From Frankiales bacterium (lineage in GTDB: Bacteria; Actinomycetota; Actinomycetes; Mycobacteriales; Jatrophihabitantaceae), in assembly GCA_025966315.1 (NCBI GenBank), contig JAOPUZ010000071.1:1-64000 (forward strand): DNA of 64,000 nt, written 5' to 3'. Shown here one piece after another: positions 1 through 64,000 of this stretch. The position numbers and the translations under genes were made by a program. Under the pieces are notes generated by a model that had not been told where the DNA came from, searched no databases, and saw only the letters and a program-made list of their open reading frames with translations. Each line of letters begins with the position of its first letter. Positions within the stretch are counted from its first letter, which is position 1.

Positions 1-3000
1 TGTCCGCCGGTTGGGCGTCCGGGTGGTCGTTGATGGACGTGATGCTACCGGCGTTGTTGTAGCCATAGGTCCGGTCAGCGACAACACGATTCGTCGCTGC
101 GGTCGTCATCGCCTTGTTCTCGGTCAATCGACCCGTCGCGTCGTCGTAGAAGTTGAAGTTGTCCAATTCTTGGGCGCCGAAGATCTGGCTGGTCTCGCTG
201 ATCTGGCTCAGTGCGCTGTAGGTGATCGGTCCGAGGTAGTCGGACTTGCCGATGTAGGAGCTGAGGTTGCCGACGCTGTCATAACTGGACGTGAGCGTCT
301 CCAGCGGCAGCCCGGCGACGGCCGGCAGCACCTGGGTCGCGACGGAGCCGTCGACGTTGTACGTCTGGCTCGAGCTGTAGGTGCCGGCCAGCGCGCCCTG
401 CGCTGCCGGGATGGTGACCGACTGCCCGGTGGGACGATCCGCGCTGTCATAGCCGGCGATCGACGAGACATACGCACTACCCGACACATAGCGAGTCGAG
501 GACGTGAGATCACCCTTGCCGCCGACCAACGTGTCATATGTCCAGCCCGCGAGCTGAGTGCCGCCGGTGGTAGTGAGATTCTCACTGGTCTTGCGGTCCA
601 GTGCGTCGTAGCTGAACGCGAGGGTGACCGAGCGCGCGTCAGTGGTGGAGGTGAGCCGGTCGGCGTCGTCGTAACCCACGCTGGTGTTGCCAGCGTTCGG
701 GTCATGCGCCGCGGTCTGCCGTCCGAGGACATCGAAGGTCCAGGTTCGCTGGTTGCCCGCGGCGTCGGTCATCGACGTCATGTCGCCGGCGCCGTCATAG
801 CCGTAGCTGGTGGTGTCGGCCGCGCCGGTCGGGGTTGCACCGTGATACTGCTTCAGGGAGCTGGTCTGGCCACGGGCGTCGATGTAGGTGGTTGTCGCGG
901 TGCCGCCGGCGGGGGGTGTGACGTCGACGTGGTCACCTCCGTAGACCGTCGTGGTCCGCCACTTTTCGGTGCCCAGGCTCTTCAGGATGTCCGCGGTCGG
1001 ACGACCAGCGGCGTCATAGAGCGTGTCGTGCTCCTCGGGAACGCTGGATTGCGGCGTCGGCACGATGAGGGTCGCGGACGGGGTCGACGTTGGGCTGTAG
1101 TACTCGCCGTTGGTCAGATACACCTGACCGGCTCGGTTGTAGGCGCTGTCGGTGATGACGTCGCCACCGCCATCGGCGGGGGTTTGGGTTTGCCGTGAGC
1201 GACCGAGGCCGTCATAGAGGGCGTACCCGGTCACCGTGGCGCCCGTGGGGGTCAGCGAGGTGGTCGCGACGGCGACCGGGTGGCCGGCGGTGAGGGTGTA
1301 GGCGTAGCTGGTCGAGGGCGAGGTCGGGAACGTGGCTTGCGCGCGGCCGGGGAGCCAGACCGAGACGCGCCGGCCAAGTGCGTCGTAGGTCGCGTCGGTT
1401 CGGCGGCTGTTGGCGTCGATGTAAGAGGTCTCTGCGCCCCAGGCGGGGTTGTAGTTGGTAGTCGTGATCCAGCCGAGAGCGTTGGTTTCGGTGGATTGGG
1501 TCGTAGCACCGGCACCGGTGGGGGTATAGGCGGTGGTCGTGCCGTGGCCTAGAGCGTCATTGTCGACGAGGACGCGGCCGAGTGTGTCGTAGGTGGTCGT
1601 TTCGCGGGTGATCCAGTTCGGCGTTGAGCCCGTGTAGGACTTGACGTTCTCGACTCTCGTCTGGTTGCCGACCGTCGGCGCGATGCCAAAAGCGGCACCG
1701 TCGTAGGAGTAGCGAGTGTCACTGATTGCGTCGGTCGGCAGCGTGATCGCTACGCCGCAGGCCTTAGCCACGACCTTGACTTCTGCTTGGGCGTCCCGGA
1801 TCCAGGCGGTGGTGTTGTCGGCGTAGGTCGTGGTGGTGCAGTTGTTGTCCGTTGCGATCGCGGTGTCGCCTTGGTCGTCGACGGTGGACGTTCTGCCGAA
1901 CGCGTCGTGCGTGGTAACGATTTTGGTGTTGCGGTTTCCGCCCGCGGACAGGGCCGTGCGGCTGCGTATTTGAGCCGTGCCGACGAACCGAGCGGTGTTG
2001 GTTCCGTCGGTCGCGGTGACGGCCGAGGCGTAGGGGTCGGTAATGGTGCCGCCGACTTCACTGCCGCCCACTCCGAGGGTGGTGATTTGTTCGCGAGTGT
2101 CGCCGGCCCACCAGAGCGAGTCGGTGATGCTGGTGCCGTCAGTCGCAGTAACGGAGGCGGTCTTGTTACCGCCGGCGGGCGCGGCGCGGTCGCCGTCCAT
2201 ACCTTGGAAGAAACGGTAGTCGGTGGTTTGCACCGTGCTCGGAGTACCGGTGTCACCGTGCTCGACGCGGACCCGTGAATACCCGGCCCACACCGACCAG
2301 GTGCGTTTGGCAGTCGGGATCAGCGGTGAGTTGTCGTATCGCCACGCGGGCGTGCCGAGGGAGTAGTCGTAGGTCCATGACTCCGGTAGGTCAGCGCCAC
2401 CGCCGGTGACTGGGTCTGACGTGATTGAGGCGACCGGGAATTTGTTGAAGTAGTCCAGCCGAGTGGTGCCACTGGACGTGGTCCACCACTGCGGGAAGCA
2501 GCGCATCGTGTTCGTCTGCGCGGCGGCGGGCAGGTTCGTTCCCACGCACTGGACGGGGAGATAGTTGATGGCCGTCGTGCCACCGGTGTCTTGCGTGATG
2601 GCCGAGATCCGCATCTTGATCAACGGCGCGAGCCCGTCGGCGACCCAGGCGCGGTTCTGAAGTCCGAAGGGCGTGAAGGTGGTATCGGGGACGGTGATCG
2701 TTCCGCCGACCTGGCCGACGTGGCTGATCTTGGACAGCCACAGTGCGGCGTCCGTTCCGTCGCCCGGGACGGGGAACGTTTGGGTCAGTGAGTATTGGTC
2801 GACATTCTGGTAGGCGCCCGCGACGTAGACCTGGGTCTGTATCTTGTCGAGTCGTTTGGTTGTGAAGAACGTCGGTTCGTATTTTCCGGTGCAGGGCGCG
2901 GCGGTGCAGCTTTGATCCCAGGGCACGTCGGGCCAGTTCGTGGGATGCGCAGCGTCGCAGGTGGCTCCCGGCGTAGCGCAGCGGTCAGCGGTCGTGAACT

Positions 3001-4501
3001 GCACTCGCTGCGGCGCGGTAGCGAGGTTGGCGTAGACGGAACCGTCGCGCAGGCCGTAGTCGATCTCGGACAACTGGCCACCGCGCGTGTATACAGTGCC
3101 GTTCGCGTCGGTGAGGTTCTGGGCGTAGCGGTTCGTCTCCGGTGTGTATCTCAATAGTTCGGCGTTGCCGCTCGTGTCGACGACGTAGTCGAGGTTCCAG
3201 CGCCACGCCTGGGTGCACGCCGACGCCGCGAAGGTTGCGCCATGGCACGGTTCGCCGCTGTCGTTGCCGTATACCGGCGCCGTCCACGTCGACTGCGTTT
3301 CGGGGTTGCCGGTTGCCCAACCCGTGATGCGGTTCTTGCCGAAGTAGTACTTGGTTCCGTCTGTTGTCGTCAGTAGCCAGTATTCGCCGTCGTTGTCGCC
3401 GTTCGTCGCGCCGGTGAGGTGTTCGACCTTCGTGCCGTCATCTGGGGAAAGGTGCCACGCGCCTGACGTGGTGTCTTTGACCAGGGTGCCGGAGTGGCCG
3501 TCGAAGGAAAGGGTGGCGTTGTCGGATTTCCAGCATTCGTCACCGGTTGAGGCGCCACCGCCGGCGGTGTCGTCAGCGCAGGCCAGGTAGCTGCGTTCGA
3601 TGTAGCCGGCTCCCGACATTGACCAGCCATCGCCGATCGAGCCGGGCTGGTTGTTCGTGGAGCCGGTCTCGCCGTCGACCGATCCTGAGCTGTAGTTGAA
3701 TGCGATGTCGGGCGACGGGCCGGCCGCGGTCGGCGGGACCCGGACTGGGTAGGACCACGCGAAGTCGCCGGTCTGGGTGGATACCTGCCAGGACGACGCG
3801 GGAGTGAGGGACGTGGCGGCGAAGGAGCCGGTGCCGTCGGATGCGGTCGCGCCGGATAGTGCGGTCAGCAGCATGGGCGTCGACGTCAGATTCGTTGTTG
3901 CGCTGGGACTCGACGGCATAGATGTTACTGGCGCGGATGGTGAAGCGAATGCTGTGGTGGACGGTGTCGTGGTCAAGGCCAGCGGCTTTGCCGGTGCGGT
4001 GACGGTCCCCGTAGCGTCGGGCACGGTGGCCCAGTGGACGCGCGCGGCGTAGTTGGCGCCGTAGACGGAATTGAGCAGGGCTGGGTCGACGGCAATGGAT
4101 ACACCCGTGATTGCCTGAGCTGATCGAAGCCGGAAGGTTGGCCCGGTCAAGCCGTGGGTCTTTGCTTGTGCAGGGGTGAGGGCGTCGACTGCAATCGTCG
4201 CCGTTTTCGGCGATCGCAGGGCGAGCCCCATCGATGTGGTGTGCGCCCACCCTGAATTTGCGGGAAGAGTGACGGTCTGGGTCCCTGCCTTCCACCGCGC
4301 CGTTGGCGCGCTCGCCGTCGGTACTGCGGCCGTCTTCTTGGGCGCGGGAGTCGACGTCGCCACCGGGACAGGCCGATTGTTGAAGGGCTTTGGCTTGCTC
4401 AGCTTGACCGGTGACGCGAAGACCGCCGGCTGCGCGAAACTCACGGCCAACGACAGAGCCACCGCGGCAAGAACTAGCTTGTGAGTACGGCTGACATTCA
4501 T
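1..4501 (-). CDS. RHS/YD-repeat secreted surface protein (partial, 3' end outside window)
   Basis: The reading frame starts at ATG 4501 behind a GTGGAG Shine-Dalgarno and stays open to the left edge, so at least 1500 residues are present and the C-terminus lies outside. The N-terminus (MNVSRTHKLVLAAVALSLAV, then AQPAVFA-SPV) is a signal peptide. Around residues 240-290 comes the conserved SpvB/RHS entry region: GDFAWSYPVRVPPTAAGPSPDIAFNYSS is seen in part as DFAWSYPVRVPP and NNQPGSIGDGW. From about residue 700 there are many tyrosine-aspartate repeats, for example TSYGYD and RTYGYNNAGS near the edge. RHS proteins form large beta-shell cages that usually carry a variable C-terminal toxin or adhesin, and that part is missing here. 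The gene lies 53 nt downstream of another giant secreted protein and is probably co-transcribed with it. Family assignment is secure; the effector is unknown. Confidence 0.9.
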   Translation of the reverse strand, partial: MNVSRTHKLVLAAVALSLAVSFAQPAVFASPVKLSKPKPFNNRPVPVATSTPAPKKTAAVPTASAPTARWKAGTQTVTLPANSGWAHTTSMGLALRSPKTATIAVDALTPAQAKTHGLTGPTFRLRSAQAITGVSIAVDPALLNSVYGANYAARVHWATVPDATGTVTAPAKPLALTTTPSTTAFASPSAPVTSMPSSPSATTNLTSTPMLLTALSGATASDGTGSFAATSLTPASSWQVSTQTGDFAWSYPVRVPPTAAGPSPDIAFNYSSGSVDGETGSTNNQPGSIGDGWSMSGAGYIERSYLACADDTAGGGASTGDECWKSDNATLSFDGHSGTLVKDTTSGAWHLSPDDGTKVEHLTGATNGDNDGEYWLLTTTDGTKYYFGKNRITGWATGNPETQSTWTAPVYGNDSGEPCHGATFAASACTQAWRWNLDYVVDTSGNAELLRYTPETNRYAQNLTDANGTVYTRGGQLSEIDYGLRDGSVYANLATAPQRVQFTTADRCATPGATCDAAHPTNWPDVPWDQSCTAAPCTGKYEPTFFTTKRLDKIQTQVYVAGAYQNVDQYSLTQTFPVPGDGTDAALWLSKISHVGQVGGTITVPDTTFTPFGLQNRAWVADGLAPLIKMRISAITQDTGGTTAINYLPVQCVGTNLPAAAQTNTMRCFPQWWTTSSGTTRLDYFNKFPVASITSDPVTGGGADLPESWTYDYSLGTPAWRYDNSPLIPTAKRTWSVWAGYSRVRVEHGDTGTPSTVQTTDYRFFQGMDGDRAAPAGGNKTASVTATDGTSITDSLWWAGDTREQITTLGVGGSEVGGTITDPYASAVTATDGTNTARFVGTAQIRSRTALSAGGNRNTKIVTTHDAFGRTSTVDDQGDTAIATDNNCTTTTYADNTTAWIRDAQAEVKVVAKACGVAITLPTDAISDTRYSYDGAAFGIAPTVGNQTRVENVKSYTGSTPNWITRETTTYDTLGRVLVDNDALGHGTTTAYTPTGAGATTQSTETNALGWITTTNYNPAWGAETSYIDANSRRTDATYDALGRRVSVWLPGRAQATFPTSPSTSYAYTLTAGHPVAVATTSLTPTGATVTGYALYDGLGRSRQTQTPADGGGDVITDSAYNRAGQVYLTNGEYYSPTSTPSATLIVPTPQSSVPEEHDTLYDAAGRPTADILKSLGTEKWRTTTVYGGDHVDVTPPAGGTATTTYIDARGQTSSLKQYHGATPTGAADTTSYGYDGAGDMTSMTDAAGNQRTWTFDVLGRQTAAHDPNAGNTSVGYDDADRLTSTTDARSVTLAFSYDALDRKTSENLTTTGGTQLAGWTYDTLVGGKGDLTSSTRYVSGSAYVSSIAGYDSADRPTGQSVTIPAAQGALAGTYSSSQTYNVDGSVATQVLPAVAGLPLETLTSSYDSVGNLSSYIGKSDYLGPITYSALSQISETSQIFGAQELDNFNFYDDATGRLTENKAMTTAATNRVVADRTYGYNNAGSITSINDHPDAQPAD

Positions 4502-4554
4502 GGTGACTCCACGGTTGAGCGGGGGGCGGGGGGAACTCGTTAGCGTCGGGGCTC

Positions 4555-7500
4555 TCAGAATCCTGCGGAGAAGGGCGGGGACGTGCTCAGCGCGAGCAGC
4601 TGGCCACCTGTTAGCTCGCCGTCGTAGACGACGGGGTCGGTCAACTCGCCGTTCAGCAGACCGCCGACAGCGCCGCTGATTTTCTGGGAGCCGAGCCTGA
4701 CGACACCGTCAGTTCCGAAGGTCGGCGAGCTGATCGAGATGATCGCTGCGGGGCTGGAGGCGGATGATCCGACGTAGAGCTTCACTTGGCCGGTCCCTGG
4801 CTCCCAGACGCCGACGAGTTGCACGAAGCCCGTCTGGGTAGCAGGAGCCGTTGCGCAGTGACCGGCTGCGGTGCCGGCGACGCAGAATGCCCAGTTTCCT
4901 GAGGGGTCTTCGCCGAGGACGAAACCACTGCCGGTTCCTTGGTCTTGCGACACTGCCGTTTGCCATACGCCCGTGGTTCTCGATGTGGGCTTCAGCCAGG
5001 CCAGCACGGTGAACGTGTGGGTGGCTCCTACGGGTTCTGCCGTGGCCGAACCGGTGACGGTCGCCGGCGTGCCCGCAGAGGAGTTGTCGACGTTCAGGAC
5101 TCCGTTGTCGCCGTTCGGGCTGGCGCCGTCGGTCTGCACCGTAGCCGGACCGGAGACAGCCATGGTTATGGCGGAGGTCGTGTTGAAGTCGGTCAGCGTG
5201 CTCGGCGCAGCATTGGTCAGCCATCCGTGCAGCGGCGTGGTTACGTCAGTTTGGCCGACCTGGAATGCCTGAGTGGACGTTGTCGATGGCTGCTTCGCAC
5301 CGTCGATTGTCCATGCAGCAATAACGAAGTTTCCCTGTTGCGGAATGTAGATTTGGCTGAGCGACGACGTGCCGTGTGGCACCGTCACGAAGTGGTAGCC
5401 GTTGTACAGCCCATCGGGAGAAGCGAGGTCGGTCGATGTTGGTGGCGTTTGCTTGGAGTCCGACCACACGTAACGCGTCACGTAGGGCGTGGCTGGCGAT
5501 ATCGACAGGGTGAAGGTTCCGGCGTCACCGATCCGACCGCTGGGAGTCGCGGTTCCGAAGGAAGACGATTGAATCGTAGGGTTGGCAAGGGCGGTGTTGT
5601 CGACGATTGCACCGCAGGCCAAGTTCCATCCCGAGGACTCGCCTCGCGAGTTGGTGGCGTACACGTGCCAGTACATGGAATGCCCGTTGGATATTGCATT
5701 TGCGGGCAGCGTCGCGGATGCAACTGACCCGGACGGGGACGCTGTGGGTGTCGTGTACGTCAACACCGTCGCGCCTGTAGTTGAGTCAACGACCTGAAAG
5801 GTGGCGGTCACGTTCAAGTTGTTCGGATCGCTGATGGTGGCGTGAAGGTCTTGGCTGATGTTTCCGCGAAAGGTGTCGGTTACGCCGTTGAAGCAGGTCT
5901 GGCCGGTGTAGGAGTAGATCGTGTTGGTAGGCACATTCGGCAACGCGCCAACGCCGAATGTGTAACCAGTAGTGGCCGATACGTTGCCCGCGGCGTCATG
6001 TGCGCGCACTCCGAATGAATGCGCCATGTTCGTGGTGACGCCCGTGTAGCTGATCGTCGTCGCTGTGGAGTACGCAGAGACGGCCTGCGCGTCGAGTTGG
6101 GTGGCATACCCCGTCACGCTCGGATCGCTGTCGCTCCAATTGAAAGTCCCGGAATTCGCCGGCACCCACAAATACTGGGGCCACGCGGCGGAGGCGGCGA
6201 TGGTGGGTGGTGCGGGCGGTGTTGTGTCGACGGTGAATACCACCCAGCCAGGACTCCAGCCGGTTGCAATCGCACCGTCGGTGGCTTGAACCCGATATTC
6301 ATAGGTGCCATCAGGTAATGGGCCGGCATGCCAGGCGATAGGCACGCCCTGTGCGGCGTGCACTGTACCGGTTGCACGCCGAACGGTTGGGCTCGCGCTG
6401 TTTCCATTCCACAGTTCGAAGTCGTAGTTGAGCGATCCGCCGTCGGCGTCGGTGCTGTGCGCAGTCATCGCAGGATCATTTGAATTCGTCAGTGCTGGCG
6501 AGGGGCAGATCGCGCAGGGACTGATGGAGCGTCCGTCCGGGGTCGAGGGCACATGGTCATAGGTGATCGCCAGCGTCGCGGAGGCGTCGAATTTTTTCCA
6601 CTGGGTCGGATCGGTCTCTGTGCCAGCACGTAGCTCCATGTAGAAATTGCCCTGGCCGGCGTCGGCTTGAGCTTGGAGAAGCGCAGTCACGTCGAAATTG
6701 ACCTGCCCGCTCGCGCAACCCGTGTACCCCTTCGCCGTGCTGACGGTGCTCGCAGGTCCGACAGGCGTCGGTTGACTCGTCCACGTCATGCCACCACCCC
6801 ACGAGCCGGTCCTCCACGCCCCCACCGGTTTGGCGGTACAGCTATAGGCGTGCGTTTCGGTAGTCTCCAGAGTTCCGCTGATAATGGTGCTGCCGTCAAA
6901 ACCAGCCGCATTGTTGAAAATCCACAGCGCACGGTTGACCTTGTTGGTGCCGGGTTCCGCGCCGACGTGCAGCTGAGAGCTGTCCCATCCGTCATTGACG
7001 TAGGACTGGGCGGGGTTGTTCTGGTCAACGTAGGCGAAGGCGACGTCAGCGCGGGTCGTAGCCGGATCGACAATAATTGGATACGTCACGGTGGATACGG
7101 CGAGAGCGCCTTCGTCGATGCTGACGTGTTGGATGGTCTGGTCTGTGTCTGTGACAGACGAAGTGCCGGCACCGCTGCCTTTCCCGGCACTGGGCGTTGT
7201 TTCGCTATAGCTCGCCTCGAGGATGTCCGGGGTCTGAGTCGCCGCGTTGATCGTCGAGTCCCACACCATCGGCGCACCAGCGAGACCGACAACGCCCGAG
7301 TCATCGCTGTACTCGGTGTTTCCACCCTCATCGGTGCTGGCCGTCAAACCAGTGACCGTGACCGGGAAGTCGTACGTCGGGCTTGGGTCGGCCGGGGCAG
7401 CCTTCACGATCAGTGAGGTTTCGACGCCAATGTCTGAGGCGGTCACCCGCAGATCCGTATCCGGCAGCACGTCCGGATAGGTCGCGGTCGAGCCAGACAG

Positions 7501-7950
7501 CTCCGGCTCCGGAAGCGCCGTCGGCCAACCGTAGGTGACGCTGCCTCCCCCTAGTTGAATCGTCGCCAGGTCATCGGAGGACTCGCCGCCGATGGTGATG
7601 TCTGCTGTCGTTGACGCGGTCGTGATGCTTCCGTCCGGATGCTCGACGAGCGTCGTGTCGACCGGAGCCCAACCATCACCGCGCGAAACTCGCACCGGCG
7701 TTGGCGATGTGTCTCGCGTGAAGGTTCCGTCGGGGTTTGCCCATGTTGTCGATGTCGCCGTGAGCAGCGAATCGATTTGGACCCTGGAGCCCTGGTCCTC
7801 GGCCGCCGACACTGCCGCGCCCACAGTTGTCGCAGAAGTGATGGGAGTTGGGTCCGGTGTTGCGTACGAAGAGCCGGCTACGCCGACTAGCGCTCCGCCA
7901 GCCAAAACGGTCGACAAAACGACACCAGAAAGCTTGATCGCAACACGCAT
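4555..7950 (-). CDS. Secreted multidomain LamG-like / Ig-fold surface protein
   Basis: This 1131-residue protein has a signal peptide (MRVAIKLSGVVLSTVLAGGA to SYA-TPD). Residues about 60-230 resemble the N-terminal module found in actinobacterial RHS proteins (RGDGWAPVDTTL, PDVLPDTDLRVT). Next comes a DNRLRE-like region with paired cysteines (AYSCTAKPVG, GYTGCASGQ) and Ig/FN3-like repeats (DTTPPAPPTIAAS, RVQATDG). Residues about 920-1125 form a concanavalin/LamG-like C-terminal domain (ATHTFTVLAWLKPT, VQLVGVWEPGTGQVKLYV). It is expected outside the cell as a binding or adhesive partner. It lies immediately upstream of, and probably in an operon with, the RHS gene. No catalytic motif was recognised. 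Naming it an RHS companion is inference from position and the shared N-terminal module. Confidence 0.85.
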   Translation of the reverse strand: MRVAIKLSGVVLSTVLAGGALVGVAGSSYATPDPTPITSATTVGAAVSAAEDQGSRVQIDSLLTATSTTWANPDGTFTRDTSPTPVRVSRGDGWAPVDTTLVEHPDGSITTASTTADITIGGESSDDLATIQLGGGSVTYGWPTALPEPELSGSTATYPDVLPDTDLRVTASDIGVETSLIVKAAPADPSPTYDFPVTVTGLTASTDEGGNTEYSDDSGVVGLAGAPMVWDSTINAATQTPDILEASYSETTPSAGKGSGAGTSSVTDTDQTIQHVSIDEGALAVSTVTYPIIVDPATTRADVAFAYVDQNNPAQSYVNDGWDSSQLHVGAEPGTNKVNRALWIFNNAAGFDGSTIISGTLETTETHAYSCTAKPVGAWRTGSWGGGMTWTSQPTPVGPASTVSTAKGYTGCASGQVNFDVTALLQAQADAGQGNFYMELRAGTETDPTQWKKFDASATLAITYDHVPSTPDGRSISPCAICPSPALTNSNDPAMTAHSTDADGGSLNYDFELWNGNSASPTVRRATGTVHAAQGVPIAWHAGPLPDGTYEYRVQATDGAIATGWSPGWVVFTVDTTPPAPPTIAASAAWPQYLWVPANSGTFNWSDSDPSVTGYATQLDAQAVSAYSTATTISYTGVTTNMAHSFGVRAHDAAGNVSATTGYTFGVGALPNVPTNTIYSYTGQTCFNGVTDTFRGNISQDLHATISDPNNLNVTATFQVVDSTTGATVLTYTTPTASPSGSVASATLPANAISNGHSMYWHVYATNSRGESSGWNLACGAIVDNTALANPTIQSSSFGTATPSGRIGDAGTFTLSISPATPYVTRYVWSDSKQTPPTSTDLASPDGLYNGYHFVTVPHGTSSLSQIYIPQQGNFVIAAWTIDGAKQPSTTSTQAFQVGQTDVTTPLHGWLTNAAPSTLTDFNTTSAITMAVSGPATVQTDGASPNGDNGVLNVDNSSAGTPATVTGSATAEPVGATHTFTVLAWLKPTSRTTGVWQTAVSQDQGTGSGFVLGEDPSGNWAFCVAGTAAGHCATAPATQTGFVQLVGVWEPGTGQVKLYVGSSASSPAAIISISSPTFGTDGVVRLGSQKISGAVGGLLNGELTDPVVYDGELTGGQLLALSTSPPFSAGF

Positions 7951-8304
7951 CCGGAATTCTCGATCTCATTCGCAGTCGACAAATAGAGGTATCCGCAGGA
8001 CCACGAACACCGAGAAAATGACAATAAGAATGGACAGGTAGTGGCCCTGCTGACCCCCGTGCTAACGGTCAATCCAGACCGTGACGACCGCTTTGTAAGC
8101 TCTCCACTGGAGCGGCCTGTGAATAATTACTGAACCTCGCACACCGTGTCAAGAGTCTGTAAGGCCCAAACCGCGCAAGCGGCCCACAGAAACCGTCGCA
8201 GGCCCAGCGGACGGGCAGGTGCAAACCGCGCGACGCAGGACCCAGCCATCTAGTTACCCCTACGACAGAAGCCTTCGACGCTCGGTTGCGCGATGATCGT
8301 TGGC
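7951..8304. other. Intergenic region upstream of the LamG-type protein
   Basis: This is 354 bp without a convincing gene. It is AT-richer than its surroundings and holds the candidate promoter at 8123-8152. It also separates the surface-protein pair from the end of the PAS-EAL gene. No further structure was recognised. Confidence 0.5.
8123..8152 (-). promoter_or_regulatory. Candidate sigma-70-type promoter for the surface-protein pair
   Basis: On the minus strand TTGACA (8152-8147) is followed after 18 nt by AATTAT (8128-8123). The -35 box is a perfect consensus. The site lies about 170 nt upstream of ATG 7950 in locally AT-rich DNA, implying a long 5' untranslated region. Confidence 0.45.
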
Positions 8305-10242
8305 TCAGGACATCGGTGCGGGCGCGCCTAGATGGAAGCCCTGGGCGTAGTCGACGCCGTGTTCTTTGAGGATGTCTAGGGTGTCCTGGTCTTCGACGCC
8401 TTCGGCGATGGTTTGTTGGCCGAAGCCTTTGGCGAGGCTGACGATGGCGTCCACGACGTGCCGGTTTGCGGCGCTGTTGGCGAGGTCTCTGACGAACTCA
8501 ATGTCGATCTTGAGGTAGCTGAACGGCAAGGTTTTGAGGTAGGTGAAGCTGGCGTAGCCGGTGCCGAAGTCGTCCAGTGCGAGTCCGCACCCGAGTTCGT
8601 GTAGGCCATGGGCGAAAGTTCTGCCGGCGCCGAGGTCTTGCATGAACGCGGTTTCGGTGAGCTCAAATACCAGCAGCGATGGGTCAGCGCCCGTTTCACG
8701 GATGACGCGCTCGATGAGGGGTAGTAGGTCGGTATTGGCGATTGTCCAGGCGGAGATGTTGGCTTCGACGCGGCGACCGGTAGCGGCTCGTTCGATTGCC
8801 TTGGTGATGACCCATTGATCGATGTCGGCCACGAGGCCATACCGCTCGGCGATCGGCAGAAACGATCCTGGTTGAACGACCTTACCGAACGGGGTAACGA
8901 GCCGCAGTAGGAGTTCTTCGCTGGGTGGTCCGCCGGTCAATGGGATGATGGGTTGGGAGTAGAGAACCATCCGGTCCTCATCGAGCGCGTCTCGGATGCG
9001 TCCGAGCCAACTCAGGGAGTTCAGTTCTCGTTGGGCGCGGACTCGGTCGGCTGTCTCGGCGGTGGTGTCACGGAACACGACGACGACGCCGTCGACGTCA
9101 CCAGATTCATTACGCAGCGGCGACGCGGAGTACGCGACAGGAATGATCTTGCCGTTCTTATGGGTGAAGGAGTCGTCGGCGCTGCGGGCCACCCGGCCCT
9201 CGGTCCGGACCGTCAGTAGGGAGCAGTCCTCCTGGGGGTAGGGAGTGCCGTCTCCGTGTTGGTGGTGAAACGTTTGGTGGGCGAGCTGTCCGCGTAACTC
9301 GTCTTCGGTCCAGCCCAGAATCCTGGCGGCTGACCCGTTGAGAAACGTTATTCGTCCCGACGCGTCCAAGGCGTAAAGTCCCTCGGCCATGGTGTCCAGC
9401 ACGACGGAGCGAAACCGCTCGGACTGCTTGGTTTGGGTGATGTCCACTCCGATGACGCCGATTCCCGCCAGCTCGCCCTCGACTCGGACCGGGAAGTACG
9501 TGGTGAACCAAACAGTCTCGCCGCCATCAGCATCGTGCCGAATGGAGTGAACAACGTTGACCTCATCCCCGTTTTCGATGACGGTTCGGTAATGCGGCTC
9601 AAAGACGGGCCATAGCTCGGGAATCGCGTCGGCGACCGTACGGCCGAGGTCGCGTTCAGATGTCAGACCGTTGAGGCGAGCCAACGTGTCGTTGAAGCGC
9701 ACCAGCCGAAACTCGGTGTCAATAAAGCCGAACGCTAACGGGGCCGAGGCTTCGAATGCGTCTACCAGCGCAAGGGCCTCCGACGCGTGGCGACGGGAGA
9801 TCTCTGATTGATCGCCCACGAGGCGGTCATTTTCGACATCAGTCCAGGTTCCGATCCAGCGGATAACCTGACCTGTGGCAGCTCGGATGGTCAACGCACG
9901 TGCCTGCATCCGCCGGTACCGACCGTTACGGTCTTGCACCCGATACTCAGCCAGATAGGGCTGGCCGCTGGCCACGGCGGCGGCCCACTGCGATTCAGCG
10001 AGTTCTCGGTCGGCGGGATGGACCGCGTGGAGCCAGCCGGAACCTATCAAGTCCTCCGGTGTCAGGCCCGTGAGTTCGAGGGCACGGCTGTTGAGGTAGT
10101 CACCAGCCCCTGAGCTGTCGGCCATCCACACGATATGCGGGATCGCTTCGGCCATTGTCGCGACATCGAGCGCACCAATCGCCGGTGTCTTGGCCTTCCC
10201 TGCGCGCAATCCACGCAGAGACTTAACGAGAACATTACCCAC
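8305..10242 (-). CDS. PAS-PAS-PAS-EAL c-di-GMP phosphodiesterase
   Basis: The protein has 645 residues. Three PAS domains occupy about 28-135, 165-280 and 275-395 (MAEAIPHIVWMADS; FGFIDTEFRLVRFND; VVLDTMAEGLYALDASGRIT). A C-terminal EAL domain follows at about 405-640. The EAL signature residues are all visible: ELLLR (the ExLxR metal site), EANIS, FELTET, LDDFGTGYAS, LKID and TIAEGVED. It should therefore hydrolyse c-di-GMP to pGpG. There is no GGDEF domain and no transmembrane segment, so it is a cytosolic sensor whose PAS domains may bind a small ligand or haem. The start is GTG 10242 with a weak ribosome site; a later start just before the first PAS is possible. It is divergent from the stress operon. 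Confidence 0.92.
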   Translation of the reverse strand: MGNVLVKSLRGLRAGKAKTPAIGALDVATMAEAIPHIVWMADSSGAGDYLNSRALELTGLTPEDLIGSGWLHAVHPADRELAESQWAAAVASGQPYLAEYRVQDRNGRYRRMQARALTIRAATGQVIRWIGTWTDVENDRLVGDQSEISRRHASEALALVDAFEASAPLAFGFIDTEFRLVRFNDTLARLNGLTSERDLGRTVADAIPELWPVFEPHYRTVIENGDEVNVVHSIRHDADGGETVWFTTYFPVRVEGELAGIGVIGVDITQTKQSERFRSVVLDTMAEGLYALDASGRITFLNGSAARILGWTEDELRGQLAHQTFHHQHGDGTPYPQEDCSLLTVRTEGRVARSADDSFTHKNGKIIPVAYSASPLRNESGDVDGVVVVFRDTTAETADRVRAQRELNSLSWLGRIRDALDEDRMVLYSQPIIPLTGGPPSEELLLRLVTPFGKVVQPGSFLPIAERYGLVADIDQWVITKAIERAATGRRVEANISAWTIANTDLLPLIERVIRETGADPSLLVFELTETAFMQDLGAGRTFAHGLHELGCGLALDDFGTGYASFTYLKTLPFSYLKIDIEFVRDLANSAANRHVVDAIVSLAKGFGQQTIAEGVEDQDTLDILKEHGVDYAQGFHLGAPAPMS

Positions 10243-10820
10243 CCGGGCAGTATTAGCTGGTCAGGGCGGTACCACAAGCCAATTCCCCGGGAGCCGGCAT
10301 TCTCTGCGTTTATCGGATATGAGGCCACGGTATCCGGATGATCAGCGGCGACCGAGCGTGGCTCGCTGAGCGCGAGTTTGTCGTGGACGGCCGGGACGCG
10401 AGTTCGCCGTGGACGGCCGGCTCTGCTCGTCACACGTAAGGCCGGGCCCGTGGTGCCGTTGGGACTTATTTTCCGCGTGATGCAGTGGCCGCGAGTGACC
10501 TGAAGCCGGCCGGCCCAACTCGCCGGCAACCTCACCATGCCGGCGAAGCGCCGATGAGACGCCGCCCCGGCATCCTGCCACCCGGCAGACGAACGTGCCG
10601 CGAAGTCGAGACCAATGAACAAAGTTCGACACCACAGGGTGAGGCCAATGCCATCAGGCAGGTGTGACGCTGGTCCACGGCAAGGCCGCACACTTCGCTC
10701 GCGCGACGTCGGAGGCAAAGGCGGATTGGACACCGTCAGCGGTGGGCGCCGCGGTCACCTGGCCCGACAAGTCGCGACCGACACGCCAGTGTCCGACACG
10801 TCATGCCGAAGGAGAACGCC
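10243..10820. other. Divergent control region between PAS-EAL gene and stress operon
   Basis: This 578 bp region has no convincing coding sequence and must carry the promoters of both flanking units. I looked for the HspR box (HAIR, CTTGAGT-N7-ACTCAAG) and CIRCE and saw neither. GGGACTTATTTTCC at 10461-10474 resembles half of a DosR-type box but is too degenerate to call. The Shine-Dalgarno AAGGAG at 10809-10814 lies 6 nt before ATG 10821 and decides the hsp20 start. Confidence 0.5.
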
Positions 10821-11291
10821 ATGACCCTGATGCGATTCGATCCCTTCCGTGAGCTCGATCGACTCAGCGAACGCGTGCTACCTGGGGGTCTGCGCGCGAT
10901 GCCAACCGAGGCCTACCGACGCGGGGACGAGTTCTTCGTACTCATCGATGTCCCTGGCGTCGAGCCCGACGACGTGGGCGTGACCGTCGAACGCAATGTG
11001 GTCAACGTGCAGGCGGCCTTCACCTCGCCCCGCCAGGACGGCGACGAACCGATCATCGACGAGCGACCGCACGGTCGCGCCACCCGCCAATTCTTCCTCG
11101 GTGAAAACCTCGACACTGCGAAGCTACGCGCCGACTACGACCAGGGCGTCTTGACCTTGACGATCCCAGTCGCCGAGCAGAGCAAACCCCGTCAAGTTCA
11201 GATCGCCTCGCCTTCGACCCGCACGATCGACGTTGGCTCCCACAGCACGCAGCCGCCCCAGTCCGGCGATGCCCAACCGGTCAACGCCTGA
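10821..11291 (+). CDS. Hsp20/alpha-crystallin family small heat-shock protein
   Basis: This ATP-independent holdase of 156 residues binds unfolding proteins and hands them to DnaK/ClpB. An upstream in-frame ATG (10803) exists, but AAGGAG sits 6 nt before 10821 and MTLMRFDPFRELDRL is the typical Hsp20 N-terminus. The alpha-crystallin domain spans about 35-135, with FFVLIDVPGVEPDDVGVTVE, and ends in DQGVLTLTIP, where the usual GVLTVTIP strand is recognised. The C-terminal extension is longer than normal and rich in Ser, Thr and Pro. It is the first gene of the nine-gene stress operon, 48 nt before dnaK. No HspR box was seen upstream. Confidence 0.95.
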   Translation: MTLMRFDPFRELDRLSERVLPGGLRAMPTEAYRRGDEFFVLIDVPGVEPDDVGVTVERNVVNVQAAFTSPRQDGDEPIIDERPHGRATRQFFLGENLDTAKLRADYDQGVLTLTIPVAEQSKPRQVQIASPSTRTIDVGSHSTQPPQSGDAQPVNA

Positions 11292-11339
11292 CCTTTGACG
11301 CTCACCACCCCAGCTGCTCACCCATCGTAAGGAGTCCTC

Positions 11340-13253
11340 ATGCCCAGAGCTGTCGGCATCGACCTCGGAACCACGAACTCGGTCATCGCGGCCTGGGAGG
11401 GTGGTGAACCGACGGTTATCCCCAACGCGGAGGGGGCCCGCACAACGCCATCGGTGGTGGCGTTCACCGACAGTGGTGAGCGGCTGGTCGGCCAGCTCGC
11501 CCGGCGGCAGGCGATCCTGAATCCCAAGGGCACGATCTATTCGGCCAAGCGGTTCATCGGGCGGCACTTCGACGAGATCACCGAAGAGGCCAAGGCGGTG
11601 ACATTCGACGTGGTGGCCGGCCCCGACGGGGTCGCACGCTTCGACGTCCGCGGCAAGCAGTACGCCCCGGAGGAGATCAGCGCCCTGGTGCTGCGCAAGC
11701 TCGCCGAGGATGCCGCGAAGCAGCTCGGCGAACGCGTCACCCAGGCGGTGATCACCGTCCCCGCTTACTTCAACGACGCGCAGCGGCAAGCGACGAAGGA
11801 CGCGGGCAAGATCGCCGGCCTGGAGGTACTGAGGATCATCAACGAACCCACCGCGGCTGCTCTCGCCTACGGGCTGGATAAGCGCGGCCATGAGACGGTG
11901 CTGGTGTTCGACCTGGGCGGTGGCACCTTTGACGTCAGCATTCTCGACGTCGGCGACGGGGTGGTCGAAGTCCGTGCGACTTCCGGTGACACCCAGCTGG
12001 GTGGGGACGACTTCGATCGCCGGATCGTGGACCGGCTAGCCGATGATTTCCAGCGGGAGCAGCACATCGACGTGCGCGCCGACCCGCAGGCGCTTCAGCG
12101 GCTGTTCGAGGCCGCGGAGAAGGCCAAGGTTGAGTTGAGTTCGGTTAGCCAGACCCAGGTGAACCTGCCGTTCATCACCGCCGATGCCAACGGACCCAAG
12201 CACCTGACCGCGAGCCTGATGCGTTCAACATTCGAGGAGATCAGTCACGACCTGATCGAGCGCTGCCTGGGACCGGTCCAGCAGGCCATGGCTGACGCAA
12301 AAGTCAGCGCCAATGACATCGACGAGGTGATCCTGGTCGGCGGATCGACGCGCATCCCGGCAGTACAGAGTTTGGTGCGGCGCCTGACTGGCGGCAAGGA
12401 CCCCAACATGACCGTCAACCCCGACGAGGTGGTGGCACTGGGGGCGGCGGTGCAGGCCGGGGTGCTCAAGGGCGAGGTATCCGACGTGCTGCTGCTCGAC
12501 GTCACCCCGCTCTCATTGGGGGTCGAGACCCGCGGTGGCATCATGACCAAGATCATCGAGCGGAACACCACGATCCCCGCCCGCCGCAGCGAGGTGTTCT
12601 CCACCGCCGCCGACAACCAGCCGGCCGTTGACGTGGTGGTGCTGCAGGGTGAACGTGAGCTGGCCACCGACAACCGCGTCCTTGGGCGCTTCCAGCTGAC
12701 GAACATCCGCCCGGCGCCGCGCGGCGAGCCACAGATCGAGGTTACCTTCGACATCGATGCCAACGGCATCCTGAGCGTGACCGCCCGCGACCGTGACACC
12801 GGCGCCGAGCAAGGCATCACGATCAGCCAGAGCTCCAACCTAGATCCGAGCGAGGTGGAGCGGATGGTCGCCGAAGCCGACCGCAACCGAAGCGAGGACC
12901 AACAACTGCGCCAGCAGGTCGAGGCCCGCAACGAGTTGGATAGCGCCGCGTACCAGCTTGAACGGCGGCTCACCGAGCGCGGCGATTCCGTCCCCGTCCA
13001 TGAGAAGGCACGGGCCGAATCGCTCATCGCCGATGCTCGCCAGGCGATCGAGGAGCAGGCTCCCCTCGATCGCGTGCGGTCGCTTACCGGGGAGCTCGCC
13101 CAGGCCTCTGCCGCATTCGATGCCAGCGCGGGCACCGGTGACAGGCCTCGCCGCGAAACCAGCGGGGCGGGCGGCGATCCTCGCACTGGCCCCGAGGGTG
13201 GAGGAGGCGTTGACGATGACGATGTCATCGACGCCGAGTTCGACCGTGCCTGA
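11340..13253 (+). CDS. dnaK: Hsp70 chaperone DnaK
   Basis: The protein has 637 residues and starts behind a strong AAGGAG. The nucleotide-binding domain (about 1-360) begins [11 protein letters not shown] and contains [40 protein letters not shown] and [13 protein letters not shown]. The substrate domain starts at [17 protein letters not shown] and includes [15 protein letters not shown]. The helical lid ends in [14 protein letters not shown], close to the usual EVVDAEF tail. It acts with GrpE (next gene) and the J-protein two genes down in the cytosol, and feeds the ClpB disaggregase of the same operon. The flanking CbpA/CbpM genes suggest an accessory DnaK copy rather than the only one; the genome would have to show that. 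Confidence 0.97.
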
Positions 13254-13797
13254 TGAGACGGCGTCGTCGCACGGGCGGACGCCGAGCACGGACGCCCGCC
13301 CCGCCGTGGACTCGAGCGATCCGGCCGACGCGGCGGACGACCCGGGAAACGCTCCGGTCAAGTCCGATGAGTTGACGGTCGAGCAGCTTGAGGATCGCTG
13401 GCGACGCGCGGTCGCCGACCTCGACAACGTCCGCAAGCGCTCGGCCCGCGAGATCGGCGCCGCACGCGGCAACGAGCGCGCCGCCGTGGCCGCGCAGTTC
13501 CTGCCCGTCCTCGACAACCTGGAACTGGCCCTCGCTCATGCCGACGCTGACCCTGCCACGATCCTCGAGGGCCTGCGCGCGGTTCGCGACCAGGCGATCG
13601 CCGTACTGGATCGCCTGGGCTATGGCCGACGGGAGCAGGCCGGGGTGCCCTTCAACCCGGCGGCCCACGAGGTAGTCACCGTGGTCGACGATCCCGACGC
13701 GGCCCCGGGGACCGTAGTGCGCGTGCTGCGCCCGGGCTACGGCGACACCGAGAACCAGTTGCGCCCGGCCGCGGTTGCGGTCGCCCGCAAACAATGA
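13216..13797 (+). CDS. grpE: Nucleotide exchange factor GrpE
   Basis: This 193-residue exchange factor releases ADP from DnaK. Start ATG 13216 was chosen because GGAGGAGG (13200-13207) lies 8 nt upstream; it overlaps the end of dnaK by 38 nt, so translation is probably coupled. An acidic disordered N-terminus of about 60 residues leads to the long helix ([20 protein letters not shown]). The beta domain follows ([57 protein letters not shown]). All standard GrpE regions are present and the length is normal. The short gap of 9 nt to dnaJ supports one transcript. Confidence 0.95.
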
Positions 13798-13806
13798 TGA
13801 GCCGGT

Positions 13807-14733
13807 ATGGCCCGCGACTACTACGACGCCCTAGGGGTTGATCGCAGTGCCAGCGCCGAGGAACTCCAGAGCGCGTTCCGCACCCTCGCCCGTCGCTACC
13901 ACCCCGACATAAACTCCGACCCCGCGGCCGAGGAGCGCTTCAAAGAAGTCAACGAGGCCTACCACGTACTCGCTGACCCGGACTCGCGAGCGCGCTATGA
14001 CCGGTTCGGACCGGACTTTCGGCAGGTCCGCGAAGACGCCGGGACACGCCGCGGCGGCGCCGGTGGCGGGCCGAGCACCGGGCGAGCACGCCGTACCTCA
14101 AGCGCCACCAGCTCGAGCATCAACGTCGAAGACCTGTTCGGCCGAGGTGACTTCGACGATCTGTTTGGCGCATGGCGTGCGACTGGTCCGATCCGGGGAG
14201 CCGACCAGGAAGCCGAGTTCGAGCTCAGCGTTCCGGAAGCGTTCACCGGCGGCAAGCGGCGGATCGAGCTGGGCGGGCCGACCGGGCAGCGCACCTACGA
14301 GGTCACCGTGCCACCCGGCGTCACCGAGGGACAGCGGATCCGACTCAGCGGCCAAGGCGGTCAAGGAGCGGAGGGCGGTCCCGCCGGTGATCTCTATCTG
14401 CGGGTACGGATCAGGCCGGATGAGCACTTCCGGGTGCAGGGGCGCGACATCTACGTCGACGCCCCGGTCGCGCCGTGGGAGGCGGCGCTCGGCGCGACCG
14501 TACCGATTCAGACGCCCGGCGGCGAGGTCAAGATGAAGATCCCGGCAGGGTCATCCAGCGGGCGCCGGCTGCGCCTGAGCGGTGAGGGGATGCCGAACCG
14601 GCGGGGCAGGCCGGGCGATCTCTATGCCGAGCTCCGCATCGTCGTGCCCCACCGGCTGCGTAAGCGCGAGCGTGAGCTGTTCGAGCAACTCGCCCGCGAA
14701 TCACACTTCGATGCCCGGAGCGCCGGCCGATGA
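13807..14733 (+). CDS. CbpA-type (class B) DnaJ co-chaperone
   Basis: This 308-residue J-protein has its J-domain at 3-68 with the catalytic HPD at 32-34 ([10 protein letters not shown]). A Gly/Ser-rich linker (about 75-120) follows. The C-terminal peptide-binding domains (about 138-300) include [19 protein letters not shown] and [21 protein letters not shown]. The CxxCxGxG zinc-finger repeats of housekeeping DnaJ are absent, which makes it a CbpA-like class B protein. That fits the next gene, which encodes a CbpM-type modulator and overlaps it at ATGA. It stimulates DnaK ATPase and recruits substrates. In typical actinobacterial dnaK operons this position is held by a zinc-finger DnaJ1. Confidence 0.94.
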
Positions 14734-15062
14734 CCCGGGGACGCGTCGCGGTGCGCTACCCGCTGCTCGTCGTGCCGCATACACCGCCGCTGAGCCTGGC
14801 CAGCTTCGCTGACCGGGCCGGCCTACATCCCGAGCTGATCGCCCGCCTAGTCGCGCTCGGGCTGGTGCCAGCCACCGTCGACGCCGCGGGCCAGCTTTGG
14901 TTCTCGCCGGCCGATCTGGCCGTCATCGCGCGCATCCGTCGGCTGCGGTCGGACCTATCGCTCAACTACGCGGCGATCGGTCTGGTCCTGGACCTGCTCG
15001 ACCGCATCCATCAACTCGAGAACACACCGCCGGGATCACGGAGGCCACCACCATGGACATGA
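14730..15062 (+). CDS. cbpM: MerR-like chaperone modulator, CbpM family
   Basis: The protein has 110 residues, starts in the ATGA overlap with the J-protein stop and overlaps the clpB start by 10 nt. The conserved block is [22 protein letters not shown], followed by [25 protein letters not shown] and LVLDLLDRI; this is the pattern of CbpM, the partner and inhibitor of CbpA. HspR is the other MerR-related protein found in actinobacterial dnaK operons and cannot be fully excluded by eye. The lack of a second HTH wing and of a visible HspR box, together with the CbpA-type partner, favours CbpM. If so, it modulates the adjacent J-protein rather than repressing the operon. Confidence 0.85.
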
Positions 15063-17713
15063 ATCGACTCACCACCCGATCCCAGGAAGGCCTCCAGCAG
15101 GCCCAGAGCCTCGCCACCGGGCTGGGGCACCCGGAGGTCGACGGTGAGCACCTATTGCTGGCATTGTTAAGTGACGAGGACGGCCTGGCGGTCCGGTTGC
15201 TCGACCTGGCCGGCGTCGACGTCGATGCCCTGCGTTCAGATGTCGAGTCCGATCTTGACCGGCGACCGAAGGTCAGCGGACCGGGCCAGACATCCGGCCA
15301 GATCCGGGTCACGGCCCGGCTGAGCCGGCTGCTCGACTCGGCCGACCGCGAAGCACGGCGGCTCAAGGATGACTACGTCTCGATCGAACACCTCCTGCTC
15401 GCCCTGATTGAGTCGGGCGGAGCTGGCGGCTCGGACGGAGCCGCCCAGCGGCTGGCCCAGCACGGCGCCACCAGAGACGCACTGCTGGCCGCGTTGGCCC
15501 AAGTGCGGGGCAACCAGCGGGTGACCTCCGCATCACCGGAATCGGCCTATGAGTCGCTGGAGAAGTACGGACGCGACCTGGTCGAGGACGCCCGCGCCGG
15601 GCGCCTAGATCCGGTCATCGGCCGCGACGCCGAGATCAGGCGCGTCATTCAAATTCTGTCCCGCAAGTCAAAAAACAACCCGGTGCTCATCGGCGATCCA
15701 GGCGTAGGCAAAACCGCCATCGTCGAGGGGTTGGCCCAGCGGATCGTGCGCCGCGACGTCCCCGAGAGCCTGCGCGAGAAGACCGTCTTCTCTCTCGATA
15801 TGGGGGCGCTAATCGCTGGCGCGAAGTACCGCGGCGAGTTCGAGGAACGGCTGAAGGCCGTCCTCACCGAGGTGAAAGCGGCCGAGGGTCGAATCCTGCT
15901 GTTCGTCGACGAGCTGCACACCGTGGTCGGCGCCGGCGCGTCCGAAGGGAGCATGGACGCGGGCAACATGCTCAAGCCGATGCTGGCACGGGGCGAACTG
16001 CACATGATCGGTGCCACCACTCTGGACGAGTACCGCAAACACATCGAGTCCGACGCCGCCCTGGAGCGTCGCTTCCAGCCAGTACTGGTCGATGAACCGT
16101 CGATCGAGGACGCCATCTCGATCCTGCGCGGACTCCGCGAGCGCCTGGAGATCTTCCACGGCGTGAAGATCCAGGACAGCGCACTGGTGGCGGCCGCGGT
16201 GCTGAGCCAGCGCTACATCGCCGACCGGTTCCTGCCGGATAAGGCCATCGATCTGGTCGACGAGGCGGCGGCCAGGCTGCGTACCGAGATCGACTCGATG
16301 CCCGCCGAGCTGGACAGCCTCACCCGTCGGGTGATGCGGCTGGAGATCGAGGACGCCGCATTGTCCAAGGAGGACGACCCGGCCAGCAAAGCACGGCTGG
16401 AGGAGTTACGCCGCGAGCTCGTTGGCCTGCGAGCCGAGGCCGACGCGAAACGCGCCCAGTGGGATGCCGAGCGTCAGGGGATCCGGCGGGTCCAACAGCT
16501 GCGCGGCGAACTCGAGCGGCGCCGGCAAGAAGCCGAAGAGTCCGAACGGCGCTACGACCTCAACCGAGCGGCCGAGCTGCGCTACGGCGAGATCGCCGAA
16601 CTCGAACGCCGCCTGGCCGCCGAAGAACAACAGCTGGCCGCCAAACAGGGCACCCGCCGGATGCTGCGCGAGACCGTCACCGAGGACGAGATCGCCGAGA
16701 TCGTCGCCTCCTGGACCGGGATCCCGATCAGCCGGCTACAGGAGGGAGAACGACAGAAAGTACTGCGCCTGGACACCATCCTGCATGAGCGGGTCATCGG
16801 GCAGGACGAGGCGGTACAGCTGGTCGCCGACGCGATGATCCGCGCCCGCTCCGGGATCAAGGACCCGCGCCGACCGATCGGGTCGTTCATCTTCCTCGGC
16901 CCCACCGGAGTCGGTAAAACCGAACTCGCCCGCACGCTTGCGTGGGCGCTATTCGACACCGAGCAGAACATGATCCGCATCGATATGAGCGAATACCAGG
17001 AACGCCACACCGTCAGTCGTCTGGTCGGCGCGCCACCCGGCTACGTCGGCTACGAAGAAGGTGGGCAGCTCACTGAAGCCGTCCGGCGCAAGCCGTTCTG
17101 CGTGGTGCTGCTGGACGAGATCGAGAAAGCTCATCCCGACGTATTCAACACGCTGCTGCAGGTCCTCGACGACGGCCGACTCACCGACGGCCAGGGGCGC
17201 ACGGTCAGCTTTCGCAACACCGTCGTCATAATGACCTCCAACATCGGCTCGCAATATCTGCTCGACGCGGCGACACCCGACGGCGAGATCAAATCCGACG
17301 CCCGCGACCTGGTGATGAGCGAGCTACGTGACCGCTTCCGGCCCGAGTTCCTCAACCGGGTCGATGACATCGTGCTGTTCAAGCCGTTGATGAGCAGCGA
17401 GATCGAGCAGATCGTCGAGTTGATGCTGGACGATCTGCGGCAGCGGCTGCTCGAGCGGCGCATCTCCCTGGAGGTGACCGAGGCGGCTAAGCACCGCATC
17501 GCGCAGCAGGGCTTCGACCCGGTCTACGGAGCCCGACCACTTCGCCGCTTCATCGCCCGCGAGGTCGAGACCCGCATCGGCCGAGCGCTGCTGGCCGAAG
17601 CGGTGCCCGACGGGGCGAGCGTCACGATCGATCTCCGCAACGGCGAACTCGACGTCCGATACACCAGCCCGAGTTCGGCGCAGGCACACACACAGACCTC
17701 GAGCGCGGCATGA
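15053..17713 (+). CDS. clpB: AAA+ disaggregase ClpB
   Basis: The start is ATG 15053, 8 nt after GGAGG (15040-15044), giving 886 residues. The double Clp_N repeat (about 1-150) contains [17 protein letters not shown] and [18 protein letters not shown]1 has Walker A GDPGVGKT at 214-221 and the sensor [16 protein letters not shown] coiled-coil middle domain (about 400-530, Arg/Glu-rich) marks it as ClpB rather than ClpC. NBD2 has GPTGVGKT at 616-623 and [16 protein letters not shown]. No ClpP-binding IGF loop was noticed. ClpB threads aggregated proteins together with DnaK, whose set is encoded just upstream. ATGA overlap with the thioredoxin gene extends the operon. Confidence 0.96.
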
Positions 17714-18168
17714 CCACAGCGCTGGCCTCCAACATCGTCACCTGCCCGAACTGTGGCCGCCGGAACCGGGTACCCACGGCTGCTGGCGGCAGACCACGCT
17801 GCGGCAACTGCCACCGCTCCCTGCCCTGGATCGTGCACGCTGACGACACCAACTTTGCCGAAATCGCCGAACAGGCCACCAGGTACGTGCTGGTCGACCT
17901 ATGGGCAACCTGGTGCGGACCATGCCGCATGGTCAGCCCGGCGCTGGCACAGGTGGCCACCGAGATGGCCGACGACCTGAAGCTGGTCAAGGTCGACATC
18001 GACAGATCCCCAACCCTGGCCCGACGCTTCGAAGTGCAATCCGTGCCCACCCTCCTGGTCCTACGCGACGGTCAGGTCCTCGCACGCCAGTCCGGCGCCG
18101 CCCCAGCCGCTGTCCTGCGTAGCTGGGTCCAGACCGCAATCCAGCGATCCGATCGGAGTCCCTCATGA
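17710..18168 (+). CDS. Thioredoxin with N-terminal zinc ribbon (Trx2/TrxC type)
   Basis: The protein has 152 residues and its start overlaps the clpB stop at ATGA. The N-terminus carries two CxxC pairs (C12/C15 in [10 protein letters not shown] and C31/C34 in CGNC), a zinc ribbon as in TrxC/thioredoxin-2. The thioredoxin fold has the active site [10 protein letters not shown] (WCGPC at 68-72), VKVDIDRSP and the cis-proline VQSVPTLLV. It reduces disulfides in cytosolic proteins. Zinc-ribbon thioredoxins are linked in other bacteria to oxidative stress and to chaperone-holdase activity. Its place between clpB and the UBP/reductase-like genes ties protein repair to thiol redox. Confidence 0.94.
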
Positions 18169-18503
18169 ACTCATACGTCCTCCGGCCTACGCCGCCCAAT
18201 CCGGCGGCGGCGACAGCCCCCCAAGTGCAGCGCCGGGCCGGCGCCGTCTACCTCGACCCGCACCTGAGCATGGTCCGCTCCGTCCTTCCACAAACCACGC
18301 AGGGCTGCCAGGAATGCCTACAGTCGGGCTCACCGTGGCTGCACCTACGACTGTGCCTGACCTGCGGGCACGTCGGCTGCTGCGACTCCTCGCCGTCGCG
18401 GCACGCCCGCCTACACGCACTAGGCATCGGTCATCCCATCGTGCGCTCCTTCGAGCCCGGCGAGGACTGGCGCTGGTGTTACGTCGATGAGATCTACCTC
18501 TGA
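18165..18503 (+). CDS. UBP-type zinc finger protein
   Basis: This 112-residue protein starts in the ATGA overlap with the thioredoxin gene. Its ligands match the ZnF-UBP pattern: C48/C51 (GCQEC), C64/C67 (CLTCGHVGCCDSS), C72, H80 and H90 (ARLHALGIGHPIVRSFEPGE), then W103 and Y106. In eukaryotes this fold binds the free C-terminus of ubiquitin. Bacterial members are common next to reductase-like flavoproteins, but I know of no established function. It overlaps the following gene by 17 nt, so the two are surely co-translated. The N-terminal 25 residues look disordered. The family is secure; the role is open. Confidence 0.9.
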   Translation: MNSYVLRPTPPNPAAATAPQVQRRAGAVYLDPHLSMVRSVLPQTTQGCQECLQSGSPWLHLRLCLTCGHVGCCDSSPSRHARLHALGIGHPIVRSFEPGEDWRWCYVDEIYL

Positions 18504-20292
18504 ACCACCGGCAGCCCAGCGGCACGATCCGGCTCCGCTGCCCGAGACCCCGGACTTGCACGGCGCTTACCCACGACTCGATCCTGCCCAGTTGAGCACC
18601 CTGCTCGCCGATGGACAACGCCGACCAACCACCGCGGGAGAAGTCCTGATCCAGGCCGGGCAGCGCAGCGACACCTTCTACGTCCTGCTCGGTGGTCAAG
18701 CCGTCGTCCTACAGCCTCACACCGGTGGTGAGGACGAGATCATCCGCGTGCACGGGCCGGGCAGATTCCTCGGCGAGCTCAGCATCCTCACCGGCCAGAT
18801 CGAGTTTGTCACCACCCGCATCCAGCTACCCGGAGAGGTTCTCGCCATCCCCGCCGAGCAACTGCCGAGAGTAGTCCTCCACAACCCGAACCTGGGCGAT
18901 CTGATCTTGCGTGCGTACCTCACCCGACGCGCGCTGCTCATCGACGCCGGCGTCGGCCTGCGCATAATCGGCTCCCGCTTCTCGCCGGACTCGCAACGCC
19001 TGCGCGACTTCGCCTCGCGCAACCGCATCCCGCACCGCTTCCTCGACCTGGAACAAGATCAGGCCGCCGAAGAAGTGCTCCGGCAACTCCAGGTCACCGC
19101 GTCGGAAACGCCCGTCGTCCTGTGCGGAGAGGCCCAGGTACTGCGCAACCCGACTAATGCACGCCTGGCCGACGCTCTCGGTCTGCGCGCCATGTCCGGG
19201 ACGCCGGAACTCGTCGACCTCGTCGTCGTGGGAGCAGGCCCGTCAGGGCTGGCCGCCGCGGTATACGCCGCATCCGAAGGCTTGAGCACCATTGTTCTCG
19301 ATGCGGTCGCGACCGGTGGCCAGGCCGCAACCTCCTCGCGTATCGAGAACTATCTTGGCTTCCCGGCAGGGATATCGGGTGCGGAGCTGGCAGAACGCGC
19401 CGCCATCCAAGCCAATAAGTTCGGTGCCCGCATCCTCATTCCCGGTCAAGCCGTCGCGCTGAGCGAGGACGACGGGCACTATGTGGTACACCTCGACGGC
19501 GGAGACGCCGTCGCCGCCAGGTCAGTCATCATCGCGACGGGCGCTCGCTACCGCAAACTCGCCCTCGAACGACTGGGCGAGTTCGAGATGACCAGCGTCT
19601 ACTACGCCGCCACCCGGTTCGAAGCACAGCGCTGCGGCAGCGACCCGATCGCCGTAGTCGGGGGCGGCAACTCAGCCGGACAGGCCGCACTATTTCTCGC
19701 GTCGCAGGCGCCCGTCTATCTGATCGTGCGCGGACCCGACCTCGCACGCGACATGTCGCGCTACCTCATCGACCAGATCCAAGCAACCGAAGCAATCGTG
19801 GTACTGACCGACACTGAAATCATCGAGCTGATTGGCGACCGCGTCCTGGACGCTGTCGTTATCCGCAACAGCCGGACCCGCGAGCGCAGGAAATTGTCGG
19901 TAAAGGCATTGTTCGTATTCATCGGCGCCGTGCCCTGCACGAGTTGGCTCGCGACCACGGTTGCGCTTGATCCGGACGGATTCGTCCTGACCGGCGACGC
20001 AGTCGCCCATGCCGGGCAAGCCGAACACGCCGAACACGCCGCCAGCCAGGAAACCGGCTTCATCCCGCTGCCGCTGGAGACAAGTCGGCCGGGCGTGTTC
20101 GCAGTGGGCGACGTGCGCAGTGACTCCATCAAACGGGTCGCCTCCGCGGTCGGGGAGGGGGCGATGGCCGTGCGCCTGGTGCACGCACGCCGTCAGTCCG
20201 TTCGGCCCCTTCCGCGCCGACCGGCCGAATCATCCCCATCGGACCCGCCGCGAGCGCAGTTCGAGTCTGCCGGCGTCCCGTCTCCGTCGTGA
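18487..20292 (+). CDS. cNMP-binding / thioredoxin-reductase-like FAD oxidoreductase
   Basis: The protein has 601 residues. Residues about 25-140 form a cyclic-nucleotide-binding (Crp-like) domain (LIQAGQRSDTFYVLLGGQAV, GRFLGELSILTGQ). About 160-235 is a thioredoxin-like insert, and about 243-560 is a pyridine-nucleotide disulfide oxidoreductase fold with FAD motif VVGAGPSGLAAA, TGGQAATSSRIENYLGFP, NAD(P) motif VVGGGNSAGQAA, and GVFAVGDVRS near the end. The CxxC expected before the NAD motif in true thioredoxin reductases is reduced to a single Cys (ATRFEAQRCGSDPIAVVGG). It may still reduce another acceptor, or rely on the neighbouring thioredoxin. The gene starts inside the UBP gene (17 nt overlap) and ends the operon. 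Confidence 0.9.
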   Translation: MRSTSEPPAAQRHDPAPLPETPDLHGAYPRLDPAQLSTLLADGQRRPTTAGEVLIQAGQRSDTFYVLLGGQAVVLQPHTGGEDEIIRVHGPGRFLGELSILTGQIEFVTTRIQLPGEVLAIPAEQLPRVVLHNPNLGDLILRAYLTRRALLIDAGVGLRIIGSRFSPDSQRLRDFASRNRIPHRFLDLEQDQAAEEVLRQLQVTASETPVVLCGEAQVLRNPTNARLADALGLRAMSGTPELVDLVVVGAGPSGLAAAVYAASEGLSTIVLDAVATGGQAATSSRIENYLGFPAGISGAELAERAAIQANKFGARILIPGQAVALSEDDGHYVVHLDGGDAVAARSVIIATGARYRKLALERLGEFEMTSVYYAATRFEAQRCGSDPIAVVGGGNSAGQAALFLASQAPVYLIVRGPDLARDMSRYLIDQIQATEAIVVLTDTEIIELIGDRVLDAVVIRNSRTRERRKLSVKALFVFIGAVPCTSWLATTVALDPDGFVLTGDAVAHAGQAEHAEHAASQETGFIPLPLETSRPGVFAVGDVRSDSIKRVASAVGEGAMAVRLVHARRQSVRPLPRRPAESSPSDPPRAQFESAGVPSPS

Positions 20293-20671
20293 ACCGCCCG
20301 CCGCCGCGGTTCTGCGGATCGACGAGGCGCATCCGGAATCACGACCTGCACAGACACCACCGCCCCGCAACCGGTACAGGGCTGTTCGCGGGCTTCGTAA
20401 CGCACTGCCATCGCCCGGGCCGCTCCTTCACCATCGATGGCGCGTCTCACGTCGGAGATCCGACAGTACCTACCCGAGCCCACCGACATCGCGGGCACAG
20501 AACGTCCCGATCTGGCACGCGAGGGCCTACTCTCTCAAAGGGAGGATCTGGCCCACCGCTTCGCTTGTTCGCTTGATTGCACAGGTTCGCCGGACGCCGA
20601 CTACGGTGCGGGCTGCGCTCAGGTGTCAGCTAGCTGGTCGTTGCTGTAAGCCCAAGCAGAGGGTGACGCCA
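20293..20671. other. Intergenic region before PucR-type regulator
   Basis: About 380 bp contain no convincing gene. A minus-strand frame reaching into the reductase-like gene has a CTGC/CGAV zinc-ribbon look but an implausible tail, so I do not call it. No strong terminator with a T-tract was seen. Confidence 0.4.
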
Positions 20672-22333
20672 ATGGCGATCAAAGGGAATGCGGCCGAGAG
20701 CGCGACACTCCGAGCGGATTTGTCGGCATTGCAGACCCTGATGACCGTGTCGAACTCCATGCTGACCTGCGACACGCGGGACGATATTTTGCGTCTCGCG
20801 CAGTCCTCGCTGCCGTCCCTCGGCGTTTTGCACCCCTACGGCATCTATGTCGCGGCGCCCGGCCTCGGCGAAGCTCTCACCCATATGGCCTGGTCCGGCC
20901 AACCCTCACTGGTTGCCTCGCTCGACGCCCTGTCCGGTGCTGACGGGCCGATGGACGACCCGACCTCGAGCAACCGGATGTGGGCTACGGCGATGCGCAA
21001 CGGCGACGGCCACCAGGGCTACTTGGTAATCGTGGCCGAAGCTGAGCCGAGGGCAGCCGACGTGTTCCTGCTGCGCATGCTGGCCCAACAAACGGCAGCC
21101 GCGCTCGACGCAGTCAGCCAGAGAGCGCGGCTGCAGTCCACGACCAATGCACTGGAATTGTCGGTGGGTGACTTGCGTCAGCGGACTCGCGCGCATGAGC
21201 TGATGGCCGACGCCGCCATACACGGAGACCTACCGGAGCTGGCCAAGACGGCCCATGAGCTGACCCGGCTTCCAGTGGCGATCGTCGACCAATTCGGTCA
21301 CCTGCTGTGCAGAGCCCCCGACGACGACACCCCGAGCCCATGGCCACACGTCCCGATGCCAAACCAGCGAAGCCTCGACGCTGCGGCTGACCAGGGCCGA
21401 TCGATTCGTTTGGACGAGCTGCTCGTCGCCGCAGCCAAGCCCGGCAATGACCTTCTCGGTGGGATCGTGGTGTTGGACCCCGCGCGGACCGCTGGCGAGT
21501 TCGCGGCCTACGTCCTCGAGCGGAGCGCGGCGCTGTTAGGAAGCGAGCTCGGCCATCGCCGGGCGCTCGCCGAGACGGAGAGACGGCTACATCGTGAACT
21601 GGTCGTCGAACTGGTCGAAGGCCTCGAAGATGAAGCAGCCTATAGCCGGGCCGCGTTGCTCGGCCACGACCTTCATCAGGTCCATCAGGTTGCCGCGCTC
21701 CGGAGCGACTCGAACGTCGACGACAGTTCCGTGCAGTCCTGGATTGAGATCGCCGTGCGCCGGGCTGACAGTCAAGACGCTGGCAGCCCAATGGTGGGTC
21801 GACGTCGTGGGGTGCAGCTGGCGATCTTACGCGGCGGGGCGGACGCCGACAGCCTGCACAGCGGACTCAAGGGGGTACGGCCGGGCCTGACCTGTGCGGT
21901 GGGGCTCGGGGGGAACGCCAGCATCCCGGCCGAGTTTCCTCGTTCCTACGCCGAGGCCGTGCGAGCGCTGCGGGTGCGAGAGCAGTCCTCGACCCCCGAT
22001 GGGGGCACGAACTTCTCCGACCTGGGCCTATATCAGATTCTTCAACCACGTGAGCCCGGCGGGTCAGTTGATTCCTTCGTGCGACGCTGGCTAGGGGCAT
22101 TGATCGATTACGACAGCAGCCGGCACGCCGAGATGGTGAACACTCTGGCGCACTTTCTCGACTGCGGCGGCAATTACGACCACGCCGCGGAGTCGCTACT
22201 CATTCACCGCAGCACGCTGCGGTACCGGCTGCGGCGAATCCGCGAACTTGGCGGGTTGGACCTCACCGATACAGAAACAAGGCTCAACGTGCACGTCGCG
22301 ACCCGCGCGTGGCGAGTCCTGGATAGCGACTGA
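20672..22333 (+). CDS. PucR/CdaR-family transcriptional regulator with GAF domain
   Basis: The start is ATG 20672 (MAIKGNAAESATLRADLSAL) behind GAGGGTG, giving 553 residues; the frame is open further upstream, but that part reads as the antisense of other DNA. Residues about 20-160 look like a GAF sensor (LAQSSLPSLGVLHPYGIYV, LLRMLAQQTAAALDAVS). The middle (about 190-460) has the degenerate GGDEF-like fold of CdaR/PucR proteins. The C-terminus is the HTH_30 domain: LAHFLDCGGNYDHAAESLLI, HRSTLRYRLRRIRELGGLDL, then a terminal LNVHVATRAWRVL. Members usually activate catabolic or stress genes next to them. Its target is not shown here; the stress operon upstream is a candidate by proximity only. 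Confidence 0.88.
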   Translation: MAIKGNAAESATLRADLSALQTLMTVSNSMLTCDTRDDILRLAQSSLPSLGVLHPYGIYVAAPGLGEALTHMAWSGQPSLVASLDALSGADGPMDDPTSSNRMWATAMRNGDGHQGYLVIVAEAEPRAADVFLLRMLAQQTAAALDAVSQRARLQSTTNALELSVGDLRQRTRAHELMADAAIHGDLPELAKTAHELTRLPVAIVDQFGHLLCRAPDDDTPSPWPHVPMPNQRSLDAAADQGRSIRLDELLVAAAKPGNDLLGGIVVLDPARTAGEFAAYVLERSAALLGSELGHRRALAETERRLHRELVVELVEGLEDEAAYSRAALLGHDLHQVHQVAALRSDSNVDDSSVQSWIEIAVRRADSQDAGSPMVGRRRGVQLAILRGGADADSLHSGLKGVRPGLTCAVGLGGNASIPAEFPRSYAEAVRALRVREQSSTPDGGTNFSDLGLYQILQPREPGGSVDSFVRRWLGALIDYDSSRHAEMVNTLAHFLDCGGNYDHAAESLLIHRSTLRYRLRRIRELGGLDLTDTETRLNVHVATRAWRVLDSD

Positions 22334-22432
22334 AGGGCACAGCCCGCTGGGTGGGGTGCATCCCGGCCTGCACGGGCGCGTTGCTGGCTTCGCTGCTGCC
22401 GGGTTGACCTATGCAGGGTTGACCTAGGCAGG

Positions 22433-23467
22433 TCAAGCGCGGCGGGACGCTGCTCCCGACGATCGGGCGAACTTCGTGTTGTGGTTCCTGGTCAACGTAG
22501 CCGACGGCAGTTCGCCGAAGGTTGTCCGGTACTGATGGGCGAACCGGCCTAGATGGGTGAATCCCCACCACGTAGCCGCTTCGGTGATCGTGGTGGCACC
22601 CGGCTCGGCTCGGGCTAGCTCGGCGTGAACGCGTTCTAGACGAACCTGTTGCAGGTATCTCATGGGGGTCTGTCCGACCGAGCGGGCGAAACCGGCTTGC
22701 AGGCTGCGAACGCTAACTGCGACTTCCGCGGCGAGGGTGGCGACGGTCCAGGGATGCTCAGGTCGTGCTCGGATCAACTCGATCGCGTGAGCGACCGGCC
22801 TGCGCCCAGACGGCTTGGGAGTTTTGTCCAGCACTGCGGAGTAGTTGTTTGGCTGCGTAAGCAAGAGCGCCAGGGTTAGCGTCTGCTCCAGGCGCAGCGC
22901 CGCCAAGGGATGCTCAAGAAGCCTGTTGCCGGGCACGGTTGCTAAGTCGATCAGGCGTAGCGTCTCGACGAAGGTCGCGCCGGCAGGTGCGGCCAGATCC
23001 ATTGGTCGGGAGAACTCCAGCGGGCGGGAAGCGGGTGCTCCGAGCAGACTCTCCAACTCGGCGTGGATTTCATTCCTCGGAAACATAAGACAAATCTGGG
23101 CGCAGTCAGGGTCACAGTCGAGTTCTGCAGATCGGCCGGGCATGAACACGGTGCCGGTGGAGGGCGTGGCGTACACAGGCCGTCCTTGCCCACTTCGCAT
23201 GACCGATGAGCCAGCCGTCGGAATGTCGAGGTGATAGTTCGCCGCCTCGGCCGTCCGGATTCGCATTGCATCGCCGAAGCGCAGGAAACCGGCGGTGATC
23301 CGTCCGATCTTGATCACGTTCAGGTGCACGTCAAGGTCTGGTGCCCGCACCGGAGGCGTGAACGTCGAGGGCAGGTAGGCCTCGCTCAACACCGATTGCG
23401 CCTCATCGAGGTCGGTAGATGAGAGCACAGGTCGGCCCGTGAACAGATCCCGTGTCGCACTCATCAC
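22433..23467 (-). CDS. AraC-family transcriptional regulator
   Basis: The protein has 344 residues. An N-terminal cupin-like AraC-binding domain spans about 20-200 (NYHLDIPTAGSSVMRSGQ, TVFMPGRSAELDCDPDCAQI). The C-terminal double HTH (about 225-330) contains AIELIRARPEHPWTVATLAA, SVRSLQAGFARSVGQTPMRY and ITEAATWWGFTHLGRFAHQY. This architecture is that of regulators of aromatic and amine catabolism such as FeaR/XylS relatives. No catabolic genes lie beside it, and it stands alone facing the PucR gene convergently. The start is one of two adjacent ATGs at 23467/23464. Which compound it senses cannot be told. Confidence 0.9.
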   Translation of the reverse strand: MMSATRDLFTGRPVLSSTDLDEAQSVLSEAYLPSTFTPPVRAPDLDVHLNVIKIGRITAGFLRFGDAMRIRTAEAANYHLDIPTAGSSVMRSGQGRPVYATPSTGTVFMPGRSAELDCDPDCAQICLMFPRNEIHAELESLLGAPASRPLEFSRPMDLAAPAGATFVETLRLIDLATVPGNRLLEHPLAALRLEQTLTLALLLTQPNNYSAVLDKTPKPSGRRPVAHAIELIRARPEHPWTVATLAAEVAVSVRSLQAGFARSVGQTPMRYLQQVRLERVHAELARAEPGATTITEAATWWGFTHLGRFAHQYRTTFGELPSATLTRNHNTKFARSSGAASRRA

Positions 23468-23600
23468 TGTCAGTGAATCTTACTCCGCTAAGTCGTGCGC
23501 GGAACGCGTTGTGACCCTTTGCGTTTCTCGGAGCACAGTCAGCGTTAAGCGGCTATCCAGGAGTTCCCACCGCTAGGTAGTTTCTGTGCGCGGCCCGCAG

Positions 23601-23657
23601 GGGGTGGCAGCCGTCGCCGGTCCACGGATGGACACCTCCATCGGCGGCTGCCACCCC
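23601..23657. repeat. Nested inverted repeat (hairpin)
   Basis: Perfect 13-bp arms GGGGTGGCAGCCG (23601-23613) and CGGCTGCCACCCC (23645-23657) enclose a second small hairpin, GTCCA-CGGA-TGGAC (23620-23633). No T-tract follows on either strand, so an ordinary intrinsic terminator is unlikely. Confidence 0.7.
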
Positions 23658-24100
23658 TTCACCCCGTCAGGAGCGGAACGCGCCGCATAAACACGACGAC
23701 GATCACCTAATGACCCCGCGCGACCGGGCGGAACGGCGCGGCATCGAGATTGGCTTGATGGAACGCAACGGCTACGTTGTTGAGGCCCGAGGACCACCTC
23801 GTCATCATGGCTCGCAACGTCCCGCCGCGTACAGCTCGTCGTAATACAGCGAACTCGTCTAGCCCTAACGGATAGCGATAGCACCCCACGCCGACCGACA
23901 GCGAGTACGCCGCAGTCCATCACCGGCTATCGGTCAGCACCGGCTGGTGCCAGCTGCCTACCGCTGCGGGCCGAAATCGACGTCGTCGCCTACCTCACCG
24001 TCAAACCCGCGCCCGGTGGATCTACAACGAGGCAGCGATGTGATTAAGCCGATCGGGTTTACCCCGTACGCAGAAGGGCAAAGGTGCGCCCGCAAAACGA

Positions 24101-24210
24101 GCGGAGGGCGAGGGAACCGTCGGCCAAACGCTCGCGGACGTTCGCGACCTCCTCCTGAATCCCGCGTACAGATAACGGAAGCAGAGACCGCCCCTAGAAA
24201 AACGGGCGAT
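24101..24210. repeat. Distal copy of tRNA-Ser-linked direct repeat (att-like)
   Basis: The first 37 bp, from GCGGAGGGCGAGGGAACC on, are identical to 29865-29901. The rest matches closely except for a 10-bp insertion (24138-24147), one base change, one missing C and a changed hairpin loop. It begins with the same 15 bp, GCGGAGGGCGAGGGA, that form the 3' end of the tRNA-Ser gene at 29977-30064. Both copies have the same orientation, as attachment-site repeats would. Confidence 0.75.
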
Positions 24211-24447
24211 CATGAGGTCGCCTGGAGCCCACACCCAAACCCAAGGAACTGAGCCAACGCGACGTGACCACGCCGGCTCGGAATGCACCCCGCAATCAGC
24301 CACAGCCCCACCGCTCGCTACCCGTCGATCTCGCGCAAGTCTGCCCGGTTAGTGAGCTGGACCAGGTGGATCATTCTGCTTCTGCGTCCGAGGGCGGACC
24401 GTGGGTAGTCGTGGCCACCGAGCCGACGTAGCTTTACGGCCTACTCT

Positions 24448-24957
24448 GTGCCGATGCAGATCCCGCCCGAGTTGATCGACCGCATCGTGCAGTCCGTGCA
24501 AACCCAACTGCCTGAAGGCCTAAGCATCGTGCGTGTGTCCCCTCGCGCGTTCGAACTGCACCTCACCCCCGAACTGAGCCGGTCCCTGGGGCGGGGACCC
24601 AGGCGGCCATGGCATCACCCCATCGGAGTGCGTAACCGGGACGGGATCACACCACAGTCCATCGCATGGGCCGTCTGGACCGTGCTCGACACCCTGATCC
24701 ACGCCTCTCGAAGATGGGGCGTGCCATGGAAGCCCTCGGCAGCCAAGCACCTTTACGCCGACGCAGAACGCCGCGGCGACAGCAATGTCTACGGATGGAT
24801 CACTAACGACAGCGAAATCCGCGGCGACTTTCCCCCGATCAGTCTCAACGGGATCCTCATGACTCGGCCATCGTGGAGACGGCTGCCAGTGCCGTTCGTC
24901 CGCAGACATAGCATCCCAGTCACCGGACCAGTCCGGGCGGCACGATTCAAACACTGA
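24448..24957 (+). CDS. Hypothetical protein
   Basis: This 169-residue protein starts at GTG 24448 (ATG 24454 is also possible). The N-terminus MPMQIPPELIDRIVQSVQTQ and the continuing mix of hydrophobic and charged residues look like a real soluble protein. The frame on the opposite strand is much less natural. There is no signal peptide or membrane segment. I recognise no family. It is the first gene inside the repeat-bounded island, with no close neighbour to suggest a role. Confidence 0.6.
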   Translation: MPMQIPPELIDRIVQSVQTQLPEGLSIVRVSPRAFELHLTPELSRSLGRGPRRPWHHPIGVRNRDGITPQSIAWAVWTVLDTLIHASRRWGVPWKPSAAKHLYADAERRGDSNVYGWITNDSEIRGDFPPISLNGILMTRPSWRRLPVPFVRRHSIPVTGPVRAARFKH

Positions 24958-25058
24958 ACCGCGAATGCCTATCCAGGACCAATCCAGAGCCGTCGATACA
25001 GTGCTCTCGATCGGGCCCGCGGCACACAAGGCTGCTGCGCCCCGGACTCGATGGCGGG

Positions 25059-25262
25059 ATGAATCGCGTGAGTGCCCACGACGGTCGACTTGATCGGATT
25101 CGAACGACTCACGTCTTCACCGCGATGTGCTCGTGCGGCTGGCAGGGCACCAATACTCGGTGCATTTCGAGCCATGGGGAGCCGAACATATCCTCAGGCG
25201 GGGCGACGCCTTCCACGGGGTGGTCTAGCACGGTTGGGTCAGAAAGAGAGTATGAGAAATGA
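25059..25262 (+). CDS. Possible small protein with CSCGW motif
   Basis: This is a 67-residue frame. It contains FTAMCSCGWQGTN, a motif common in small actinobacterial zinc-binding proteins of unknown role, and its stop overlaps the next start at ATGA (25259-25262). The C-terminal half is low in hydrophobic residues and could be decayed. Coupled translation with the next gene is the main argument for it. It could equally be a remnant. Confidence 0.35.
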   Translation: MNRVSAHDGRLDRIRTTHVFTAMCSCGWQGTNTRCISSHGEPNISSGGATPSTGWSSTVGSEREYEK

Positions 25263-25537
25263 GCGAGGTTCTCATTTTCCGTCCCGAGATAGGCGCCGAG
25301 AGTCCACTCTGGGACAGCACCGGGAGCATGGTTTGCCTAGACTCTGTCGGCATACCTCGTGCACTGCAGGAACATTTGCGTTCATGGGCGTTCAACGCGA
25401 CGATGGGTGACGACGAAAGCGGACTGTCCAACGAAGGTATGCGCCTTCTCCGGCAGGTCGAGTTTTACACTTCGACTGCCTACAGTTTGCGCTGGGATTG
25501 GCAGGAGACGCTCGGGGATCCGTTCGCGGGGTTCTAA
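25259..25537 (+). CDS. Hypothetical protein, 92 aa
   Basis: The start ATG 25259 lies in an ATGA overlap with the preceding small frame. The protein (MSEVLIFRPEIGAESPLWDS to LRWDWQETLGDPFAGF) has a natural composition with several conserved-looking tryptophans and is probably soluble and folded. No domain is recognised. The overlap suggests that the pair is one unit, perhaps the remainder of a larger two-gene module in the island. Confidence 0.6.
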   Translation: MSEVLIFRPEIGAESPLWDSTGSMVCLDSVGIPRALQEHLRSWAFNATMGDDESGLSNEGMRLLRQVEFYTSTAYSLRWDWQETLGDPFAGF

Positions 25538-25840
25538 ATCACGAGCGGCGAGAGTTGCAAGCGATCGAACGCACCGCAGACCGAGAATGCTTCCGACTCT
25601 GCGACGTGCCGCCATGTCAGGACATCACTGCGTTAGAAAAGACTTGCCTAGCGCGCGTCATTCCGCCTCGCCCCCTCGGACAGAACACCCCGTCGACCGC
25701 ACACGGCACGCCTTAGCCTCGTTCTGCTCGGCAGGAATGACGTCGTCATTGGGCATGCCGGAGCGCAGATGAAAGCGATCTGGCGCGCGCCACCCTTTGA
25801 GGTTAGGTAGCCCGGACCTGAGATCGCTGCGGGTTGTAGC
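25538..25840. other. Intergenic region in island
   Basis: About 300 bp in which I see no convincing gene, repeat or promoter. Short frames on both strands have unnatural composition. Confidence 0.4.
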
Positions 25841-26173
25841 GTGCCCATCGTGTCCCGGGCCTGTTTGGTACCAGTCGGCATGGTCCTCGCCACCCTCAAC
25901 GCTCTGGCCGACTTCATCTTCGGGATAGCTACCGACATGGGACACCGGGGAGCGCTCTTGGTGACCGCGCTCGTGCTTGCTGGATGCCTCGGTGGCGGCC
26001 AGCTGACCCTGTACGCCATCCTCGACCCGACCAACGTCGCCACCACGTTGAAGGGAGTCGCCGGCCTGATGCTGCTCCTCACCACCGTCTATGTCGCGGT
26101 TCGACTCCTAAGTCGACTCTTCACCTCGTTACGAGAGGGCCGCCAACGAGGGACCGGCAAGCATTCTAGTTAG
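25841..26173 (+). CDS. Small membrane protein of unknown function
   Basis: This 110-residue protein starts at GTG 25841. It has three likely transmembrane segments: about 8-28 (LVPVGMVLATLNALADFIFG), 38-60 (ALLVTALVLAGCLGGGQLTL) and 70-92 (GVAGLMLLLTTVYVAVRLLS). A basic C-terminal tail (REGRQRGTGK) is probably cytosolic. No family is recognised. It is isolated within the island, with no Shine-Dalgarno I would trust, so the start may lie at the internal ATG near residue 14. Confidence 0.5.
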   Translation: MPIVSRACLVPVGMVLATLNALADFIFGIATDMGHRGALLVTALVLAGCLGGGQLTLYAILDPTNVATTLKGVAGLMLLLTTVYVAVRLLSRLFTSLREGRQRGTGKHSS

Positions 26174-26278
26174 ACGGGAGAAACGCCACCTGAGCGAAAG
26201 GATCCGTCGATCTGCGCGTTCTCGGCGGCGGCACCGCGGCGCGCAGATGAGTCCAAGTCGACCGCGGATGGTCCGCGG

Positions 26279-26650
26279 TCAGCGCAACTCACCACGCAGA
26301 ATGTCAGAGAGCACCGCCGCGTTGCTGATCTGCGTCGCCTTCGTCGCCGTGAGCAGAACTAGCGGGCCAGCGGCGTGGTACTGGCGCAACTGATCGAGCG
26401 CCTCTGCCTGCACCGGGCCAGTGAGCTCATCCAGGTAGCGGACGCGGAACTGGTCGAACAGCTGTTCCTGGTGTCCGTACCAAGTTCGCAACTGTGCTGA
26501 AGGAGCGACGTCGCGACACCACGCAGTGAGGCGGGCACGTTCACGAGACACCCCGCGGGGCCACAGCCGATCGACCAGAACCCGGACGCCGACCCCACCG
26601 TCTTCCGGGCCGTAGATTCGCCGCACCCTGATCGGATACTCGTCGGCCAC
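26279..26650 (-). CDS. DUF488-family protein
   Basis: This 123-residue cytosolic protein starts at GTG 26650. It shows the family hallmarks: RVRRIYGPEDGGVGVRVLVD leading into VDRLWPRGVSRERA, then WCRDVAPSAQLRTWYGH, FRVRYLDEL and LVLLTATKATQISNAAVL near the end. DUF488 proteins are short, widespread and of unknown biochemical activity. In the family the Lys/Cys position in the final motif varies; here it is Thr-Lys. The gene stands alone, convergent with the small membrane protein, inside the island. Confidence 0.88.
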   Translation of the reverse strand: MADEYPIRVRRIYGPEDGGVGVRVLVDRLWPRGVSRERARLTAWCRDVAPSAQLRTWYGHQEQLFDQFRVRYLDELTGPVQAEALDQLRQYHAAGPLVLLTATKATQISNAAVLSDILRGELR

Positions 26651-26805
26651 CTGCTCAGTGTGACCCGCCCAACGCTACGAACCATCATGCGGCGCAATGT
26701 CGTACGCGGGTCGCTCTACCTCACTCCGTCACTGCCTTCGAGTATCAATACCTGAGTCGCCGAAGTTTGTGAGCGTCAAGCCTTGGGCGCACACGCCGTC
26801 CAGTG

Positions 26806-27112
26806 CCCCCCGAAACCAGGCCGACTGCACGAGTGGTGATCGCCTTCGCGGCGGTTTTCGGAGTCATCGGGACCGCCATGCCGGCCATGACCGCAGTCGC
26901 TCTGGGCGCCTCGCCCCCGGCCGGGCAGCGCTCAGCTCGGCCGTGCTCAACGCGGCACGCCAAACCGGAGGGGTGCTGGGCGTCGCGGTCCTGGGCAGCG
27001 TCATCGAACCCCACGCTGACCTGCCAACCCTTCACGTCGCAATGGTCGTGTCGCCGGCGGCTACCTGGCGGCCGCTCTCCTAGCCACCCGAACCCACACC
27101 ATTCAGCCATGA
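26806..27112 (+). pseudogene. MFS drug-exporter C-terminal remnant (frameshifted)
   Basis: Three frames in succession spell the end of a DHA2-type MFS transporter. They are IAFAAVFGVIGTAMPAMTAV (about 26840-26900), then ALSSAVLNAARQTGGVLGVA and VLGSVIEP (about 26930-27010), then GGYLAAALLATRTHTIQP with a stop at 27110-27112. At least two frameshifts are needed, and the first 12 or so membrane segments are missing. It is a decayed fragment. The intact MFS genes elsewhere in the window share the NaaRQtGGxLGvAvLG motif. Confidence 0.7.
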
Positions 27113-27174
27113 CCACGCCAGAGCCCGAATCACGCAACAGCCGTTGCGCCTACTCGCCGCTGCGGCCCTACCCG

Positions 27175-28092
27175 CTACGGCCGCACGCGGATGATTGTCT
27201 TCCCGTTGCGCCGCCCGGTCGGACTGAGGGCGGCAACGGCATCATCGAGGTTCGCGACGTCGCCGATGTTGGTCCGTAGGCGTCCGTCGCGCACGCGCTG
27301 GACGATTTCCGTCAACTGTGCGCGGTCAGCCTCGACCACGAAGTCGATCGCCAGGCCGTCTGCGGGTCGTGCTTCGGGCGGCGCGACCACGGTCACCAGT
27401 GTTCCTCGGGGTCGGACCAGAGCCGCGGACCGCCGCTGGATGTCGCCGCCGATAACGTCGAATACCAGATCGACACCGCCGACATCTTCCAGCTCGTCGT
27501 TCTCAAGATCGACGAACTCATGCGCACCGAAGTCAAGCGCCTTCTGCCGGTCTGCCGCGCGGCCGGTACCGATGACGTAGGCGCCGGCCTCGCGCGCCAG
27601 CTGGGTCACCATCGTCCCGACCGCGCCGGCAGCACCGTGCGCGAGGACGCTCTGACCCGACTGAAGGCGGCCGTGCTGAAACAACCCCTGCCACGCGGTC
27701 AGGCCCGAGATCGGCAAGCTCGCCCCCACCGTGAAGTCAACGTCACCGGGCAGCGGCGCGAGGTTGCGTGCCTCGATGGCGACATACTCGGCCAGGGTGC
27801 CGTCGCGATGCCAGTCAGCCAGGCCGAACACCCGCTGCCCCACGGACAGTCCCGTCGTGCCGTACCCGAGAGCGGTCACCACCCCGGCCAGCTCGTGACC
27901 GAGGATCGACGGCGTCTTGTCCCGGCCGGCGCGATCGACCCACGTCGAGGGCCACTCCAGCTCGGTCGGAACGAAGCCCGACGCATGGATCTCAACGATG
28001 ACATCGTTGATCGCCGCCGATGGCTCAGGCCGCTCGGTCAGCGTCGTACCGGCCATTCCTGCGGCCTGGTCAGATACCACGATGGCTTTCAC
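27175..28092 (-). CDS. NADP-dependent zinc-free quinone oxidoreductase (MDR family)
   Basis: The protein has 305 residues. The GroES-like domain (about 25-115) includes SILGHELAGVVTALGYG and VGQRVFGLADWHRDGTLAEY. The Rossmann domain (about 120-255) includes SGLTAWQGLFQHGRLQSGQS, HGAAGAVGTMVTQLAREAGA and VDLVFDVIGGD. Zinc-ligand cysteines are absent, as in quinone reductase-like MDR proteins. It would reduce quinones or reactive carbonyls with NADPH. It is divergent from a TetR gene across 112 bp carrying two palindromes, so it is almost certainly that regulator's target. Confidence 0.92.
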   Translation of the reverse strand: MKAIVVSDQAAGMAGTTLTERPEPSAAINDVIVEIHASGFVPTELEWPSTWVDRAGRDKTPSILGHELAGVVTALGYGTTGLSVGQRVFGLADWHRDGTLAEYVAIEARNLAPLPGDVDFTVGASLPISGLTAWQGLFQHGRLQSGQSVLAHGAAGAVGTMVTQLAREAGAYVIGTGRAADRQKALDFGAHEFVDLENDELEDVGGVDLVFDVIGGDIQRRSAALVRPRGTLVTVVAPPEARPADGLAIDFVVEADRAQLTEIVQRVRDGRLRTNIGDVANLDDAVAALSPTGRRNGKTIIRVRP

Positions 28093-28125
28093 GAAGGTCG
28101 TCCCCTTATTTGTGCCGTAGATATT

Positions 28126-28141
28126 TGGGCTTGTCAGCCCA
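28126..28141. promoter_or_regulatory. TetR operator candidate, site 1
   Basis: TGGGCT-TGTC-AGCCCA is a perfect 6-bp inverted repeat with a 4-bp spacer, lying just upstream of the oxidoreductase start. A second copy sits 42 bp away. Confidence 0.7.
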
Positions 28142-28167
28142 CTTCTTGAGTGAACACGAGTGAAACC

Positions 28168-28183
28168 TGGGCTGTCAAGCCCA
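28168..28183. promoter_or_regulatory. TetR operator candidate, site 2
   Basis: TGGGCT-GTCA-AGCCCA has the same arms as site 1. The centre-to-centre distance is 42 bp, four helical turns. It lies 21 bp before the TetR start, so binding would control both divergent genes. Confidence 0.7.
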
Positions 28184-28204
28184 ATTTGAGATATCGTGTG
28201 AACG

Positions 28205-28858
28205 ATGGAAGCCGTTACAGCAGTTCGCGGAGCTCACAAGCTCACCGCCAGGGGCCACGCCACGCGGGCCCGCATCCTGGAACACGCAGCCGAACTCATC
28301 TACACCCACGGTGTCCACGCCACGAACAACGAGAAGCTCCGCCAAACCGCCGGCGTCAGCGGATCGCAGATCAACCACTACTTCCCGACCAAGGAAGACC
28401 TCGTCCTGGCCGTCATCGCCTGGCAGGCCGAACGCGTCCTCGCGTTCCATCGCGGTGAACGCTTCGCCGGTTTCGATGACCTCGACGCGTTTCGGGAGTG
28501 GGCGGACCACTACATCGCCTACGAGCGCGCCTACCAAGAAGGCTGCAGCCTCGGCTCCCTCGCCAGCGAGATCATCAAGACCGACCTCGACGTTCACGAC
28601 GAACTTGCCAGCGCGTTCGATCAATGGCGAGACATCTTTCGTGACGGACTCCGACGGATGCAGCGACTCAATCGCATCAGCGCCGCCGCGGATCCCAATC
28701 AGCTGGCCAACCTGCTTCTCGCCGCATTCCAAGGCGGCATGCTCCTCGCTCAAGTCGCTCGCGACATCACCCCGCTCAAAGACGCGTTGCAGACAGCCAT
28801 CGACCACGTGCAGACATTCGCCGAGTCACCCGGTGACGAGGCACTCCAACATCCGTAG
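28205..28858 (+). CDS. TetR/AcrR-family repressor
   Basis: The protein has 217 residues. The N-terminal HTH (about 14-64) is ATRARILEHAAELIYTHGVH followed by NNEKLRQTAGVSGSQINHYF and PTKEDLVLAVI, the classic TetR pattern. The C-terminal ligand domain (about 80-205) includes GCSLGSLASEIIKTD and NLLLAAFQGGMLLAQVAR, as in regulators of oxidoreductases and efflux genes. It is divergent from the quinone oxidoreductase with two palindromic operators between them. The likely signal is a quinone or electrophile; this is inference from the target. Confidence 0.93.
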   Translation: MEAVTAVRGAHKLTARGHATRARILEHAAELIYTHGVHATNNEKLRQTAGVSGSQINHYFPTKEDLVLAVIAWQAERVLAFHRGERFAGFDDLDAFREWADHYIAYERAYQEGCSLGSLASEIIKTDLDVHDELASAFDQWRDIFRDGLRRMQRLNRISAAADPNQLANLLLAAFQGGMLLAQVARDITPLKDALQTAIDHVQTFAESPGDEALQHP

Positions 28859-29247
28859 CAGCCGACGCCACGAAGCGCCGAGACGCGATGTCACCGACCG
28901 TGGTCGGGTCCGGTTTCGTGGTCGACTGCGGCAGGCCGCGGCGACGCAGGTACACAGCGGGGTTCACGCAGTGCCACGTGTTGGACGACTGGCTAGCTGT
29001 ATGAGGACAGCAGTCGACATCGACCTGCCCTCGACCATCGGGGTCGGTCACGACCGTGGCGCGGAACGTCCGTTCGGCCCGAGATCGGTGGCGGCCGTGA
29101 GCGATAGCTTCGCGGGCAGCCCCATCGGCCGCGAATTCAACGCTCGAGAGCTTGCCGCGTTGCTGGCGAGGTACTCGCGTGATGGTGTCGCTGCAGGTGG
29201 ACTTCCGTCATCGATTCGCCAGCCGCTTTCGGGGATGACGGGTCGGC
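28859..29247. other. Region without a confident gene
   Basis: About 390 bp. A plus-strand frame starting near 29000 (MRTAVDIDLPSTIGVG) resembles the start of a VapB-type antitoxin but then loses order. A minus-strand frame contains WHCVNPAVYLRRRGLP, which looks protein-like but has no clear start or family. I read this as decayed island DNA. Confidence 0.4.
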
Positions 29248-29607
29248 CTACATGCGCGTCGATTGCGGGTACCGATCGTCAAGCCGGTAAAGCAGCTCCC
29301 GCGCAGCGCGGTCGGCGGGTAGTCCAGCGTCGGCATTCGTGAGTTCGACGAGGATCGTGTGTGGATCGAGACCATCAGCGTCGAGGCGTCGTAGTGAGCC
29401 GACCTCGTCGGTCACGGTGTCACCGACGAGGTGATGCTCCGCAGAGTTGCGAAGATCGTGGACCGCGTTGGCAATCCACACTTCTGCATCGTTTGCGTGG
29501 TCGAAATCCAGTTGGTCGGCGCCGTCGGGTGGTTGGACGTCGTCGTCGGCCGGGTCGGGCATCGGAGGTTCGGTCGCCGCAGAAAAGGCGCGCCAGGACG
29601 AACGCAT
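29248..29607 (-). CDS. Hypothetical acidic protein
   Basis: The frame has 119 residues from ATG 29607; a start at ATG 29562 (MPDPADDDVQPPDGADQLDF) is equally likely because neither has a clear Shine-Dalgarno. The protein is acidic and soluble. Its body VWIANAVHDLRNSAEHHLVG and the end RAARELLYRLDDRYPQS look like a folded helical domain. No family is recognised. It is the last gene of the island before the proximal repeat and the tRNA-Ser. Confidence 0.5.
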   Translation of the reverse strand: MRSSWRAFSAATEPPMPDPADDDVQPPDGADQLDFDHANDAEVWIANAVHDLRNSAEHHLVGDTVTDEVGSLRRLDADGLDPHTILVELTNADAGLPADRAARELLYRLDDRYPQSTRM

Positions 29608-29864
29608 TCAATCAATACGACGCTCATCGTCGTCCAATCTGCTGCCAGGCGTGGTTCGAGGTTCAACATCGAGCAGCGTGTATCACCGCACTGGGGCGGT
29701 GCTGTCGCAGCTGCTTGAGATAGTTAGTCAGGAAAGCTGTCGTGCCCGCCGCGTGCCCGTAGCCGCAGGCAAACACGGTGTCTGACGGTCATCCACGATC
29801 AGCGCCGAACGGGCGCCGCGGCCACGCAGCCCAGCAAATCCAGGCCACGCAGCCATCTGACGGG

Positions 29865-29964
29865 GCGGAGGGCGAGGGAACCGTCGGCCAAACGCTCGCG
29901 GCCTCCTCCCGAATCCCGCCGTACAGATAACGGAAGCAGAGACCGCCCGGAGAAACTGGGCGAT
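29865..29964. repeat. Proximal copy of tRNA-Ser-linked direct repeat (att-like)
   Basis: The first 37 bp are identical to 24101-24137, and the match continues with small differences to the hairpin CGCCC/GGGCG. It ends 12 bp before the tRNA-Ser 3' end, where the 15-bp core GCGGAGGGCGAGGGA occurs a third time (29979-29993). Tandem cores at a tRNA 3' end fit repeated site-specific integration. Confidence 0.75.
29944..29962 (-). terminator. Hairpin downstream of tRNA-Ser
   Basis: CGCCC and GGGCG enclose a 9-nt loop, 15 nt beyond the tRNA 3' end on the minus strand, followed by GTCTCT. The stem is kept, with a different loop, in the distal repeat copy. It is a probable weak terminator. Confidence 0.45.
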
Positions 29965-29976
29965 CTTCGCTTCCGT

Positions 29977-30064
29977 TGGCGGAGGGCGAGGGATTCGAAC
30001 CCTCGATAGGTTTCCCTATAGCGGTTTTCAAGACCGCCGCCATCGGCCACTAGGCGAGCCCTCC
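29977..30064 (-). tRNA. tRNA-Ser(TGA)
   Basis: This is an 88-nt class II tRNA. The acceptor GGAGGGC (5' end at 30064) pairs with GCCCTCC. The anticodon arm GCGGT-CTTGAAA-ACCGC gives anticodon TGA. A long variable arm and the T-arm GAGGG-TTCGAAT-CCCTC follow, with discriminator G and an encoded CCA (29979-29977). Its 3' end is the core of the direct repeats that bound the island. Confidence 0.95.
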
Positions 30065-30112
30065 TGGCGCCAGCGTGAGCTGGCATACGTCATTGTGCCG
30101 TAGCCGCCGCGC

Positions 30113-30184
30113 CAGGTTTGCACCCCGCATCAGGTTTGCATCCTGCGCCAAGTTTGCATCCTGCGCCAAGTTTGCATCCCGCAC
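30113..30184. repeat. Four tandem 18-bp repeats upstream of tRNA-Ser
   Basis: Units start at 30113, 30131, 30149 and 30167, each near CA(G/A)GTTTGCATCCTGCGC, with one to four differences between units. They lie directly upstream of the tRNA-Ser promoter side and downstream of the histidine kinase stop. The unit is not part of a convincing protein. Confidence 0.85.
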
Positions 30185-30220
30185 GGCCGGTCGACGACCA
30201 CGCGTCTTCCGCCGTTGCCG

Positions 30221-31480
30221 TCAGTCTGCTGTTCGTAGTGGCGTGCCCGAGCTCGGATCGGGCAGCAGGACGCACACCGTCGCACCGCCGCCAGCAGTCT
30301 CGGAGATCGTCAGCTCGCCGTGATGAGCAACCACGATTCGCTCGCAGGTAGCCAGCCCGAGTCCGGTGCCCGGAATCTCTTTGCGCAATCGGACCAGTGG
30401 CGACAGCACCGCACCACGTCGATCAGCCGGAATGCCCTCGCCGTTGTCAGCCACCCGCAATTCCACGCCACCATTTCGGCGGGACGCGGTGATCGTGATC
30501 TCGCACGACGTGCCCAGCCGTCCATACCGCAAAGAATTGGTGATCAGGTTCTGCAACAGCAGCCGGAACTGGACGCGATCGGCCCACACATCGACGTCCT
30601 CACAACGGATGCTGGCCTCGTCCGTGGCCACGCCCAGATCATTGACGATCTCGCCGAGGACCGAGCGCACCGCGACGCATTCCTGGTTCAGCACACCGCC
30701 GACGCTGGCATACTTCAGCAGGTCGTCGATCGTGAGCATCATCCGGCTGCCCGCGGACACCGTCCGTTCCAGCCAGTCCAGCAGTTGCGCATCCCCTTGT
30801 GCAGCCGGGCTGTCCTGGGCCAGCTCACTGAACCCGTTGATCGCAGTCAGCGGCGTCTTCAGATCATGGCTGACCTGCCCGGCGAATGCGGCCAACTGGC
30901 GATGCGACCGAGCCAGCTCGGTATTGATCGACCGTAACTGCAGTGTCCGGCGCCGCAATTCCAACACCTGGACCGCCATCGCGGCCAGCGAGTCCAGCCC
31001 TTCGATCTCGTCTGCCTGTGGTTCGCGCGGCTGCTCGCTGAAGGTGCACAGGGTTCCGATGGCATAACCGGCCGGCGTTATCAATGGGCTGGCCGCGTAG
31101 TAGCGAATGGCCCCCAATTCACCGCGAACCCAGGGGCTATGACGAAATCGGATATCCCTCGTGGCGTCCGGCACGACCACCGTGCGACGGTCGGTCAACG
31201 CCACCGCGCACATGGAGTACGCCTTGGCCGACATACCCGCTACGAAGCCGACCGCGGCGACCTGATGCTGATGCGCATCGTCGAGCAGGTTTACCACGGC
31301 ACTGGGCGTGACGCAGATACGCCGGGCCAGTTCCGTCAGCGGCCGCAGCTCGCCCTCGATCAGATCCCGTTCGCCCGGCAACAAGTCCTCGGCGCCGACC
31401 ACTTCGTAGTCCCGCAGGGCCGCGACTCGGCTTCGCTCCCGGTCGCTCGAAGTCGGCTGACCGAGCGCACTCTCGCTCAC
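30221..31480 (-). CDS. GAF-domain sensor histidine kinase
   Basis: The protein has 419 residues and no transmembrane segment. A GAF domain occupies about 45-175 (VVNLLDDAHQHQVAAVGFVA, IRYYAASPLITPAGYAIGTL). HisKA has the phospho-acceptor H205 in QVSHDLKTPLTAINGF. HATPase_c has the N box LLQNLITNSLRYG, the G1 box VADNGEGIP and the G2 box GTGLGLATCERIV. It would autophosphorylate in response to a cytosolic ligand or light/redox signal and pass phosphate to the response regulator, whose stop codon overlaps this start (31477-31480). The same GAF layout occurs in phytochrome-like kinases, but no chromophore cysteine can be assigned. Confidence 0.93.
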   Translation of the reverse strand: MSESALGQPTSSDRERSRVAALRDYEVVGAEDLLPGERDLIEGELRPLTELARRICVTPSAVVNLLDDAHQHQVAAVGFVAGMSAKAYSMCAVALTDRRTVVVPDATRDIRFRHSPWVRGELGAIRYYAASPLITPAGYAIGTLCTFSEQPREPQADEIEGLDSLAAMAVQVLELRRRTLQLRSINTELARSHRQLAAFAGQVSHDLKTPLTAINGFSELAQDSPAAQGDAQLLDWLERTVSAGSRMMLTIDDLLKYASVGGVLNQECVAVRSVLGEIVNDLGVATDEASIRCEDVDVWADRVQFRLLLQNLITNSLRYGRLGTSCEITITASRRNGGVELRVADNGEGIPADRRGAVLSPLVRLRKEIPGTGLGLATCERIVVAHHGELTISETAGGGATVCVLLPDPSSGTPLRTAD

Positions 31481-32190
31481 CCAGGCCCCAGTCGATAGCC
31501 AACGCCCCGGACGGTGCGTACATAGCGGCCCGCACGCGGATCATCACCCAGCTTGCGCCGCAGATTACCCATGTGCACCTCGACCAGGTGACCGTCGCTC
31601 ATCCAGTCGGTTCCCCACACGGTGCGGAGCAACGTCTCGCGCGGCCAGACTCGCCGCGGCGCAGACAGCAGGGTGGCCAGCAGGTCGAACTCGGTCCGCG
31701 TCAGCTCGAGCTCGACCCCGGCCAGCGTGACGATCCGGGCTTCGACGTCGACCTTCAGTTCACCATGCTCGCGGACGACATGTTCTTCGTCGGTCGCTGG
31801 TTGGTCCCGAGCCCGAGGCCGGCGCAACATGGCCGCAATCCGGGCCCGTAATTCCCGCGGGCTGAACGGCTTGGTCAGGTAGTCGTCGGCGCCCGTCTCC
31901 AGTGCCATCAACCGGTCGATCTCGTCGTGGCGGGCAGTCAGCATCACGATGTACGCATCCGTGATCTCACGCAGCCGACGGCACACTTCGATGCCGTCGA
32001 AATCGGGAAGGTTCAGATCGAGCGTGATCACGTCTGGATCACGCGCCCGGACCAGGTCCACGCCTTCGAGCCCAGTCGCCGCTTCGATGATTTCGAAGCC
32101 CGCTTGCTTGAGCACTTCGGAAATGAGGGCGCGCACATCCGCGTCGTCCTCGATTATGACCGCAGTCTTTTTCTGCTCCACCATGGCCAC
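31477..32190 (-). CDS. OmpR-family response regulator
   Basis: The protein has 237 residues from GTG 32190 (ATG 32184 is possible). The receiver domain (about 9-125) has acidic pocket IIEDDADV, phospho-acceptor D58 in VITLDLNLPD and the conserved Lys in DDYLTKPFSP. The winged-helix DNA-binding domain (about 145-235) has ELTRTEFDLLATLLSAPRRV and YVRTVRGVGYRLGPG. It overlaps the histidine kinase by 4 nt, forming one operon with the regulator first. Targets are not evident; the divergent MFS gene across 153 bp is a candidate. Confidence 0.95.
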   Translation of the reverse strand: MAMVEQKKTAVIIEDDADVRALISEVLKQAGFEIIEAATGLEGVDLVRARDPDVITLDLNLPDFDGIEVCRRLREITDAYIVMLTARHDEIDRLMALETGADDYLTKPFSPRELRARIAAMLRRPRARDQPATDEEHVVREHGELKVDVEARIVTLAGVELELTRTEFDLLATLLSAPRRVWPRETLLRTVWGTDWMSDGHLVEVHMGNLRRKLGDDPRAGRYVRTVRGVGYRLGPG

Positions 32191-32343
32191 ATCACGCTAT
32201 GGCACGCATAGGCCAGTGCGTAATGAAAGGGCGAAGAATCCCATACCTGACGTTCAAAAAGTTACCGAGTCGAAATTCAGCACGTCGTAGCCACGGTCGT
32301 CCAACTGCGCAAAGCCGGCCGAGCCAGCTGCGATGCTGTCCCC

Positions 32344-33783
32344 ATGCCCACTGGCCGTTCCGGTGCGTCACCACCGGCAGCAGCGGCGCTGCGGATTTCG
32401 AGCGCCGGCGGCCGCGGCCTGCTGATCACCACGATCCTGGCCAGCGGCATGGTCTTTCTCGACAGCACGGTGGCCAACGTCGCCACCCGGCGGATCGGAA
32501 TCCAATTCCACGCCACCTTCACTCAGCTGCAGTGGGTGCTCAACGGCTACGCCCTGGCGCTGGCCAGCCTGATCCTGCTGGGTGGCTCGCTCGGTGACCG
32601 GTTCGGCCGGCGCCGGGTCTTCGTGGTCGGCGTGTGCTGGTTCTCCCTCGCCTCACTCGGCTGCGCGCTGGCCCCGACCGTGCATCTGCTGATCGCGGCA
32701 CGAGTGGTCCAAGGCGTGGGTGGTGCGCTGCTCACCCCGGGATCGCTGGCCCTCATCCAAGCCTCGTTCGCGGCCGAGGACCGCGGCCGTGCCGTCGGTC
32801 GTTGGTCGGGTCTGACCGGACTGGCCTCGGCGTCCGGCCCGCTGCTCGGCGGCTACCTCGTGCAACATGTGTCGTGGCGTTGGGCCTTCGCCATCAACGT
32901 GCCGCTGGGTGTGCTGGTCGTGCTGCTGGCGATGAAATGGGTACCTGAATCCCGTGGCCATCAAACCGGCGCCCTCGACCTGAACGGCACCGTTCTCGGC
33001 GCGTCGGCCCTCATCGGCCTGACCTACGGCACTACGGCCGCGGGCGGCACCGGCTGGGGTGCTGTGTCAACGACCAGCACGGTATCCGGCGTCCTGCTGC
33101 TGATCGTGTTCGTGGCTGTGGAAGCCCGCTCGCGACATCCCCTCGTCCCGCCTCGGCTGTTCATGGACCGGACGTTCACCGGCGCCAACCTGATGACGTT
33201 CACGACGTACGGATCGCTGGGTGCGGTGCTGTTCCTGTTCGTCCTCGAGCTGCAGATCGTGGCCGGTTATGGGCCGCTGGCCGCCGGCGTGGCCACCCTG
33301 CCGATCACCGTCCTGATGCTGCTCTTCTCCGGACAGGCCGGCGCGCTCGCCACCCGGATCGGACCGCGGTGGCCCATGACCGTCGGGCCGATACTCGCCG
33401 CCGCGGGCATCGCGCTGACCGCCCGGATCGACGAATCCCACCACTACTACCCGGTCGATGTGCTGCCCGCGATGGTGCTGTTCGGCGCCGGCATGACGTG
33501 CCTGGTCGCACCACTGACCGCCACCGTGATGGCCGCGGTCCCGGCCGACGACGTCGGCGTCGGCTCCGGCATCAACAACGCGGTCGCCCGGTCGGCCGCA
33601 CTGCTCGCGGTCGCCGTCCTGCCACCGCTGGCCGGACTCACCGGCGATGCGTACGAGCAGGCCGCCGTCATGGTGCACGGCTACCGGATCACGGTCGCGA
33701 TCTGCGTGGCCATCCTCCTGATTGGCGCCGGGGTCGTAACTTTGACGGTGCGGTCGCCGCTCGTCCCGGCCGCCGACCGTTGA
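32344..33783 (+). CDS. MFS multidrug exporter (DHA2 family, 14 TM)
   Basis: The protein has 479 residues. Typical DHA2 motifs are present: ASGMVFLDSTVANVATRRIG (first helix, motif D1), GGSLGDRFGRRRVFV (motif A), ARVVQGVGGALLTPGSLALI (motif B) and GLASASGPLLGGYLVQHVSW (motif C). About 14 hydrophobic segments run to the end. It would export drugs or toxic metabolites by proton antiport. It is divergent from the GAF kinase/regulator pair and followed after 35 nt by a DUF2630 gene. The substrate cannot be told. Confidence 0.94.
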   Translation: MPTGRSGASPPAAAALRISSAGGRGLLITTILASGMVFLDSTVANVATRRIGIQFHATFTQLQWVLNGYALALASLILLGGSLGDRFGRRRVFVVGVCWFSLASLGCALAPTVHLLIAARVVQGVGGALLTPGSLALIQASFAAEDRGRAVGRWSGLTGLASASGPLLGGYLVQHVSWRWAFAINVPLGVLVVLLAMKWVPESRGHQTGALDLNGTVLGASALIGLTYGTTAAGGTGWGAVSTTSTVSGVLLLIVFVAVEARSRHPLVPPRLFMDRTFTGANLMTFTTYGSLGAVLFLFVLELQIVAGYGPLAAGVATLPITVLMLLFSGQAGALATRIGPRWPMTVGPILAAAGIALTARIDESHHYYPVDVLPAMVLFGAGMTCLVAPLTATVMAAVPADDVGVGSGINNAVARSAALLAVAVLPPLAGLTGDAYEQAAVMVHGYRITVAICVAILLIGAGVVTLTVRSPLVPAADR

Positions 33784-33818
33784 GCGGAAGAACCGTCGTG
33801 CGAGTTGGAGGACCGATC

Positions 33819-34022
33819 ATGTCCCACGAATCGGAACAACCCATCCTGAGCCAGATCCACGACCTGGTCACCGAAGAGAAACAGCTACGCACGACCCATG
33901 CCGGGCTAGGACTGAACCGGCTGGAGCGGGAACGTCTCGAGACTCTCGAACGCGAGCTCGATCAATGCTGGGACCTGTTGCGGCACCGGCGAGCGGAAGA
34001 GGAGTTCGGTGACAGCCGCTAA
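33819..34022 (+). CDS. DUF2630-family small protein
   Basis: The protein has 67 residues, with ATG 33819 placed 7 nt after GGAGG. The sequence MSHESEQPILSQIHDLVTEE, then LERELDQCWDLLRHRRAEEE, matches the DUF2630 pattern, a short, mostly helical, charged actinobacterial protein of unknown role. It is usually found beside transporters or regulators without a fixed partner. Its stop overlaps the end of the convergent RidA gene by 4 nt. Confidence 0.88.
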   Translation: MSHESEQPILSQIHDLVTEEKQLRTTHAGLGLNRLERERLETLERELDQCWDLLRHRRAEEEFGDSR

Positions 34023-34411
34023 CGATCCCGCACCGCAGCGGTTGCCTCGACCTCGACGAGCTGATGGTCATAGCCCAGCACGGTGACGCCCAGCAGCGTG
34101 CTTGGCGGCGCGTACGGCGCAAACCGATCCCGCACGACCTGCCAGGCCGCCACCAGATCGCGTTGCTCGGTCGAGGCCACGTACACCGTGCTCTTCACCA
34201 CGTCGCCCAGCGTCGCGCCGGCGGCAGCCAACGCCAGTTCGAGATTGACCATGCACCGGGCCGCCTGCGCTCGGACATCACCCGGTGCGACGGTCGCGCC
34301 GGACAGATCGAGCGGGCAGGCACCGGCCGCAAAGACCAGCCGCGCCGGCAGTTCGACGCTGGCGGTGTACGCGTATTCGGCGACGGTAGCGAGCTCGGCA
34401 GGCACCGACAT
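34019..34411 (-). CDS. RidA-family protein (reactive imine deaminase-like)
   Basis: The protein has 130 residues of the YjgF/YER057c/UK114 fold. It reads LVFAAGACPLDLSGATVAPG, then QAARCMVNLELALAAAGATL, VVKSTVYVAS and a C-terminal GYDHQLVEVEATAAV. RidA proteins hydrolyse reactive enamines and imines released by PLP enzymes. The usual terminal motif P....VEIEA.A is present, but the catalytic Arg at about position 105 is not obvious, so it may belong to a Rid subfamily with a different activity. Its start overlaps the ABC permease stop (TGATG), which makes it the last gene of that operon. Confidence 0.88.
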   Translation of the reverse strand: MSVPAELATVAEYAYTASVELPARLVFAAGACPLDLSGATVAPGDVRAQAARCMVNLELALAAAGATLGDVVKSTVYVASTEQRDLVAAWQVVRDRFAPYAPPSTLLGVTVLGYDHQLVEVEATAAVRDR

Positions 34412-35262
34412 CAGCTGGTCACGTCCTTGGTGGTGAAGCGGGCCCAGGCCAGCGACCCGAATACCACGACGTACCCGACCGCGAGCAGCGCGCCGTCCCG
34501 CAGGCCACTGACGCGCAGCGGGTCACGCAACAGATCAGCCAGATTGAGCAGATGATCACTGATCAGCCACGGATGGATCGCGTGCAGCTGCGGGACCGCG
34601 ACGAGGACCTGCATCACGATGGCCACCGTCAGGGTTGCCGCCATGGCCGCGATCGGCACTTCGGTCAGCGTGGATATGAACAATCCGATCGCCGCGACGG
34701 CCAGCATCATCAAGGCCGCATAGAGCACCATGCCGACCAGCCGGCCCACCCCGCCCAGCAGAGTCGCCTGCGTTCCGGACAGCAGGGTCACGTGCGCGGA
34801 CGGGAACAGGATCACGCCGATGATCACCCCGGCCAGCGCGACAACCGAGGTGATCAACAGGCACCAAAAACCCATCGCGGCGAATTTGGTCAGCAACAGC
34901 CGAGTGCGGCCGACTGGCACCGCCAGCAGATAACGCAACGTCCCCAGGCTCGCCTCGCCGGCGACCGTCTCACCCGCCACCACGGCCACCGCCATCGGCA
35001 GGAAGATCGGGATCACCACGATCAAGGCGGTGAACGCCACGAAGATGCCGTTGTTGGTGATGTTGCCGATCAGGCCACCGGTGGCACCCGCGCCGTCGTG
35101 CGTGGTGAGCTTGACCGCGATACCGATGATGACGGGCACTGCAGCCAGCACGGCCAGAATAAGTTGATTGCGTCGTCGCCGTAGTTGCATGCCGATTTCG
35201 CTCAGCAGAAACCGGCCACCGACGGCCAGCACCGGCTTCGTCAACGGCTCAGCCACTGACAT
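34411..35262 (-). CDS. ABC-2 type exporter permease
   Basis: The protein has 283 residues and six likely membrane segments. It starts with a cytosolic stretch (LLSEIGMQLRRRRNQLILAV), followed by VPVIIGIAVKL. ABC-2 features include FVAFTALIVVIPIFLPMAVA and the signature VAGEASLGTLRYLLAVPVGR. It forms a transporter with the ATPase encoded immediately upstream (14-nt overlap). Together with the LolA-like protein it forms a three-gene export unit. The substrate is unknown; the divergent two-component system suggests an envelope-stress or antibiotic-resistance role. Confidence 0.92.
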   Translation of the reverse strand: MSVAEPLTKPVLAVGGRFLLSEIGMQLRRRRNQLILAVLAAVPVIIGIAVKLTTHDGAGATGGLIGNITNNGIFVAFTALIVVIPIFLPMAVAVVAGETVAGEASLGTLRYLLAVPVGRTRLLLTKFAAMGFWCLLITSVVALAGVIIGVILFPSAHVTLLSGTQATLLGGVGRLVGMVLYAALMMLAVAAIGLFISTLTEVPIAAMAATLTVAIVMQVLVAVPQLHAIHPWLISDHLLNLADLLRDPLRVSGLRDGALLAVGYVVVFGSLAWARFTTKDVTS

Positions 35263-36208
35263 CGAAGCCCTCCCCGGTTAGCTGGACGAAGATGTCCTCG
35301 AGCTTTGGTTTGGCCACCGAGAAGCCCCGGACGCCGACCCCGGCCGCGACCAGCGCAGCCACCACCTGCTCCGGCGGCCGATCCCCCAGTACCGCGGAGG
35401 CTTGGCCGTCCGATTCGGTGATCTCACTCAGGCCGAGGTCAGCCAGCACGCTCTTGGCCAACGGCGAATCGAGCGATTCCACCGTCACCCGCACCCGCTG
35501 CTGGCTGCCCAGGTCTCGCATCGATCCCTGCCACACCATCGAACCGGTTCGCATCACGCCGACGTGGCTGCACATGTGTTCGACCTCGCTCAGCAAGTGG
35601 GACGAGACAAACACCGTAGTGCCGTCCGCGGCCAGCTCGGCAACCAGGTGCCGGACCTCGCGGGTGCCTTGCGGATCGAGGCCGTTCGTCGGCTCGTCCA
35701 GAATCAGCAGGCGACGCGGACGGAGCAACGCGGCGGCAATGCCCAGTCGCTGTCGCATACCCAACGAGTAGTTGCGATACCGCTTGCCGGCCGCGGCGGT
35801 GAGACCGACCCGTTCCAACGCCGTCGCTACCCGGGCGCGCGAGTCGCGGGCCGACGACGTCAGGTCGGCCGCATCGAGCCGGCGCAGGTTCGCCTGCCCG
35901 GACAGGTAAGGATGAAAGGCCGGTCCTTCGACCAGCGCGCCGACCGCGGACAGTGCCGCGCCACCCCGACCTGGTATCGGTTCCCCCAGCACCGCGATGT
36001 CACCGGACGTCGCGAACACCAGGCCGAGCAACATCCGGATCGTGGTCGTCTTGCCTGATCCGTTCGGTCCCAGAAAGCCGAACACCGACCCCACTGGTAC
36101 CCGCAGTGACACCTGGTTGACCGCGATCTGGCCGCCGGAGAACTTCTTGGTCAACACGTCGGTGCTGATGGCCAACGGCGGTTCGGCCGACGCGCGACTC
36201 GTGGGCAT
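35249..36208 (-). CDS. ABC transporter ATP-binding protein
   Basis: The protein has 319 residues. Walker A is FGFLGPNGSGKTTTIRMLLG; the Q-loop region is VGALVEGPAFHPYLSG; the signature is YSLGMRQRLGIAAALL; Walker B is LLILDEPTNGLDPQGT; and the H-loop is VFVSSHLLSEVEHMC. A C-terminal extension (about 225-315) with VRVTVESLD is typical of ATPases for ABC-2 exporters of the CcmA/BcrA type. It is translated between the LolA-like gene (11 nt upstream) and the permease (14-nt overlap). Confidence 0.95.
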   Translation of the reverse strand: MPTSRASAEPPLAISTDVLTKKFSGGQIAVNQVSLRVPVGSVFGFLGPNGSGKTTTIRMLLGLVFATSGDIAVLGEPIPGRGGAALSAVGALVEGPAFHPYLSGQANLRRLDAADLTSSARDSRARVATALERVGLTAAAGKRYRNYSLGMRQRLGIAAALLRPRRLLILDEPTNGLDPQGTREVRHLVAELAADGTTVFVSSHLLSEVEHMCSHVGVMRTGSMVWQGSMRDLGSQQRVRVTVESLDSPLAKSVLADLGLSEITESDGQASAVLGDRPPEQVVAALVAAGVGVRGFSVAKPKLEDIFVQLTGEGFDVSG

Positions 36209-36219
36209 CTGCTCCTCGG

Positions 36220-37410
36220 TTACTTCTGGGCCGCGGCTTGATAGAGCAGCTGCGGCGGCACGGAACCCACGAACAATCGCCCGTCCGAGGTCAGCAAACC
36301 GTTGACCAACGCGGAGCTGAACAAGTGCCCGCTGCCCCAGGTGCCGCTGACCGTCGGCAACGCCGAGAGGAACGTCAGGGCGTTCTGCGACGACCCGGTG
36401 GCCGCTCGCGCCTTGGACCCGGTCAGGTCACCCACCCCGTCGATTCGCATGATCGTCGTCCAGCCGGTACCGAGTTTGCGGACCCGTCCGGTCCCGCTGC
36501 CCGCCGCCGGATTCGGCAGCTGCGGAAGCGTGTCCAGCGTGCCCTGCTTCACGGTCGCGTTCGGCGGCGGGTTGAAAGTAAAGAACTCATCGCCGGGCGT
36601 ACTGAACCGGACCTGGGTGAACGACACGTCGAAGGCCACCCGGTCTGAGCCGCGGGCGAAGACCTGGACGCCGAGCGGCACGCGCGTCGCCCCGTCCAGC
36701 GACAGCCGAACCGACCCGACCAGCGACTGGCTGTCTTTCGGCGTGAGCACCAGCGTGTAGGCCGAACGACCGGCGACGCTGCCGGTGTGATCGGTGGTGA
36801 CCGTGGTCGTCGAATCGATCATCTGCAGCGCTTCCGCCGCCGCCTGGGCCGGCGTCAGGCTGGAGGTCTGCAACGGAACCGGTCGCTCGGCTGCGGCGCC
36901 GGCCGGCAACACGGCGTGGGTGGCGACGCGGGTGTCGGAATCCCACTGCCACAGGTCGCGGCCGTTGCGGAAAACATCCTGCTCGCCGAGCGAGTCCAGC
37001 AGGGCAATGCGCTGCTTGGTTTCGCCGCCGTACCAGATGCGGGTGGTGTGCGATCCGCTCAGCAGGCTGAGCAGACCCTGCGAATTGGTGCTGTTGTCGC
37101 CACCGAGATTGGGCAGCTCCGGCAAGCCGAGACTGGCCTTCTCGACGACCGTCCCGGAGAACGGCGGCGTGCTCGCCTGCGAGACCGAGGCCAGCAGCTG
37201 GCCCGCGGTCTGCGGCGCGAGGTTCGGGTTCGCATCCGCGGAGAAGACCCCGCTGGCAATCAACGCGATCACCCCGGCCACGGCAACCGGAGCCGACCAC
37301 CGAATCATGCGACGCTGACCCGTACTCAACCGTCGACGCCGGAAGGCGGGCGCGGCCGGACCTTCGGTTCGCGGGGTGGGCATGATCGGTGGGGTGGTGG
37401 CGTCAGGCAT
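36220..37410 (-). CDS. LolA-like membrane-anchored protein
   Basis: The start was set at ATG 37410 (MPDATTPPIMPTPRTEGPAA), giving 396 residues; the frame is open further up into the divergent promoter. One membrane segment lies at about 35-58 (MIRWSAPVAVAGVIALIASG). The rest is extracytoplasmic and resembles the LolA/LppX half-barrel: AGQLLASVSQASTPPFSGTV, ASLGLPELP, TRIWYGGETKQRIALLDS, GRDLWQWDSDTRVATHAVLP. Such proteins carry lipids or lipoproteins across the envelope. Being the first gene of the ABC exporter operon, it may hand lipid to or from that transporter. This last point is inference. Confidence 0.82.
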   Translation of the reverse strand: MPDATTPPIMPTPRTEGPAAPAFRRRRLSTGQRRMIRWSAPVAVAGVIALIASGVFSADANPNLAPQTAGQLLASVSQASTPPFSGTVVEKASLGLPELPNLGGDNSTNSQGLLSLLSGSHTTRIWYGGETKQRIALLDSLGEQDVFRNGRDLWQWDSDTRVATHAVLPAGAAAERPVPLQTSSLTPAQAAAEALQMIDSTTTVTTDHTGSVAGRSAYTLVLTPKDSQSLVGSVRLSLDGATRVPLGVQVFARGSDRVAFDVSFTQVRFSTPGDEFFTFNPPPNATVKQGTLDTLPQLPNPAAGSGTGRVRKLGTGWTTIMRIDGVGDLTGSKARAATGSSQNALTFLSALPTVSGTWGSGHLFSSALVNGLLTSDGRLFVGSVPPQLLYQAAAQK

Positions 37411-37532
37411 GACATCAGGATGGTTAGGCACCGCTGTGCGCACCCTGAGGGCCGCTGAGCTGTTCCTGAGCCATAGCCTTTGAATCACGGCATGCTGATG
37501 GTGGACGTGCGCTCCGATCGGAAGGAAACGCC

Positions 37533-38210
37533 ATGCGCCTGCTTCTTGTAGAGGACGAAGCACGGATGGCGACCGCTCTGCAACGTGGCTTGATGTCGGA
37601 GGGTTTCACCGTCGAGATCGCCCTGAACGGCCCGGACGGCCTGCACCTTGCGCGCGAGAACAGCTACGACGCAATCATCTGCGACATCATGCTGCCCGGT
37701 CTGTCCGGGTACCGGATCATCGAAGCGCTACGAGCCGAACAGAACTGGGTGCCGGTGCTGGTGCTGTCGGCCAAGGACGGCGAGTACGACGAAGCCGACG
37801 CGCTCGATCTCGGCGCGGACGATTACCTCATCAAACCGTTCTCGTTCGTGGTGCTGCTGGCCCGGTTGCGCGCGGTGCTCAGGCGCGGGGTGCAGCCCCG
37901 GCCAGCCATCCTGGCCTGCGGTGACCTGACCCTGGATCCGGCCGCTCGGGCGGTGAAACGCGGCGACGTCGAGATCGAATTGACGCCGCGGGAATTCTCC
38001 CTGCTCGAATATCTGATGCGGCGAGCCGGCGACGCGGTCAGCAAAGCCGACATCCTGCATCACGTGTGGGACGCCCACTACGAAGGCGACGCCAACGTCA
38101 TCGAGGTTTACGTCGGCTACCTTCGCCGCAAGATCGACCAGCCCTTCGACCGGCACGCAGTACAGACCGTGCGCGGCGCCGGTTACCGGCTGGCCATCGA
38201 TGGCGGCTGA
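37533..38210 (+). CDS. OmpR-family response regulator
   Basis: The protein has 225 residues, with GGAAGGAA upstream of ATG 37533. The receiver has LLLVEDEARMATAL, phospho-acceptor D51 (IICDIMLPGLSG) and the Lys in DDYLIKPFSF. The winged-helix part includes ELTPREFSLLEYLMRRAGDA, VIEVYVGYLRRKI and VQTVRGAGYRLA. It overlaps the kinase gene by 11 nt. It is divergent from the LolA-like/ABC operon over a 122-bp gap, so control of that exporter is the likely job, as in MprA- or CseB-like systems. Confidence 0.95.
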   Translation: MRLLLVEDEARMATALQRGLMSEGFTVEIALNGPDGLHLARENSYDAIICDIMLPGLSGYRIIEALRAEQNWVPVLVLSAKDGEYDEADALDLGADDYLIKPFSFVVLLARLRAVLRRGVQPRPAILACGDLTLDPAARAVKRGDVEIELTPREFSLLEYLMRRAGDAVSKADILHHVWDAHYEGDANVIEVYVGYLRRKIDQPFDRHAVQTVRGAGYRLAIDGG

Positions 38211-39636
38211 TCCGAGCCCGCCGACGGCAACGACCGACTCGCGACGGCGGCCTGCCCTCTGGTGGCGGCGGCGTTCGCTGCGCGGCCGGATCACCATTGC
38301 GGCAACGGCGCTGTTCACCTTGATGCTCGTGCTGGCCGGCTTGGCGTTGCTGGTCACCGTGGCACGGTCACTGGTCAACACGCTCGACAGCTCGGCTCAG
38401 CGGACGGGGGAAGAGGTCGCCACCCTGGTCGAGACGAACCGGCTGCCCGAGCAGTTGTTGGCCGGCAGCGGCGGAGTGTCACAGGTCCAGGTGGTGGACG
38501 GCCAGAACCGGGTCGTCGCGGCCTCGCCCGGCGCCGACACCGCCGTGTCGATCCTCCGCCCGGCCGAGCTGGCCCGCGCTCGCGACGGGACACCGCTGAC
38601 CGTGGCCGGGGAACGGGCCTCGACCGACGAGCCGCTGCGGGTGATCGGGGTGCGGGCCGACATCCCGGCCGGCCAACGCACGGTGTTGGTGGCCACCGAC
38701 CTCGGACGGGTGCTCGATTCGTCCCACCTCTTGCAGCGGTACCTGATCTTCGGCGCCCCGCTCGCCGTGGCCGTGATGGCCGCCCTGACCTGGTGGATCG
38801 TCGGGCTGACGTTGCGGCCGGTCACCGCCCTGCAACGCGGCGCCGCCGAATTGAGCGCCGCGCGGCTGTCTCGCGTCCGGCTGCCGCTGCCCACCGCGCA
38901 GGACGAGATCTACTCGCTGGCCACGACGCTGAACACGATGCTGGACCGGCTCGACGTGGCGACCAGTCGGCAGCGAAGATTCGTGGGTGACGCGGCCCAC
39001 GAGCTGCGTTCGCCCATCGCGTCCCTGCGCCTGCAGCTCGAGATCGCCGGTCGGGTCAGCGAATCCCAGGAACTGCGGGAGCTGACGTCCGACGCGCTCA
39101 TCGACGTGGAGCGGCTGTCCCATCTGATCGACGACCTGCTGGCGTTGGCGCGCGCGGACGAACGCGGCGCCATCTCCTCGCGCGCGCCGGTCGACCTGCG
39201 GGACCTGGCCGAGGTTGCGGTGGCGGACTACCGCGGGGCCCGGGTTCCGGTTCGCTGCCTGGCGGGATCGGCCGGCTCGGCTACCCCCGAACGACCGATG
39301 GTGGTCGGTGATCGGGACGGCCTGCATCGGGTGCTGATCAACCTGATCGACAACGCCGTGCGGTACGCCCGCTCCGAGGTCGGCATCGCCGTGACCACGG
39401 CCCCAGATGCCGTGGTGGTGACCGTCACCGACGACGGTCCGGGCGTGCCGGAGAACAAACGCGAGCGGGTCTTCGACCGGTTCTACCGGCTGGATACGGC
39501 GCGGTCACGGGCGGCCGGCGGCACTGGGCTGGGCTTGTCCATCGTCCGCGAGGTGATCACGGCGCACCGAGGCACGGTGACGCTCGAGGACAACGAGCCC
39601 GGTTTACGGGTGCGGGTCACGCTGCCACCTGCCTAG
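38200..39636 (+). CDS. Transmembrane sensor histidine kinase
   Basis: The protein has 478 residues. Two membrane segments, about 32-56 (TIAATALFTLMLVLAGLALL) and 185-210 (LIFGAPLAVAVMAALTWWIV), frame an extracytoplasmic sensor of about 130 residues. A HAMP domain follows, then HisKA with H267 in DAAHELRSPIASLRLQ, and HATPase_c with NLIDNAVRYA, VTDDGPGVPENKRERVFDRF and TGLGLSIVREV. It phosphorylates the regulator just upstream. A sensor outside the membrane fits an envelope or antibiotic signal. The gene ends inside the first of four 11-bp repeats. Confidence 0.95.
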   Translation: MAADPSPPTATTDSRRRPALWWRRRSLRGRITIAATALFTLMLVLAGLALLVTVARSLVNTLDSSAQRTGEEVATLVETNRLPEQLLAGSGGVSQVQVVDGQNRVVAASPGADTAVSILRPAELARARDGTPLTVAGERASTDEPLRVIGVRADIPAGQRTVLVATDLGRVLDSSHLLQRYLIFGAPLAVAVMAALTWWIVGLTLRPVTALQRGAAELSAARLSRVRLPLPTAQDEIYSLATTLNTMLDRLDVATSRQRRFVGDAAHELRSPIASLRLQLEIAGRVSESQELRELTSDALIDVERLSHLIDDLLALARADERGAISSRAPVDLRDLAEVAVADYRGARVPVRCLAGSAGSATPERPMVVGDRDGLHRVLINLIDNAVRYARSEVGIAVTTAPDAVVVTVTDDGPGVPENKRERVFDRFYRLDTARSRAAGGTGLGLSIVREVITAHRGTVTLEDNEPGLRVRVTLPPA

Positions 39637-39674
39637 CCCCCGCCTAGCCGCTGCCTAGCCGCTGCCTAGCCGCC
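39631..39674. repeat. Four tandem 11-bp repeats
   Basis: GCCTAGCCGCT-type units start at 39631, 39642, 39653 and 39664; the first contains the TAG stop of the histidine kinase. They run straight into the long hairpin at 39678-39720. Confidence 0.85.
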
Positions 39675-39677
39675 GGA

Positions 39678-39720
39678 TTGTGCAACATTTGGCATCTCAC
39701 TGATGCCAAATGTTGCACAA
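39678..39720. terminator. Long AT-rich hairpin between convergent genes
   Basis: TTGTGCAACATTTGGCAT (39678-39695) is perfectly complementary to 39703-39720 across a 7-nt loop. Flanking CCGG on both sides extends the stem after one mismatch. It lies between the convergent kinase and pknB, so a bidirectional terminator is likely, although there is no T-tract. Its AT content contrasts with the surrounding DNA. Confidence 0.6.
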
Positions 39721-39738
39721 CCGGCCTGGTTTAGGGGT

Positions 39739-41616
39739 TTACGGAGTGCAGGTTGGGGTGGCGTTCGGGTTCGGCGTGGGCGTCGGCGTGGGCGTTGGGG
39801 TGGGTGTCGACGTGGGGGTCACGCCCGGGGTGGGCGTGACCGAGGGCGTGATGGAAGCAGCCGCAGACGTCGAGCATTGCGGCAACGGGGCGGCCACCGC
39901 CACGTCCAGCTTGATGGCCGTCTTCGGGTCGACCACGGTGCCCTGGGCCGGGTCGATGAACATCACCTGGCCCACCTTGTACGGCGCCTGGACCGTGTCC
40001 GTCTCCTGGCTGACGTTGAGGAAACCGGCCTGGTTCAGCTTGACCCGGGCGTCCTCGTACTTCAGTCCTCGGACGTCGGGGATCTTGAGCGTGCCGCTCG
40101 ACACAGTGAGCTTCACCGCCGCGCTGGGAGCGAGCTCGGTGAGCGGCGGCGGGTCCTGCAACAACACCGTGTTGCGCGGCTGCGAGCTGTTGGCGTAGAT
40201 CACGGTGGCTTTCAGCTTGAGGGCGCTGAGGGCCTTCTGGGCGTCGGCCAGCGTGCCATTGGTGTAGTCGCCGATCTGCACCTTCGCCGGCCCGGCGTAG
40301 ATGGTGTACGAGACGATTTGCCCTTTGGCCAGCTGGACATCCGCGGCTGGGTCCTGCGTGCACACCTGTCCAATGGTGACGCTGGGGACGGCGGCCGCCG
40401 ACGGTCCAGCCTGGCACGGTCCGTTGACCTCGTCGCGGGTACCGGCCGGTACGAAGCCGGCCGCACGGATATGGGCGTCAGCCACCGCCGGACTCAAGCC
40501 AACCAGGTTTTCGACCGCCACCGTCGCCGGCGGCTTGGCCTTGTTGTTGTCCCGCAGCACCAGCCAGGCGGCCACGCCGATAAGAATGAGCAGCGCTAGC
40601 ACCACGGACGTCCAGATCACCACGCCCCGGTGCCCACGAGTGTCATCGTCATCGTCGTACACCGGGGTGAGCACGCCGGCCTTGCCGACGACGGCGGCCG
40701 GCGTGGGGCGCGCGATCAGCTGGGTGCGTTCGGCGTCGGTCATCACGGACTCGGCCTCGACGGGCTGGCCGCCGATGGCGCGTAGCAAGTCGGCGCGCAT
40801 CTCGCCGGCAGTCTGGTACCGGTTCAGTGGATTCTTGGCCAGCGCCTTCATGACGATCGAGTCCACGGCCCGCGGGATGGCGGGGTTGGACGACGAGGGC
40901 ACCAGCGGGTTCTCGCGCACGTGCTGGTAGGCAACCGCAACCGGGGAATCACCCGTGAACGGCGGGTGTCCGGTGACCAGTTCATACAGCAGGCAGCCCG
41001 TCGAATACACGTCCGAGCGGGCATCCACCGATTCGCCGCGGGCCTGTTCCGGGGACAGGTACTGGGCCGTCCCGATCACCGCCGAGGTGGCGGTCACGGT
41101 GGCGGCGTTGTCGGCCAGCGCGCGGGCAATGCCGAAGTCCATGACTTTGACCGCACCGGCATTGGTGATCATCACGTTGGCGGGCTTGATGTCGCGGTGC
41201 ACGATGCCCGAACGGTGCGAGAAGTCCAGCGCGGAGCAGACCTCGGCGGTGATCTCCATGGCCCGGCGCACCGGCAACTGGCCCTCGGACTTGAGGACCT
41301 CGCGCAGTGTGCGGCCCTCGACGTACTCCATCACGATGTAGGGCGCCGGCGCGTCACTGTCACCCAGTTCGGGTTCCTCGCCGGTGTCGTACACAGCAAC
41401 GATGGACGGGTGGTTCAGGCCGGCGGCGGCCTGCGCCTCGCGGCGGAACCGGTTCTGGAAGGACGGGTCCCGGGCCAGATCCGAGCGCAGCACCTTGACC
41501 GCGACGTCGCGACCGAGCCTGATATCGCGGCCCCGGTGGACCTCCGCCATTCCGCCGTAGCCGATCGGCTCGTGAATCTCGTACCGGCCCCCGACTACTC
41601 GTTGCTGCGCAGTCAT
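39739..41616 (-). CDS. pknB: PASTA-domain Ser/Thr protein kinase PknB
   Basis: The protein has 625 residues. The kinase domain (about 12-275) has Gly loop IGYGGMAEVHRG, catalytic K41 (VAVKVL), HRDIKPANV at 140-148 and DFGIA at 160-164. The activation loop has Thr-rich TVTATSAVIGTAQYLSPEQA. A juxtamembrane segment leads to one TM at 331-354 (GVVIWTSVVLALLILIGVAA). Three extracellular PASTA repeats (about 365-585) bind muropeptides. The C-terminus then adds an unusual Thr-Pro tail (TPTPTPTPTPTPNPNATP). PknB coordinates growth and wall synthesis with PbpA, RodA and PstP of the same cluster. The pknA gene normally found between pbpA and pknB is absent. Confidence 0.96.
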   Translation of the reverse strand: MTAQQRVVGGRYEIHEPIGYGGMAEVHRGRDIRLGRDVAVKVLRSDLARDPSFQNRFRREAQAAAGLNHPSIVAVYDTGEEPELGDSDAPAPYIVMEYVEGRTLREVLKSEGQLPVRRAMEITAEVCSALDFSHRSGIVHRDIKPANVMITNAGAVKVMDFGIARALADNAATVTATSAVIGTAQYLSPEQARGESVDARSDVYSTGCLLYELVTGHPPFTGDSPVAVAYQHVRENPLVPSSSNPAIPRAVDSIVMKALAKNPLNRYQTAGEMRADLLRAIGGQPVEAESVMTDAERTQLIARPTPAAVVGKAGVLTPVYDDDDDTRGHRGVVIWTSVVLALLILIGVAAWLVLRDNNKAKPPATVAVENLVGLSPAVADAHIRAAGFVPAGTRDEVNGPCQAGPSAAAVPSVTIGQVCTQDPAADVQLAKGQIVSYTIYAGPAKVQIGDYTNGTLADAQKALSALKLKATVIYANSSQPRNTVLLQDPPPLTELAPSAAVKLTVSSGTLKIPDVRGLKYEDARVKLNQAGFLNVSQETDTVQAPYKVGQVMFIDPAQGTVVDPKTAIKLDVAVAAPLPQCSTSAAASITPSVTPTPGVTPTSTPTPTPTPTPTPNPNATPTCTP

Positions 41617-41713
41617 CGACTGTCCCCACCCTGTCTTTTGCTGACCGACCGTACTTCGGTGTATTTACAGGCGCCCCCCGACGCGCGGCCCGCACTACGT
41701 TTCGATATCGCCA

Positions 41714-43225
41714 TCACTTGACCCCGATCGAGTCGAGGTAGGCCTGCATGACCTGCTTCGCCACCGGCGCCGCCGCCAGGCCGCCGGTCGTCTCGTTGCC
41801 GGCCACACCACCGTTCTCGATGATGACGGCCACCGCGATGCGCGGATTGTCCGCGGGCGCGAAACCACTGAACCAGGCGTGCGGCGCGTTGATATAGCTG
41901 CCGTCCGCACGCTGCGGGCCGTTATCGGCGGTGCCGGTCTTGCCGGCGACCTTGATGCCCGGGATCTGGGCCGCGGTGCCCGTTCCGTTGTTGACGACAT
42001 CCTCCATCATCTGGGTGAGCTCGGCGGCCTGACCGCTGTCCATCACCTGATGCAGCTGGGTCGGGTCGGTGTGCGACAGGGTGGCCAGGTTCGGGCCCTG
42101 CTCCTCTGAAACCAAGTACGGCGTCATCAGATCGCCCCCGTTGGCCACCGCGGCCGCGATCATCGCGCCCTGCAGCGGGGTGATCCGGACGTCCCGCTGC
42201 CCGATGCTGGACTGGGCCAGCGCGGCCTGGTCCTGGATCGGGCCGACGGTCGAGCCGGCCACGCGCACCGGCACGCTGGAATCGCTGTCGTCGATGCCGA
42301 ACAGCGCCGCCTCGTCCCGGATCGCCTCGGTACCGAGCGTCATTCCGAGCTGGGCGAACGCCGTATTGCACGAGATCGTCAGGGCATGGTCCAGGGTGTC
42401 GGTCTTGCCATCCGCGCACTGCTCGCCGTCGAAGTTGCGCAGCTGGGTCGTGGTACCTGGCAGGGTGAGGGAGTTGACGGCCGGGATCCGGCTAGCCGGC
42501 GTGTAGGCCGGTTTACCGTCGGCCTTGGTCTTCTTCAAGGCGGCGGCGGACACCACGACCTTGAACACCGACCCGGGCGGATACGTTTGATCGAAGGCAC
42601 GATTCAGCATCGGCTGGTCCGGGTCGGCGTTGTCCGCAGCCCAGGCCTTCTTGATGCCCTCGGCCGAGTGTGAGCTCAGCGCATTGGGGTCGAAAGACGG
42701 CGTGCTCACGGCGGCCAGGATCGCGCCGGTCTTCGGATCCATCGCGACGACCGCGCCGCGGCGATTACCCATCGCCTGATATGCCGCCGTCTGCGCCTGC
42801 TTGTTGATGGTCACGATGACGTTGCCGCCGCGCGGATCCCGTCCGGTGATCAAGTTGGTGATGCGCTGCACGAAGAGCCGGTCATCGGAGCCGGACAGCA
42901 CCGGATCCTCGGCCGATTCGATACCGGACTGGCCGTAGTACAGCGAATTGAAACCGGTGATCGGCGCATACAGCGGGCCGTTGGCGTACTTGCGCAAGTA
43001 AGCCAACGCGTCGGTGGTGGCAACGGATTCGGCGATCTGGGTGCCGGAACCGCTCAGCGCGATCAGGCCCCGCTGGCGCTTGTACTCGTCGAGTTGGACG
43101 CGTTGGTTGGCCGCGTTGTCGCGGTAGGCGGGGCCGTGCACAACCTGCACCCAGTTCAGGTTGATGACCACCGCCAGCAACAGGATGCCCATGAAGATGG
43201 TCACTCGCCGGATCGGCCGGTTCAC
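41714..43225 (-). CDS. pbpA: Penicillin-binding protein PbpA (class B transpeptidase)
   Basis: The protein has 503 residues. There is an N-terminal membrane anchor (VTIFMGILLLAVVINLNWVQ), then a pedestal domain and a transpeptidase domain. The active-site motifs are SVFK (PPGSVFKVVVS), SCN (LTISCNTAFAQLG) and KTG (VAGKTGTADNG). It crosslinks peptidoglycan outside the membrane together with the SEDS glycosyltransferase RodA encoded 17 nt upstream. It is followed by pknB, whose kinase phosphorylates PbpA homologues in mycobacteria. Length and motifs are standard. Confidence 0.96.
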   Translation of the reverse strand: MNRPIRRVTIFMGILLLAVVINLNWVQVVHGPAYRDNAANQRVQLDEYKRQRGLIALSGSGTQIAESVATTDALAYLRKYANGPLYAPITGFNSLYYGQSGIESAEDPVLSGSDDRLFVQRITNLITGRDPRGGNVIVTINKQAQTAAYQAMGNRRGAVVAMDPKTGAILAAVSTPSFDPNALSSHSAEGIKKAWAADNADPDQPMLNRAFDQTYPPGSVFKVVVSAAALKKTKADGKPAYTPASRIPAVNSLTLPGTTTQLRNFDGEQCADGKTDTLDHALTISCNTAFAQLGMTLGTEAIRDEAALFGIDDSDSSVPVRVAGSTVGPIQDQAALAQSSIGQRDVRITPLQGAMIAAAVANGGDLMTPYLVSEEQGPNLATLSHTDPTQLHQVMDSGQAAELTQMMEDVVNNGTGTAAQIPGIKVAGKTGTADNGPQRADGSYINAPHAWFSGFAPADNPRIAVAVIIENGGVAGNETTGGLAAAPVAKQVMQAYLDSIGVK

Positions 43226-43241
43226 CGTCGTCCGCCTTCAC

Positions 43242-44675
43242 TCATTGGGCACCGTCCACCGTGATCGGCACCGGGCCACTGTCGGTGGTGACCTCCGACG
43301 GTGGCGTGGTGGGTGGCCGGCGCGCCGCATCCGACACCCGGATCAGCAACGCCAGCAGGCCGAAGTTGGCCACCAGGGACGACCCGCCGTAGGACAGGAA
43401 CGGGGTGGTCAGGCCGGTTTCGGGCAGCAGCCGCGAGACGCCGCCCGCGACGACGAACAGCTGCAGGCCGAACGAGAACGCCATGCCGGTGACCAGCATC
43501 TTGCCGAACGAGTCACGGACGGCCAGCGAGGTGGCGAAGCCGCGGGAGATGAAGATGACGTAGACGGCGAGGATGGCCACCAGCCCGAACAGGCCCAGCT
43601 CCTCGCCGAAGGAGGACAGGATGAAGTCGGACTTCGCGACGGGTACCAGCTCCGGACGGCCGCCACCCAGGCCGGCACCGAACAGGCCGCCGGTTCCCAG
43701 CCCGAACAGCGACTGGCTCATCTGATAGCCCTGGTCCTGCAGGTACGCGAAGACGTGCAACCAGACGTTGACCCGCTCTTTGACCGTCCCGAAGAACTGG
43801 TAGGAGATGTAGCAGCCGCCGATGAAGAGCAGCACGCCGATGATCACCCAGCTGACCCGCTCGGTGGCCACGTACAGCAGCACCACGAACAAGCCGAAGA
43901 ACATCAGCGAGGTGCCGAGGTCGTGATCGCGGACGAGGACCCCGATACTCACCAACCAGGCGAGGAGTAGCGGCCCGAGATCACGCCCGCGCGGCAGATC
44001 GACGCCGAGGACGCGCCGGCCGGCCAGGGACAGCACGTCCCGCTTGGACACGAGGTAGGCGGCGGCGAAGATGGTCAGGCAGATCTTGGAGATCTCACCG
44101 GGCTGGATCGAGAAGCCCGCCACCCGAATCCAGATGCGGGCACCGTTGACCTCACTGAACCGGGCCGGCAACACCGCTGGCATCAGCAGCAGGAACAGCC
44201 CGATCAACGCGAGCGTGTACGCGTAGCGCTGTAGCACCCGATGATCCCGGACGACCAGCAGCACGGTCAGGAATACCACCAGCCCGATGAACGCCCACAC
44301 GACCTGGCTGGCCGCGGCCACGCCGGCGTAGGTGCCCCCCTGCTCGGACGCCTGTTGCGCCAGGCCCAGATCCAGCCGGTGGATCATCACCAATCCGAGC
44401 CCGACCAGGAACACCGCGCACGGCAACATCAACGGGTCGGCGTAACGGGCGGTGCGCCGGATCGCGATGTGCGCGATGACGCCGATGGCCAGCGTGACGG
44501 CGGCGTAGGTGGCCACGTGACTGCTCACCTTGTTGTCCCGGGTGATTTCGACGATGGCCTCGGCGCAGCCCACGATGATCGCGGCCATGACGACGTACAG
44601 CAACTCGGTGCTCCGTCGGGTGGGCAGGCGGCGGTCCGACCGGCCCGCGGAGCGCGATCGCACGGCTGTGCTCAT
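43242..44675 (-). CDS. rodA: SEDS-family peptidoglycan glycosyltransferase (RodA/FtsW)
   Basis: The start was set at ATG 44675 because it overlaps the pstP stop as ATGA, giving 477 residues; an in-frame ATG 15 nt earlier is possible. About 12 membrane helices are seen (LLYVVMAAIIVGCAEAIVEI, LIGLFLLLMPAVLP). The SEDS features are the sequence PGEISKICLTIFAAAYLVSK, DLGTSLMFFGLFVVLL with the catalytic Asp region, and the C-terminal GVSRLLPETGLTTPFLSYGG SSLVANF block. It polymerises lipid II in partnership with PbpA. Confidence 0.95.
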   Translation of the reverse strand: MSTAVRSRSAGRSDRRLPTRRSTELLYVVMAAIIVGCAEAIVEITRDNKVSSHVATYAAVTLAIGVIAHIAIRRTARYADPLMLPCAVFLVGLGLVMIHRLDLGLAQQASEQGGTYAGVAAASQVVWAFIGLVVFLTVLLVVRDHRVLQRYAYTLALIGLFLLLMPAVLPARFSEVNGARIWIRVAGFSIQPGEISKICLTIFAAAYLVSKRDVLSLAGRRVLGVDLPRGRDLGPLLLAWLVSIGVLVRDHDLGTSLMFFGLFVVLLYVATERVSWVIIGVLLFIGGCYISYQFFGTVKERVNVWLHVFAYLQDQGYQMSQSLFGLGTGGLFGAGLGGGRPELVPVAKSDFILSSFGEELGLFGLVAILAVYVIFISRGFATSLAVRDSFGKMLVTGMAFSFGLQLFVVAGGVSRLLPETGLTTPFLSYGGSSLVANFGLLALLIRVSDAARRPPTTPPSEVTTDSGPVPITVDGAQ

Positions 44676-45889
44676 GGCGTCTGCCGGCAATCGATGCCGG
44701 GCGTCCCGCTGCTGCCGGCGCAGATCGGGAGCAGTTCGTTGGTCAGCCGGGCCAGGATCTGCTCGGCGTCATCCCGGTTGCGGGCCGTGATGCCGTTGCC
44801 GACCTGACCGCGGGCGGCCGGGGTGAGATCGTCCATTCGCAGGTTGCTGTTCTCGATGACCGAGTACAGGCTGATCGGCCCGAACTGGGCGTTGACGCCA
44901 CGGAAGACGGCGACCTCGTTGCCGTCGCGGCCCACGAAGTACTCGGTCTGGGTCCAGGCGTAACCGGCGATGGCCGCGCCGATGACCAGCAAGGCGACCA
45001 GCAACGGCACCAGCACCCGCCTGATCCGTGAGCGACGCGGCGCCGGACGGACCAAGGGCAACGCGTCCCGGCTGATGCGGGCGGCTCGCGAGGCCGGTGA
45101 GTCGGTACCGGAATCGACGGCGTGGGCCGGGTCCATCACGGCGCCACCGATGACCGGTCGGTCGTCCCCGTGCGTCTCTTCGACGACGTCGGCCACGATG
45201 CAGGTGACGTTGTCCGGGCCGCCGCCGCGCAACGCCAGCTCGATCAAGCGATCCGCGCAGCCCTGCGGGGTGCCTTCGGCGAGGGTGTCCAGCAGCGTCT
45301 CCGAGCTGACCACGTCCGACAGGCCATCGGTGCACAGCAGGTACCGGTCGCCGATGCGGGCTTCGCGGATGGAAATGTCCGGGTCGACCTCGGTGCCGGT
45401 CATGGCCCGCAGGATCACCGACTTGCGCGGGTGATGGGTGGCCTCTTCGGGGGTGAGCCGTCCAGAATCGACGAGCGACTGGACGTAGGTGTCGTCATGG
45501 GTGATCTGGCTCAGTTGGCCGCCACGCATCAGGTAGGCGCGCGAGTCCCCGACGTGCACCAGCGCGATCCGGGTACCGGCGAACCGAATGGCGGTAAGCG
45601 TGGTGCCCATGCCCTCCAGCGTCGAATCGTCCTCGACCGACTGGGCCAGCGCGGCGTTCGCGTCGGCCACCACTTCGCGCAGCGTGCCGATCAGGTCGGC
45701 CACCGGACGATCTTCGTCCAACGGTTCCAGGGTGCCGATCACGATCTTGGAGGCGACCTCGCCGGCCGCGTGCCCACCCATGCCGTCGGCAATGGCCAGC
45801 AGTCGTGGCCCGGCGTACACCGAGTCCTCGTTGTTGTTTCGGACGAGGCCCCGGTCGGAGCGGACGGCGTACTTGAGGGTCAGCGACAC
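44672..45889 (-). CDS. pstP: PP2C-type Ser/Thr phosphatase PstP
   Basis: The start is GTG 45889 (MSLTLKYAVRSDRGLVRNNN), 7 nt after GGGAG, giving 405 residues; the frame is open further upstream into fhaB. The PP2C motifs are RNNNEDS, IADGMGGHAAGE, LVHVGDSRAYL, LLCTDGLSDVV and GPDNVTCIV, which supply the metal-binding aspartates. One TM segment lies at about 300-325 (VLVPLLVALLVIGAAIAGYA), with an external C-terminal region. It dephosphorylates PknB and its substrates, the counterpart of the kinase encoded downstream. Confidence 0.95.
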   Translation of the reverse strand: MSLTLKYAVRSDRGLVRNNNEDSVYAGPRLLAIADGMGGHAAGEVASKIVIGTLEPLDEDRPVADLIGTLREVVADANAALAQSVEDDSTLEGMGTTLTAIRFAGTRIALVHVGDSRAYLMRGGQLSQITHDDTYVQSLVDSGRLTPEEATHHPRKSVILRAMTGTEVDPDISIREARIGDRYLLCTDGLSDVVSSETLLDTLAEGTPQGCADRLIELALRGGGPDNVTCIVADVVEETHGDDRPVIGGAVMDPAHAVDSGTDSPASRAARISRDALPLVRPAPRRSRIRRVLVPLLVALLVIGAAIAGYAWTQTEYFVGRDGNEVAVFRGVNAQFGPISLYSVIENSNLRMDDLTPAARGQVGNGITARNRDDAEQILARLTNELLPICAGSSGTPGIDCRQTP

Positions 45890-45941
45890 CGGCGCTCCCG
45901 CCCGTCGGTGAGCGTCGACGCAGCCGAGCCGCGGTGGAGCA

Positions 45942-46415
45942 TCAGCGGAGTTCCATGACCGTGCGGCCGATCCGGATCGCCACACCGGCCTCCAACGGCA
46001 CCGGCCGGTCGACCTTCGACTGCCCGACGTAGGTCCCGTTCGTGGAGCCGAGATCTTCGAGATACCAGACACCGTTGGTTTCGCTGATCCGGGCATGCCG
46101 GGTCGAGGCGTAGTCGTCGGTGAGGACGAGCGTCGAATCATTGGCGCGACCGACCAGTATCGGCTTGCCGGTCAATGCGACGTGGGTACCGGCCAGACTG
46201 CCCTCGGTGACGACGAGCTGCGAGACACCGTTGCGGGACGGACGGGAGTCCGGTACTGCCTTGCGGGCCCGGCGCGCTTTGGGCACGGACTGCACCTGGC
46301 GCGCCCCGGAGCTCTGCAGTTCGCCCCGGATCACCCGGACCATGCCCCAGACGAACAACCACAACAGAACCAGAAACGCGAACCGCATGAGCTGGATGGC
46401 CAGCGGTGATGTCAC
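45942..46415 (-). CDS. fhaB: FHA-domain protein FhaB (FipA)
   Basis: The protein has 157 residues from GTG 46415, which overlaps the fhaA stop. It has an N-terminal membrane helix (about 8-28, LMRFAFLVLLWLFVWGMVRV), a basic linker (PKARRARKAVPDSRPSRNG) and an FHA domain at about 85-155. The FHA residues are VGRANDSTLVL, STRHARI and STNGTYV, the set that binds phosphothreonine. FhaB recruits PknA/B-phosphorylated proteins to the division site. All key residues are intact. Confidence 0.95.
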   Translation of the reverse strand: MTSPLAIQLMRFAFLVLLWLFVWGMVRVIRGELQSSGARQVQSVPKARRARKAVPDSRPSRNGVSQLVVTEGSLAGTHVALTGKPILVGRANDSTLVLTDDYASTRHARISETNGVWYLEDLGSTNGTYVGQSKVDRPVPLEAGVAIRIGRTVMELR

Positions 46416-47344
46416 GAATCATCCTGCTGATAGACCAAGCGGGTGTGCCCCACCCGGATCACGTCGCCGTGTTGCAGTCGCTGGCTCTGTGCCGGGTGGC
46501 CGTTGATGGTGGTCCCGTTGGTGGATCCCATGTCGTAGGCCACCGACTCGGTGTCCGACAGGTAGATGTCCAGGTGCCGGCGGGACACGCCTTGATCGAG
46601 CAACTGCAGATCCGACTCGGTGCCCCGGCCGATGACGTTGCTGCCGGGCTTGAGTTCGACCGTTCGGGGTGTGCCGTCGACGACCAGATGGGCCCGCATC
46701 ACCCGGCGACGAGCCGGTTCGACGTAGGGCTGCTGGTAGGCGGGCTGCCCGTGCGGTGGTTCGTACCCCGGGGGCGCCGGAGTGAAGGCCGGCATCGGGT
46801 CAGGCGCCTGGTAGGGCGGCGGTGACACGCTCGGCGGCATCATGTTCGGCGGCGGCACGCTAGGCGGCACTGCGCTGGCCGGGATGGCGTCGAACGGTTC
46901 GACGTATTCCTCCGGATGGCCGGGGACGACGGGCATCGACATCGAGTCGTACGGACGGCGACGGGGCGGCGCCTGCGGCTCCATCCTCGAGGCGACGCCG
47001 AAGACGCCGGTATGCAGGCTCGGGTCCTTGGCCAGCAGCACCTCGATGTCGCCGATCGTGCCCAGGTTGTTGTCGTCCAGATGTTCCTGGATCAGCTCGG
47101 CGAGGGAGTTGGTGAGCTGCGCCTCCCACGGGGCCAGCCGCTCGAAGTCCGATTCGCCGAGGGTTATCCGATAGCGATTGGGCGACAGCACCTGGCCGGA
47201 GCTCATCACGGCCTTCTTGTCGTCGGCCTCACGTTGCAGTGCGTTGCCGATCTCGACCGGCTCGACCTGACCCTTGAAGACCCGGGCGAAGGCGGAGCCA
47301 ACCATGCCCTCGAGGCGTCGTTCGAAGCGCTGAGCAAGGCTCAC
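46412..47344 (-). CDS. fhaA: FHA-domain protein FhaA
   Basis: The protein has 310 residues, with GTG 47344 placed 8 nt after AAGGAGG. The N-terminal DUF3662 domain (about 1-115) reads SLAQRFERRLEGMVGSAFAR and VEPVEIGNALQREADDKK. A Pro-rich linker (about 125-205, many PPxxPP) leads to a C-terminal FHA domain (about 220-305) with VIGRGTESDLQL, SRRHLDI and STNGTTING. FhaA binds phosphorylated MviN/MurJ and controls peptidoglycan precursor flipping in mycobacteria. It is the first gene of the division operon, next to tRNA-Leu. Confidence 0.95.
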   Translation of the reverse strand: MSLAQRFERRLEGMVGSAFARVFKGQVEPVEIGNALQREADDKKAVMSSGQVLSPNRYRITLGESDFERLAPWEAQLTNSLAELIQEHLDDNNLGTIGDIEVLLAKDPSLHTGVFGVASRMEPQAPPRRRPYDSMSMPVVPGHPEEYVEPFDAIPASAVPPSVPPPNMMPPSVSPPPYQAPDPMPAFTPAPPGYEPPHGQPAYQQPYVEPARRRVMRAHLVVDGTPRTVELKPGSNVIGRGTESDLQLLDQGVSRRHLDIYLSDTESVAYDMGSTNGTTINGHPAQSQRLQHGDVIRVGHTRLVYQQDDS

Positions 47345-47480
47345 GGTGATCCCTCCTTTCGGGTCCGTTTCGAACCGCGGGCGTCCGCGGCGTCTGGACG
47401 ATGGTACTTGCGCGCAGATGTGAGGCCGGAAAGCGACGCTGCCTCATCGTGTTAATCTGTGACGTCTTTTGAGACGCCTC

Positions 47481-47566
47481 GGGCAAGTGGCGGAATGGCA
47501 GACGCGCACGGTTCAGGTCCGTGTGTCCGAAAGGACGTGGGGGTTCAACTCCCCCCTTGCCCACCA
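47481..47566 (+). tRNA. tRNA-Leu(CAG)
   Basis: This is an 86-nt class II tRNA with encoded CCA (47564-47566). The acceptor GGGCAAG pairs with CTTGCCC. The anticodon arm CACGG-TTCAGGT-CCGTG gives CAG. A long variable arm and the T-arm GGGGG-TTCAACT-CCCCC are visible. A tRNA-Leu next to fhaA is a conserved arrangement in actinobacteria. Confidence 0.96.
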
Positions 47567-47641
47567 CGATTAATCCTTGATCACCAGATTCGTCTGCGAA
47601 CTCTGGATGAGCGAAGGGCGTCGCAAAGACGGCGACGTTGC

Positions 47642-48154
47642 TCAGAAAAGCCTCGCGGCTGAGACGAGCGCGGACTCTTCCAGTTCAAGCAGGAACTGCT
47701 TGCGCTTCACGCCGCCGGCGTACCCGGTCAGCTTGCCGCCCTTACCGACCACCCGATGGCACGGCACGATGATCGACAGCGGGTTCTGGCCGACGGCCCG
47801 GCCCACGGCCTGCGCAAGCCCCTTGTCGCCGAGTCTTTCGGCCAGGTTGCCGTAGGTGGCGGTTTCGCCGTACGGAATCTCGGCGAGCAACGCCCAGACC
47901 TGTCGCTGGAATTGATCGCCAGCCGCGGAGGTCGACAGTTCGAAGGACGTGCGCTCGCCACCGAGATAGTCACGCAACTGGGTACGGGCGGTATCGAGCA
48001 CGCCATCATCAGTGGCGTCGACTTGGGGCCCAAAGGCCGCCCGGGACGGTCTCGTCCAATGATGCGGGAAGTACACGCCGACGATGGCTTTGCCAGCGGC
48101 GACAACGGTGATATCGCCGATGACGGTGGCGACAGTCGAATGGCGTGTCTTCAT
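47642..48154 (-). CDS. ogt: Methylated-DNA--protein-cysteine methyltransferase
   Basis: The start is ATG 48154 ([20 protein letters not shown]), giving 170 residues; the open frame upstream of it reads unnaturally. The conserved core is [39 protein letters not shown] and the suicide active site PCHRV, with C132 accepting the alkyl group from O6-alkylguanine. The [20 protein letters not shown] end is standard. The N-terminal domain is Ogt-like and lacks the Ada zinc region. It is divergent from nth, so two DNA-repair genes face each other. Confidence 0.95.
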
Positions 48155-48317
48155 GGCCCGTCCCTTCCAGGTGCCGTTGGTTTCACCCGGAAGACGTACG
48201 AGACTCAAGAAACGTGAGGTCCCGGGCCAGCCGGACGACGAGCCGCTCGACCTGGCAGTGTCGAGGCGTAGACGTTGCGCGCCGGCCCGTGGCGCCAAGA
48301 CCGCTGAGGAGATCGAC

Positions 48318-49037
48318 ATGGCCGAGATATCCACGTCCAAGACTCCGCTGGCGCTGGTACGGCGAGCCCGCAAGATCAATCAACGGCTTGGAATCTTGTA
48401 CCCCGACGCCCACAGCGAACTCGATTTCAGCACTCCGTTCGAGCTGGCGGTGGCCACGATCTTGTCGGCCCAGAGCACCGACAAGAAGATCAACGAGGTG
48501 ACGCCGGCACTGTTCGCCAAATACCCCGACGCACGCTCGTACGCCGAAGCTGATCGTGCCGAACTCGAGGAGATGGTGCACGCCACCGGCTTCTTCCGGG
48601 CCAAGGCCAACACCCTGATCAAGCTCGGCCAAGAGCTCACGGAACGGTTCGGTGGCGAATTGCCCGCTCGGCTCGATGACCTGGTGACGCTGCCCGGATT
48701 TGGACGCAAGACCGCGAATGTGGTCCTGGGCAACGCGTTTGGCGTGCCCGGGATCGCGGTCGATACGCACGTGGTGCGCCTGGCCCAGCGCTGGGGCTGG
48801 TCAGCGACCTCCGACCCGGTGAAGATCGAATCCGACATAGCGGGCCTGATTCCCCGTAAGGATTGGACCATCCTGTCCCAGCGCGTCACCTGGCACGGCC
48901 GTCGGATGTGTCACGCGCGCAAACCGGCCTGCGGTGTCTGCCCAGTCGCTGCGTTATGTCCGTCGGCCGGGATCGGTGAACTGGACCCAGTGCGGGCGGC
49001 CAAGCTGGTACGCGGCGTGGCTGAGCCAGACAGCTGA
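48318..49037 (+). CDS. nth: Endonuclease III (DNA glycosylase/AP lyase)
   Basis: The start is ATG 48318, 6 nt after GAGGAG, giving 239 residues. The helix-hairpin-helix [20 protein letters not shown] contains the catalytic K131, and VDTHVVRL contains D149. The 4Fe-4S cluster cysteines are C198-X6-C205-X2-C208-X5-C214 ([20 protein letters not shown]), exactly the family spacing. It removes oxidised pyrimidines and cleaves the abasic site. Length is normal for the family. Confidence 0.97.
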
Positions 49038-49178
49038 GGGCGGCAGCGCAAGACCTTCGATCCTTCGGACGAAAGCCGTACCCAGCGCCCACCGGCATCG
49101 TTGGATACTCTGTGTGACTTTGTGGTTACTGCTTGTTACGGTGAGTGACCCGGGGAGTACCCAGGGAAGGGACATCTC

Positions 49179-50108
49179 ATGTTCGGCAGCACCGTCGCCT
49201 CGCGCAATGCGTGGGCCAAACGTGCTGTCGTCGTGGCCGGCTTCGGCGCCGGTCTCTGGACTCTGGGCGCACTGGGACACGGCGCTTCCGCCGAAGCGGC
49301 CACCACGGCTCCGCCGCCGGCCGCGACCTTCGCCCACCAGCTTCACCACGCAAGCGAGGTCGCCGACGGCACGACGCCAGCGGCCGTGACATCGATTCTC
49401 CGTTCGACCGACGGCACCGAGCGTCGGGTTGGCATTGACCCCGCGCAGACCACTGGCGCCGTATCGCCAAAGGTGGCACCCGCTCCGCTGAAGCAGGTGA
49501 TTGCGAATGTCGCCACCACCAGTGACACGCTCGTCCTGCCGGCCGTGAACCTCGTAACCCACACCGCGAACGGCGGGACGGATGGCTTGGCCGATGTTCC
49601 GCTCGGCCTGGGCGGTGTCGCGGGCAGCGCGATCAACCCCGTGCTGGCCGGCGTCCCGGCGTCGGTGCGGCCGACGGACAGCCCCGTCGCCACGATCCTG
49701 GTGCTCGCCACGTCCGACCGCTCGAAGCAGAGTGTCCACGCGCCGGTCATTAGGCCGATCACTGGGCACGGGTCCTACGTTGCACCGGGCGATCCGGGCG
49801 ACTCGCCCTCGTCCGCGGGCATCCGCGGTTCAGACCGAGGAACGCACTCGGTGTTCCGGGCCGCGGCGGAGGATGACTCCGACGTGACGCCCGGCATCCC
49901 CGGCTGGCCGAGCACGCCAACCGGCCCGGACGCGGTAGCTCAAGGCGCGGCCAGCTTCACCGGCAACGAGACCTCGCGAAATCCAACCGGCGCGTTGCTT
50001 GCGTCCCACTCGATCAACCCGCTCTGTCAGCGCGCGCCGGCGATGCCCCCACGGGCGGATTTCGCGACCCTCGAGCGTGCCACTTCTCCTGCTGTCTCTC
50101 CCGACTGA
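49179..50108 (+). CDS. Secreted protein of unknown function
   Basis: The protein has 309 residues, with GAAGGGAC before ATG 49179. The N-terminus is a clear signal peptide (KRAVVVAGFGAGLWTLGALG then ASAEA). This segment closely resembles that of the chaplin-like protein encoded next (KRCLQAGIVAGGMWALGAGI then ASAEA), so the two probably share ancestry or a secretion route. The mature part is rich in Ala, Thr, Pro and Gly and looks disordered in its second half, with no cysteines apart from one near the end. There is no sortase motif. No enzyme family is recognised. Confidence 0.75.
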   Translation: MFGSTVASRNAWAKRAVVVAGFGAGLWTLGALGHGASAEAATTAPPPAATFAHQLHHASEVADGTTPAAVTSILRSTDGTERRVGIDPAQTTGAVSPKVAPAPLKQVIANVATTSDTLVLPAVNLVTHTANGGTDGLADVPLGLGGVAGSAINPVLAGVPASVRPTDSPVATILVLATSDRSKQSVHAPVIRPITGHGSYVAPGDPGDSPSSAGIRGSDRGTHSVFRAAAEDDSDVTPGIPGWPSTPTGPDAVAQGAASFTGNETSRNPTGALLASHSINPLCQRAPAMPPRADFATLERATSPAVSPD

Positions 50109-50211
50109 GCGTCGACGACCGCCATCTCGCGGTTCGCCGTACCAGCCCTAAGGCAACTCAGTCCGCGGTTCCGTCGTCGGAGCCGTGTATTCAACGAGGA
50201 GAGACACCATC

Positions 50212-51102
50212 ATGGCTATGCAAAAATGGACCAAAAGGTGCCTGCAAGCAGGCATCGTCGCCGGCGGAATGTGGGCGCTCGGCGCCGGAATTGCCTCCGC
50301 GGAAGCCACACCCACCGCGTACCAGGCACCCCCATTGGCGGCCGCAATCAGCGCGCCCATCACCGCACCGGTCACCGTTGGTGGCAACGCCGTCTCGGTG
50401 CTGGGCGGTAGCCATCAGACCTCGGCGGCAGCCCCAGATCACCAACCGGCGACACCGGTCGCAGCGCCGGCTGGTCGGGTGGCCGCCGTCCCGGTGACCG
50501 CACCGGTCACCGTCTGCGGTAACGGGGTCGGCGTGCTCGGCTCGGGCACAGCGACGTGCAGTGCCGCAGGATCAACCGCCTCGACACCAGCCAGCAACAC
50601 GTCAAGCGGTGGGACGCCCGACAACCCATCCGGCACAACCCGTACGCCCGGTACAACCAGCACGTCAGGCATCGCCAGCGTTCCAGTGACCGCACCGGTC
50701 ACCGCCTGCGGTAATGGAGTCGGTGTGCTCGGCTCGGGCACAGCGACGTGCAGCCCGGGCACGGTCGCGGCGGCTGAAACCAACGCGCCGGCGGGCACCA
50801 CGCCGGCGGCAGGTGCGGTACCGGCAGGAGCGGACCAGCCGACGAGCCCGAATTCGGCCGTTGAACTCACCAACTCGAACTCTCATCCGATCGACAGCGC
50901 GACGTCGCCGCCGAGCGAGTCGACTGACCTACCCGCTGGCCAGACCAGCAAGCAGCTGGCCGTCACGGCCGACATGTCCGCCCTCGCCAACACGGGCGCG
51001 GCGGTGAAAAACGTTGCCTTGGCCGCCCTCGGACTGTCCGGGTTCGGGCTGAGCATGCTTAGTGTCGGACGTCGCCGCTCACGTATCGCCGACCGCGGCT
51101 AG
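50212..51102 (+). CDS. Chaplin-like repeat protein with LANTG sortase signal
   Basis: The start ATG 50212 follows GAGGAG, giving 296 residues. A signal peptide ends at ASAEA. Three chaplin-like units follow: ITAPVTVGGNAVSVLGGS (no Cys), VTAPVTVCGNGVGVLGSG with a later TATC, and VTAPVTACGNGVGVLGSG with TATC; the last two have the two cysteines typical of chaplins. Thr/Ser/Pro-rich linkers separate them. The C-terminus is a sortase sorting signal: LANTG, a hydrophobic stretch (VALAALGLSGFGLSMLSVG) and RRRSR. Chaplins form amphipathic amyloid films on aerial hyphae of streptomycetes; here the protein is predicted to be wall-anchored. Confidence 0.85.
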   Translation: MAMQKWTKRCLQAGIVAGGMWALGAGIASAEATPTAYQAPPLAAAISAPITAPVTVGGNAVSVLGGSHQTSAAAPDHQPATPVAAPAGRVAAVPVTAPVTVCGNGVGVLGSGTATCSAAGSTASTPASNTSSGGTPDNPSGTTRTPGTTSTSGIASVPVTAPVTACGNGVGVLGSGTATCSPGTVAAAETNAPAGTTPAAGAVPAGADQPTSPNSAVELTNSNSHPIDSATSPPSESTDLPAGQTSKQLAVTADMSALANTGAAVKNVALAALGLSGFGLSMLSVGRRRSRIADRG

Positions 51103-51115
51103 AGCTCCGGAACGT

Positions 51116-51143
51116 TGCCCGGGTGCTTCACGGCACCCGGGCA
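51116..51143 (+). terminator. Intrinsic terminator-like hairpin after the chaplin-like gene
   Basis: The 10-bp perfect stem TGCCCGGGTG / CACCCGGGCA has an 8-nt loop, 13 bp after the stop. No T-tract follows, as is usual in high-GC actinobacteria. Confidence 0.65.
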
Positions 51144-51159
51144 CGGCATGATTGGCGGC

Positions 51160-51366
51160 ATGCGAGAAGTCAGCACGCGGGACGGCACGATCCGGCTCGG
51201 TCAGTTCCTCAAGCTGGCTGATCTGATCGATGCCGGCGGCGACGCCAAGTCTTTGCTGGCCGATGAGGGCGTGCGGGTGAACGGCCGGCCCGAGATTCGC
51301 CGCGGGCGCCAACTGGTCCGCGGCGACGTCGTCAGCGTTGGTGACACCGAAGTTCGCGTCGGCTGA
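51160..51366 (+). CDS. S4-domain RNA-binding protein (YbcJ-like)
   Basis: The protein has 68 residues from ATG 51160; ATG 51148 is also possible, but frames upstream of it cross the terminator. It reads IRLGQFLKLADLIDAGGDAK, then DEGVRVNGRPEIRRGRQLVR and GDVVSV, the compact alpha-L RNA-binding fold of the small S4 proteins. Such proteins bind structured RNA, often ribosomal. It has no operon partner here. The long opposite-strand frame across it is a shadow. Confidence 0.9.
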   Translation: MREVSTRDGTIRLGQFLKLADLIDAGGDAKSLLADEGVRVNGRPEIRRGRQLVRGDVVSVGDTEVRVG

Positions 51367-51537
51367 CCGGCCGCCGACCTCGACGGCGCCGGGGACGATC
51401 CCGTGGCGGCCGTTGCCAATTCGACCGTTCCGTCCGGGACATCGATGTGGGATGGTTGCGTCGACATCGATCCAGGCCTGGCGACGCAACGCGCGAGTGG
51501 CTGTTGCGGCCGTCCACCCCCGCGAAGGAGCCCCACT

Positions 51538-51996
51538 GTGAGCGACACGGCAGAGCGAATTACGGTCAGCAGAGTTATCCCGGCCGATGCATCGTCGATC
51601 TTTTCGCTGATCACCAGCCCTAAGGGCCACGTGGCCATCGACGGTTCGGGCATGCTCGTGACGACCGATGACACTGCGGCCGTCACCGGCGTCGGTGACA
51701 GCTTCGACATCGCAATGCATCAGGAAGCCTTCGGTGACTACACGATCAAGAATGTGATCACCGTGTTCGAACCCGACTCGGCGCTGGAGTGGCGACCGGG
51801 CCCGGTAGGCGGCGACGCGTCCGGCGTGGTCTACGGCTACACGCTCAGCCCGCAGGGTGACGCCACGCAGGTCACTTCGTACTACGACTGGAGCGACGCC
51901 GCCCAGCAGATGAAGGACATGGGCATCCTGCCGATCGTGTCGCAAGCCAACATCGAAGAGACCCTGGTCAAGCTCGAAGGAGCCGCGACCAGCTAG
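51538..51996 (+). CDS. SRPBCC (START-like) family protein
   Basis: The start is GTG 51538, 7 nt after GAAGGAG, giving 152 residues. The fold shows in RITVSRVIPADASSIFSLIT, the loop SPKGHVAIDGSGM, DYTIKNVITVFEPDSALEW and the long C-terminal helix (VSQANIEETLVKLEGA). These proteins form a deep hydrophobic pocket for lipids or polyketides and are not predictable in function. Its stop lies 4 bp before a very long hairpin. Confidence 0.9.
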   Translation: MSDTAERITVSRVIPADASSIFSLITSPKGHVAIDGSGMLVTTDDTAAVTGVGDSFDIAMHQEAFGDYTIKNVITVFEPDSALEWRPGPVGGDASGVVYGYTLSPQGDATQVTSYYDWSDAAQQMKDMGILPIVSQANIEETLVKLEGAATS

Positions 51997-52000
51997 GACG

Positions 52001-52088
52001 ACGAGGGCGCCTCCGAGCACAGTCATAGGTCGGGTAGCTAAGTTTGCGGCTACCCGACCTACGACTGTTCGGACGGAGGCGCCCTCGT
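52001..52088 (+). promoter_or_regulatory. Long hairpin covering the Shine-Dalgarno of the CPBP gene
   Basis: The outer stem is 15 bp (52001-52015 with 52074-52088). The inner stems are 6 bp (52019-52024 with 52063-52068) and 13 bp (52026-52038 with 52049-52061), with a 10-nt loop. GGAGG (52075-52079), the ribosome site 7 nt before GTG 52087, and the start codon's first bases lie in the right outer arm and would be paired. Confidence 0.7.
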
Positions 52089-53019
52089 GCCACGCTTCGT
52101 CGTCCCGCCCGGCTGGCCGTACCCGCCACCGGGCTGGGTCCCGCAGCCTGGCTGGCAGCCCGACCCGAGCTGGCCCGCACCGCCGCTCGGGTGGCGGTTC
52201 TGGATCGACGATGAGCCTTGGTCGGCTCGTCCACCGCAGACGCAAGCAACACCGACGCCGAGCACGAGCCGCTGGAAGCTGGACGGCGATCTTGCTGCCA
52301 GCCTCGTCAGCGTGCCGAACTGGCCGCTGCGGGTGGCGGCCTGGCCGGTGGCGGCGGTCGTGGCGGTCATCGCCGCCAGCTTGGCGTTGCAGGCATTCTG
52401 GACGCCACCACACTCAGCGCGGCTGGTCGTCGCCGCGACCGCGCAGCTGGTCGGAACCGGCATCTGGGCCTTGACCGCGGTGGCCGTCGGCCGTCCGATC
52501 GCCCGGGCAATGGGAGGCTGGCGCGCGTCATTCGGCTGGAGCAGACCGAGGTGGACCGACCTCCCGCTCGGCCTGGGTTGGGCGGCCGGCGGCTACGTCG
52601 TCCGCCTGATCCTGGTGGTCATGGTCGTCGCCGTGGCCCCCACGCTGCGCGGCGTGTCCGGTTCCAACGTCGACCTCGATGGGCTTTCGGTGGCCGGCAT
52701 AACGTTCCTGGCCATCGCCGCGGTCATCATCGCGCCGCCGATCGAGGAGCTGATCTTCCGCGGCCTGGTGTTACGCACCCTGCTCCGGCGCATGACCTTC
52801 TGGCCGGCCGCTCTCATCTCGACCGTGGTGTTCGCCGGCCTGCACGTCTACGAAGTGGACAGCGTCCGGGCTGCGGTCCTGCTGTTCGTGAGCATCTTCA
52901 GCTTCGGGTTGGGTCAGTGCCTGCTGGTCCGCTGGACCGGTCGGCTGGCACCAGCCATCGCGGCGCATGCATCGGCTAATGCCATCAGCCTCGCGCTGAG
53001 CCTGTCGATCAACCGCTAG
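52087..53019 (+). CDS. CPBP-family intramembrane metalloprotease
   Basis: The protein has 310 residues from GTG 52087. An unusual cytosolic N-terminus of about 40 residues is rich in Trp and Pro (PPGWPYPPPGWVPQPGW). Membrane helices follow. The CPBP (CAAX protease/bacteriocin-processing) motifs are EELIFR in PPIEELIFRGLVLRTLL, FAGLH (second motif) and the C-terminal HASANAISLAL. The glutamates and histidines make the zinc or proton site of Rce1-type proteases. Bacterial members process peptides or give bacteriocin immunity, but the substrate here is unknown. Its leader contains a large hairpin. Confidence 0.92.
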   Translation: MPRFVVPPGWPYPPPGWVPQPGWQPDPSWPAPPLGWRFWIDDEPWSARPPQTQATPTPSTSRWKLDGDLAASLVSVPNWPLRVAAWPVAAVVAVIAASLALQAFWTPPHSARLVVAATAQLVGTGIWALTAVAVGRPIARAMGGWRASFGWSRPRWTDLPLGLGWAAGGYVVRLILVVMVVAVAPTLRGVSGSNVDLDGLSVAGITFLAIAAVIIAPPIEELIFRGLVLRTLLRRMTFWPAALISTVVFAGLHVYEVDSVRAAVLLFVSIFSFGLGQCLLVRWTGRLAPAIAAHASANAISLALSLSINR

Positions 53020-53033
53020 CCGCCCGGGATAAC

Positions 53034-53615
53034 TCAGGCCAGGACCGCCGGCAGCCCATCCCGCCACGGCATCACCTTGGCGAAGATCGCGGCCATCACA
53101 TCTAGGGCGGCCTGGTGCTGCTCGACCGGCGCCGACACGCAGTCCGACGCGACGTACATCTCGAAGTCCCGCTGGTGGCCGGAGCGCACCGTGGATTCCA
53201 CGCACACCGAGGTGACCACGCCAGTGACGAGCAGCCGCTTGATGCCCAGCGCGCGCAGTTGCACCTCGAGGTCGGTGTACAGGAAGGCATCGAACCGGTT
53301 CTTGTCGATGATCACGTCACCGGCGACCGGGGCGAGATCGTCGTGGACATCAGCGTCCCAGCTGCCCCGTTCGAGCAACTCGAACCCGGCCGGCAGCATG
53401 TCGACCATCCGGTTCGGCAGGTCGAGCATGCCGGCGCGGTAGACGTGCCGGGTGTAGATGACCGGCACGCCCGCGGCGCGGGAAGCTTCGATGACCGCCG
53501 CATTCTCGGCCACCACCTTGTCGATGTTGGGCATCCCCATCCCGATGGCCGGTAGTGAGCCCTCGGGGTGCACGAAGCCGTTCTGCATATCGATGACGAG
53601 CAGCGCACTATCCAT
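53034..53615 (-). CDS. Isochorismatase-like cysteine hydrolase
   Basis: The start is ATG 53615 behind AAGGAC, giving 193 residues. The catalytic triad of the family is D9 (LLVIDMQNGF), K105 (IIDKNRFDAF) and C138 (VTSVCVESTVR). The family includes N-carbamoylsarcosine amidase, biuret hydrolase and nicotinamidase, which cleave C-N bonds. It is the last gene of a GntR-linked unit with two amidases and an AtzG-like small protein, so a ureide- or amide-type substrate is more likely than isochorismate. The long open frame upstream of the start is antisense to the amidase. Confidence 0.93.
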   Translation of the reverse strand: MDSALLVIDMQNGFVHPEGSLPAIGMGMPNIDKVVAENAAVIEASRAAGVPVIYTRHVYRAGMLDLPNRMVDMLPAGFELLERGSWDADVHDDLAPVAGDVIIDKNRFDAFLYTDLEVQLRALGIKRLLVTGVVTSVCVESTVRSGHQRDFEMYVASDCVSAPVEQHQAALDVMAAIFAKVMPWRDGLPAVLA

Positions 53616-53662
53616 CAGGTAAGTCCTTTCCGTTGAAGGTGGATTTGCAGGGATTACCGCGA

Positions 53663-55078
53663 TCAGGCCAGCACCTGGCTGACCAGTGGCGGCACCGCGA
53701 GATGCCAGTCCGTCTGCTGCTGGTACGCCTCGGCCGCGTTGAGGACACCGGCCTCGTCGAAGGGCCGCCCGGCAATCTGCACGCTGAGCGGCAGGCCACC
53801 GGCGGTGAAACCGGCCGGCATGGCGATCACCGGGTTGCCGGTCATGTCCCAGTAGCCGGTCTGGAACCGGTCGAACCAGTCCTTGAGACTCCACCCGAGG
53901 ACGTCGTGCGAGATCGCGCCGATCGAGGCCGTCGGCGTGAGGATCAGGTCGACGTCGTCGTACACCGCCGTCAGCGCCTGGTGCACGACGCGCCGCACCC
54001 GTTGGGCCTGGACGTAATCCGCTCCGATGAAGTAGGACGACGAGGCCAGTTGGAAGGCATTGCCCCGGAAGTAGTCGCCGAGCCGGGTCTGGGCGTCGGG
54101 CATGTGATACGCCGCGGCCTCGGCGCTGCAGATCACCCAGATGGCCGCCATCGCCTCGTCGTAATAAGGCAACTCGAGCTCGACGATGGTGGCGCCGCGG
54201 GCGGCGAGCAGCGCGGCGGTGGCCTGTACGGCCGGCACGATGCCGGGATCGGCGTCCGGGTTCATCGTCCGGGCCAGAGTGTCCACGCCGACTCGGACGC
54301 CGGTCAGGTCTGCGGTCAACGCGGCCAGGTAGTCCGGCACCGGGAGGTCGACCGCACCGGCGTCGCTGGCGTCATACCCGGCCAGCACGTTCAGCATCGC
54401 GGCACAGTCTCGGGCGGAACGGGCCATCGGACCGATGTGGTCCAGGCTGTAACCGAGCGGGACGCACCCGGACTTCGGCACCCGCCCGAACGTTGCCATC
54501 AGCCCGGTGATGCCACAGAACGCGGCCGGGATCCGGATGCTGCCGCCGGTGTCGGTACCAAGGCCACCCAGGAACATTCCCGCGGCTACCCCACTACCGG
54601 TGCCGGAGCTCGAGCCACCCGGCCAGGTGTCCACATCCCAGGGATTGCGCGGGATCGGGAACGGCTTCGACGCGTCAGGCACCGCGGACGCGAACTCCAT
54701 GGTGGTGGTCTTGCCGACGATGATGCCGCCGGCCTCGCGCAGCCGCGATACCACCACCGCGTCCTGACGGTTGTTCCATTCCGGATCGTGCACCAGGCTC
54801 TGCGCGGTGGTCGGACCCTCGGATGTCGTGATGATGTCCTTGATTCCGAGCGGTATTCCTTGCAACGGACCGCGATCGATGCCGGCAGCCAGTTCGGCGT
54901 CCGCCACCGCGGCGGCGGCCAGCGCCTCGTCGTTGAAGCGCAGCAGGAAGGTGCCCAGCTCGCCGTCGAACCGGTCGGCGACCTCGATCGCCTGCTGGGT
55001 GAGTGCGACGCTGGTCGTCCGACCGGCCCGCAGCGACTCGGCGGCCTCGGTGATGGTGTGGTTCTCGGTCATGGTCAC
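53663..55078 (-). CDS. Amidase-signature hydrolase (AtzE/GatA-like)
   Basis: The protein has 471 residues; GTG 55078 overlaps the stop of the amidase upstream. The Ser-cisSer-Lys triad is K80 (GIPLGIKDI), the GGSSSG stretch at 154-159 and nucleophile S180 (GTDTGGSIR). It also has RVPKSGCVPLGYSLDHIGPM. It is a close paralogue of the next gene and shares long segments such as DHIGP and YDASDA. It hydrolyses an amide or carbamoyl bond. No AtzF-type C-terminal domain is present, so it is not a full allophanate hydrolase. Confidence 0.93.
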   Translation of the reverse strand: MTMTENHTITEAAESLRAGRTTSVALTQQAIEVADRFDGELGTFLLRFNDEALAAAAVADAELAAGIDRGPLQGIPLGIKDIITTSEGPTTAQSLVHDPEWNNRQDAVVVSRLREAGGIIVGKTTTMEFASAVPDASKPFPIPRNPWDVDTWPGGSSSGTGSGVAAGMFLGGLGTDTGGSIRIPAAFCGITGLMATFGRVPKSGCVPLGYSLDHIGPMARSARDCAAMLNVLAGYDASDAGAVDLPVPDYLAALTADLTGVRVGVDTLARTMNPDADPGIVPAVQATAALLAARGATIVELELPYYDEAMAAIWVICSAEAAAYHMPDAQTRLGDYFRGNAFQLASSSYFIGADYVQAQRVRRVVHQALTAVYDDVDLILTPTASIGAISHDVLGWSLKDWFDRFQTGYWDMTGNPVIAMPAGFTAGGLPLSVQIAGRPFDEAGVLNAAEAYQQQTDWHLAVPPLVSQVLA

Positions 55079-56496
55079 GCCCCAACCGAGGTGAGAGCAG
55101 CGATCGGCGGAACTCGCAGGTGCCAGTCCGTCTGGGCCTGGAACGCGTCGGCGACCTTGAGCATGGACATCTCATCGAACGGCTTGCCCGCCACCTGCAG
55201 GGACATCGGCAGCCCGGTCGAGGTGAATCCCATCGGCAGCGCGGTGGCCGGATTTCCCGTGCAATCCCAGTACTGGGTATAGATCTGGTCGAAGCCACCC
55301 TCGCCGAGGAGCCCCATCAGGTCGTCGAAGTGCATGGCGCCGCCGGCCCCGGTCGGAGTCACGATGGCGTCCAGCCCGGCGAACGTCTCGGCCAGCGCCT
55401 TCTGCGCCACCCGCCGAGCCCGCTGGGCCTGGACGTAGTCCGCGGCCGTGACGGTGAGCGCGAATGACATCAGGCCGCGGGCACCCGGGGAGTAATCCGC
55501 CCACCGGCTTTGCAGGTCTGGATTGTGATAAGCCACCGCTTCCGAGGCCATCACGATCATGTTGGCGGCCATCATCTCCCGGTAGAACGGCAGCACAACG
55601 GGGACGACGTCGGCACCGGCTGCAGTGAGGATCGCCACGGCCGACTCGAAGGCCTCGCCCAGCCTGAGATCTTCGAACCGGCCACCGATCTCTTCGAGCC
55701 GCTGGACGCCGATCCGCATGCCGGTCAGGTCACCGGTCAGGCCGGACAGGTAGTCCGGCACCGGGAGGTCGACCGCGCAGGCGTCGCTGGCGTCGTAACC
55801 GGCCAGCACTTGCAGCATGGTGGCGCCGTCCCGGGCACTGCGGGTCAGCGGGCCGATGTGGTCCAGGCTGTAGCCGAGCGGCACGCAGCCGGACTTGGGC
55901 ACCCGCCCGAACGTCGGCATCAACCCGGTCACGCCGCAGAACGCAGCCGGGATCCGGATGCTGCCGGCCGTGTCGGTACCGAGCGCACCGAGCACCATCC
56001 CGGTCGACACCGCGCTGCCCGAACCCGAGCTCGACCCGCCGGCCCAGTGATCCAGGCTCCACGGGTTGCGCGGGATCGGGAACGGCCGCCCGAAGTCGGG
56101 CATGCCGCACGCGAACTCCATCGTGGTCAACTTGCCCATGATGATGGCGCCGGCCGCACGCAGCCGCGACACGACCACGGCATCGCCCTGGCCGAAGCCC
56201 CATTCCGGGTCCAGCACCAGGCTTTGCGCCGTGCTGGTGCCTTCCTTGGTCGAGATGATGTCCTTGATTCCCAACGGGATTCCGTGCAGCGGTCCGACCT
56301 CGTCACCGGCCGCGAGCACCGCGTCGGCAGCCTCGGCCGCAGCCAGCGCCTCGTCGTTGTAGCGGACGATGAATGATCCGACCGCCTCGTCGCAGGTATC
56401 GGCCACGGCCATGGCCTGGCGGGTCAGTTCGACGCTGGTGGTTTCGCCGGCGCGCAACGCGGCCGCAGCATCGGTGATGGTCAGATAGTTGTCCAC
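55075..56496 (-). CDS. Amidase-signature hydrolase (AtzE/GatA-like), paralogue
   Basis: The protein has 473 residues from ATG 56496. The triad is K78 (GIPLGIKDIIST), GGSSSG at 153-158 and S179 (GTDTAGSIR). It shares the layout of its downstream neighbour and differs mostly in the middle (about 240-370), where substrate contacts lie. This looks like tandem duplication followed by divergence. The AtzG-like small gene ends 30 nt upstream, making this enzyme the likely partner of that subunit. Confidence 0.93.
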   Translation of the reverse strand: MDNYLTITDAAAALRAGETTSVELTRQAMAVADTCDEAVGSFIVRYNDEALAAAEAADAVLAAGDEVGPLHGIPLGIKDIISTKEGTSTAQSLVLDPEWGFGQGDAVVVSRLRAAGAIIMGKLTTMEFACGMPDFGRPFPIPRNPWSLDHWAGGSSSGSGSAVSTGMVLGALGTDTAGSIRIPAAFCGVTGLMPTFGRVPKSGCVPLGYSLDHIGPLTRSARDGATMLQVLAGYDASDACAVDLPVPDYLSGLTGDLTGMRIGVQRLEEIGGRFEDLRLGEAFESAVAILTAAGADVVPVVLPFYREMMAANMIVMASEAVAYHNPDLQSRWADYSPGARGLMSFALTVTAADYVQAQRARRVAQKALAETFAGLDAIVTPTGAGGAMHFDDLMGLLGEGGFDQIYTQYWDCTGNPATALPMGFTSTGLPMSLQVAGKPFDEMSMLKVADAFQAQTDWHLRVPPIAALTSVGA

Positions 56497-56526
56497 GGCT
56501 GGGCCTGCCTCAGTTCGGAGGGATGA

Positions 56527-56718
56527 TCAGGGGCGGGCGTCGAAGATGACCGCGGGTTCCTCGTACCGCACCCCCGGCATGTCGTACAGCGACTGGATCA
56601 TGGCGCGACTGCCCGCGAATCCGGCGACCATACCGGTCACCTCGTCCGCGGTCGGGCTCATCCCCGTCATCTGCAACAGCGCGCGGACGGTGGTTTCGTC
56701 GTTGATCGGTTCGGCCAT
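56527..56718 (-). CDS. Small AtzG/DUF4089-like amidase subunit
   Basis: This 63-residue helical protein begins MAEPINDETTVRALLQMTGM and ends GVRYEEPAVIFDARP, the short GatC-like pattern with a C-terminal PAxxF..RP that AtzG/DUF4089 proteins use to clasp their amidase. In the cyanuric acid pathway AtzG stabilises AtzE (1-carboxybiuret hydrolase). It sits 30 nt upstream of the first amidase, in the same order as atzG-atzE. The assignment rests on size, pattern and context, not on strong identity. Confidence 0.7.
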   Translation of the reverse strand: MAEPINDETTVRALLQMTGMSPTADEVTGMVAGFAGSRAMIQSLYDMPGVRYEEPAVIFDARP

Positions 56719-56841
56719 GTTGAGCTCCTCGTGGTCGGGGTGCTCAGCCTGCGAGACGGTAGTTTTCGACGTCGCGCTCGCCGGGTTACGCCGCGGTTAC
56801 GCCAGCTGGACGAGCCGCAGCGGTCCAGAAATCGGCGCCGG

Positions 56842-57660
56842 CTAGGCCTGATCCGCCGGATCGCGGGCGCGATCCGCCGATGATTCGCCGGGCTCGGACG
56901 CCATCATGGGCGGCCGGGTGGCGCGGGTCATGATGGCGATGCGGTCACCGCGCAGCCGGACGAGCGCGTAGTTGTACGGCTCGCCCGCCTCGTTGAACAA
57001 GACCTGTTCGCCGGCCATGACCGCGGATCCGGCGCTGATCGCGAGCAGGCTGGCGTCCAGTTCGTCGGCCAGCGTGGCTTCCATCAGGTACGTGGTTTCT
57101 TTCGTGGTCAGCCCGCATTCGGCGAGGTAGGCGTAGAAGTCGGTCCGGAACTTGTCGACGTCGAGGGCGGCCGCCTCGGGCATCCGCATGTAGTTCGTGG
57201 CAATCCAGCTGGGCTGCCCGCCGTAGTAGGACACGTAATCGATTCGAACCCCGCGGGACCCCGGCTCGACGTGCAGCCGCTCAGCCACCAAACCCGGCAG
57301 CTCGATCTCGCTGTGATCGAGGATGTCGGGCCGCGACCGCCCCGCGAACGGACCGCTGTCGCGTGGTGCGGTCAACCCCTGCGCCTCTTCCAGCGGCAAT
57401 GAATCGAGGCTGGACAGCGCGATCGTGCCGATGCCCTGGATACGTTCGATCAAGCCCTCCGCGCGCAACACCTCGAGCGCATGCCGGACCACGGCCCGCG
57501 AGGCTCGGTTCGTCTCCATCAGGACGTCTTCGGCGGGCAGCTTCCCGGACGGGTAGCCGCCGCGGTGCAGCTCGGCGCGGAGCAGGTCACGGATCCACCG
57601 GCTGGCGTCGGCCGCCTTTCGCGGACCCCCTGGCGCATGACGGCGCGTTCCCGGTCGCAT
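56842..57660 (-). CDS. GntR-family regulator (HutC/UTRA type)
   Basis: The start is ATG 57660 (MRPGTRRHAPGGPRKAADAS), giving 272 residues. The winged HTH (about 20-90) includes IRDLLRAELHRGGYPSGKLP, RAVVRHALEVLRAEGLIERI and GIGTIAL. The UTRA effector domain (about 110-260) includes RPDILDHSEIELPGLVAERL, ATNYMRMPEAAALDVDKFR and AGEQVLFNEAGEPYNYALVR. UTRA regulators bind small nutrients. It is first in line with the AtzG-like/amidase/hydrolase genes (123-nt gap), so it very probably controls them. Confidence 0.92.
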   Translation of the reverse strand: MRPGTRRHAPGGPRKAADASRWIRDLLRAELHRGGYPSGKLPAEDVLMETNRASRAVVRHALEVLRAEGLIERIQGIGTIALSSLDSLPLEEAQGLTAPRDSGPFAGRSRPDILDHSEIELPGLVAERLHVEPGSRGVRIDYVSYYGGQPSWIATNYMRMPEAAALDVDKFRTDFYAYLAECGLTTKETTYLMEATLADELDASLLAISAGSAVMAGEQVLFNEAGEPYNYALVRLRGDRIAIMTRATRPPMMASEPGESSADRARDPADQA

Positions 57661-57718
57661 GAGTATCGATTGTGTATCCGTCGTATGTCGCGGAGCCGCG
57701 CACCGCGCTAACGGCGTG

Positions 57719-58762
57719 TTACGCGCGGCGGCGCAACGGCTCACCAAGATCGTGCAGGTACCCGAGCGCGGCGGCGTACGAGCCGACCAGGCTGGTCTCG
57801 GTATAAGCGATCTGTTGCTGCTCGCAATACGCCCGCACGATGGGTTGCGCTTTACGAAGATTGGGCCGCGGCATGTTCGGGAACAGGTGGTGCTCGATTT
57901 GGTAGTTCAAGCCGCCGAGCAAGACGTCGGTGAACCAGCCGCCACGTACATTGCGCGACGTCAGCACCTGACGGCGCAGGAAATCCAGCTTCCGCTCGGG
58001 CGGGATGACCGGCATGCCTTTGTGGTTGGGCGCGAACGAGCAACCCATGTAGACGCCGAAAACCGCCTGGTGCAGGACGATGAACAGGACCGCCTTGACC
58101 GGCGACAGCACCGCGAACACGCCGGCGAGGTAAGCCAGCACGTGCACGGTGAACAGCACGATTTCGGTACGCCGGTAGCGACGCGGTTTCCGCGAGAACA
58201 GCGACTGGGCACTGGCCACGTGCAGCTGGAATCCCTCGAGAGTGAGCATCGGGAAGAACAGCCAGGCCTGATGTTTGAAGATCAACTGTTGTACGCGACC
58301 GGTGCTGTCGGTCACGTGCGCCTGGGTAAAGGCCAGCACACTCTCGCCGATGTCCGGGTCGTGGCCCTCGTGATTCGGATGTGAGTGATGCCGGTTGTGC
58401 TTGTCGAGCCACCAGCCGTAGCTCAGACCGACCAGCAGGTCGCCGACCAGGATGCCGAGCAGATCGTTGCCGCGTTTGGTGCGGCCGATCTGCTGGTGGC
58501 CCCCGTCGTGACCGAGGAAGGCGACCTGGGTGCAGGTGATGCCGACGGCGACCGCGACGATGAGCTGGTACCAGGAGTTGCCGATCAGCGCGAAAGCCGT
58601 CCAGGCCAGCCCGAAGGCCAGCAGCGTGCAGCCGATGCGCACCGCGTAGTTGCCGCGTCGGCGATCAAGCAGGTGTTCGTCACGGATGCGGCGCTGCAGC
58701 GCGGCGAATTCGCTACCGCGCGCGGTTATCGGCGGTTCCTCGAGGTCGACCGAGCGCGTCAT
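57719..58762 (-). CDS. Membrane fatty acid desaturase
   Basis: The start is ATG 58762 (MTRSVDLEEPPITARGSEFA); GTG 58771 is also possible. The protein has 347 residues. The three histidine boxes of the di-iron site are HDGGH (85-89), HNRHH (122-126, extended to HSHPNHEGH) and QIEHH near residue 305. Hydrophobic hairpins lie at about 40-84 and 195-240. It introduces a double bond into fatty acids using oxygen and an electron donor. The QIEHH box with an intact His suits acyl-lipid front-end or delta-type enzymes. It lies 58 nt upstream of the GntR gene, on the same strand. Confidence 0.94.
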   Translation of the reverse strand: MTRSVDLEEPPITARGSEFAALQRRIRDEHLLDRRRGNYAVRIGCTLLAFGLAWTAFALIGNSWYQLIVAVAVGITCTQVAFLGHDGGHQQIGRTKRGNDLLGILVGDLLVGLSYGWWLDKHNRHHSHPNHEGHDPDIGESVLAFTQAHVTDSTGRVQQLIFKHQAWLFFPMLTLEGFQLHVASAQSLFSRKPRRYRRTEIVLFTVHVLAYLAGVFAVLSPVKAVLFIVLHQAVFGVYMGCSFAPNHKGMPVIPPERKLDFLRRQVLTSRNVRGGWFTDVLLGGLNYQIEHHLFPNMPRPNLRKAQPIVRAYCEQQQIAYTETSLVGSYAAALGYLHDLGEPLRRRA

Positions 58763-58996
58763 GATCGGCACGCCGAGCGGCAGCCCGGGAACCACGGGGA
58801 GGTGAGCAATGCAATCGCCCTGACTGCGCCGGGCCGACGAGGGCAACCAACGCGTGTGCAACGGCCCGGCGCCGGCAATACAGGACCGGCGCGCGACGAG
58901 AACCGAACGCTGTCAGGCTACGGCACTCTTCTGCGGTACCACCTGGATACCGGCGAAGGAACATCTGCGAAGCGGGCGATCCGACGGCAGACTCGA

Positions 58997-59755
58997 ATGG
59001 TGAACCGACCTGTCCCGAACGATCCCGCACTTGCCTCCGAACCGCCGCAGTTCGTTTACTCGAACCTGAGTGGGCGACCGACCGGCCCGTTCGTCCGGCT
59101 GGCCTCCCGGGTGGCCACCGGCGTTCGTGACGTCCAAGCCCAGGTGGCGCCTTATGCGGAATCGTGGCGCCTGGCCAACCTGGAGGCGCTCGCCGGGGCC
59201 GCAAGTGGAGATCCGCTGTGGATCGCCTTAGGCGACTCGATGACCCAGGGCGTCGGCGCCTCGGCCTACAACCGGGGCTGGGTTGGACAGCTTGCCGATC
59301 GGTTGGCCGCGGACGGACGACCGCACCGGGTGATCAATCTGGCCGTGTCCGGGGCCCGCACCCTCGACGTACTGCAAGGGCAGCTGCCGGCGCTGCGGGC
59401 CTTGGCCGCGAGCGGTCAGGCGGCCGCCCTGGTGACGCTGCTGGTCGGGTCGAACGACCTGATGCGCAGGCGCTATCGGGACGAATTGGCTGGCAGCTTC
59501 GGACGGCTACTCACCGCGTTGCCCTACGGAACCGTGGTCGCCAGCCTGCCCAATCCGCGGGCGGCGGCGATCGCGGTGAACCGGCAGATCGCTGACGCTG
59601 TTTCCGAGCGCGCGATCCGGATCGCCGACATGGGCCGTTCCGGGCCTAGCGCGTGGAAAGGCAAGTTGGCCGCCGATCATTTTCACCCCAACGATGTCGG
59701 CTACGCCGAGCTGGCCGAGGCCTTCTACGGCGCGCTGGCGAGCGCCGCGGACTGA
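58997..59755 (+). CDS. SGNH/GDSL-family hydrolase
   Basis: The start is ATG 58997 (MVNRPVPNDPALASEPPQFV), giving 252 residues; the upstream continuation is shadow. The blocks are GDSMTQG (catalytic Ser), NLAVSGARTLDVL (Gly), VGSNDLMRRRY (Asn) and DHFHPNDVGYAELAEAF (Asp-His). It is a lipase- or esterase-like enzyme; with no signal peptide seen it should be cytosolic. It is divergent from the desaturase across 234 bp, so a shared role in lipid remodelling is possible but unproven. Confidence 0.94.
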   Translation: MVNRPVPNDPALASEPPQFVYSNLSGRPTGPFVRLASRVATGVRDVQAQVAPYAESWRLANLEALAGAASGDPLWIALGDSMTQGVGASAYNRGWVGQLADRLAADGRPHRVINLAVSGARTLDVLQGQLPALRALAASGQAAALVTLLVGSNDLMRRRYRDELAGSFGRLLTALPYGTVVASLPNPRAAAIAVNRQIADAVSERAIRIADMGRSGPSAWKGKLAADHFHPNDVGYAELAEAFYGALASAAD

Positions 59756-59771
59756 CCGCGACAGGAATCGG

Positions 59772-60668
59772 TCAGTTCCACCGCTGAGCCGCCGTCAACA
59801 GGTGTGCGTGCACCTTGGCGATGTTCGGGAAGGTCAGGTTGCCCGAGCGCACCGCCAAGAAGATCGTGTTCAGGGGCGGGATGGTCGGCTCCAACAACTG
59901 CCGGACGACGCCGGACGACAGCCCCGCCTCGATGAGGTACAGCGGCAGGACGGAGAAACCCGCCCCGGCCGAGACCGCGGCCAGCAATCCCCGCAGATCA
60001 GGGATCACGGCGTCGGCGGCACGATCGGGCTCGCGCTCGAACACGCCCTGCCAGTACCGGCGGATCATCGGCAGGGTTTCGGCGTAGGCCAGCATGGGAA
60101 TCTGGTCGAGGGCGCGCGGGCCGACCCGGAGCAGCAATTCGGCCGGGACCGCCGCTGCTATCCGCGGGCCGGCGACCAAGGCGAATTCCTCGTCCGCGAG
60201 CGGGGTCGCGGTAATTCCGCCGACCCGCGGTCTAATGGTTGACACCACCAGATCGAGGCGGCTGGAGGACAGACACCGCAGCAGGTCGTCGGCCAGACCG
60301 AACGACACTCGGATCCGCAGGCCACTCAGAATAAGGTCCGCCAGGTCCGGCAACACGCGGGTCGCGAGCAACTCGGGCGGACCACCGAGGTAGATGGTCT
60401 GATCGGCGGTATTGCGGTCGAAATTGTGCCGGACGACGCCGGTCAACGTGTCGATACTGGCCGAAACCTGCCGTTCCAACTCGTCCGCGGCGGCCGTGGG
60501 TGTGACCCCCGACCGCGTCCGTTCAAACAACGTCTTACCGCGGGCGCGTTCGAGGCGGCTGATCTGGTGAGTGACCGCCGGCTGCGTGAGACCGAGGGTG
60601 TCCGCCGCCTTGGTGAACGAACCGGTTCGATAGACGGCGACGAAGGTTTGCAGCCAGCCGAGTTGCAT
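59772..60668 (-). CDS. LysR-family transcriptional regulator
   Basis: The protein has 298 residues. The HTH is at 3-62 (LQTFVAVYRTGSFTKAADTL, LTQPAVTHQISRLERARGKT, LFERTRSGV). The effector domain is at about 90-290. The C-terminal PTIPPLNTIFLAVRSG is a standard LysR end. It is convergent with the SGNH hydrolase, 16 bp away. Its target may be upstream across 193 bp, where the nearest gene end belongs to the MFS exporter. The signal is unknown. Confidence 0.93.
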   Translation of the reverse strand: MQLGWLQTFVAVYRTGSFTKAADTLGLTQPAVTHQISRLERARGKTLFERTRSGVTPTAAADELERQVSASIDTLTGVVRHNFDRNTADQTIYLGGPPELLATRVLPDLADLILSGLRIRVSFGLADDLLRCLSSSRLDLVVSTIRPRVGGITATPLADEEFALVAGPRIAAAVPAELLLRVGPRALDQIPMLAYAETLPMIRRYWQGVFEREPDRAADAVIPDLRGLLAAVSAGAGFSVLPLYLIEAGLSSGVVRQLLEPTIPPLNTIFLAVRSGNLTFPNIAKVHAHLLTAAQRWN

Positions 60669-60861
60669 GCGAACCCCTCACCGCTGGGTGCCCGCCGCGG
60701 ATTAACTGCCGCGGCGACCGACGCCTGCATGAGGGACGAATGATATCGGTAAACCTGATTCCTCCAGCTTTGTCTGGGCCTACGTGCCTAATGAACCGCA
60801 ACGCTGCGGCGCCCGATCTGCCCCGGCGGCTCGTCCGATACTTCGCTCACCGCTACTCGTT

Positions 60862-62292
60862 TCAGGACACCGCGGGTTTGGTGCGATGAGCAAGCAGCAC
60901 GGCCAGCACGGCCAGCGCCGCCGCGCTGGCCAACACGATCCCGACCGGCCGGGTGCCGGAGAGCGTGCCCAACACGGCCACGCCGAGCGCCGATCCCGCT
61001 TGCCGTCCGGCGTTCAACGCACCCTGGCCGGTGCCGGCCAGCTGGGCTGGCGCGGCATTGGCCATGTCCGCGGTCGCAGCCGGAATGGCGAGTGTGCAGC
61101 CTATCGTCAGCGCGAGTTCGGCCACGATCACCCAGCCGAGCGAACCATCACCGCGGACCAACAGCAGCAACAGGCCGGCGACGACGTCGGCCGACAGGCC
61201 AACCAGGATGACGGGCCGTGCACCGAGTCGGCCGACGATCCGGCCCGCGTACAGCGGCAGGACGCACATCGGCAGGGTCATCGGCAGGAACATCAAGCCG
61301 GTCTGGAACGGGGACAGGCCGTGGACGTCCTGCAGCCACAGCGTCAGGTAATAGAGGACGCCGTAGAACACCAGGGTCGCGACAGCCGCGGCCACTAGGT
61401 CGGCTCGAACCCGCCCGAGGGCCAGCAACGCCGGGGGCAGCACCGGCACCTCGGCCGAACGCTCGATGAAGAACAGCGCCGTCAGGCTCACGATCGCGAT
61501 CGCCAGGGCCAGCAACGGGATCGGCCGGTTCCAGCCCGAGGCGCCGCCGTCGATCAGCCCGAAGGTCAGCGTTCCGAGACCGACGACGGAGGCAATCAGT
61601 CCGGGGACATCCACTCGGGTGCCACTCGCGCCGCGATGATCACTGAGCCGCTTGGCCGCGACGAGCGCGATGAGGGCAATCGGCGGATTTATCAAGAAGA
61701 CCAGCCGCCAGCCGCCCGCGGCGACGAGAAGCCCACCGAGCAACGGTCCAGCCGCCAGGCCGGCGCTGCTGACCGCGGCCCAGGCACCGATCGCGCGCGA
61801 GCGCTCGCGGGGATCGGCGTACAGCTTGATCAGCAGGGCGATCGAGGCCGGTACCAGGCCCGCGGCCGCGATGCCCAGCAGCGCCCGTCCGGCAATCAGC
61901 GTGGCTGTCCCCGGCGCGATCGCACACAGCAGTGACAGGGCGGCGAACGCGGCCAGCGCCCAGCGGTAGATGCGGCGTGGGCCGACCCGGTCGGCGACCG
62001 AACCGGCCGCGAGCAGCAGGCCGGCGAACACGACCGTGTACGCATCTACGGTCCAGGGCAGCGCATTCGCGGCGGAGCCGAGATCTCGCCGGACGTCGGG
62101 CAGCGCGACGTTGAGCACCGATGCGTCGAGCAGCACGAGGAAATTGCCGGCCGCAATGCCGAAGAAGCTGAGCCGACGGTTTCGGCGCTCGCCCGGCACG
62201 GCGGGATTCGACGAGGGATTCGGATACGGGGTCGGGGTCGGCGCCGCGGCCGGAGCCGTGACCGCCTTGGGTGTGCTCGGTGCATTGGACAT
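60862..62292 (-). CDS. MFS exporter (DHA2 family)
   Basis: The protein has 476 residues. A disordered Pro/Ala-rich N-terminus of about 38 residues precedes the membrane part. The motifs are [72 protein letters not shown] and [19 protein letters not shown]. About 14 TM helices are expected. It would export a drug or metabolite. It is divergent from a LysR regulator over 85 bp, a classic regulator/target pair. Confidence 0.93.
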
Positions 62293-62338
62293 GGCTCGAC
62301 GATTCCCGCCCGGGATCGAATCGGCCAGACCGTCTCTT

Positions 62339-62352
62339 CGATACCCCTATCG
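62339..62352. promoter_or_regulatory. Candidate LysR-type box
   Basis: The interrupted palindrome CGATA-CCCC-TATCG lies in the 85-bp gap between the divergent MFS and LysR genes. The short dyad fits a LysR operator, but it is only 5 bp per arm. Confidence 0.4.
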
Positions 62353-62377
62353 GACATTTCGATGGCATGATGGATAG

Positions 62378-63316
62378 ATGGATGCACGCCGCCTGCGGGC
62401 CTTTGTCGCGGTAGCCGAAGGGCTTTCGATCTCGCTTGCCGCACAGCGGTTGGGCTATGCGCAGTCCAGCTTGAGTGCCCAGCTGCGCGCGTTGGAAGCC
62501 GAGCTCGGCTCGCAGTTGTTCCTGCGTACCAGCACCGGCGTGGAGCTCACGGTCGTCGGTCGAGCGGTGCTGCCCTACGCCCGACGGTCCCTCGATCTGG
62601 ACGCCGAGATCCATCAGATCGCCAGCGGCGCCCGTCCCGTGACCCGAATCGGTGCGTTGCCGACGCTGGTGGATCACTGGTTGCCGGAGTTGCTGGTGGC
62701 GCTGGCCCATGACGAGCAGGCCCGGTCCCGGCAGCTGGATGATTTCGGCGAAGCTCCGGCGAAGATGTCCGAGATCTCGGTCGTGACGGGGTCCCGGGCG
62801 CAGCTGACTACGCAGTTGGCCGGCGCCCAACTCGACCTCGTCTTCGTGTTCGACAACGGTGTGCCGACCACTGGCCAGCACCTTGTGGTCGCGCAGGACG
62901 AGGTGGTCGTGGTGTCCGGTCCGCACCATGCTTTGGCGGAGCGGGATTCGGTCGGCCTGACCGAGCTGCTCGACTGGGAGTTCCTGGTCGCCGAGGCCGG
63001 CTGTACCAGTCAGATGCTGGTCGATCGGCTTGGGCGCGACATCGGATTGCTGTCTCCCACCGCCATGGTCACCGGTTCCATGGCCGCACTGCGCCATATC
63101 GCCAGTAACGGGCGGGGACTAGCTCTGCTACCGCGGTTGAGCGTCGAGGACGATCTGCGCTCCGGTGCCCTGGTCGAGCTAGCAATCCGCGAGCCGCTGC
63201 CATCCATCGGCATCGAAGCCCGGTGGGCCGAAGACCTCGGGGCGAGCGCGGGCACCGTTCGCGTACTGCTCGAGTTCGCGCGCCGCGCCGCGCCCGGTCT
63301 GGCCCAGACCGCCTGA
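62378..63316 (+). CDS. LysR-family transcriptional regulator
   Basis: The protein has 312 residues from ATG 62378. The HTH (MDARRLRAFVAVAEGLSISL, AQRLGYAQSSLSAQLRALEA, LGSQLFLRTSTGVELT) is canonical. The effector-binding domain (about 95-300) has GALPTLVDHWLPELLV, VAQDEVVVVSGPHHALAERD and IASNGRGLALLPRLSVEDDL. It is divergent from the MFS exporter and probably regulates it in response to the exported compound. A tandem-repeat patch follows its stop. Confidence 0.94.
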   Translation: MDARRLRAFVAVAEGLSISLAAQRLGYAQSSLSAQLRALEAELGSQLFLRTSTGVELTVVGRAVLPYARRSLDLDAEIHQIASGARPVTRIGALPTLVDHWLPELLVALAHDEQARSRQLDDFGEAPAKMSEISVVTGSRAQLTTQLAGAQLDLVFVFDNGVPTTGQHLVVAQDEVVVVSGPHHALAERDSVGLTELLDWEFLVAEAGCTSQMLVDRLGRDIGLLSPTAMVTGSMAALRHIASNGRGLALLPRLSVEDDLRSGALVELAIREPLPSIGIEARWAEDLGASAGTVRVLLEFARRAAPGLAQTA

Positions 63317-63370
63317 CCGATCAGGCTGGCTGACCGATCAGGCCGGCCCAGACCGATCAGGCCGGCCCAG

Positions 63371-63420
63371 ACCGGCTCAGACCCGCTCAGACCGGCTCAG
63401 ACCGGCTCAGACCGGCTCAG
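63371..63420. repeat. Five tandem 10-bp repeats between convergent genes
   Basis: ACCGGCTCAG starts at 63371, 63391, 63401 and 63411, with one variant ACCCGCTCAG at 63381. Just before, CCGATCAGGCCGGCCCAGA occurs twice. The patch fills the gap between the LysR and SDR genes and reaches a few bases into the SDR stop. Confidence 0.85.
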
Positions 63421-64000
63421 ACCGCCTGACCGATCGGCCGAATTACGACCGTGTTGATGTCAACGCCGAGGGGTTGATCGAGCGCCCAGCTGACCGACGC
63501 AGCCACGTCGTGGTCCGACAGAGCTGGGCCGGCGGGCATGGTGTTCGCCCCATCCCGCTGCCAGAACGGGGTCGCCACCCGTCCCGGCGCCACCAGCGTC
63601 ACCCCGATGCCGTCACCCGTGACGAGTAGTCGGGTGTTTTCGGCCAGACCGGTCACGGCCCATTTAGTCACGGAATACACGTTGCCGGCCGAGTTCTTCA
63701 GCCCGGCCACGCTGCCGATCAACACGATTCGGCCCCGAGTGGCTCGCAATGCGGGCAACGCCGCCTGGATCAGCACCATCGGACCCAGCACGTTCGTGAG
63801 CAGCATGTCTTGCCAGCGATCAGGATCGCCGTCCAGCAACGAGTCGTGCGTGGAAAAGCCCGCGTTGGCCACCACGTTGTCCAAGCGGCCATAACTCCGC
63901 TGAGCGAGATCGATCGCCGTCGCGACCGCAAGCGGATCGCAGGCATCGCCGGGCGCGGCCAGGATCACCAGGTCGTCGCGATCGTGCTGCAGCTCGGCCA
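63417..64000 (-). CDS. Short-chain dehydrogenase/reductase (partial, 5' end outside window)
   Basis: The frame runs to the right edge, so only about 194 C-terminal residues are present and the Rossmann TGxxxGxG is beyond it. Seen are DNVVANAGFS (NAG motif), NVLGPMVLIQAALPAL, the catalytic GSVAGLKN and YSVTK (Tyr-xxx-Lys), and VAPGRVATPFW. The active site is therefore complete. The substrate cannot be inferred. It is convergent with the LysR gene. Confidence 0.93.
   Translation of the reverse strand, partial: AELQHDRDDLVILAAPGDACDPLAVATAIDLAQRSYGRLDNVVANAGFSTHDSLLDGDPDRWQDMLLTNVLGPMVLIQAALPALRATRGRIVLIGSVAGLKNSAGNVYSVTKWAVTGLAENTRLLVTGDGIGVTLVAPGRVATPFWQRDGANTMPAGPALSDHDVAASVSWALDQPLGVDINTVVIRPIGQAV

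Follow-up and report, generated by a model that had tools for sequence, protein, structure and literature searches.

Short cassettes behind actinobacterial tRNA genes that end in a copy of the local tRNA 3′ end

tRNA 3′ ends have long been known as entry doors for integrase-borne islands, and a 64,000-nucleotide stretch of a Frankiales genome (contig JAOPUZ010000071.1; the window) raises the question of whether the repeats beside its tRNA-Ser(TGA) gene mark such an island. The 15-mer GCGGAGGGCGAGGGA, taken from the 3′ end of this tRNA, matches exactly at 24101, 29865 and 29979 (the last within the tRNA itself) and nowhere else in the window; with up to two mismatches allowed, shuffled sequences gave 0.64 matches on average, and three were reached in 1 of 100 shuffles. 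Long repeats start at the first two of these positions. They span 24101-24211 and 29865-29975, are identical over the first 37 of 37 bp and 85% identical overall, and differ by a 10-bp indel. The initial annotation had described a direct repeat of about 100 bp (24101-24210 and 29865-29964) bearing the tRNA-Ser 3′ end, with a third occurrence in the tRNA. The repeat is indeed real, and its units are two copies of a cassette of ~114 bp (Table 1). Its extent needed correction, since it ends where the tRNA starts, so that the proximal copy occupies the entire gap from its own 15-mer to the tRNA. A search of the whole genome for further copies, as had been proposed, returned these two only (E≤0.001).

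Table 1. Features of the tRNA-Ser(TGA) locus, in window coordinates.
Feature	Position	Strand	Basis
Cassette 2, first part of hairpin 1 missing	24101-24211	-	R2 model, 57.8 bits, E 3.5e-10
Cassette 2, copy of T60-C74	24101-24115	-	
Cassette 2, scaffold	24117-24155	-	
Cassette 2, guide GGGATTCA	24156-24163	-	
Cassette 2, hairpin-1 remnant	from about 24174	-	
5.65 kb separating cassettes 1 and 2	24212-29864		
DUF488	26279-26650	-	Pfam
Quinone-reductase-like (alcohol-dehydrogenase/quinone-reductase)	27175-28092	-	Pfam
TetR regulator	28205-28858	+	Pfam
Cassette 1, 114-bp step from tRNA T60-C74 to copy	29865-29978	-	R2 model, 69.5 bits, E 4e-13
Cassette 1, copy of tRNA-Ser T60-C74 (15 nt)	29865-29879	-	
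Cassette 1, altered position 59′	29880	-	
Cassette 1, scaffold (GGAGGAG-hairpin 2-CGACGG)	29881-29909	-	
Cassette 1, guide GGGATTCG, reverse complement of tRNA CGAATCCC (56-63)	29910-29917	-	Read from sequence
Cassette 1, hairpin 1, terminator-like, 20-nt arms; outermost base is tRNA A76	29929-29977	-	Inverted repeat and folds
tRNA-Ser(TGA), CCA encoded; cassette target	29977-30064	-	ARAGORN

The 5.65 kb between the cassettes contain ordinary genes, and an integrative element is only a candidate reading of this stretch. Pfam found no match for five of eight chosen ORFs, and an MFS fragment annotated earlier was not borne out, as the ORFs at 25841-26173 and 26697-27083 match no Pfam family at E≤0.01. 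GC content, suggested as a sign of foreign origin, is 61-68% in 1-kb steps, only slightly under that of most of the surroundings. Neither Pfam on the eight ORFs nor a search for tyrosine recombinase (TyrRec) motifs recognised an integrase in the stretch. Relatives of the TetR and reductase genes (77-83%) occur in genome G007, ~100 bp behind a tRNA-Asn and without a cassette. In other genomes cassettes follow other tRNAs with no island between tRNA and cassette. Thus, of the earlier proposal of a decayed integrative element, insertion at the tRNA 3′ end stands; the decayed element does not, because no integrase was recognised and the cassettes are free-standing elsewhere. The alternative offered with it, two successive insertions, agrees with our results in that there was more than a single event.

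The repeat represents a seemingly undescribed family of ~70-150-base insertions that lie directly behind tRNA genes in scattered actinobacteria. Read in the direction of the tRNA, the tRNA is followed by hairpin 1, a spacer, a guide that is the reverse complement of positions 57-63 of the same tRNA, a scaffold (GGAGGAG-hairpin 2-CGACGG) and a copy of the local tRNA 3′ end from T60. The guide is not a direct copy of the 5′ strand of the T-stem, since GGGATTTG and GGGAATCG track the reverse complement of CAAATCCC and CGATTCCC. The structure covaries, with changes on both sides in 7 of 10 pairs, a level reached in none of 500 shuffles. Scaffolds are 94-98% alike behind different tRNAs (G007 Ser-TGA, G007 Ser-CGA and G006 Pro), whereas hairpin 1, present on one side only, has a median identity among cassettes of 0.43 (0.34 when shuffled); between G007 Ser-TGA and G006 Pro the values are 0.96 for the scaffold and 0.31 for hairpin 1. 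Such frequent divergence of hairpin 1 beside near-identical scaffolds would be unexpected if the whole cassette were copied as a block. At 16 loci compared with Rfam, no family reached its curated score over guide and scaffold; tRNA, tRNA-Sec and tmRNA alone passed their thresholds, and a few sub-threshold matches overlapped hairpin 1. The listings and abstract openings returned by a literature search held no description of the family.

Covariance models R1 and R2, built with the guide and copy columns included, gave 50 matches (E≤0.001) in 15 actinobacterial genomes. For 42 of them, a same-strand tRNA or tmRNA was called immediately upstream; the other eight lie at contig ends, behind tRNA 3′ halves or are the distal copy in the window and two others in G542. 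The host genes encode Ser, Pro, Ala, Gly, Leu, Arg, Met and SeC tRNAs and tmRNA, and several cassettes stand in tandem. This distribution, together with the two copies in the genome of the window, argues against a dispersed REP-like repeat, the scenario of many copies away from tRNAs that had been named as refuting the earlier proposal. Occurrence is patchy, with cassettes in 6 of 9 genomes from the genus, 9 of 298 from the order and 8 of 396 from the phylum. An exact pattern that recovers only 5 of the 49 known cassettes (a table that excludes G609) found five stretches in GTDB, all in MAGs (Pseudonocardiales BP_206 and BP_200, Frankiales RYN_134), and none in viral contigs.

Both the copy and the guide fit the local tRNA. 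Among 40 cassettes with a called tRNA, the 3′ copy was strictly best for its own tRNA in 38 and identical to it (14/14) in 27. The two exceptions were G379 Ser-GGA (a tie at 13) and G594 Ser-TGA (9/14); the latter copy is decayed, as is that of G051 Ser-CGA (11/14). The tRNA base 59 was kept at the junction in none of the 40. The guide matched the reverse complement of positions 57-63 of its own tRNA at 7/7 bases in 28 cassettes, 6/7 in nine, 5/7 in two and 4/7 in one; the summed fit was 264, compared with a mean of 221 and a maximum of 239 in 2000 permutations, figures that overstate independence because the cassettes are related. Of 84 distinct tRNA genes at the examined loci, 30 had a 3′-end copy within 400 bp, and each of the 30 had a cassette, recognised by regular expression in 25 cases and by the models in 5. 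The scaffold was absent from 51 of the 54 genes without a copy; in the remaining three it belonged to the cassette of a neighbour (one) or accompanied a decayed copy (two).

An empty site was found for one cassette. The tRNA-Ala(TGC) gene of G003 carries a 114-bp unit that the related G006 lacks exactly, with 72 of 75 bases alike downstream; the unit is present in one of the seven Ala(TGC) genes seen and brings a hairpin 1 missing from G006. Since target-site duplication and empty site coincide here, the comparison shows the cassette at this one locus to be an insertion with duplication of the tRNA 3′ end; elsewhere, anatomy suggests the same. The difference could possibly reflect a loss in G006 rather than a gain in G003. 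At the tmRNA locus of G051, the downstream flank could not be aligned with those of four relatives.

The best explanation, to which we give a probability of about one half, is that the 110-bp repeat belongs to a family of small insertions that encode no protein and are directed at tRNA and tmRNA 3′ ends. The cassette, or its RNA, would find its site by pairing of the 8-nt guide with the T-arm across 59|60, and a putative enzyme acting in trans would make staggered cuts near 59|60 and 74|75, so that the 15 bases between them would be copied. Entry doubles the tRNA from T60 to about C74, as the empty site shows at one locus and anatomy suggests elsewhere, one copy remaining in the whole tRNA and the other ending the cassette. 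Hairpin 1 may replace the original transcription terminator, which would leave the host tRNA unharmed, and the intact T-arm upstream would let more cassettes enter, giving tandem arrays. The tRNA-Ser of the window would have received two cassettes, 85% alike and sharing hairpin-1 sequence, probably as a tandem pair later split by 5.65 kb of other DNA inside hairpin 1 of the distal one. Among 20 chosen proteins from 12 flanking regions, Pfam recognised no integrase, transposase or reverse transcriptase, and three were without a family; guide RNAs of the TnpB, IscB or IS110 type were set aside, as no such gene was found among these proteins. We consider it unlikely that the cassettes are minimal RNA-guided mobile elements of a new class, in which a tRNA-promoted trailer RNA of ~100 nt, with an internal 8-nt guide recognising the T-arm across 59|60, would insert like an intron, doubling the tRNA 3′ end and never breaking the host gene.

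The fit of guide to local tRNA is almost too good, and selection in place could explain it equally. The cassette might be kept as an RNA acting where it lies, the guide invading the T-arm and the copy replacing the 3′ strand of T-stem and acceptor stem, so that an intron-like alternative fold controls maturation or amount of the tRNA. The swapped fold is the predicted minimum-energy structure in 5 of 10 full transcripts and within 0.2-2.4 kcal/mol of it in three more; the change at 59′ in all 40 cassettes would prevent full pairing of the guide with its own copy, and in G005 Pro the copy and guide side changed jointly (C-G compared with A-T in the tRNA). However, the two shortest units folded are predicted to lose 5-6 kcal/mol in the swapped fold, the terminator-like hairpin 1 would end most transcripts ahead of the guide, and presence is patchy, which makes this account rather doubtful.

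It is less probable still that the cassettes are att footprints of tyrosine-integrase elements, with attR left and the interior lost. Such elements typically have the tRNA 3′ end as core repeat, accrete in tandem and leave empty sites, all of which fits; moreover, the tRNA 3′ end is directly repeated at both ends, and the cassettes of the window flank 5.65 kb. A recombinase core, however, must match its target, yet near-identical scaffolds with an always-local copy lie behind different tRNAs. The TyrRec motif pair was absent from 27 cassette loci (a search of uncontrolled sensitivity), and Pfam found no integrase among the 8 island ORFs and 20 neighbours. No cassette appeared in 2.9 million viral contigs searched with two patterns that recover 31 of the 49 known cassettes; with a 71-bp query, phage records gave no match, and plasmids just one of 21 bp attributable to chance. 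Least probable, in our view, is that guide and copy arose at the palindromic T-arm through local slippage of replication or fold-back copying, the scaffold being a favoured, recurrent hairpin loop. Guide and copy do point outward from the scaffold like two fold-back arms, a scaffold-only pattern, GGGAGGAGCGNAGCGACGG, occurs in six stretches of viral contigs with no tRNA, and identical short units are repeated in tandem in G385 and G542. Against this, the junctions GGAGGAG and CGACGG are common to distant families, 40-nt scaffolds are almost identical behind different tRNAs, and the G003 unit introduces a hairpin 1 that is not in G006.

If the reading as protein-less insertions holds, tRNA 3′ ends are also home to an insertion that fits the tRNA it targets; this would be a very small natural system whose insertion site seems to be chosen by a short complementary sequence, and would explain actinobacterial tRNA 3′-end repeats easily taken for decayed islands. 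On the most cautious reading, the cassettes still form a structured family, so far unannotated, that occupies tRNA tails across a phylum. Tyrosine-integrase elements share with them the direct repeat of the tRNA 3′ end, the whole tRNA and tandem accretion, but the cassette is ~110 bp long and gene-less, has a guide and carries one scaffold across tRNAs with a local copy. IS110 bridge RNAs are similar in the idea of an RNA guide that chooses the target; the cassette, however, has no recombinase gene, and IS110 is not known to make a 15-bp duplication. MITEs and other small non-autonomous bacterial repeats are likewise small and protein-less, duplicate their target site and are presumably moved in trans. 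In contrast to them, the cassettes share no terminal inverted repeats with one another (hairpin 1 varies and is on one side only), keep a strict tRNA 3′ site and orientation, and complement the target with part of their sequence. REP elements are also short, GC-rich intergenic hairpins, whereas the cassette is tied to tRNA genes and duplicates its target. SINE-like elements that move by target-primed reverse transcription are linked to tRNAs, have duplications near 15 bp and encode no protein, but here the target is the tRNA gene itself and no reverse transcriptase was seen beside the copies. Group I and II introns, of whose catalytic core Rfam found no match at the 16 loci, and archaeal tRNA introns at 59/60 resemble the cassette in internal pairing across the insertion junction and in the T-loop 59|60 site; unlike these introns, the cassette is far smaller and leaves the tRNA whole upstream.

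The window belongs to contig 37 of G000, a draft genome of 4.56 Mb (other G numbers are genomes compared with it, C numbers contigs and L numbers extracted loci). The initial annotation had described repeats carrying the tRNA-Ser 3' end, and this was borne out: bases T60-C74 of tRNA-Ser(TGA) (plus strand GCGGAGGGCGAGGGA) are found at 24101, 29865 and 29979, and 29865-29975 aligns to 24101-24211 at 85% with an indel of 10 bp. At E<=0.001 the G000 genome has no further copy of the repeat. In congeners, the repeat stretch lies behind tRNA-Ser(TGA) in G005 and behind tRNA-Ser(CGA) in G003 and G006, where the end copy fits the local tRNA-Ser(CGA), not tRNA-Ser(TGA). The window's tRNA-Ser(TGA) itself shows 95% identity to that of G030, from another family, versus 87% to congeners G003 and G006; just upstream of it, at 30109-30180, are about four tandem 18-bp units resembling GCGCCAAGTTTGCATCCT. 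Elsewhere in the window, the short stretch 17000-17250 recurs at 76-78% in several places in the genus (L080, L088, G001:C33, G003:C315), twice at other sites in G000.

A covariance model built from six copies (R1) was used to find further copies in the genus, and a second (R2), from 15 copies, then screened the order (298 genomes), one family (5) and the phylum (396). Leaving weaker matches out of the counts, we obtained 50 matches with E<=0.001 in 15 genomes: 6/9 in the genus, 0/15 in the rest of the family, 9/298 in the order and 8/396 in the phylum. No tRNA was found in the loci of the eight order-level matches with E between 0.01 and 0.05. A tRNA or tmRNA was called directly upstream of 42 of the 50. 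Cassettes at L142 and L173 sit on 3' halves of tRNA-Met and tRNA-Gly that begin near the anticodon; these halves look like far ends of islands that had entered the anticodon loop, with the cassette carried along.

Host tRNA of the window and the eight matches without a called upstream tRNA or tmRNA
Feature	Position	Strand	Number of matches	Setting
tRNA-Ser(TGA)	29977-30064	minus		
Window's distal copy	24101-24211		1	
Matches in G005, G003	G005:C129, G003:C185		2	close to contig ends
Matches in G006, G385	G006:C72, G385:C56 (two)		3	following tRNA-Met and tRNA-Gly 3' halves
Matches in G542			2	no tRNA or tmRNA called

Following the intact tRNA, the cassette runs as hairpin 1, a spacer of roughly ten bases, a guide, a scaffold (GGAGGAG, hairpin 2, CGACGG), one base, and a copy of the tRNA from T60. 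Hairpin 1 often has about 20 near-perfect pairs (it is short in G385 and G542), and the minimal form of hairpin 2 is GCGNAGC. The step from T60 to the first base of the copy is 68-154 bp in tRNA-adjoining cassettes. Several loci have an extra terminator-like hairpin beyond the cassette, probably the tRNA's original terminator. Two or three units stand in tandem behind tRNA-Ser (G007, G039, G505), Leu (G379), SeC and Gly (G542) and Gly (G385).

Among 40 cassettes with a usable tRNA, the copy fitted its own tRNA strictly better than any other in 38, matching its own tRNA at 14/14 bases in 27, 13/14 in 7 and fewer in 6; the most frequent exact run was 15, T60 to C74 (10/40). The guide equalled the reverse complement of its own tRNA's bases 57-63 exactly in 28, with one mismatch in nine, two in two and three in one. 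The base preceding the copy never equalled tRNA base 59 (0/40). Among 84 tRNA genes in the examined loci, 3'-end copies occurred only with a cassette (30/30), a figure that measures linkage, not frequency, as the loci were partly picked for cassettes.

At tRNA-Ala(TGC), G003 has a 114-bp unit, and in the G006 orthologue the tRNA 3' end directly joins the sequence that follows the G003 copy. The two are alike at 72/75 bases downstream and at 78/100 upstream, the latter ungapped and lowered by a 4-base gap before the tRNA. Since G000, G001, G002, G004 and G008 also have tRNA-Ala(TGC) without a cassette, the comparison favours gain in G003, with the poor alignment of the other flanks leaving room for loss in G006. 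Scaffolds behind G007 Ser-TGA, G007 Ser-CGA and G006 Pro are 94-98% alike while their hairpins 1 are less so (0.31-0.64). By contrast, at the Leu, Gly, Ala and Ser loci of G379 hairpin 1 is 0.78-0.83 alike to the Leu version, so the two parts are not always moved as one block.

The window's cassettes have hairpin-1 and spacer sequence in common and are thus most simply read as two tandem units following tRNA-Ser. Of these, the distal one starts within its own hairpin 1 (24211), and the 5.65 kb between them carries DUF488, quinone-reductase-like and TetR genes. The latter two have 83% and 77% relatives behind tRNA-Asn in G007, compared with mostly nearer 66-75% for syntenic genes across the genus, hinting at transfer. 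These relatives (G007:C377; L093 3005-5032) lie about 100 bp behind the tRNA-Asn, without a cassette.

Hairpin 2 and a short outer stem covary, with both-side changes in 7/10 pairs and 0/500 shuffles as high, in an alignment fitted to the structure. Fold z-scores were about -4.5 for the window's proximal cassette and -0.77 for the distal one. In a swapped fold, the guide pairs with the tRNA T-arm and the copy replaces the 3' strand of the T-stem and acceptor stem; of ten tRNA-cassette transcripts, this was best in five, within 2.4 kcal/mol in three and 5-6 kcal/mol worse in two.

No integrase, transposase or reverse transcriptase was found among 20 neighbour proteins, all ordinary, from 12 cassette loci, nor a tyrosine recombinase motif in 27 loci (a search run without a positive control). 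Two patterns, which catch 31/49 known cassettes, found none in viral contigs. One 71-bp query had no match in phage records and, in plasmids, only a 21-bp match to one Rahnella plasmid. The scaffold GGGAGGAGCGAAGCGACGG is present without a tRNA in viral contigs L176 and L178-L181, the last four adjoining a GGGAGAGGGA / TCCCTCTCCC inverted repeat. In G051 (L129, about 1428-1492), a palindromic repeat begins directly after the tmRNA cassette; copies of it are dispersed in large numbers in G024 and G068, with a few in G051.

Whether insertion is guided we consider an even bet. That the cassettes form a family of tRNA-tail insertions, each combining a copy derived from its target with a guide complementary to that target, we hold with a probability of about 0.85.
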